IMG/VR virus record: IMGVR_UViG_3300023179_000496
Coordinates: 1 to 24,595 of that record
Origin: a virus
Length of the DNA: 24,595 nucleotides
Strand: one strand, 5' to 3'
A program made the translations under genes and the position numbers. The notes below the pieces were generated by a model. It saw only the letters and a list, made by a program, of their open reading frames with translations. It was not told the origin of the DNA and searched no databases. Shown in pieces: positions 1 to 24,595 of the stretch (its first letter is position 1; each line of letters opens with the position of its first letter).

Positions 1-164
1 TTTACAAAGACACGGAATTAAGTATTAGGGACATAGCAAAAGAAACCACGATTTCCAGCAGTTCGATTTTCAACACGATAAAAAATTGCAAAAGGAAAAT
101 TAAAAGCGTTTTGGAAGAGGATTACGCAGATTACAAAAACACGGATTACGAATTTATTAAATAA
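1..164 (+). CDS. C-terminal end of a helix-turn-helix protein (5' truncated by window)
   Basis: The frame starting at base 3 is open from the window edge to the TAA at 162-164, giving about 53 residues with no start codon visible. The fragment contains RDIAKETTISSSSIFNTIKNC, spaced like a helix-turn-helix in which 'SIFNTIKN' would be the recognition helix, as in sigma-like or phage regulatory HTH proteins. The end is acidic and rich in Tyr and Asp. It sits 4 bp before the next gene, so it is probably the tail of the same operon. Role unknown; a regulator is an inference from the HTH pattern alone. Confidence 0.6.
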   Translation, partial: YKDTELSIRDIAKETTISSSSIFNTIKNCKRKIKSVLEEDYADYKNTDYEFIK

Positions 165-168
165 CGTT

Positions 169-351
169 ATGGTCAACATTTTAGAAATACTTGAAAAAGA
201 ATTGGAATTAAGAAAAATAAGAGCTAAAGAATTTTGGCACGAACATTCTAAATTAGAAAGGGAAATAAAAAAACTTAAAGAGGAAAACGAAATTTTAAGA
301 AAAGATTTATTCGAATTAAGTCAAGAATATTTTAATAATAAAAATAAATAG
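169..351 (+). CDS. Small coiled-coil protein, unknown function
   Basis: This 60-residue protein is almost entirely Lys/Glu/Leu. From about residue 5 to 50 it shows a heptad-like spacing of Ile/Leu with charged residues (LEREIKKLKEENEILRKDL), which predicts one continuous coiled coil. There is no signal peptide or membrane segment. It lies between the HTH gene (4-bp gap) and the Cys-containing protein at 354 (2-bp gap), so it is very likely co-transcribed. I do not recognise a family; small coiled-coil proteins in this position could be oligomerisation partners of the neighbouring proteins. Confidence 0.6.
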   Translation: MVNILEILEKELELRKIRAKEFWHEHSKLEREIKKLKEENEILRKDLFELSQEYFNNKNK

Positions 352-353
352 TT

Positions 354-743
354 ATGGCAAGACCAAAGAAAAAACCCGAGGGGTTAGGCGATACGGTGGA
401 AACCGTTTTAGAAGTTACAGGAATAGCAAAAGTAGCAAAATGGATATTAGGCGAGGATTGCGGATGCGAAAAGCGTAAACAAAAGCTGAATGATATTTGG
501 AGGTACACAAAACCCCAGTGCCTAACGGAAGACGAATACAGTTATTTAGATTCGTTTTTTAGTGAAAATCGAAACGCCCTTACTCCGAATCAACAAAGAG
601 ATTTATTAAAGATTTACAACCGCGTATTTAATCAAAAAATGCAACCGACTTCGTGCGGGAGTTGTTTACGTGAGGTGGTAAATAAATTAAATAAGTTGTA
701 CGCAATTTACAAAGAGGAAAATGCCGATACCGAAGCCAAATAA
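354..743 (+). CDS. Conserved-looking phage protein with paired Cys motifs
   Basis: The protein has 129 residues. Its basic start (MARPKKKP) is followed by a hydrophobic helix at about 18-33 and then two cysteine motifs: C36-G-C38 ('DCGCEKRKQKLN') and C101-G-S-C104, plus a lone C56. The spacing would allow one metal (zinc-type) site made by the two CxC/CxxC pairs. I recall similar 'CGCxxRKxKLN' proteins near terminase genes of Bacteroidetes phages, without known function. It overlaps the HAD gene by 23 bp, which suggests translational coupling with the 721-2709 cassette. Function is not assigned. Confidence 0.65.
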   Translation: MARPKKKPEGLGDTVETVLEVTGIAKVAKWILGEDCGCEKRKQKLNDIWRYTKPQCLTEDEYSYLDSFFSENRNALTPNQQRDLLKIYNRVFNQKMQPTSCGSCLREVVNKLNKLYAIYKEENADTEAK

Positions 744-1152
744 AAACGAATCCGAAAAAGATTTTATGCAACGATGTATGTCGGATTCGGTAATGGTAAA
801 TGAATACGATACCGACCAGCGGTTTGCAGTTTGTCAAGACGCTTTTAAGACGAAGTTAGCAGGGGAAAAAATTAGTTTTGATTTTGACGGTACGTTAACC
901 ACGAAACGAGGTTACGAAAAGGCGAAACAATTAATTAACGAGGGAGCGGAAGTTTATATTATTTCAGCAAGGGAAAATAAAGACGGAATGTTATTAAAAG
1001 CGAGCGAGTTAGGAATACCCGAAAACCGTATTTATGCAACGGGTTCGAATAAAGCCAAAATCGAAAAGGTAATGGAATTAGGAATAAGCACGCACTACGA
1101 TAATAATATAGATGTAGTTAGAGCGTTAAAAGGTATTGGAGCAATGTTATGA
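721..1152 (+). CDS. HAD-superfamily phosphatase-like protein with phage-type N-terminal motif
   Basis: The protein has 143 residues in two parts. Residues 1-42 (MPIPKPNKNESEKDFMQRCM, then E28-Y29 and QRFAVCQDAF) match a short motif that recurs in tailed-phage proteins, often fused to other domains. Residues 50-143 look like a minimal HAD fold: motif I DFDGTLT with D54 and D56, motif II around S82 (YIISAR), a Lys-rich motif III at about 111-116 and motif IV acidic residues at D127/D131. There is no cap domain, so a small or macromolecular phosphate substrate is possible. Its stop overlaps the ParB-like start (ATGA at 1149). The substrate is unknown; a role in nucleotide or DNA-end processing is inference from the neighbours. 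Confidence 0.75.
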   Translation: MPIPKPNKNESEKDFMQRCMSDSVMVNEYDTDQRFAVCQDAFKTKLAGEKISFDFDGTLTTKRGYEKAKQLINEGAEVYIISARENKDGMLLKASELGIPENRIYATGSNKAKIEKVMELGISTHYDNNIDVVRALKGIGAML

Positions 1153-1874
1153 AAATAGAACAAGTCAAAATAACGGACGTTAAGCCGAATCCAAAGAATC
1201 CGAGAATAATAAAAGACGGAAAATTTAGGAAATTAGTACAAAGTATTCAGGAGTTCCCCGATATGCTAAATAAACGCCCTTTAATCGTTTTCACGGACGT
1301 GGACGGTAAATACGTTGTGTTGGGTGGAAATATGCGCTTAAAAGCGTTAAAAGAGTTAAAATACGAAAGCGTACCCGTTATAGTAGCAGACGAATGGACG
1401 GAAGAACAAAAACACGAATTTTTAATAAAAGATAACGTAGGTTTTGGGGAGTGGGATTGGGATAGTTTAGCAAATGAATGGGACGCTGAAAAATTAGAGG
1501 ATTGGGGGTTAGATATATTAGGGCTTGACACGGACGATGAAATGTACACGACTATGGTAGAAAGTCCGATATACGAACCAAAAGGATTAAAGCCAAATAT
1601 CAGTGAGTTAATCAATACCAAAAAAGCAGACGAATTAATCAGCGAAATAGATAAAAGTTCGTTATCAGATGACGAAAAGAAATTTTTAAAATTTGCAGCG
1701 TATCGGCACGTGGTTTTTGATTACAGAAAAATCGCAGAATATTACGCACACGCAGATAAGGATACACAGTCGTTAATTGAAAACAGCGCCCTCGTGATAA
1801 TTGATTACAATAAAGCAATCGAAAAGGGGTTTGTTGAGTTACATAAAACACTTTCGCATTTACGAGATGAGTGA
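1149..1874 (+). CDS. ParB-like (ParB/sulfiredoxin fold) protein
   Basis: The protein has 241 residues. Residues 1-95 resemble the ParB N-terminal nuclease-like domain: KPNPKNPR near the start, a helix SIQEFPDM, the strand LIVF..VVLGGNMRLKAL with the GGNMR box at about 58-62, and VPVIVADEWTEEQ..FLIKDN. Residues 96-125 carry a WDWDSLANEWD..EDWGLD segment typical of phage ParB-like proteins found with DNA-modifying enzymes. The C-terminal 100 residues (FLKFAAYRHVVFDYRKIAEYYAHAD, ALVIIDYNKAIEKGF) are helical and I cannot assign them. No DNA-binding HTH of the plasmid or chromosomal ParB type is apparent, so a partition role is unlikely. It overlaps the downstream glycosyltransferase by 8 bp, suggesting coupled expression and a common job on DNA. 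Confidence 0.8.
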   Translation: MKIEQVKITDVKPNPKNPRIIKDGKFRKLVQSIQEFPDMLNKRPLIVFTDVDGKYVVLGGNMRLKALKELKYESVPVIVADEWTEEQKHEFLIKDNVGFGEWDWDSLANEWDAEKLEDWGLDILGLDTDDEMYTTMVESPIYEPKGLKPNISELINTKKADELISEIDKSSLSDDEKKFLKFAAYRHVVFDYRKIAEYYAHADKDTQSLIENSALVIIDYNKAIEKGFVELHKTLSHLRDE

Positions 1875-2709
1875 GTTCGTTGTTTTTATATTAAGTCATG
1901 GACGAGCAAATAACGTTTATACCTTAAAATCTCTTCGTAAACATGGTTACACGGGCAAAATAATATTCGTTATTGATAACGAGGATAAAACGGCACAGGA
2001 ATACTACGATAATTTTGACGATGTCGAGATGTTTAATAAGGCCGAAATAGCATTGACGTTTGATGAGGGCGATAATTTTCAGGACCGTCGAGCAATTATT
2101 TACGCACGAAATGCGTGTTTTGAAATTGCTAAAAAACGAGGATACAAATATTTTATCGAATTGGATGACGACTACACTCAATTTGAATACCGTATATATT
2201 CAAACAAAGAACAAACGCCCAAATATATTTACAATTTGGATAACGTATTTTTAGCGTTAATTGATTTTTATAAAAAAACAAATTTTGCAACGATTTCAAT
2301 GGCACAGGGGGGTGATTTTATCGGAGGAAAAAATAATCGAATGGCTAAAAAACCAACGTTATTTCGTAAATGCATGAATTCGTTTATTTGTTCAACAGAT
2401 AGACCGTTCAATTTTGTAGGTAGAATCAACGAGGACGTTAATACATACGTCTCTAAACAAAATATCGGATTGTTAATGGGAACGATTCCGTTTGTGGCTT
2501 TGAAGCAAAAAACAACGCAAAAGAATAAAGGCGGAATGACAGATTTATATTTAGATTGTGGTACTTATGTAAAAAGTTTTTATACGGTGATGTACTCGCC
2601 ATCGAGTTGTAAGGTTGCACCGATGGGCGATAAACATAAACGATTGCACCATGAGATAAATTGGAATTGTGCAGTACCTAAATTAATTAAAGAAAATTTA
2701 AAAAAATAA
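1867..2709 (+). CDS. TET-associated glycosyltransferase (TAGT)-like protein, putative DNA-base glycosyltransferase
   Basis: The protein has 280 residues. A Rossmann-like start (FVVFILSHGRANNVYTLKSL, IIFVIDNED) is followed by QDRRAIIYARNACFEIAKKRGY at about 72-93 and FIELDDDYTQF, with the metal/nucleotide-sugar motif D100-D-D102. Further conserved-looking pieces are FVGRINEDVNTY (183-194) and HHEINW (261-266). This combination is what I recall for the TAGT family, described as predicted glycosyltransferases acting on hydroxymethylated bases in phage DNA. No TET/JBP oxygenase or hydroxymethylase is visible in this window, so the acceptor base is unproven. I chose the ATG at 1867, which overlaps the ParB-like stop by 8 bp, because an in-frame start at 1801 would add 22 residues unlike the family start. 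Confidence 0.75.
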   Translation: MSEFVVFILSHGRANNVYTLKSLRKHGYTGKIIFVIDNEDKTAQEYYDNFDDVEMFNKAEIALTFDEGDNFQDRRAIIYARNACFEIAKKRGYKYFIELDDDYTQFEYRIYSNKEQTPKYIYNLDNVFLALIDFYKKTNFATISMAQGGDFIGGKNNRMAKKPTLFRKCMNSFICSTDRPFNFVGRINEDVNTYVSKQNIGLLMGTIPFVALKQKTTQKNKGGMTDLYLDCGTYVKSFYTVMYSPSSCKVAPMGDKHKRLHHEINWNCAVPKLIKENLKK

Positions 2710-2740
2710 CACGTTCTATAAACTATTATAGCACGTTATT
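2705..2740. promoter_or_regulatory. Hairpin/direct-repeat element upstream of terminase genes
   Basis: The 48-bp gap before the small terminase gene holds a perfect hairpin, CTATAA-ACTA-TTATAG (2716-2731). It is flanked by the direct repeat CACGTT (2710-2715 and 2732-2737) and enclosed by an outer AATAAC/GTTATT pair (2705-2710, 2735-2740). No T run follows, so it is not a standard terminator. Possible roles are an RNA-processing or regulatory hairpin, or part of a terminase recognition site; neither is demonstrated. Confidence 0.4.
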
Positions 2741-2757
2741 AACAGAACAAAAACAGA

Positions 2758-3087
2758 ATGAGTAAAGAGGATTTAATACCGTTCAAAAAAGGCGAAAGCG
2801 GAAACCCTAACGGAAGACCAAAGGGAAGTAAAAATCGAAGCACGATAGCACGGCGTTGGTTAGAAGTTAATCAATCGTTAAAGAATCCGTTAACAGGCGA
2901 GAACGAAACAATGAGCCAAGAGGACTTAATGACTTTGGCGTTAATTAAAAAAGCACGTGAGGGCGATGTAAACGCATATAAGGCATTAATGGATTCGGGT
3001 TACGGCGCACCCGTTCAACAAATCGAACAAACAAATATCGAAATACCTTTATTTCCCGATGTTCAAAAGGACGACAGCGACGAATAA
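2758..3087 (+). CDS. DUF5681-type protein, probable terminase small subunit
   Basis: The protein has 109 residues. It opens with FKKGESGNPNGRPKGSKNRST (about residues 8-28), the signature of the DUF5681 family often found just before the large terminase in phages. The central part (EDLMTLALIKKAREGDVNAYKALMDSGYG) is helical and resembles small-subunit oligomerisation regions. The 3' end overlaps the large terminase start by 29 bp. Known small subunits bind the packaging start site and hand DNA to the large subunit. The assignment rests on the motif and the position; the N-terminal basic GRPKGSKN stretch would be the DNA-contacting part. Confidence 0.75.
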   Translation: MSKEDLIPFKKGESGNPNGRPKGSKNRSTIARRWLEVNQSLKNPLTGENETMSQEDLMTLALIKKAREGDVNAYKALMDSGYGAPVQQIEQTNIEIPLFPDVQKDDSDE

Positions 3088-4219
3088 GGTACTCGGGTTA
3101 AAAAAACGGGTTAAAATTATTCAGGGTGGTACGAGTGCTTCGAAAACTTATTCAATTCTCGCGGTCTTAATAAACAAAGCGTGTTTAATTCACGGCATTG
3201 AAATAAGCATAGTCGCAGAAACAATACCACATTTAAGACGAGGTGCATTAAAGGACTTCATTAAAATAATGAAATGGACGGGGCGTTTTATTGAAGACAG
3301 ATTTAACAAATCTTTATTACGTTATGAGTTTGCAAATGGTTCGGTGGTGGAGTTTTTCAGCGCAGATGATTCCAGCAAATTAAGGGGTGCGCGTAGGGAC
3401 GTGCTATACATAAACGAATGCAATAACGTTACGTTTGATTCTTACAACGAGTTAGCAATTCGAACGCGAAAAGAAATATATTTAGATTACAACCCAGCGC
3501 AGGAATTTTGGGTACATACGGAATTAAAAGACGAACCCGATTCCGATTTCCTTATTTTAACTTACAAGGACAACGAAGCGTTGGATAAAAACATAGTTAC
3601 CCAAATTGAAAAGAATAAGGAAAAAGCGAAGACGTCGAGTTATTGGGCTAATTGGTGGAAAGTTTACGGAGAGGGGCAATTAGGTATTTTAGAGGGCGTT
3701 GTTTTCAGTAATTGGAAAATAATAGACACGATACCAAAGGAAGCGCGTTTATTGGGGTTGGGTATGGACTTCGGTTATACGAACGACCCGACGGCGATAG
3801 TTGAGGTTTATTCGTACAACGGGCAACGAATAGTTAATGAATTAATTTATCAAAGGGGTTTATTAAATAGCGATATTTCCAAGTTAGTACCCAGCGCCGT
3901 GGCTATTTATGCGGATAGTTCCGAGCCGAAATCAATCGAGGAAATAAGACGCTACGGAAAAACGATTAAAGGCGTAACCAAGGGTAAGGATTCAATAAAC
4001 TACGGAATCGATGTAATGCAACGCAACGAGTATTTAATTACCAGCCAAAGCACGAATTTAATTAAAGAGTTGAGGGGTTACGTTTGGGACACGGATAAAA
4101 CAGGAAAACGATTAAACAAGCCAATCGACTTTAATAATCACGCAATCGACGCTTTACGTTACCACGAAATGGAAACGTTAGGGTTAAATGCTAATTACGG
4201 CAAATATGCAATTCGATAA
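3059..4219 (+). CDS. terL: Terminase large subunit
   Basis: The protein has 386 residues, near the lower end for the family. The packaging ATPase shows Walker A GGTSASKT (23-30) and Walker B DVLYINE (114-120) with catalytic E120, plus FSADDSSKLRGARRD before it, typical of PBSX/SPP1-like terminases. The headful/end nuclease shows D237 in GMDFGYTNDPTA, D286 in IYADSSEP and D364 in NHAIDALRYHE, the expected RNase H-like acidic triad. The ATG at 3059 lies inside the end of the upstream gene, so translation is probably coupled. It drives packaging of concatemeric DNA into proheads through the portal encoded at 16052, far downstream. Confidence 0.95.
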   Translation: MFKRTTATNKVLGLKKRVKIIQGGTSASKTYSILAVLINKACLIHGIEISIVAETIPHLRRGALKDFIKIMKWTGRFIEDRFNKSLLRYEFANGSVVEFFSADDSSKLRGARRDVLYINECNNVTFDSYNELAIRTRKEIYLDYNPAQEFWVHTELKDEPDSDFLILTYKDNEALDKNIVTQIEKNKEKAKTSSYWANWWKVYGEGQLGILEGVVFSNWKIIDTIPKEARLLGLGMDFGYTNDPTAIVEVYSYNGQRIVNELIYQRGLLNSDISKLVPSAVAIYADSSEPKSIEEIRRYGKTIKGVTKGKDSINYGIDVMQRNEYLITSQSTNLIKELRGYVWDTDKTGKRLNKPIDFNNHAIDALRYHEMETLGLNANYGKYAIR

Positions 4220-4385
4220 AACGAACGATATGCGGGTAATGATTACCGCAGTCGAAAATTACATTTATGAGCGTAAAGGGGTACGGGTGCAAATCGTATT
4301 TAACAATATGGCGCGTTTCCCTGCGCATTTTGAAATGTTATTAAAGGCTTACGAAGTTGCTATAAACTACAAAAACACGAAATAA
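4206..4385 (+). CDS. Small hypothetical protein between terminase and tail genes
   Basis: A 59-residue protein from ATG 4206; an earlier in-frame ATG at 4188 would give 65 residues and a longer overlap with terL. It contains VMITAVENYIYERKGVRVQIVFNN and HFEMLLKAYEVAIN, predicting a helix, two strands and a helix. It fills the otherwise empty space between terL and the chaperone-like gene, and its composition matches its neighbours, so it is probably real. Family and function are not recognised. Confidence 0.6.
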   Translation: MQFDKTNDMRVMITAVENYIYERKGVRVQIVFNNMARFPAHFEMLLKAYEVAINYKNTK

Positions 4386-4398
4386 AAGTTATTAAGAT

Positions 4399-5127
4399 AT
4401 GCGCATAGAAATAGACGTACCAAGTTCAATTAACGAAATACCGTTAAAGAATTACCAAGCGTTTCTCAAAGTTCAAAAAAACAGCAACGATGAGGAATTT
4501 ATCGCGGAAAAAATGATTGAAATTTTTTGCGGTATTGAATTAAAAGAGGTAGCCAAAATGAAGTTAACAAGTATTAACGAATTGATATTGCATTTTAATA
4601 AAATCTTTGCAGAAAAGCCAAAATTTCAGGAGCGGTTTAAGATTGGCGGAATGGAGTTCGGTTTTATTCCCGATTTAGAAAATATAACCTTTGGTGAATA
4701 CGTGGACTTGGATAATTACCTCGCAAATTGGGACGACTTCCACAAAGCAATGGCGGTAATGTATCGCCCAATTACAAAGAGCAAAAACGATAAATATGAA
4801 ATTTTCCCGTACACGGGTGCAAATGAATTTTGCGAAGCGATGAAGTTTGCGCCTATGGACGTGGCGATAGGGGCAAGTGTTTTTTTTTGGACTTTAGGAA
4901 GCGAGTTATTAAGCGCTACCCTAAATTATTTGGAAACGGAAATGAGCAAAATGACGAACGAGGAAACGATTACAGCCTACGAAGTCAGTTCGGAAAAAAA
5001 TGGGGTTGGTATTCAAGCATATACGGAGTTGCTAAAGGCGACATTACAAAATTTGACGAAGTCGTTAAATACGGATTATTTAAGTGTCTTACCTATCTCA
5101 CATTTGAACAGGAAAAAAACGAAATAG
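4399..5127 (+). CDS. Candidate tail assembly chaperone, zero-frame product
   Basis: The protein has 242 residues in the unshifted frame. The first ~175 residues are soluble and mixed alpha/beta: INEIPLKNYQAFLKVQ, MIEIFCGIELKEVAKM, and ITFGEYVDLDNYLANWDDFHKAMAVMYRPI, a pattern like phage tail or baseplate assembly chaperones in which a 'GE..DL..yl' stretch precedes an 'a.lyRP' helix. The last ~42 residues after base 5001 (GVGIQAYTELLKATLQNL..) look less protein-like than the overlapping -1 frame, which is why I suspect a programmed -1 frameshift at 4995-5001. The chaperone label is an inference from this two-product layout and the tail-gene context. Position far from the tape measure (9708) is atypical for such chaperones. 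Confidence 0.6.
   Translation: MRIEIDVPSSINEIPLKNYQAFLKVQKNSNDEEFIAEKMIEIFCGIELKEVAKMKLTSINELILHFNKIFAEKPKFQERFKIGGMEFGFIPDLENITFGEYVDLDNYLANWDDFHKAMAVMYRPITKSKNDKYEIFPYTGANEFCEAMKFAPMDVAIGASVFFWTLGSELLSATLNYLETEMSKMTNEETITAYEVSSEKNGVGIQAYTELLKATLQNLTKSLNTDYLSVLPISHLNRKKTK
4995..5001 (+). promoter_or_regulatory. Candidate -1 ribosomal slippery site A AAA AAT
   Basis: A run of seven A (4994-5000) followed by TGGGG gives zero-frame codons GAA AAA AAT GGG. Both AAA (4996) and AAT (4999) can re-pair one base upstream, so the heptamer fits X XXY YYZ. After slipping, the next codon is TGG at 5001 and reading continues to the stop at 5157-5159, giving a ~253-residue fusion. An undercalled homopolymer (true A8) would give the same joining and must be excluded. 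Confidence 0.55.
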
Positions 5128-5159
5128 AAATTGCCGAAATAAAAAAGAATAGATTATGA
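5001..5159 (+). CDS. -1 frame C-terminal extension of the chaperone-like protein
   Basis: About 52 residues read in the -1 frame from TGG 5001: it starts WGWYSSIYGVAKGDITKF and continues with DEVVKYGLFKCLTYLTFEQEKNE and a Lys-rich end. This stretch has a well-formed helix pattern and the 'KWGWY..iY.lA.GDitkf' signature I recall at the C-termini of this family in Bacteroidetes phages, so this frame, rather than the zero frame, is likely the conserved one. It has no convincing independent start; ATG 4830 in the same frame would add residues that look random. It is most simply expressed as a frameshift fusion with 4399-5001. It overlaps the next gene's start by 4 bp. Confidence 0.6.
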   Translation, partial: WGWYSSIYGVAKGDITKFDEVVKYGLFKCLTYLTFEQEKNEIEIAEIKKNRL

Positions 5160-5611
5160 ACGGATATTATAGTTTAATAAACCAGTTGAAGCAACATTTT
5201 GACGTTGACGTTTTAACGAATACGGTAACGCAGGGTAATATCTTTGCGGTGGATTTAGGAAAACAAACTATTTTTCCGTTAGTTCACATTATGGTTAATC
5301 AAATAACATTTAACGACAATGTACTCACGGCAAACGTTACCTTATTATGTATGGACAACGTAAGCCAGCGCAAAGAGGAAGCACCGAATAATTTTGAAAA
5401 CGCGGACAACGAAATCGACGTTTTGAATACCACGTTAGCAATCTTAAACCGTGCTTTTGAAAAGCTAAAACACGGAACAATGTGGGACAATTTATACAAA
5501 TTAAGAGGAACGCCAACGTGCGAGCCTTTTATTGAGCGATTTGAAAACTACCTTGCAGGGTGGGCAATGACTTTCGATGTGGATTATCCGAATGATATGG
5601 ACGTTTGTTAA
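5156..5611 (+). CDS. Putative tail terminator/neck-type protein
   Basis: The protein has 151 residues: a helix YYSLINQLKQHF, then strands (VTQGNIFAVD, FPLVHIMVNQITFNDNVLTANVTLLCMDN), an acidic linker (NADNEIDVLNTT), a helix and a final strand (GWAMTFDVDYPN). A helix followed by a beta sheet with a long central loop resembles the tail-terminator/minor-tail fold of siphoviruses, which caps the tube and joins it to the head. The assignment is structural inference only; no family motif is recognised. The start overlaps the frameshift product's stop (ATGA) and the stop is one base before the next gene. Confidence 0.55.
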   Translation: MNGYYSLINQLKQHFDVDVLTNTVTQGNIFAVDLGKQTIFPLVHIMVNQITFNDNVLTANVTLLCMDNVSQRKEEAPNNFENADNEIDVLNTTLAILNRAFEKLKHGTMWDNLYKLRGTPTCEPFIERFENYLAGWAMTFDVDYPNDMDVC

Positions 5612-5612
5612 A

Positions 5613-6131
5613 ATGGATAGGGAGTTACAATTAAAGGCGTTAGAGGAATTTAGGGATTTTGTAATTCAAAATGCCCAACAAAATTTAACTATAAAAACGG
5701 CGTCGGGTAAGTTAAGGGATAGCTTCAAAGCAACGGTTAAGGTTATGCCCAATTCAATGACTTTTATGTTTGAAATGGAGGAGTATGGGTGGTATCAGGA
5801 CAAGGGGGTTTCAGGCGTTAAGCAAAAATACAATACGCCGTTTAGTTACAAAACAAAAATGCCCCCGCCAAGTAAATTAGATAAATGGATAGTTCGCCGA
5901 GGGTTAGCACCAAGGGACAAAGGCAAATTTACAGGGCGCAAAAGTTTGCAGTTTTTAATAGCGCGTTCAATTTTTGAAAAGGGAATTAAACCGAGTTTGT
6001 GGTTTACAAAGCCTTTTGAACAGGGTTTTAAGGGGTTACCCGATACATTAATAGATAGGTATGGATTAGAGAGCGAAAAGCTATTTAATCAAATAATGAA
6101 AGAAAATATGAAAAATTATGGCTATAAATAG
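5613..6131 (+). CDS. HK97 gp10-like tail-completion protein (tentative)
   Basis: The protein has 172 residues from ATG 5613, one base after the previous stop; a start at 5577 would overlap the previous gene. It begins with a long helix (DRELQLKALEEFRDFVIQNAQQNL), then TASGKLRDSFKATVKVMPNSMTFMFEMEEYGWYQDKGV, a strand pair and a 'YG.Y.d.GvsG' turn like the 'yA.yvEfG' core of gp10-like neck proteins. The C-terminal half is basic (KWIVRRGLAPRDKGKFTGRKSL) and ends with SLWFTKPFEQGF. Such proteins sit at the head-tail junction. The family call is tentative; a tail role is supported by its neighbours. Confidence 0.5.
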   Translation: MDRELQLKALEEFRDFVIQNAQQNLTIKTASGKLRDSFKATVKVMPNSMTFMFEMEEYGWYQDKGVSGVKQKYNTPFSYKTKMPPPSKLDKWIVRRGLAPRDKGKFTGRKSLQFLIARSIFEKGIKPSLWFTKPFEQGFKGLPDTLIDRYGLESEKLFNQIMKENMKNYGYK

Positions 6132-7215
6132 AATTTTTGCACGAAGCCCGTATATTATCGAAGTTGACGCGGTAGGGCAAAGCGGAAGTAAAGTTGAGTT
6201 GTATATTTATGCGAACGGAACGACGCCACCATCAACGCCCACTTATGTACTCGAAAAACTTATTCCCGCAAGTAACAATACGCAAACGCTTTATAATATA
6301 AGCCCGTATTTATTAGAGTATATTAAGCACCCGTCGTTTTTCAATAACTACGCTACGGATAACGTACCCTTGTCAACGAATCAATATGTTTGTGTTGATG
6401 TCAAAAGATATAAGTTGGTTGCAAGCGTTTATACTTTATTAGATAGCTTAACTTATTTTGCGTTTGACGGATTCGGATATTACGAACAGGGTTACAACCC
6501 TACACACATACCCCAGCAAACGGGATTTTTAGACAAACAAAATTATTACTATTGGGCGGATGCAAATAATAGTCCGTTTGCAAATCCGTTACAAAGAGCG
6601 GGTACGATTACGGCTTATTTACCCACGGGATATTACGTTAAATATACGCAGTTGCAAACGGGATTAACCTACACCAGTGCGGTAAGTCCTGCGGATGACA
6701 TTTACGAAGTTTTCCGAGTTTATCCAAATTATTATTTAACAGGAAACAAAGTAGAAATTTATACGAACTTAAACATACTTATTTGGAACGCTACATTTTA
6801 CCCGATTGAGGAATGTAAGTACGAAGTAATTACGTGCGATTTTGTAAATATGTATGGAGCGTGGCAAAGGGAATTTTTTTTCAAGGCAAGTTATTCCAGC
6901 GTAAACACGAACGCAACCGAATTTAATTTAATGCAAAAAATGGGTTTATTCGGCGTATGGGACACGAAAGCAAATCAAAGACAAACATTTAACACCAACG
7001 GAACGATAACGCACCGAGTAAATACGGGTTGGGTTGATGAAACGTTTTCGAGTAATTTACAGCAGTTACTTTTAAGCGAACGAATTTTATTAAACGGTTT
7101 TCCTGTTAAAATGAAAACCACGAATATAGACAAACAAAAGAATATAAACAACAAAACGATTAACTATGTTTTGGAGTTTGACGAAAGCCACGATTTAATA
7201 AATAACGTAATTTAA
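6118..7215 (+). CDS. Tail/baseplate-type structural protein
   Basis: The protein has 365 residues and opens NRIFARSPYIIEVDAVGQSGSKVELYIYANG, then a long beta-rich body high in Tyr, Asn and Thr, ending SERILLNGFPVKMKTTNIDKQKNINNKTINYVLEFDESHD. The pattern of beta strands with aromatic residues and no catalytic motif is typical of distal-tail or baseplate proteins. It overlaps the upstream gene by 14 bp and its stop (TAA ending 7215) overlaps by one base the ATG of the very large next gene, so the two are probably partners in the tail tip. Exact role (distal tail protein or adaptor) is not shown by the sequence. Confidence 0.65.
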   Translation: MAINRIFARSPYIIEVDAVGQSGSKVELYIYANGTTPPSTPTYVLEKLIPASNNTQTLYNISPYLLEYIKHPSFFNNYATDNVPLSTNQYVCVDVKRYKLVASVYTLLDSLTYFAFDGFGYYEQGYNPTHIPQQTGFLDKQNYYYWADANNSPFANPLQRAGTITAYLPTGYYVKYTQLQTGLTYTSAVSPADDIYEVFRVYPNYYLTGNKVEIYTNLNILIWNATFYPIEECKYEVITCDFVNMYGAWQREFFFKASYSSVNTNATEFNLMQKMGLFGVWDTKANQRQTFNTNGTITHRVNTGWVDETFSSNLQQLLLSERILLNGFPVKMKTTNIDKQKNINNKTINYVLEFDESHDLINNVI

Positions 7216-9557
7216 TGGAACGGCAGGTTAGGGTTTTTGTTGAGGGGCAAAAATTAGATTTATTCAACGATGAAACAATCGAAATAACGTCGACGATTCA
7301 AAACATTCAAGATATTTCAAAAACGTACACGGACTTTTCACAGTCGTTTACAATACCGACAAGCCCCGTAAATAACGCAATTTGGGAGTATTTTTACGAA
7401 AACGCGGTTACGGGTAATATAAACTACCAAGAGCGCTTAAACGGGTTTATTGAAATAGATATGACATTTTTCCGCAGGGGTAAAATCCAAATGGAAAAAA
7501 GCCAGTTAAAAAACGGACAAGCGGATTCGTACACCATTACGTTTTATGGCGATGTTACGACGTTAAAGGATTTAATTGGCGAAGATTTATTAAGCGTATT
7601 AAACCACACGAGTATAGACCACCCTTATTCATTTACGGAAGTTTACAACAGAATTACAGATGCGAGTATTGATTGGGACGTTTGTTACCCTTTAATTACT
7701 TCGAGCCGAATATGGCAATATCAAGGAACAGACCCGAGCGGTAATTTTCCTAATTGGTTAAATATAGGTAGCGGAAATAATATAAGTAATAATGCAGGCG
7801 CGATTGATTACAGGGAGTTATTTCCAGCGGTGAGGGTTAAAAGCATTTTCGATTTAATTTCAAATCAATACGGCATAACGTTTACGGGTAATTTTTTAAG
7901 CGACCCACGATTTACACAGGCTTATATTTGGTACAAAAATAGAAACGATTATCAGTTTGTAGGACAATCGCAAGACGTAATGTATTCGACTATTTTAAGC
8001 CAAATAATAAACCCTTATGATTTATCGCCAGCGTTTAATTTAACAAACGGCGAATTAACGATTCAGTTTTTGAACGGGGCGTTAGACCATACGTTGGACG
8101 TTAATATATCGAGTAATTCAAATACAAGCGTTATTTTTTATTTAGACGCTTACGTTAATGGAAGTTTGTTTACGACGTGGCAATGTTTGGGCTTTACATT
8201 AGGCGGGCAATTAGGCGCAAACGTAGCCTATTTTGTTAATCAATTAGGTCTTAATGAAGTTTATACGTTCAAGTTAAGAGCTACGAGCGCGGTTAATATA
8301 TCTTTACGATTTACCTATTCGGTTAATAGTTACATTGGAAGCACGATTTATTTAAGTCAAATTCAGTACAAAACCACTACCCTAAACTTAACTTCGTTTA
8401 CGGACTTGCAAACGTTAGCGCCACAAATTAAAATAACCGATTTTGTTTCAGGTATATTAAAACAATTTAATTTAACTTGTTTTGCAGAAAAGGAAAAGAC
8501 GTATAAAATTATTCCGTTGGCGGATTGGTACGGAGCGGGTGCGGTTATTAACATAACGGAGTTCACCGATAAACAGGAAATCGGAATTGAACGGGTTAAA
8601 CTTTACAAAAAAATAGGTTTTAAGTTTCAGGATTCCGAAAGTTTTATGAATAAAAAGTATTTTGAAAACGGATTAAAACAATGGGGAAATACGGAATATC
8701 AATACCCATACGACGGCGGAGAATTTACGTTGGAAGTTCCTTTCGAAAATTTGCTATTCAATAAATTCACGGGTACGAGATTACAATTAGGTTATTCGTT
8801 GGATTCGAGTTTTTCGCCGTATATTCCAAAGCCGATTTTACTTTACAAATACGGGGGTATTACATTGGCTCAACATATCCACTACACAAATGGTTCGGGA
8901 TATTTTACGAACTTTGATTACACGATGTTCGGGCAAGACTTAACTGACAATGGAATAAATTACTCGATTAATTTTGCGCCCGAAACTTCGTCTTATTGGT
9001 TATTTCCCATACAGCAGTCAATTTTTGCGACGTATTATTTTCCGTATTTAGCGAATTTATTTAACCCGAAAAATAGATTAACAACGGTTAAGGCAAATTT
9101 ACCCGTCAGTTTGTTAACGGGTATTCAGTTAAACGATAGGTTAATTATTCGCGATAAAAGATATATTATTAACCAAATGAAAACGAATATGGTTACGGGC
9201 GTAACCCAGTTTGAATTATTAAACGATTTTATGCCAGTGAACCCCGAAAGAATTATTCATTTAGAACCGAGCAGAAACACGGTTAGCGTTCCGATTACGT
9301 TACCGAACCCGATGCCGAACACGGGAAGTTCGCGCAGGGCATTATTTACAAGTTCAAATAGCGACGTTTACATTGAACCCAGCGCATTGGACACAGACGG
9401 AATAATCAACATAACGTTACCGAGAGTTAGAACAATGGACGAAGTTGATTCAGGAAGCTCGGACGGAGTGGATTCAAATACTCAAATTTTTGTAAATATA
9501 ACATACGAGTTTAATAACGGGGAAATTTTAGAGGGTTTAATAATTATTTTGCGATGA
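7215..9557 (+). CDS. Large tail hub/baseplate protein
   Basis: The protein has 780 residues. The start (RVFVEGQKLDLFNDETIEITSTIQ, ISKTYTDFSQSFTIP) and the stretch YTITFYGDVTTLKDLIGEDLLSVLNH resemble the hub-like tail proteins of Bacteroidetes siphoviruses. The middle (about 390-450) reads SGILKQFNLTCFAEKEKTYKIIPLADWYGAG, comparable with hub domains that form the tail's distal ring. The end is beta-rich with a Ser/Asp-rich loop (VDSGSSDGVDSN). No peptidase or lysozyme motif is evident. Given its size and position it probably forms the tail tip with the protein at 6118; a receptor-contacting region is possible in the variable second half. Confidence 0.7.
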   Translation: MERQVRVFVEGQKLDLFNDETIEITSTIQNIQDISKTYTDFSQSFTIPTSPVNNAIWEYFYENAVTGNINYQERLNGFIEIDMTFFRRGKIQMEKSQLKNGQADSYTITFYGDVTTLKDLIGEDLLSVLNHTSIDHPYSFTEVYNRITDASIDWDVCYPLITSSRIWQYQGTDPSGNFPNWLNIGSGNNISNNAGAIDYRELFPAVRVKSIFDLISNQYGITFTGNFLSDPRFTQAYIWYKNRNDYQFVGQSQDVMYSTILSQIINPYDLSPAFNLTNGELTIQFLNGALDHTLDVNISSNSNTSVIFYLDAYVNGSLFTTWQCLGFTLGGQLGANVAYFVNQLGLNEVYTFKLRATSAVNISLRFTYSVNSYIGSTIYLSQIQYKTTTLNLTSFTDLQTLAPQIKITDFVSGILKQFNLTCFAEKEKTYKIIPLADWYGAGAVINITEFTDKQEIGIERVKLYKKIGFKFQDSESFMNKKYFENGLKQWGNTEYQYPYDGGEFTLEVPFENLLFNKFTGTRLQLGYSLDSSFSPYIPKPILLYKYGGITLAQHIHYTNGSGYFTNFDYTMFGQDLTDNGINYSINFAPETSSYWLFPIQQSIFATYYFPYLANLFNPKNRLTTVKANLPVSLLTGIQLNDRLIIRDKRYIINQMKTNMVTGVTQFELLNDFMPVNPERIIHLEPSRNTVSVPITLPNPMPNTGSSRRALFTSSNSDVYIEPSALDTDGIINITLPRVRTMDEVDSGSSDGVDSNTQIFVNITYEFNNGEILEGLIIILR

Positions 9558-9736
9558 GTTACATAAAACAAATTATTCAATTATTACAAGTGAACGAGTT
9601 TTTAGGAAAACACGAATACATAGAAATAGCAAAGGGAAAATACAAGTTACACGATACAATTCGCGGTCAATGGAAACAAGGAATGCGAGAAATAAAATTA
9701 AAAAGAAATGGCAGAAAAACGCACGATAGAACTTGA
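9554..9736 (+). CDS. Small basic protein preceding the tape measure
   Basis: The protein has 60 residues: an N-terminal helix (YIKQIIQLLQVNEFLGKHEYIEIAKGKYKLHD) then a strongly basic tail (REIKLKRNGRKTHDRT). The ATG at 9554 overlaps the upstream stop by 4 bp (ATGA) and the end overlaps the tape measure start by 29 bp, so it is embedded in the tail operon. It occupies the place where small tail chaperones are often found, but it is too short to assign. Unknown function. Confidence 0.55.
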   Translation: MSYIKQIIQLLQVNEFLGKHEYIEIAKGKYKLHDTIRGQWKQGMREIKLKRNGRKTHDRT

Positions 9737-12011
9737 GATAACGGACAACACCAAAAGTTTAAAAGCACAATTTAAAGAGGCACAGGCGGAAGTACAAAGA
9801 TTAGCAGATAAATACGGTGCAACGAGTGAACAGGCGGTAGAGGCCGCTAAAAACGCGGCTATATTAAAAGACAAAATAGGCGATGCGAAAGCGTTAACGG
9901 ATGCATTTAATCCTGATGCCAAATTTTCAGCATTTACGGGTACGTTAACAGGCGTTGCGGGTGGATTTTCCGCAGTTACGGGCGCTATGGGTTTAATGGG
10001 TACGGAATCAGAAAACGTACAAAAAATTATGCTCAAAGTACAAAGCGCAATGGCAATTGGTCAAGGTTTGCAAGCGGTAGGACAATCCATAGATTCGTTT
10101 AAACAATTGGGCGCGGTATTAAAACAAACAGCAGTAGGACAAGGTGTTTTAACGATAGCACAAACGGCTTATAATTTTGTAGTTGGTGCAGGTTCAACGG
10201 CATTAAAATTATTTAGGTTAGCTTTAGTTTCAACAGGCATCGGAGCTATAATTGTTTTAGTTGGTGTGTTAATTGCAAATTTTGATGCAATTGTTGATTC
10301 ATTATCTGGTGTTACGGATTGGTTAGGAATAACGGATACGGAAGCAGAAAAAAACGCAGAAAATGAAAGAATGAGAAAAGATATGGCTATTGAAAATGAG
10401 AAAAGATTACAAGAAGCACGTGAAAGGGCATATAATAGCGAGCAAAGTCAATACGATAATAAAATAAAATTACTAAAAGCAGAAGGCAAAAGTACGTACG
10501 AATTAGAAAAAGCAAAAATACAAGGTTCAATAAGGTATCAACAAACATTAAAAAAAGAATTAGAATTAAAACTTAACGAACTTAAAATTAACGCTCAACT
10601 CATGCAAAACGCGGGCTTGGATACTGTTGCGGTAGCTATGCAAAAAAACATTTCAGATATTCAAAATAAAATATCCACAGCAACCCAAGCGATTGCAAGC
10701 GCCGAAACGGATTTAAAAATTTTAGATATAAACCAAGAAAAGGCAATGAAAGAAAGTGCCAAAAAAACCGCAGAGCAAAATAAAAAAAACGCAGACGCAA
10801 GTAAAAAAAATGCAGATGATAGGGCAAAAAAAGCGCAGGAATCACGTAAAAAAATCATTGAAGAATTAAATAAACAATACGAAGACGAATTAAAATTAAA
10901 CGAGGAAAAAGAAAATCAAAAATTGGCTTTAATGCAAGAGGGAATTGAAAAAGAAAAAGCATTAAGAAAAGACCAGTTTAATGATTATAGGGATAATTTT
11001 TTAAACGAACGCATTAAAGACGAAACAGAAGCATTAAATAAACAATTTGAAAATGGTAAAATTTCACAACAGGAATATCAAAAAAAATTAACGGATTTAC
11101 GTATTTATGCTGAAACCAAATTAACAGAAAAGGAAAGGGAAATTTTAGTAAACGCAAAAGAATTATTAAATAATGATTTATTAAAAATTGACGAAAAGTA
11201 CGAAGCCGAAAAGAAAAAATTACAAGAGGATGCAATAAAAGAAGCTGAAAATTTAGAGCGCAAAAGAAAACAGGATTTTGACGCACAAATCGAAGCATTA
11301 GATGAGGAAAACTACCAAGCAGGATTAACTGCTCAAGAACGGGAATTAGGCGCGATACGTGAAAAGTATTTTGCTATGGAAGAATTAGCCAAAGGAAACG
11401 CGGACGCTGAAAAGACGATTGCCGAAGCAAAAGGTAGGGAAATAGACGCAATAAATAAAAAATACGCAGACGAGGAAGCAAAGCGCAAAAAGGAAGCCAT
11501 AGACCGTAATTTGGATTTAGTTAAAAACGGATTATCATTAGTTGAAAGCATTACGGAGTTATTCGGCAAAAAAGGAGAAAAGGAAGCACGTAGAGCGTTT
11601 AATGTAAAAAAAGCGGCGCAAATAGCAAGCGCAACGATTGACACATACAAAAATGCTGTCTCGGCTTATGGTTCGCAATTCGTACCGATTCCCGACCCGT
11701 CTTCTCCAGTTCGTGGGGGAATAGCCGCAGGGATAGCAGTAACCGCGGGTTTGGTTAATATAGCAAAAATAGCAAGCCAAAAATTCGAGGGTGGGGGTGC
11801 AAGTGGTGGCGGTGGTGGCGGTGGCGGTGGTGGCGATATTGGGGGCGGTGCAAGTACAACACAGGCACCAAGTTTTAACGTAGTCGGCAATAACGGGTTG
11901 AATCAGTTGGCGCAATTACAACAACAACCGACGCAGGCTTTTGTAGTAAGCGGAGATGTTACGAGCGCTCAAAGTTTAGAACGAAATAGGATTCAAAACG
12001 CAACGCTTTAA
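9708..12011 (+). CDS. Tail tape measure protein
   Basis: The protein has 767 residues. An N-terminal helical part (KSLKAQFKEAQAEVQRLADKYG) leads to an Ala/Gly-rich segment, then a hydrophobic helix around 170-195 (LVSTGIGAIIVLVGVLIANF) suited to membrane insertion. A long Lys/Glu coiled-coil block follows from about 215 to 590 (KKTAEQNKKNADASKKN, RERALNEE-type heptads). The C-terminus has a 10-glycine run and low-complexity Gly/Ser/Gln. This composition is that of a tape measure protein, which sets tail length and may help DNA entry. The length would predict a tail of roughly 110-120 nm using the usual 1.5 Å per residue. Confidence 0.88.
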   Translation: MAEKRTIELEITDNTKSLKAQFKEAQAEVQRLADKYGATSEQAVEAAKNAAILKDKIGDAKALTDAFNPDAKFSAFTGTLTGVAGGFSAVTGAMGLMGTESENVQKIMLKVQSAMAIGQGLQAVGQSIDSFKQLGAVLKQTAVGQGVLTIAQTAYNFVVGAGSTALKLFRLALVSTGIGAIIVLVGVLIANFDAIVDSLSGVTDWLGITDTEAEKNAENERMRKDMAIENEKRLQEARERAYNSEQSQYDNKIKLLKAEGKSTYELEKAKIQGSIRYQQTLKKELELKLNELKINAQLMQNAGLDTVAVAMQKNISDIQNKISTATQAIASAETDLKILDINQEKAMKESAKKTAEQNKKNADASKKNADDRAKKAQESRKKIIEELNKQYEDELKLNEEKENQKLALMQEGIEKEKALRKDQFNDYRDNFLNERIKDETEALNKQFENGKISQQEYQKKLTDLRIYAETKLTEKEREILVNAKELLNNDLLKIDEKYEAEKKKLQEDAIKEAENLERKRKQDFDAQIEALDEENYQAGLTAQERELGAIREKYFAMEELAKGNADAEKTIAEAKGREIDAINKKYADEEAKRKKEAIDRNLDLVKNGLSLVESITELFGKKGEKEARRAFNVKKAAQIASATIDTYKNAVSAYGSQFVPIPDPSSPVRGGIAAGIAVTAGLVNIAKIASQKFEGGGASGGGGGGGGGGDIGGGASTTQAPSFNVVGNNGLNQLAQLQQQPTQAFVVSGDVTSAQSLERNRIQNATL
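11805..11834 (+). repeat. GGT/GGC triplet run encoding ten glycines
   Basis: Ten consecutive glycine codons alternate GGT and GGC in the C-terminal region of the tape measure gene, flanked by shorter glycine runs (11790-11799 and 11841-11849). It is the most G-rich stretch of an AT-rich window and is a likely place for slippage and length variation between relatives. Confidence 0.8.
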
Positions 12012-12026
12012 TTAAATTTAAGTTTT

Positions 12027-12917
12027 ATGAGTATGCGAATAGTCGAGTTAATAATAGATGAAAACGACCCCGAGGGTGGAATAGACGCGGTTAGCGTGGT
12101 GCATAGCCCCGCAATAGAGGAAAACTTCGTTGCCCTAAATAAACACGAAATCGAATTAAAAGAAATAGACGGGGAAAAACGTATTTTAATGGGGGCGGCT
12201 CTCATTCCAAATAAGCAAATTTATCGCGTAAATAAAGACAAAGAGGAATACTATATTTATTTTTCCAAAGATACGGTACGAAAGGCAAGCGAATTGTTTT
12301 TAATGCGCTCAAATCAAAATAACGCGACTTATGAACACGAAAAACCTTTGAAAGGTTTAAGCGTTGTCGAAAGTTGGATAATCGAGGATAGCAAAACGGA
12401 TAAAAGCCGTTTATATGGTTTTAATTTACCAGTTGGGACGTGGATGATTTCAATGAAAGTAAATAACGACGAAGTTTGGAATGATGTTAAAGAGGGCAAG
12501 GTTAAAGGGTTTTCAATCGAGGGTTATTTTGCGGACAAATACGAAATGAGTTTAGCAGAAAACGAAGCCACGGAAGTAATTAATGAGCTTAAAAAACTCT
12601 TGAATATCGAGTTAGAAACTTACAACGATTATCCAAAAAAAGCGCAGGAAAACGCACAAATTGCGATTAATTGGGCTGAAAAAAACGGGTGGGGGGATTG
12701 TCTCGAAGCAACAGGAAAAGCCCGAGCGCATCAATTAGCAAATGGCGAGAATGTTTCACGTGAAACAATCGCACGAATGGCAAGTTTCGAACGCCACCGA
12801 CAAAATTCTAAAAAAGAATTAGGAGACGGTTGCGGGAGATTGGCTTGGTTGGCGTGGGGTGGCGATGAGGGTATTGAGTGGGCGCAAAGGAAATTACAAC
12901 AAATCGATAATGCTTAA
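12027..12917 (+). CDS. XkdF-like prohead protease with C-terminal phage accessory domain
   Basis: The protein has 296 residues. Residues 1-175 fit the XkdF-like putative serine protease domain: ELIIDENDPEGGIDAVSVVHSPAIEENFVAL at the start, LMGAALIPNKQIYR, the segment NATYEHEKPLKGLSVVESWII with a conserved-looking His at about 107, and VKEGKVKGFSIEGYFADKYE. In related phages this protease matures the capsid and scaffold. Residues 205-296 are a separate module (QENAQIAINWAEKNGWGDC, KARAHQLANGENVSRETIARM, DGCGRLAWLAWGGDEG..W) that I recall as a mobile phage domain of unknown function. A parS sequence lies within this module. It precedes the scaffold- and capsid-type genes, the normal protease position. 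Confidence 0.8.
   Translation: MSMRIVELIIDENDPEGGIDAVSVVHSPAIEENFVALNKHEIELKEIDGEKRILMGAALIPNKQIYRVNKDKEEYYIYFSKDTVRKASELFLMRSNQNNATYEHEKPLKGLSVVESWIIEDSKTDKSRLYGFNLPVGTWMISMKVNNDEVWNDVKEGKVKGFSIEGYFADKYEMSLAENEATEVINELKKLLNIELETYNDYPKKAQENAQIAINWAEKNGWGDCLEATGKARAHQLANGENVSRETIARMASFERHRQNSKKELGDGCGRLAWLAWGGDEGIEWAQRKLQQIDNA
12752..12767. promoter_or_regulatory. Perfect parS-type site inside the protease gene
   Basis: TGTTTCACGTGAAACA is a perfect 16-bp palindrome identical to the bacterial chromosomal parS consensus bound by ParB. It lies in frame in the protease gene, coding for part of NVSRET. It is one of two exact copies in this window. Known for the sequence: centromere-like site; inferred: could recruit host ParB to phage DNA. 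Confidence 0.75.
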
Positions 12918-12936
12918 TTTTATTAAACAAATTTTT

Positions 12937-13113
12937 ATGAATAACAATATCAAACAAACGTCAACAAGCCGAACAAACGGAAAACGTGCGTGTTTGTGCA
13001 AAGACGGAACGTACAAAAAAAAATGTTGTACGGGAGAATTACAAAATCAAGGAATCGGAAGCGGGGTTACTCCACCGTTACCCAGTTCACCAAATTGGAA
13101 TCCGAAACCTTAA
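12937..13113 (+). CDS. Small Cys-containing phage protein
   Basis: A 58-residue protein from ATG 12937 (an in-frame ATG at 12910, overlapping the protease end by 8 bp, would add nine residues, MLNFIKQIF). I prefer 12937 because it has the A/T-rich upstream typical here and because the start then reads MNNNIKQTSTSRTNGKRACLC. The core CLCKDGTYKKKCCTG.LQ.QGIG has three clustered cysteines plus another nearby, and recalls a small protein motif seen next to capsid genes of Bacteroidetes phages. It could bind metal or form a decoration/structural peptide. Function unknown; the Pro/Asn-rich tail looks flexible. Confidence 0.65.
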   Translation: MNNNIKQTSTSRTNGKRACLCKDGTYKKKCCTGELQNQGIGSGVTPPLPSSPNWNPKP

Positions 13114-13150
13114 AAATGCAACAAAACAAAATCAATTTAATTATATCAAT

Positions 13151-13447
13151 ATGAAATCAGTTTTAGACAAAATTCACCGAGCAGACGAAATCCAAATCAA
13201 TAAGTTGGAATTAAAATCTTTACAGGATTTAGAATCGAATATCGTTGAAATGCAACATTGCCTTAAAAGTATGCGCGAACTCAAAAAGCAAATCAAAATG
13301 AGTTACGATACAATGGCGGGAAAAACGGACACGAATTTAAGCGCTTACGAAATGAAAAGTAAAGAGGTAGGAATCGAACCGCAAAAAATGGAATCTTACA
13401 ATAAATTAAAAGCGCTACGTACTGAAATGGATAATTTAATGAAATAA
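13151..13447 (+). CDS. Helical small protein in the head module, unknown function
   Basis: A 98-residue protein from ATG 13151; the frame is open further upstream but only overlaps the previous gene. It is nearly all helical and charged: VLDKIHRADEIQINKLELKSLQDLE, MRELKKQIKMSY, KMESYNKLKALRTEMDNLMK. This suggests a coiled coil. It lies one base before the scaffold-like gene and 37 bp after the Cys-containing gene, so it belongs to the head operon. It may be an assembly helper, but no family is recognised. Confidence 0.6.
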   Translation: MKSVLDKIHRADEIQINKLELKSLQDLESNIVEMQHCLKSMRELKKQIKMSYDTMAGKTDTNLSAYEMKSKEVGIEPQKMESYNKLKALRTEMDNLMK

Positions 13448-13448
13448 T

Positions 13449-14057
13449 ATGAAAAACACAACACTTTTACAACACATTAAAAATTTGCTTAAACAAGAAA
13501 TCAAGTTAGAGCAAATGAAATTGGGGGACGGGGTAACGGTTATTGAAGCCGATAAATTCGAACCTGAAAATGAGGTTTTTGTAGTAACGGAAGACGGACA
13601 AAAAATTGCCGTTCCAGTGGGCGAATATGAATTAGAAGACGGGCGTATTTTGTGCGTAGAGATTGAGGGAATAATCGCAGAAATTCGCGACGCATCGACA
13701 ACCGAGGAAACAGCACCCGAGGATGAAGTCGCTCCCGAAGCACCCGAAACGCCAGCGCAACCCGAGCAACAAATGAACGAACCTGTATCTACTCCAAAAA
13801 AGACAATCGAAAGCGTAGTTAAGGAAACGTTTTTTAGTGAAATGGAACGACTATTAAAAGAAAATGAAGAGTTAAAAATCGAATTGGCGAAATTTTCAAA
13901 AGTTAACGAAGTTGTAAACGAAACAACCGAACTTGCTGAAACACCGAAGCCGATTGCATTTAACCCCGAAAACGAAGCAAAAACCGATATAACAAAAATC
14001 GGTTCAAAAGCACCACGCGGAATAATGGATTCCGTATTAAATAAAATGTATAAATAA
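13449..14057 (+). CDS. Capsid scaffold-like protein
   Basis: The protein has 202 residues. After an N-terminal amphipathic helix (LLQHIKNLLKQEIKLEQMKL), a compact beta region follows: LGDGVTVIEADKFEPENEVFVV, then KIAVPVGEYELEDGRILCVEIEGIIAEI. An acidic, Pro/Ala/Glu-rich linker (about 80-112) leads to a coiled coil (FFSEMERLLKENEELKIELAKF) and a basic end (GSKAPRGIMDSVLNKMYK). The 'DGVTVIEAD..F' with 'VPvGeYeLedGriL' pattern is one I recall between the XkdF protease and the capsid gene in Bacteroidetes phages. A scaffolding role, directing shell assembly and then cleaved, fits the layout but is an inference. Confidence 0.65.
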   Translation: MKNTTLLQHIKNLLKQEIKLEQMKLGDGVTVIEADKFEPENEVFVVTEDGQKIAVPVGEYELEDGRILCVEIEGIIAEIRDASTTEETAPEDEVAPEAPETPAQPEQQMNEPVSTPKKTIESVVKETFFSEMERLLKENEELKIELAKFSKVNEVVNETTELAETPKPIAFNPENEAKTDITKIGSKAPRGIMDSVLNKMYK

Positions 14058-14074
14058 TTAAAAAATAAAAAAAA

Positions 14075-15013
14075 ATGCCAAATCCAAACATTACAACAAC
14101 GTACGCAGGCCAGTGGGCAGGTAAGTACGTTTCAGCCGCTCTTTTGAGCGCACCAACCATCGAGGGTGGCGGGGTAACCGTTATGCCTAACGTAAAATTT
14201 AAGTCCGTTATTCAGCGACTTGAAACGACTAACTTTTTAGCCGATGCAACTTGCGATTTTAACCCAGCGGGTACGGTTAATTTAACCGAGCGAGTTTTAC
14301 AGGTTAAAGATTTACAAGTGAATATGACCCTTTGTAAAAAAGAGTTCCATAACACATGGCAATCAATCGAAATGGGTTATTCGTCTTTTGACAACCTACC
14401 CAAATCGTTTTCCGATTATTTAATCGCATACGCCGCCGAAAAAGTTGCTTCGGCTAATGAGGTTTCAATTTGGCAAGGCGATGCTACAAATTCAGGCGAG
14501 TTCGACGGGCTTTGGTTTCAAGCACAAAACGACCCTAACTTACCCGTTGGGCAAAATATCGCGATTGCGACGATAACAGCGACTAATGCTATTTCACGTT
14601 TGCAATTAATCGTTGACGCTATTCCCGCAAGTTTGTACGGAAAACCAGACCTTAAAATTTATTTAGCGCAGGATTGGGTTAAATACTATATTTCGGCTTT
14701 GGGCGGTTTTGGTTTGTTAGCCAATAGCGAAGCAAATTCAGGGGTTAATTCACAGGGTACAATGTGGTACACTAACGGAAATTTAACGTTTAACGGTATT
14801 CCGATTTTTATGGCTAATGGATTGCCAGCAGGGGCGGCTCTTTGTACGACTACCTCAAACCTTTATTTTGGTTGCTCTTTATTGAGCGATACGCAAGAGG
14901 TTCGAGTAATTGACACATCCGCTACTTTGGGCGATGATAACGTTCGCGTAATTATGCGATACGCCGCAGGTTCGCAATACGGAGTTATTGAGGATATTGT
15001 TGTCGTGGCTTAA
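14075..15013 (+). CDS. Major capsid protein
   Basis: The protein has 312 residues. It starts PNPNITTTYAGQWAGKYVSAALLSAPTIEGGGVTVMPNVKFKSVIQRLE, followed by the stretch NLTERVLQVKDLQVNMTLCKKEFHNTW and the helix IAYAAEKVASANEVSIWQGDA, then YLAQDWVKYYISALGGFG and a strand-rich end (VRVIMRYAAGSQYGVIEDIVVVA). This is the usual layout of HK97-fold capsid proteins in Bacteroidetes siphoviruses, with an E-loop-like early region and a long spine helix. Scaffold and protease genes directly upstream support the call. A structured terminator follows immediately, allowing high, gene-specific expression. Confidence 0.85.
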   Translation: MPNPNITTTYAGQWAGKYVSAALLSAPTIEGGGVTVMPNVKFKSVIQRLETTNFLADATCDFNPAGTVNLTERVLQVKDLQVNMTLCKKEFHNTWQSIEMGYSSFDNLPKSFSDYLIAYAAEKVASANEVSIWQGDATNSGEFDGLWFQAQNDPNLPVGQNIAIATITATNAISRLQLIVDAIPASLYGKPDLKIYLAQDWVKYYISALGGFGLLANSEANSGVNSQGTMWYTNGNLTFNGIPIFMANGLPAGAALCTTTSNLYFGCSLLSDTQEVRVIDTSATLGDDNVRVIMRYAAGSQYGVIEDIVVVA

Positions 15014-15048
15014 TATATTTCGGGGGTTGAAATATACCCCTTTTTTTT
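15014..15048 (+). terminator. Terminator after the capsid gene, with overlapping stems
   Basis: The sequence can form TATATTTC/GAAATATA (15014-15021 with 15029-15036, loop GGGGGTT) or GGGG/CCCC (15022-15025 with 15037-15040). The second stem is followed by eight T (15041-15048), as expected for an intrinsic terminator. The two stems interlock, so they could also form together as a pseudoknot. Readthrough must occur, since the tail-tube-like gene follows 58 bp after the capsid stop. Confidence 0.6.
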
Positions 15049-15070
15049 AACTTAATAAAAATTAAAAGAC

Positions 15071-15631
15071 ATGAGTTGCGATATAACCCACGGAAGATTA
15101 GAGCCTTGTAAAGATGCGGTAGGCGGTTTACAAAACATTTATATTTTGAATTACGGGCTTTACGACGAAACGGATATTACCTACGATACAACAGCAGGTT
15201 ACGAAGACCAAATTACGGCGATTTCGTTAAATACACCCGCTTCGATTTACAAATTTGAATTAAAAGGAACAAACAGCTTTGAACAAACGATTACAAGTTC
15301 TCGCGAAAACGGAACTACGTTTTTCGAGCAAGTTTTAACAGTTCAGTTGAAAAAACAAGACGCGATTACGCACAAACAAATTAAACTACTTTCTTACGGC
15401 CGTCCAAACATTATCGTAGAAAACAATAACAATCAATTTTTTATTGCGGGATTGTTGCGAGGTATGGATGTAACGGCGGGTAAAATTGCTAACGGTACGG
15501 CTTTGGGCGATATGAACGGATACGAGTTAACGTTTACAGGTCAGGAAAAAACGCCTGCGAACTTTTTAGACGCATCGACACAAGCGCAATTAGTTACTTT
15601 GCTTAATAGCCCTACGGTAGTTAATTCTTAA
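15071..15631 (+). CDS. Major tail tube protein-like
   Basis: The protein has 186 residues: SCDITHGRLEPCKDAVGGLQNIYILNYG, FELKGTNSFEQTITSSRENGTTFFEQVLTVQLKKQ, ITHKQIKLLSYGRPNIIVENNNNQFFIAGLLRGMDVTAG and GDMNGYELTFTGQEKTPANFL. Beta-strand composition, a central 'SSREnGTtFFEQ' element and GxE..pA near the end resemble the tube subunits of Bacteroidetes siphophages. Its location immediately after the capsid, flanked by terminators on both sides, suits a highly expressed structural protein. Tail tube is the best guess; another abundant tail or decoration protein is the alternative. Confidence 0.6.
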   Translation: MSCDITHGRLEPCKDAVGGLQNIYILNYGLYDETDITYDTTAGYEDQITAISLNTPASIYKFELKGTNSFEQTITSSRENGTTFFEQVLTVQLKKQDAITHKQIKLLSYGRPNIIVENNNNQFFIAGLLRGMDVTAGKIANGTALGDMNGYELTFTGQEKTPANFLDASTQAQLVTLLNSPTVVNS

Positions 15632-15656
15632 AAAGGTTTTCAAAAGGGAAAAACGA

Positions 15657-15691
15657 GGGAGTGTTTCACGTGAAACATTCCCTTTTTTTTT
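15657..15691 (+). terminator. Intrinsic terminator whose stem is a parS sequence
   Basis: GGGA at 15657-15660 pairs with TCCC at 15679-15682, a G·T pair follows, and the 16-bp palindrome TGTTTCACGTGAAACA (15662-15677) completes a long stem, followed by nine T (15683-15691). It is 25 bp beyond the tail-tube-like stop, so it can end that transcript. Because the palindrome is centred on CACGTG, the RNA loop would be only a few bases wide. Confidence 0.8.
15662..15677. promoter_or_regulatory. Second perfect parS-type site
   Basis: An exact copy of TGTTTCACGTGAAACA, the same as the site at 12752-12767 and 2.9 kb downstream of it. Here it is intergenic and also forms the core of a terminator hairpin. 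The match to the universal parS consensus is seen directly; ParB binding is inferred. Confidence 0.75.
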
Positions 15692-15723
15692 GCACAAAAA
15701 AACGAAATTCAGGTTATAGATAT

Positions 15724-16059
15724 ATGATAGTTGTAAAGGAATTACCAACGGCGCAAAACTTTAGATTTATTCCACGTTACGGAGTGCCTACAAGTTTAAC
15801 TTTAATTGACGAAAACACGAACTTACCTACGCCAGTGATAACGCCTAATTTTTTCGTAGGCGGTTATGATTTTGCGTGTTCGGCAATTTTACCCACGGTC
15901 GAAAATCATTTTTATTGGGCAATTTTCAAAAATCAAGCTAACGAGGTTATTCTCAAAGAGCGAATGTTTTGCACGAATCAAAATATAGATACTTTTTCAA
16001 TTAACAATGGTGCATACGTTAGCAACGTAACGACCAACGAATTTATTATGTATGAATAA
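15724..16059 (+). CDS. Hypothetical protein between tube-like and portal genes
   Basis: A 111-residue protein from ATG 15724. A GTG at 15661 in the same frame would add MFHVKHSLFFCTKKRNSGYRY, but that is translated parS/terminator sequence, so I reject it. The protein is beta-rich (FRFIPRYGVPTSLTLIDENTN, VITPNFFVGGYDFACSAIL, VENHFYWAIFKNQANEVILKERMFCTNQ) and may be a small structural or head/tail decoration protein. Its stop overlaps the portal start by 8 bp (ATGAATAA), which suggests coupling to portal translation. No family recognised. Confidence 0.6.
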   Translation: MIVVKELPTAQNFRFIPRYGVPTSLTLIDENTNLPTPVITPNFFVGGYDFACSAILPTVENHFYWAIFKNQANEVILKERMFCTNQNIDTFSINNGAYVSNVTTNEFIMYE

Positions 16060-17848
16060 CGTTCATGTTTTACAATTAGCCGAATACCAACAACCCGTAT
16101 TAACGGAAAATTCTCGCGATGCGTGGGTAGGTTGGGGTGAGGATAATAATTACTTTAATTACCTAATTGATAGGTACACAAATTCGACAACGAATAATGC
16201 GATAATAAACAACGTAGCGCGTTTAATTTATGGCAAGGGGTTGAGTGCATTGGACGCTTCGCGAAAGCCTAACGAATACGCGCAAATGATGTCCTTGTTT
16301 AATAAGGATTGCGTTCGTAAAATGGTATTCGACAGAAAATTATTTGGGCAATTCGCAATACAAATTCATTACAGCGATAAACACGATAAAATTTTAAAGG
16401 TTTACCATATTCCCGTTAATCTTTTAAGAGCAGAAAAATGCAACGAAAACGGCGAAATTACAGGATATTATTATTCGGATAATTGGGACGAAGTGCGAAA
16501 ATTTCCACCAAAAAGGATTCCAGCGTTCGGGTTTTCAAAAGAGAAAATCGAAATAATGTTTGTTAAGCCTTACGGGGTTGGAATGAAATACTATGCTTTT
16601 CCCGATTATCAGGGGGCGTTACCCTACGCAGTTTTAGAGGAAGAGGTAAGCGATTATTTAATTAACGAAGTTCAAAATGGGTTTTCAGGCACGAAAGTCG
16701 TTAATTTTAACAATGGCGTACCGAGTGAGGAACAACAGGATTTAATAAGCCAAAAAGTATTAAACAAATTAACGGGTTCAAAAGGGCAAAAGGTTATAGT
16801 TGCTTTTAATCTTAATTCGGAATCAAAAACTACCGTTGATGATATTCCGTTAAACGACGCTCCCGACCACTATACCTATTTATCCGAGGAATGTTTACGA
16901 AAAATAATGTTAGGGCATAACGTTACAAGTCCTTTATTATTTGGGATTGCTTCGAGTAATGGTTTTTCCAGCAACGCGGACGAATTACAAAATTCTTTTA
17001 TCTTATTTAACAATATGGTAGTTCGTCCTTTTCAAGACGAAATTTTGGAAGCGTTCGACCAAATTTTGGCGTTTAATCAAATTTCATTAAAGTTATTTTT
17101 CAGGACGTTAAAACCTTTGGAGTTTACGGATTTAGAAAACGCACAAACGCAAGACCAAGTAAATGAGGAAACGGGAGCGGATGCAACGGAATTAAGTAAA
17201 ATAAATACCGAATTACAGGATATATTAAACGAGGTAGATAAAAACCAGTTGGACGAAAATTGGGTATTAGTTGACGAAAGGGAGGCAGGCGAAGACGAAG
17301 ACGAATTAGATAATTATTTAATTCAATCGGAATTATCGTTAAATAAAGAAACGACTTTATTAGGCAAAATAAAAAGTTTATTCGGGGTAATGATTGGAAG
17401 TCCACGCCCGAAATATAAAAGCGAACAGGATAAAAAAGTAGGCGATTTATTATACTTTAAAGTTCGTTATAGATATACGGGTAATCAAAATCCAGAACGT
17501 GAATTTTGCAGAGCAATGATGCAAAAAACCGACCGTTTATTTAGAAAAGAGGATATCGACGCAATGAGCAAAAAAGCAGTAAACCCGAGCTTTGGAGAGT
17601 TTGGTGCAAACACGTACGATATATTCAAGTTTAAAGGCGGTCCACGTTGTAGGCATAAGTGGGCAAGGGTTACGTTTATGTTAAATTTAAACGAAATTGA
17701 AAAAGGATACCAACAAATAGGTACGGGAGCTGCGGAAATACGCGGGTACGTAGTTAGGAATCCATACGAGGTTAGTTTTTATCCAAATCAATTACCCTTA
17801 AAAGGATTTAGCCCACGTAATAAAAATTTACCAAAAGACGTTAAATAA
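16052..17848 (+). CDS. Portal protein with C-terminal extra domain
   Basis: The protein has 598 residues. Residues 1-370 resemble a phage portal: NNYFNYLIDRYTNSTTNNAIINNVARLIYGKGL, VFDRKLFGQFAIQIHYS, KVYHIPVNLLRAEK, YLINEVQNGFSGTKVVNFNNG, ECLRKIMLGHNVTSPLLFGI and the helix NSFILFNNMVVRPFQDEILEAF. An acidic linker follows (about 375-430). Residues 455-550 are another domain: LLYFKVRYRY, REFCRAMMQKTDRLFRKEDIDAMS, NTYDIFKFKGGPRCRHKWAR, which I recall as a phage head-morphogenesis C-terminal module normally attached to an F-like protein. The portal forms the ring through which terminase packages DNA. No separate head-morphogenesis gene is visible nearby. Confidence 0.82.
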   Translation: MNNVHVLQLAEYQQPVLTENSRDAWVGWGEDNNYFNYLIDRYTNSTTNNAIINNVARLIYGKGLSALDASRKPNEYAQMMSLFNKDCVRKMVFDRKLFGQFAIQIHYSDKHDKILKVYHIPVNLLRAEKCNENGEITGYYYSDNWDEVRKFPPKRIPAFGFSKEKIEIMFVKPYGVGMKYYAFPDYQGALPYAVLEEEVSDYLINEVQNGFSGTKVVNFNNGVPSEEQQDLISQKVLNKLTGSKGQKVIVAFNLNSESKTTVDDIPLNDAPDHYTYLSEECLRKIMLGHNVTSPLLFGIASSNGFSSNADELQNSFILFNNMVVRPFQDEILEAFDQILAFNQISLKLFFRTLKPLEFTDLENAQTQDQVNEETGADATELSKINTELQDILNEVDKNQLDENWVLVDEREAGEDEDELDNYLIQSELSLNKETTLLGKIKSLFGVMIGSPRPKYKSEQDKKVGDLLYFKVRYRYTGNQNPEREFCRAMMQKTDRLFRKEDIDAMSKKAVNPSFGEFGANTYDIFKFKGGPRCRHKWARVTFMLNLNEIEKGYQQIGTGAAEIRGYVVRNPYEVSFYPNQLPLKGFSPRNKNLPKDVK

Positions 17849-17849
17849 A

Positions 17850-18350
17850 ATGGCAGAAGCGTTATTAATTACAAGGGACGATTTAGTGCGATTTACCGCA
17901 CTTAATGGCAATATAGACACCGATACCTTTATTCAATGGATTAAAGTCGCGCAGGATATACATATTCAACAATACACAGGCACGCAGTTACTCGAAAAAA
18001 TAAAAGCAGATATTATCGCGGGAACTTTAATTAATCCTTATTTGGATTTAGTTGAAACGTACATTAAACCGATGTTAATACATTGGGCAATGGTGGAGTA
18101 CTTGCCTTTTATGGCGTATACAATGGCGAACAAAGGTATTTTCAAGCATTCCAGCGAAAACGCCCAAAACGTAGAAAAAAACGAAGTAGATTTTTTAATC
18201 GAAAAACAAAGATATTTAGCACAAAACTACACGGAGCGTTTCATTCAATTTATGATTTTTTCGGGTAATACGTTTCCCGAATACTATACGAATCAAAATG
18301 CGGATATTTACCCGAACACGGATTCTAATTATTCAGGTTGGGTAATATGA
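17850..18350 (+). CDS. Head-tail connector-like protein (DUF6712-like)
   Basis: The protein has 166 residues, starting one base after the portal stop. It reads MAEALLITRDDLVRFTALNGNIDTDTFIQWIKVAQDIHIQQYTGTQLLEKIKADI, then VETYIKPMLIHWAMVEYLPFMAYTMANKGIFKHSSENAQ and IEKQRYLAQNYTERFIQFMI. An all-helical protein just after the portal, with 'iqqy.Gt.L...i' and 'y.k..l..wa..ey.p' helices, matches what I recall of the DUF6712 family and other connector/adaptor proteins that bind the portal ring. A role as head completion adaptor is inferred from position and helix pattern. Confidence 0.65.
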   Translation: MAEALLITRDDLVRFTALNGNIDTDTFIQWIKVAQDIHIQQYTGTQLLEKIKADIIAGTLINPYLDLVETYIKPMLIHWAMVEYLPFMAYTMANKGIFKHSSENAQNVEKNEVDFLIEKQRYLAQNYTERFIQFMIFSGNTFPEYYTNQNADIYPNTDSNYSGWVI

Positions 18351-18445
18351 AAAAGCAATACGAGCCAAAAAAAAGCAACGTTATTAAATTACAAAAGTTG
18401 CTTAAAAAACTTCAAAAGAATACAAAGGAATTTAATACAAAATAA
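18347..18445 (+). CDS. Lys-rich 32-residue peptide
   Basis: An ATG at 18347 overlaps the connector stop (ATGA) and opens a 32-residue frame: MKKQYEPKKSNVIKLQKLL, then KKLQKNTKEFNTK and TAA at 18443-18445. It is very basic with a short amphipathic helix. The tight fit between the connector gene and the next ATG at 18447 is the main argument that it is translated. Composition alone cannot tell whether it is functional; no family. Confidence 0.5.
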   Translation: MKKQYEPKKSNVIKLQKLLKKLQKNTKEFNTK

Positions 18446-18446
18446 A

Positions 18447-18656
18447 ATGAAAATAGAATCGAAAGGGTTTGCGAGTTTGTATTTTATTTTGGGTTATGCG
18501 GGAGCGATTGGAGCGCTCGTGGAATCCGAACAAATTTATATTCGTTTTTTCGCAATGGCATACGCGTGTTTAATTACCTATCAGTTAATACAGACTTATG
18601 AAAACAATAACAATAATAACGACGACGATACAAACGAAGTGGGCAACGCTTATTAG
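18447..18656 (+). CDS. Small membrane protein of the lysis region
   Basis: The protein has 69 residues with two predicted membrane segments at about 8-26 (GFASLYFILGYAGAIGALV) and 30-49 (IYIRFFAMAYACLITYQLI), then a hydrophilic Asn/Asp-rich tail (NNNNNNDDDTNEVGNAY). The tail is encoded in the bases that also hold the start of the holin gene (59-bp overlap). Such a two-span small protein beside a holin could be an antiholin or second holin; this is position-based inference. Confidence 0.6.
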   Translation: MKIESKGFASLYFILGYAGAIGALVESEQIYIRFFAMAYACLITYQLIQTYENNNNNNDDDTNEVGNAY

Positions 18657-19062
18657 TGCTTTAATAGCTTTTTTTACGCCCGTTGGTGGTATGTTATTAG
18701 CCGTTGGGTTTAGTATTTTATTAGACACGATTACGGGAATATGGAAAAGCCGTAAACAGGGAAAAGCAATTACTTCGCGAGGATTAAGTCAAGTAATTAG
18801 TAAAATGCTCTTATATCAAATAACGATTATTTTATTTTTTCTTATTGATTGGTACATACTTAATTCGATTTTGAAAAGTATATTTAATCAGGATTTACTT
18901 TTGACAAAGGTTTTAAGTTTAGTTTTAATTTCGATTGAAGTTGTAAGCATAAACGAAAATTACAAAGCGGTTAAAGGCATCGACCTTTGGGCATCTTTAA
19001 AAAAGTTAATAAGCAGGGCAAAAGAACTAAAAAACGATAGCGATGAAATTGGACTTAAATAA
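18598..19062 (+). CDS. Phage holin (holin_4-type)
   Basis: The protein has 154 residues with three or more hydrophobic segments: about 17-42 (ATLISALIAFFTPVGGMLLAVGFSI), 69-92 (MLLYQITIILFFLIDWYILNSIL) and 103-115 (LTKVLSLVLISIE). The signature LLDTITGIWKSRKQGKAITSRGL and the end EVVSINENYKAVKGIDLWASLKKLISRAKE match the holin family known from Gram-positive and Bacteroidetes phages (toxin secretion/phage lysis holin). It forms the membrane hole that releases the amidase encoded next, with which it overlaps by 20 bp. Confidence 0.85.
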   Translation: MKTITIITTTIQTKWATLISALIAFFTPVGGMLLAVGFSILLDTITGIWKSRKQGKAITSRGLSQVISKMLLYQITIILFFLIDWYILNSILKSIFNQDLLLTKVLSLVLISIEVVSINENYKAVKGIDLWASLKKLISRAKELKNDSDEIGLK

Positions 19063-19690
19063 AATTATTAATGTGCCTTTGGATAAGGCACAGTATTTCC
19101 AAGAGGAAAACAAAAAAACGCAAATATACCTACACCACACGGCAGGGGGTGGCGACGCAAAGGCGGTTAGTAGATTTTGGAATAGTAACGAAACACGGAT
19201 TGCAACGGCTTTTGTAATTGGGCATAACGGCGAAATAGTTCAATGTTTTAGCTCCAAACATTGGGCGTGGCATTTAGGTATCGATGTAGAGGATTTTTCC
19301 AAAAACGGAACGGCTTACCAAAACTTAAATAAAAGTTCGGTTGGTGTTGAGGTATGCAATTACGGACAGTTACGATTAAAGAGCGGAAAATTTTACAATT
19401 ACACGGGTGGGTTAGTTGACCCGCGCAACGTTACGACGTTAGAAAAACCTTTTAAGGGTTTCGTGTATTGGGAAAAATACACGGATGCACAAATTGAAAG
19501 TTTACGCCAGTTAGTAACGTACCTTTGCGAAACTTACGACATACCAAAAACGTACCGCGATGAAATTTTCCAAATCGATAAGGAAGCATTTAAGGGTACG
19601 CACGGAATTTTTACACATAATTCAGTTCGCAAGGATAAAAGCGATATTTACCCGTGTCCACGAATGATTGATATGCTTAAAAACTTATGA
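19043..19690 (+). CDS. N-acetylmuramoyl-L-alanine amidase (endolysin)
   Basis: The protein has 215 residues and an Amidase_2/PGRP fold: IYLHHTAGGGDAKAVSRFW with zinc ligand H31 or H32, TAFVIGHNGEIVQCF, HWAWHLGI, SSVGVEVCNYGQL, and GIFTHNSVRKDKSDIYPCPR supplying the other ligands H192 and C205. It lacks a cell-wall-binding domain and a signal peptide, so export depends on the holin. It cleaves the bond between muramic acid and the stem peptide. The order holin, amidase, spanin-like gene confirms the lysis cassette. Residues about 114-145 (KFYNYTGG, PRNVTTLEKPFKGFVYW) appear as a loop inserted relative to short T7-type amidases. Confidence 0.93.
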   Translation: MKLDLNKIINVPLDKAQYFQEENKKTQIYLHHTAGGGDAKAVSRFWNSNETRIATAFVIGHNGEIVQCFSSKHWAWHLGIDVEDFSKNGTAYQNLNKSSVGVEVCNYGQLRLKSGKFYNYTGGLVDPRNVTTLEKPFKGFVYWEKYTDAQIESLRQLVTYLCETYDIPKTYRDEIFQIDKEAFKGTHGIFTHNSVRKDKSDIYPCPRMIDMLKNL

Positions 19691-20121
19691 AACGTTTAAT
19701 CGTGTTTTTAGCCGTTTTAACGGCGTTTGCGTGTTCGAGTGAACGCAAGGCACAGTACCACTACCGAAAGGCTCTTAAAAACGGCTTAAAAGTGGTACAA
19801 GATAGCGATACGATACGTATTACTTCGGTGGATTCTTTTCCAGTAATAAAAAACGATACAATCGTATGGGAAAAATTCATAAGTTCAAAAGATACCATAA
19901 TACAGTTTAGAAATGTTTACGTACCGAAAACACGTTGGCAAACACGAATAGAATACAAAGAGCGCATTAAAACAATTCAAGTCGAGGGCAAAACAAAATG
20001 GAAAACGGCACAGGCTCAACGAGTCGTAAAATACCGTACAAATTGGTGGATTGTTTTAATTGCTTTTTTAGTTGGGTTTTTTATTAAACCTTTAATCAAT
20101 CTTTTTAAGGCATGGAAGTAA
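19687..20121 (+). CDS. Candidate unimolecular spanin (lipoprotein with C-terminal membrane helix)
   Basis: The protein has 144 residues. The N-terminus KRLIVFLAVLTAFACSSE is a lipoprotein signal with lipidation Cys at 16. The middle (17-118) is hydrophilic and strand/helix-mixed (ITSVDSFPVIKNDTIVWEKF, RWQTRIEYKERIKTIQVEGKTKW). Near the end, WWIVLIAFLVGFF (120-132) is a membrane helix followed by a short Lys-rich tail. A protein tied to the outer membrane by lipid and to the inner membrane by its C-terminal helix is the u-spanin architecture (as in phage T1 gp11), which fuses the two membranes at lysis. It follows the amidase with a 4-bp overlap. No sequence similarity to a known spanin is claimed. 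Confidence 0.65.
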   Translation: MKRLIVFLAVLTAFACSSERKAQYHYRKALKNGLKVVQDSDTIRITSVDSFPVIKNDTIVWEKFISSKDTIIQFRNVYVPKTRWQTRIEYKERIKTIQVEGKTKWKTAQAQRVVKYRTNWWIVLIAFLVGFFIKPLINLFKAWK

Positions 20122-20975
20122 TTAAACACGGGCGAAATGTTCACGAATTACAATTAAACGGAAAACAGGTTCACGTTGCTATGATTTCGGACTTGCATTG
20201 GGACAATCCAAAATGCGATAGGCAATTATTGCGGAAGCATTTAGATTTTTGCAAAGATAATAATATACCAGTCGTCGTAAATGGCGACTTTTTTTGTTTA
20301 ATGGAGGGGCGGGGCGATAATAGGCGAAGTCGTAACGTTTTGCCCGAACACAATAACGGACGTTATTTGGATTCAATAGTTGAAACGGCGGTAGAATGGT
20401 TTACACCATACGCCAAAATTTTGACGGTCATTGGTTACGGCAACCACGAAACGAGCGTTATTAAATATCAGGAAACGGATTTACTTCAAAGGTTTGTAGA
20501 TTTATTAAACTTGAAATGCGGTTCAAAGGTACAAACGGGCGGTTACGGGGGTTGGGTTATTATTAGGCAATTATTCCACCAAAATATAGAAATAACTACC
20601 AAAATAAAGTATTTCCACGGTTCGGGTGGTGGTGGAGTTGTAACGAAAGGAGCAATAAACCAAACAAGGGCGTTGGAAATGTACGAAGATTTCGACGTTT
20701 TTTCAATGGGGCATATACACGAAAATAGCGCGCGTAACGATGTACGCGAGGAGTTAAAAAGTAATTCCAAAACGGGTTATTCAGTTAATAAAAAATATAT
20801 TCACTTAATGTTAACAGGAACGTATAAAGAGGAATACGGGGACGGTGGTTCGGGTTGGCATATTGAACGGGGCGCACCTGCAAAGCCGTTAGGCGGGCGT
20901 ATTTTGAAAATCGAATGCAAGCGCGTAGATACTTTAATGCAAAAAAATATAGATAGTTTCAAATTTCCGTTGTAA
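20112..20975 (+). CDS. Calcineurin-like metallophosphoesterase
   Basis: The protein has 287 residues with the metallophosphoesterase motifs in order: ISDLHWD (D27, H29), VNGDFF (D59), GYGNHE (N111, H112, E113), KYFHGSGGG (H169) and MGHIHE (H201, H203). A dinuclear metal site is therefore complete. The loop GRGDNRRSRN and the Gly-rich SGGGGVV are insertions between motifs. Family members hydrolyse phosphomonoesters or diesters, including nucleic acids, but nothing in the sequence fixes the substrate. It is the last gene before a strong terminator (21002), overlapping the spanin-like gene by 10 bp. Confidence 0.9.
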   Translation: MEVIKHGRNVHELQLNGKQVHVAMISDLHWDNPKCDRQLLRKHLDFCKDNNIPVVVNGDFFCLMEGRGDNRRSRNVLPEHNNGRYLDSIVETAVEWFTPYAKILTVIGYGNHETSVIKYQETDLLQRFVDLLNLKCGSKVQTGGYGGWVIIRQLFHQNIEITTKIKYFHGSGGGGVVTKGAINQTRALEMYEDFDVFSMGHIHENSARNDVREELKSNSKTGYSVNKKYIHLMLTGTYKEEYGDGGSGWHIERGAPAKPLGGRILKIECKRVDTLMQKNIDSFKFPL

Positions 20976-21001
20976 ATTTGCGCATAGCGTTTTTAATTAG
21001 G

Positions 21002-21023
21002 GGGGTAGCGATACCCCTTTTTT
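21002..21023 (+). terminator. Strong intrinsic terminator closing the late operon
   Basis: A perfect stem GGGGTA-GCGA-TACCCC (21002-21017, tetraloop GCGA) is followed by six T. It lies 26 bp after the metallophosphoesterase stop and before the promoter region of the next operon, so it ends the structural/lysis transcription unit. Confidence 0.9.
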
Positions 21024-21076
21024 AGTTTATAGGCTTGTTTTATTATGCTTTCCGTAAATTTATACGCTTATTTCTT

Positions 21077-21095
21077 ATTTAGAATCATTCTAAAT
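21077..21095. promoter_or_regulatory. 19-bp operator-like palindrome
   Basis: ATTTAGAATCATTCTAAAT is a perfect inverted repeat, nine-base arms around a single C. The core TTAGAAT-C-ATTCTAA has the 7-1-7 form of Fur/PerR-family operators. It ends inside a possible -7 box, TAAATTTG (21091-21098), and lies 31 bp before the better promoter at 21127. A repressor bound here would be well placed to control the early genes; the binding protein is unknown. Confidence 0.55.
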
Positions 21096-21126
21096 TTGTT
21101 AAAAAGTGAAAAAAAAGTTGAAAAAG

Positions 21127-21157
21127 TTTGTAGTTATGAAAATAGTATTTATATTTG
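21127..21157 (+). promoter_or_regulatory. Bacteroidetes-type promoter for the small-gene operon
   Basis: TTTG (21127-21130) and TATATTTG (21150-21157) are separated by 19 nt, matching the -33/-7 promoter described for Bacteroidetes (TTTG and TAnnTTTG). The start site would fall around 21164, about 27 nt before the ATG at 21191. Confidence 0.75.
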
Positions 21158-21190
21158 TGTATGATTATTAACGAACAAAAACAAAACGCT

Positions 21191-21364
21191 ATGAACAAAC
21201 AGGAAATTTTAGAAATTGTAATGGATTACGCTAACGAGTTAAAAAACGATTACGAGGAACTTCGCGATAATTACGGGAGTTTGGATAGTGCAACGCAACG
21301 GGCAGTTATGCAATGGTTGGTTATGGATGAGTTACTTTACAAATTAGGTTTAAACGATGACTAA
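21191..21364 (+). CDS. Small acidic protein, first gene of the early operon
   Basis: A 57-residue protein from ATG 21191; earlier in-frame ATG 21161 or TTG 21155 lie at or before the predicted transcription start and are unlikely. The sequence is acidic and helical: KQEILEIVMDYANELKNDYEELRDNYGSL and TQRAVMQWLVMDELLYKLGLNDD. Being the first product after the promoter, it may be an early regulatory or host-directed protein, but it has no recognised motif. It overlaps the next gene by 8 bp. Confidence 0.6.
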   Translation: MNKQEILEIVMDYANELKNDYEELRDNYGSLDSATQRAVMQWLVMDELLYKLGLNDD

Positions 21365-21455
21365 AAAGCAAAAAAAAGATTTTATTTTAGGTGGGTTAAT
21401 AGTGGTTTTAGCCCCGTGGATTATGTATAAACTTTTAATTTTAATAATGTTATGA
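21357..21455 (+). CDS. 32-residue single-span membrane peptide
   Basis: ATG 21357 begins a frame ending at TGA 21453-21455: a basic start MTKKQKKD is followed by a single hydrophobic span FILGGLIVVLAPWIMY and a hydrophobic end (KLLILIML). It overlaps both the previous gene (8 bp) and the next (4 bp, ATGA), which supports translation. Predicted to insert in the inner membrane; function unknown. Confidence 0.55.
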   Translation: MTKKQKKDFILGGLIVVLAPWIMYKLLILIML

Positions 21456-21781
21456 ATGATTTAGGTATAGAGCTATTAAACAACACGTGCGAATTTAGTT
21501 ACGACCGCAACGGGGAAACAATTTGGGGTACGTGTTTATTTACAATGGAAGAGGATTTAGATAGGCATTTTGATATAAGCGTAGAAAACGTTACGGCTTA
21601 TTGTTACGCAGGGGAAACGGAAATACCGTACAAATTAAGCGAAAACGAAATTTATCTTTTATGCGAGGGTATTTTTGACGTAGCTAACGATTTATGCTTA
21701 TGGGAGCGCCAACAGGAAGCGGAGCGCAGTTATTGGGACGAATTAAATTCAGACGAAAAAAGATATGAAAATAGACTATAA
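21452..21781 (+). CDS. Acidic hypothetical protein of the early operon
   Basis: The protein has 109 residues and is acidic. It starts NDLGIELLNNTCEFSYDRNGETIWGTCLFTMEEDLDRHFDISVENV and continues YCYAGETEIPYKLSENEIYLLCEGIFDVANDLCLWERQQEAER. Five cysteines are spread through it without a clear metal-binding spacing. No domain is recognised. Its location among short, tightly overlapping genes suggests a phage accessory factor, possibly host-directed. Confidence 0.6.
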   Translation: MNDLGIELLNNTCEFSYDRNGETIWGTCLFTMEEDLDRHFDISVENVTAYCYAGETEIPYKLSENEIYLLCEGIFDVANDLCLWERQQEAERSYWDELNSDEKRYENRL

Positions 21782-21971
21782 TTTAGGAGCGCAAATTAAA
21801 TGGTGGAGTCAGGGAATGCGGGACATAACAAAGTCGGGTAGTTTTAATTGGAAACACTATTGTAAAGTAATCGAAGCAAAATATGAAAAATTATACGGTA
21901 CTTTATTGGACGAGGGAGTTTGTGGCAAGCCGTCCGAAAAAAACACGGACAACGATAACGGCATACGATAA
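21765..21971 (+). CDS. Small hypothetical protein of the early operon
   Basis: The protein has 68 residues; its ATG lies 17 bp inside the previous gene. It contains KIDYNLGAQIKWWSQGMRDITKSGSFNWKHYCKVIEAKYEKLYG then a hydrophilic, Asn/Asp-rich tail (SEKNTDNDNG). It is helical with several aromatic residues. The end is overlapped by the GTG-started frame at 21922. No family recognised. Confidence 0.6.
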   Translation: MKIDYNLGAQIKWWSQGMRDITKSGSFNWKHYCKVIEAKYEKLYGTLLDEGVCGKPSEKNTDNDNGIR

Positions 21972-22044
21972 AAAGGACGCGGTTAGGCGTTTGGATATTT
22001 GGGGAAAATTAGTAATTGAAATAAAAGAGGTATGCGGGAGTTAG
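21922..22044 (+). CDS. Possible 40-residue basic protein with GTG start
   Basis: From GTG 21922 to TAG 22042-22044 the frame reads MASRPKKTRTTITAYD then KKDAVRRLDIWGKLVIEIKEVCGS. It has a basic flexible start and a helix, and looks protein-like. It bridges the space between the stop at 21971 and the next gene, overlapping the latter by 13 bp. No ATG is available, so it depends on a GTG start, which lowers confidence. Function unknown; a small DNA- or RNA-binding peptide would suit the basic start. Confidence 0.45.
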   Translation: MASRPKKTRTTITAYDKKDAVRRLDIWGKLVIEIKEVCGS

Positions 22045-22415
22045 TAATCCAAATAATCAATAAACATGATTTAATAAAACGATGCCGTAAATTAATGTAC
22101 GTAAATAAACGAAGTTTCTTAATGTTAAAATTACATCACGACGGCTATAATTTACGACAAATTGGCGAATTATTTGGTTTGAACCACGCAACCGTAATTC
22201 ATAATATAAAACGTGCGGAGTGGTTTGAAAAGACAAACGAAAGGTTATATTTAGAGGATACCCGAGAATTGCGTTTGGAGTTAATGGAGCATCCAGTTAA
22301 TAGAAACGTAAACGATTTAATTACTGAAGTAATCGATTGCAAATCTTTACGCGGATTAGAGCAAATACAAATACGTATATTAAAAAATCAATATAAGTTA
22401 AAATGTATTGAATAA
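22032..22415 (+). CDS. DnaA-like helix-turn-helix protein
   Basis: The protein has 127 residues. The N-terminal half contains RSFLMLKLHHDGYNLRQIGELFGLNHATVIHNIKRAEWFEK; the portion FGLNHATVIHNIKR (about 48-61) resembles the DnaA DNA-binding signature (..G.rdHtTVihai.k). The rest is a charged helical region (YLEDTRELRLELMEHPVN, DLITEVIDCKSLRGL). There is no AAA+ ATPase domain, so it would bind DNA but not open an origin by itself. It sits before the replication genes, suggesting an origin-binding or regulatory role in the phage's replication start. Confidence 0.72.
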   Translation: MRELVIQIINKHDLIKRCRKLMYVNKRSFLMLKLHHDGYNLRQIGELFGLNHATVIHNIKRAEWFEKTNERLYLEDTRELRLELMEHPVNRNVNDLITEVIDCKSLRGLEQIQIRILKNQYKLKCIE

Positions 22416-22420
22416 TTAAT

Positions 22421-22428
22421 TATATTTG
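22421..22428 (+). promoter_or_regulatory. Bacteroidetes-type -7 box upstream of the structured RNA
   Basis: TATATTTG matches TAnnTTTG. The -33 element is weak: TTAA sits where TTTG is expected (22398-22401). A start about 6-7 nt downstream (~22434) would fall at the first base of the first hairpin of the RNA candidate, which supports the assignment. Confidence 0.55.
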
Positions 22429-22433
22429 TAAAC

Positions 22434-22523
22434 GGTTCGTCTCTCACATTATAGAACCAAAAGATGTTATTAACCCTTGTAATAAAGTCGAAGTGAGAGC
22501 CGACGGAGTTGCAGGGGTTTTTT
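22434..22523 (+). ncRNA. Candidate structured RNA with loop-loop (kissing) pairing and terminator-like end
   Basis: Hairpin 1: GGTTC/GAACC (22434-22438 with 22454-22458), 15-nt loop containing CTCTCAC (22441-22447). Hairpin 2: AACCCTTGTAA (22472-22482) pairs with TTGCAGGGGTT (22509-22519) in 11 consecutive pairs, two of them G·U, and carries inside it GTCG/CGAC (22487-22490 with 22501-22504) with a 10-nt loop containing GTGAGAG (22493-22499). The two loop heptamers are perfectly complementary, so the hairpins can kiss. Six T (22518-22523) overlap and follow hairpin 2, as in an intrinsic terminator. It begins at the expected start site of the promoter at 22421 and precedes the DUF6291-type gene by 18 nt. 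It is either a small RNA or a leader controlling the replication operon. The folding is hand-derived; no known family is claimed. Confidence 0.62.
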
Positions 22524-22541
22524 ATTGATTAAATTTATTTT

Positions 22542-23135
22542 ATGGAACGTGATTCAATGATAATTTATAGAAGTTTTTATGAGGCAATTAAAGAGTTACC
22601 AAAAGAAAATCAAGCGGACGTTTGGACAGCAGTTTACGAGTTAGGGTTAAACGGGAAAAGGATTGAATTAAACGGAATAAGCAAAACGATTTTTATTTTG
22701 ATTTCACCCCAATTAGAAGCTAACTACAAAAAATATCTTAACGGAATAAAACCAAAAACAAAGCAGATAAAAAGCGAAATGGAAGCGAAAATAAAGCAAA
22801 AGAAAAGCAAAACCGAAGCTAATGTAAATGATAATGATAATGATAATGAAAATGTTTATAGGCGCTTCGCGCATTTATCTTTGAGTTTTCAGGAATACAA
22901 TAAACTTGCGGAAACGTGGAACGAAGACCAAATAAATACGACGTTAGACGAAATCGAGAACTACAAAAAAAATAATCAGTACAAAAGTTTATTTTTAACG
23001 GCTAAAAAGTGGTTAGGTAAAAATTTCCCTAATGGGAAACAATCGCAGTTAAGTTTGGATTTACAGTTTACTCGAAATATATTAGCCCAGCTAAACGAAA
23101 AAGACGACCCGAATAAATACCGAAATAATGATTAG
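22542..23135 (+). CDS. DUF6291-like phage replication-region protein
   Basis: The protein has 197 residues. Residues 1-66 (MIIYRSFYEAIKELPKENQADVWTAVYELGLNGKRIELNGISKTIFILISPQLEANYKKYLNG) match what I recall of the DUF6291 family. A Lys-rich linker (KTKQIKSEMEAKIKQKKSKTEAN) with a VNDNDNDNEN tract follows at about 92-104. The C-terminal third (LSLSFQEYNKLAETWNEDQINTTLDEIENYKKNNQYKSLFLTAKKWL) resembles the DnaD-type C-terminal region of phage replisome organisers. It overlaps the helicase start by 8 bp, consistent with loading the helicase. Upstream is the structured RNA, which may set its expression. Confidence 0.75.
   Translation: MERDSMIIYRSFYEAIKELPKENQADVWTAVYELGLNGKRIELNGISKTIFILISPQLEANYKKYLNGIKPKTKQIKSEMEAKIKQKKSKTEANVNDNDNDNENVYRRFAHLSLSFQEYNKLAETWNEDQINTTLDEIENYKKNNQYKSLFLTAKKWLGKNFPNGKQSQLSLDLQFTRNILAQLNEKDDPNKYRNND
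22830..22847 (+). repeat. GATAAT hexanucleotide repeat
   Basis: Three tandem GATAAT units encode the NDNDNDN tract linking the two domains of the DUF6291-like protein. This is a short in-frame microsatellite, likely variable among relatives. Confidence 0.75.
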
Positions 23136-24009
23136 AAAACAAGGCGATACGATACAATACCTTATTGATTTCAAAGAGGGTAAAATTAAAGAGGGTTTAG
23201 GTATCGATTGCCGTTTGGACGATTATTTAAGATTTAAGCGAAGACAAGTAAACATAATTTTAGGACACGACAACGTCGGTAAAACGTATTGGGTTAATTG
23301 GTATTTTCTTTGCCTTGCATTAAAACACGGATTAAAATTTATTCTTTGGAGCGGTGAAAATCAAAAAGGACAAATTTTACGGGATTTAATCCAGTTGTAT
23401 TCAGGCGAAAAATTCAAAAATTTAACGATTGCTCAAATTCAAAGTTATTCAACATACTTGGAACAATTTTTTATATTTGTAGATAATACAAAACTTTACA
23501 AGCCGTTGGAGTTATTGGAATTATTTAACGCTTCGGGTTGCGATGTCGGGTTAATAGACCCGTTCACGGGGTTAGATAGGGAAATGAGTTACGAGGGTAA
23601 TTATACTTTTATGAATAAGGCACGGGAGTTTGTGAATAAAACGGGAATGACAATTTACATAAATACGCACCCGAATACCGAGAGCGGACGAAGTGGGCAT
23701 TTATACCCCGACGGGGATTTTAAAGGACATTTGAAACCGCCGTTAAAAGACCACATCGAGGGTGGTAAGGCATTTTTGAATAGATGCGACGATATGGTAG
23801 TTATTCACAGGCTAATAAAACACGAAGTAATGAAATATTGTACTATGGTAAGCGTTGAAAAAGTAAAGGACACGGATACGGGCGGTAGGCATACGGGATT
23901 AAACGACGCGGTTATTTTTAATTGGAATAGCGGATTAGGTTTTGAAGTTTACGGAGTGAATCCGATTAAAGATATTAGGATACCAAAAGACAAAAATTTA
24001 CCTTTTTAG
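23128..24009 (+). CDS. Replicative helicase, DnaB/RecA-type ATPase core
   Basis: The protein has 293 residues. Walker A is GHDNVGKT (46-53), followed by FILWSGENQKGQILRDLIQLYSGE, Walker B VGLIDPF (140-146), the segment FVNKTGMTIYINTHPNTESGR, and HIEGGKAFLNRCDDMVVIHR, which resembles motifs H3/H4 of DnaB-like helicases. The protein lacks the N-terminal DnaB domain and any primase domain, so it is the ATPase core only, similar to minimal phage helicases. It probably unwinds the fork with the upstream protein acting as loader. Start at 23128 overlaps the upstream stop by 8 bp. Confidence 0.82.
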   Translation: MIRKQGDTIQYLIDFKEGKIKEGLGIDCRLDDYLRFKRRQVNIILGHDNVGKTYWVNWYFLCLALKHGLKFILWSGENQKGQILRDLIQLYSGEKFKNLTIAQIQSYSTYLEQFFIFVDNTKLYKPLELLELFNASGCDVGLIDPFTGLDREMSYEGNYTFMNKAREFVNKTGMTIYINTHPNTESGRSGHLYPDGDFKGHLKPPLKDHIEGGKAFLNRCDDMVVIHRLIKHEVMKYCTMVSVEKVKDTDTGGRHTGLNDAVIFNWNSGLGFEVYGVNPIKDIRIPKDKNLPF

Positions 24010-24010
24010 T

Positions 24011-24304
24011 ATGGAAGATTTAGAAATTTTCAAGGCGCAGGTTTTAGTTCAATATACCTACGCAAAAATACAGGATAGCGTAGACCATATAAAAAAACGG
24101 AATCCGCATAGAACGGATTTAATTACTTCAATGGAATCCAGTTTAAGCGACTTGCAAACGGTTAGAAACACGATTGAATTAATGGAAAAAGAATTAAGGT
24201 TTGCACGTAGCACGGCGTTTAGGTTGGAGCGCATAGGTTTAGAATTAAAAACCGAATTAAAGGAATTGAAAAACGAAAATGAAATGCTTAAAAAGGGGTT
24301 ATGA
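24011..24304 (+). CDS. Coiled-coil protein, unknown function
   Basis: The protein has 97 residues. After IFKAQVLVQYTYAKIQDSVDHIKKRNPHRTD, the C-terminal half is a strong coiled coil: SSLSDLQTVRNTIELMEKELRFARSTAFRLERIGLELKTELKELKNENEMLKKG. It lies between the helicase (1-bp gap) and NinG (4-bp overlap), in the replication/recombination operon. It may be an adaptor for one of these; no family is recognised. Confidence 0.6.
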   Translation: MEDLEIFKAQVLVQYTYAKIQDSVDHIKKRNPHRTDLITSMESSLSDLQTVRNTIELMEKELRFARSTAFRLERIGLELKTELKELKNENEMLKKGL

Positions 24305-24595
24305 GGTGTAAAAATTGCAAATCCGAATTTACCCCAGTTCGATTTAATCAAAAATTTTGCTTTGATTCCACTTGCGTTAAAGTTTGGATTGAATTGGAAA
24401 AGCAAAAGCAATGGAAAACAAAAAAAAAGATATTAAAAAACGAATTGCAAACGTTGCCCGAGTTGCTTAAATTAGCTCAAATAACGTTTAATAAGTACAT
24501 ACGAAAGCGCGACAAAGGAAAACCCTGTATTAGTTGCGAAAAGCCGTTAGGAGCGAAATTTGACGCAGGGCATTATTTCAGTATGGGTGGGCATA
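24301..24595 (+). CDS. ninG: NinG/Rap-type recombination protein (3' truncated by window)
   Basis: From ATG 24301, which overlaps the upstream stop (ATGA), the frame stays open to the window edge (98 residues). It shows the NinG features: an N-terminal zinc ribbon (C3-x2-C6 and C20-x4-C25), a basic helical linker (QKQWKTKKKILKNELQTL) and the start of the HNH-like core C76-I-S-C79 with FDAGHYFS. NinG (Rap in lambda) is a structure-specific endonuclease cutting branched recombination intermediates. The C-terminal part lies outside the window. Confidence 0.85.
   Translation, partial: MRCKNCKSEFTPVRFNQKFCFDSTCVKVWIELEKQKQWKTKKKILKNELQTLPELLKLAQITFNKYIRKRDKGKPCISCEKPLGAKFDAGHYFSMGGH

Follow-up and report, generated by a model that had tools for sequence, protein, structure and literature searches.

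A conserved RNA with kissing hairpin loops ahead of the replication genes in a group of uncultured phages

The window analysed here, the whole stretch of 24,595 nucleotides of viral DNA, contains in front of its replication genes an element that, judging from the compensatory changes accumulated across its homologues, is a conserved structured RNA of a new family; the class is absent from Rfam. Two hairpins, H1 and H2, carry in their loops perfectly complementary 7-nt words, A and A′, and the second hairpin runs into a stretch of T residues. We moderately favour the interpretation that the element is a same-strand attenuator or antisense leader RNA that would control entry into the replication operon. 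A large group of uncultured phages appears to place an RNA switch between the promoter and the replication initiator.

The arrangement of the elements had been proposed in a first-pass annotation made from the letters of the window. On re-reading positions 22380 to 22600 all of them were found where they had been placed, and the surrounding genes complete the layout as follows:

22032–22415, plus strand: upstream ORF with a DnaA C-terminal-like helix-turn-helix (PF08299, E 3.7e-6, under the curated cut-off)
22421–22428, plus strand: promoter-like box TATATTTG of the TAnnTTTG type (Bacteroidetes −7 type), recognized by sequence
22434–22458, plus strand: hairpin H1, with stem P1 (GGTTC 22434–22438 / GAACC 22454–22458) and a 15-nt loop; compensatory changes
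22441–22447, plus strand: kissing word A, CTCTCAC, inside the H1 loop; partner kept in 99 of 99 class I RNAs
22448–22453, plus strand: H1 loop tail ATTATA, consensus AnnATA; ACA/ATA columns almost invariant in alignments A1 and A2
22459–22471, plus strand: conserved single-stranded linker AAAAGATGTTATT, 13 nt; AAAG..GTTATTA near-invariant in class I
22472–22519, plus strand: terminator hairpin H2, with outer stem P2 (22472–22483 / 22508–22519), 12 pairs including a G-U; compensatory changes
22487–22504, plus strand: inner stem P3 (GTCG 22487–22490 / CGAC 22501–22504), which presents the apical loop; compensatory changes
22493–22499, plus strand: kissing word A′, GTGAGAG, inside the H2 loop; varies in concert with A
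22518–22523, plus strand: terminator U-run (six T) seen in the sequence; at least five T in all homologues
22524–22541, plus strand: AT-rich gap from the U-run to the ATG, 18 nt, which is the family median
22542–23135, plus strand: DUF6291 gene, ATG at 22542 (PF19808, E 7.7e-13)
23128–24009, plus strand: DnaB-like helicase gene (PHROG DNA primase/helicase matches, E 2.8e-20)

The outer stem of H2 had been given as 11 pairs, one short of the count found here. The gap had also been called non-coding, and indeed no ORF overlaps the RNA region. The box TATATTTG or a near variant of it is present in almost all homologues, and a −33 element is not evident upstream of it. The product of the ORF at 22032–22415 is, from its predicted domain, a possible origin-binding protein, and ORFs similar to it end directly before the RNA in many relatives.

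Taken alone, the window sequence is unremarkable. The fold z-score of its RNA is −1.8, and a comparable pair of kissing hairpins is found in 956 of 20,000 dinucleotide shuffles (about 5%), so that the original statement that such nested pairing is hard to get by chance was too strong for one sequence. Rfam 15 gave no match to the whole window at the gathering score, and a permissive search of 22380–22600 returned chance matches only. The pistol-like ribozyme was considered for its loop pseudoknot and set aside on its architecture, which is not known to include a second hairpin presenting the loop or a terminator. The comparison with relatives is what is decisive.

The relatives, whose contigs are metagenomic fragments of uncultured phages, were obtained by several routes that weigh differently on the question of kissing. 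The first 26 loci came from a descriptor search that required kissing and are circular in this respect. Because some loci had been found by a script demanding kissing, a model without the pseudoknot was built and loci were gathered by the helicase protein only, which served as the ascertainment handle for the RNA family; further loci were found by a pattern of the conserved linker that ignores the loop word. The counts used here as evidence rest mainly on loci from the protein, or from a model or pattern blind to the loop word. DUF6291 relatives in viral contigs have the same layout with other words, namely CTTCCAC/GTGGAAG, GGCTAGAC/GTCTAGCC, CGTCTAAC/GTTAGACG and CATCCTAC/GTAGGATG.

In alignment A2, composed of 17 RNAs, 98.7% of the cells are paired and 23 of the 27 pairs have changed on both sides. 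Its covariation score, 0.876, exceeds that of shuffles (0.261) and of structures slid along the alignment (0.124 at most), and none of 500 shuffles reached it. Across the alignments, 98.7–99.1% of stem cells are paired, with 140–526 double-sided changes. The stems P1, P2 and P3 of 99 diverse class I RNAs are 99% paired and account for 526 such changes: P1 has double-sided compensatory changes in all five pairs (99.8% of cells paired), P2 in 9 of its 10 modelled pairs (98.6%) and P3 in 4 of 4 (99.5%). Double-sided changes thus reach 18 of 19 nested pairs, and they are present in 6 of 8 loop-loop pairs. Pairing between the loops is kept in every one of the 99 class I RNAs, with 6–9 bp built from 31 different words and a single G-U in about 800 cells of the loop-loop helix; when loops were swapped between class I RNAs, at least 7 bp were obtained in about 4%. 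Among the low-scoring matches that we term class II, 35 of 36 distinct RNAs have the loop-loop pairing, the exception being a plain promoter-terminator. Homologues that had lost covariation or loop complementarity had been named at the outset as the observation that would speak against the element; the check was run and the finding passed it, with 99/99 keeping the kissing and the stems covarying.

The kissing word changes fast and on both sides at once. The RNAs of contigs L106 and L571 are identical at the 78 compared positions outside the word and have two compensated base-pair differences within it. Between the window and its near relative L001/G021, in which CTCTCAC/GTGAGAG is replaced by CTTCCAC/GTGGAAG, 1 of 79 positions differs outside the word and 5 of 12 inside (comparison with L001). 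In 95 close RNA pairs, 15% of positions differ within the word and 7% in the remainder, rates of change that lean upward because near-identical RNAs had been removed beforehand. When the roughly 20 kb that align in the window and contig G021 were scanned for coupled changes, the H1/H2 pair was the sole site found to change with the word; no third copy of the window's word was found in the window or in the about 20 kb aligned to the near relative.

The RNA occupies a constant place. Of the 110 non-redundant loci found by the helicase protein alone that extend 2.5 kb or more in the upstream direction, 108 have it ahead of the helicase, and in one of the remaining two, L319, it is located further upstream. 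Among 147 distinct RNAs, the distance from the U-run to the start codon has a median of 18 nt with quartiles of 16–20, and is 30 nt or less in 142. Since the start codon keeps this median of 18 nt past the U-run whatever the gene, and 80 different N-terminal octapeptides follow the U-run in this set, there is no room for another promoter; TAnnTTTG occurs between U-run and start codon in 6 of the 147. With so short and constant a gap, the gene after the U-run appears, on the evidence of its placement, to be expressed only by read-through of the terminator. The genes in this slot are DUF6291 or DnaD/O-like replication initiators (PHROG matches to DnaD-like helicase loader and replication initiation O-like proteins), and the helicase comes after the slot gene in most loci. 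Longer gaps after the U-run, with an extra small hairpin GGTTTTC..GAAAACC, were seen in L174, L492, L567, L590 and L612, where the genes that follow are of the MVQIIFYG/MTKMVELV type. One phage with a class I RNA carries in addition, at L427:1748–1815, a promoter box with a plain, non-kissing intrinsic terminator, and leaders made of promoter and terminator may be a general trait of these phages.

Class II RNAs, the low-scoring model matches (19–34 bits), have the same topology in another sequence. Their H1 and H2 loops, of 6–9 nt, consist largely or wholly of the kissing word, and most of them contain an AGTA/GAA internal loop, which we take to resemble the sarcin-ricin motif. In 30 of 35 distinct class II RNAs the H1-loop word recurs no more than 14 nt ahead of a start codon, mostly that of a replication gene, against 5.7% in a swap control; examples are AAAAGTCGCAGAATG, TTTTAGTGCAGTAAAATG, AATGTTGCAGATG, AAGAGCAGTTAAATG and AACGTCGAATG. 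The middle copy is always inverted and the third is always in the A orientation before the ATG. In L336, L350 and L338, where genes are inserted after the RNA, the third copy lies at a distance of 1.8 kb, where a DUF6291-type replication gene has its start codon. Given these copies at start codons, the class II terminator loop is antisense to the translation start of a gene, in most cases the replication initiator; H1 holds a copy of that target word as well. A third copy is also present at three class I loci, CTTCGACAATG, and in the contigs of about 18–32 kb that were scanned no third copies of class I words were found at start codons. The class II RNAs that have no third copy are those of the L293 group, the L312 group and the RNAs with the GTTACGG word before HNH homing-endonuclease genes.

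These last represent a second RNA, alike in topology and with a different word, GTTACGG/CCGTAAC, located directly before NUMOD4-HNH homing-endonuclease genes (L170:3513–3614; L333/L416:3377–3476; L342, L454 and L467:3627–3725). A class I RNA is present as well in the L170 and L333/L416 contigs, which means that a single phage can have two different kissing RNAs. Upstream of the helicase in L550–L552 and L543, a variant word, GGTAGGA/TCCTACC, is placed before MADNKKSF-type genes and seems to have no start-codon copy.

The comparison of homologues establishes the fold, the kissing, the constant position and the class II third site. From the arrangement of these elements we infer a start of transcription, an efficiency of termination, attenuation and an action in trans that together give the following model. 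Transcription from TATATTTG would begin at or just before H1. RNA polymerase would next make the intrinsic terminator H2, giving rise to an RNA of about 90 nt ending at the U-run, unless it reads through. The kissing of the H1 loop with the terminator loop would couple H1 to the folding of the terminator. As the first replication gene seems reachable only by read-through, the element would attenuate the replication-initiator/helicase operon. Having both words, the terminated RNA could pair in trans with leaders or messages of the same word, and in class II the terminator loop, being also antisense to the target's start codon, could block translation in cis or in trans, like the c4 RNA of P1/P7 and the CI RNA of P4. 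Self-sequestration of A′ by H1 would weaken the action in trans. For the window's own phage an antisense third site, and with it the start-site pairing typical of c4 and CI, was not found in the window or in the about 20 kb aligned to the near relative; it is found in 30 of the 35 class II RNAs. We estimate that the zipped P2 and the kissing helix measure together about 30 bp, a distance that the 13-nt linker spans only if it is extended or the complex bends.

No conserved antiterminator was found, the linker side being constant where P2 changes: TTATTA and TAATGA can form 5–6 pairs in 61 of the 62 RNAs with an exact TTATTA, and the linker side does not covary. On the minus strand, TAnnTTTG occurs inside the RNA in 6 of 149 cases and within 150 nt downstream in 16 of 149, against 22 in a control stretch. 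An opposite-strand promoter is thus not enriched, and the trans partner of the pT181 or IncI systems is missing. The initial annotation had left three options for the element. Best supported among them is a leader in which termination alternates with read-through into the DUF6291/helicase/NinG operon: its position holds, with the 18-nt gap and 108/110 loci, and we infer the switch itself. A small RNA is possible as the terminated product, and nothing spoke for a decoy.

Other explanations have to be weighed against the attenuator leader. The element, with its own promoter-like box and its own terminator, could be a stand-alone gene for a trans-acting sRNA, whose terminated product of about 90 nt acts on host or phage messages while the neighbouring replication gene is incidental. 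The third copies at class II start codons, three of them at 1.8 kb, do resemble trans targets; however, a free-standing RNA does not need a near-constant 18 nt to the start codon across unrelated genes, and most class I words, the window's included, have no third copy, and we think this explanation improbable. The same lack of a third copy beside class I kissing, and the plain promoter-terminator without kissing in the same phages (L427:1748), would suit an ordinary promoter with a leaky terminator, whose matching loops do no more than stabilise the 3′ end of the RNA, with nothing regulated. Such an arrangement does not account for conservation in 99/99 RNAs with concerted change of the loop word, for the conserved unpaired linker and loop tail, or for the class II copies at start codons, which makes it distinctly unlikely.

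The proximity to replication suggests two further possibilities, both very unlikely. The RNA might prime or license DNA replication at this place, as at origins of the ColE1 type or RNA-based origins of phages, and primer formation would then be under the control of the kissing loops. Its location where the replication module begins agrees with this, and RNA-based origins exist in mycobacterial prophages (PMC7157519); but an initiator-like gene and a helicase are encoded alongside, and an origin leaves unexplained the second related RNA that, with a different word, precedes an HNH homing-endonuclease gene in some phages. Alternatively, a protein could bind A, the inverted A′ and A again as a DNA operator or iteron near an origin or promoter, the RNA pairing being a by-product. 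The adjoining replication genes and DnaA-like helix-turn-helix ORF, together with the three copies in class II, are what such an operator would lead one to expect. It is nonetheless the least probable of all these explanations, since A and A′ fall exactly within the loops of hairpins with independently covarying stems, the inverted copy is in every case the middle one, the third copy, before the ATG, has the A orientation throughout, and the word differs between near-identical RNAs. The attenuator leader remains the reading that we prefer.

The nearest cultured relatives of the helicase are those of Cellulophaga and Maribacter phages, at about 30% identity, and the hosts of this phage group are probably Bacteroidetes. 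A blastn search of the gap, one class I RNA and one class II RNA against cultured phages gave no homologue, and the RNA was not found in a descriptor scan of regions of Riemerella phage GRNRAP2, Maribacter phage Panino and one faecal phage. Neither the helicase alignment nor the RNA pattern had a match in about 85,000 bacterial and archaeal genomes, and 22 contigs of these phages contained no integrase. Taken together, the last two results make ordinary lysogenic immunity unlikely and are evidence against the phages being integrated as prophages; a plasmid-like or non-integrating state is possible. Elsewhere in the window, positions 1149–2709 lie upstream of the terminase genes and encode two proteins in succession, one with a ParB-N domain and then a TET-associated glycosyltransferase (PF20691, E 4e-33); these predicted domains suggest DNA base modification in this phage.

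One tentative extension of the model, which we regard as doubtful, is that the word functions as a password, the terminated RNA pairing with the same-word leader of an incoming phage and shutting its replication operon. Were this true, the word would define an RNA-encoded superinfection-immunity or incompatibility group in phages without sign of integration; about 40 word types are visible so far. As the fold remains constant and the word changes in concert at two sites, in some cases three, it would become possible to predict from sequence the antisense specificity and perhaps also exclusion between phages. The naturally varied kissing words also constitute a ready set for RNA engineering, and make clean compensatory mutants possible.

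Control of replication or immunity by short RNAs has several precedents. The c4 RNA presumably uses two words, in place of the one used here. In P1 and P7 this RNA, which is tied to heteroimmunity, acts by blocking the ribosome-binding region of ant (PMC12197685). The likeness lies in its being a short phage RNA that is transcribed from the target's own strand and exposes, in loops, words complementary to the ribosome-binding region of the downstream message (PMC12197685). The present RNA differs in that the target is a replication initiator and not an antirepressor, in that the word is also paired inside the RNA, and in having no Rfam match. The CI RNA of the satellite phage P4 acts through seqA, seqB and seqC by premature termination before the replication genes, with seqA/seqC shut-off (PMC4825925). 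It is also a same-strand leader, in which seqB resembles A′, seqA the A of H1 and seqC the A at the start codon (PMC4825925). Here, in contrast, A and A′ are in one short RNA with its own intrinsic terminator and no known processing, no integrase was found, there is no sequence relation, and the third site is limited to class II and three class I loci.

In pT181 and the I-complex plasmids (IncI/IncK) the initiator is controlled via kissing loops, and changes in the loops alter specificity or compatibility (PMC4878617, PMC10724649). Like the phages described here, these plasmids have kissing loops and, ahead of the initiator gene, an attenuator or pseudoknot, and the pT181 attenuator shares the terminator hairpin and U-run before the initiator gene, the read-through being in our case the predicted step. 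The plasmid systems use a counter-transcribed antisense RNA, whereas here the two complementary words lie in cis on one strand. IsrK of Gifsy-1 provides the case of one promoter from which both a short terminated sRNA and a read-through mRNA arise, the sRNA pairing with the downstream message (PMC4825925). It activates an antirepressor operon, and that account of it describes no kissing between two loops; the phages are unrelated. The window RNA would work like the c4, CI and plasmid control RNAs and is not a member of any of these groups, as it has no sequence or Rfam relation to them; it would be a same-strand, self-contained relative of c4/CI and of the plasmid copy-control RNAs.
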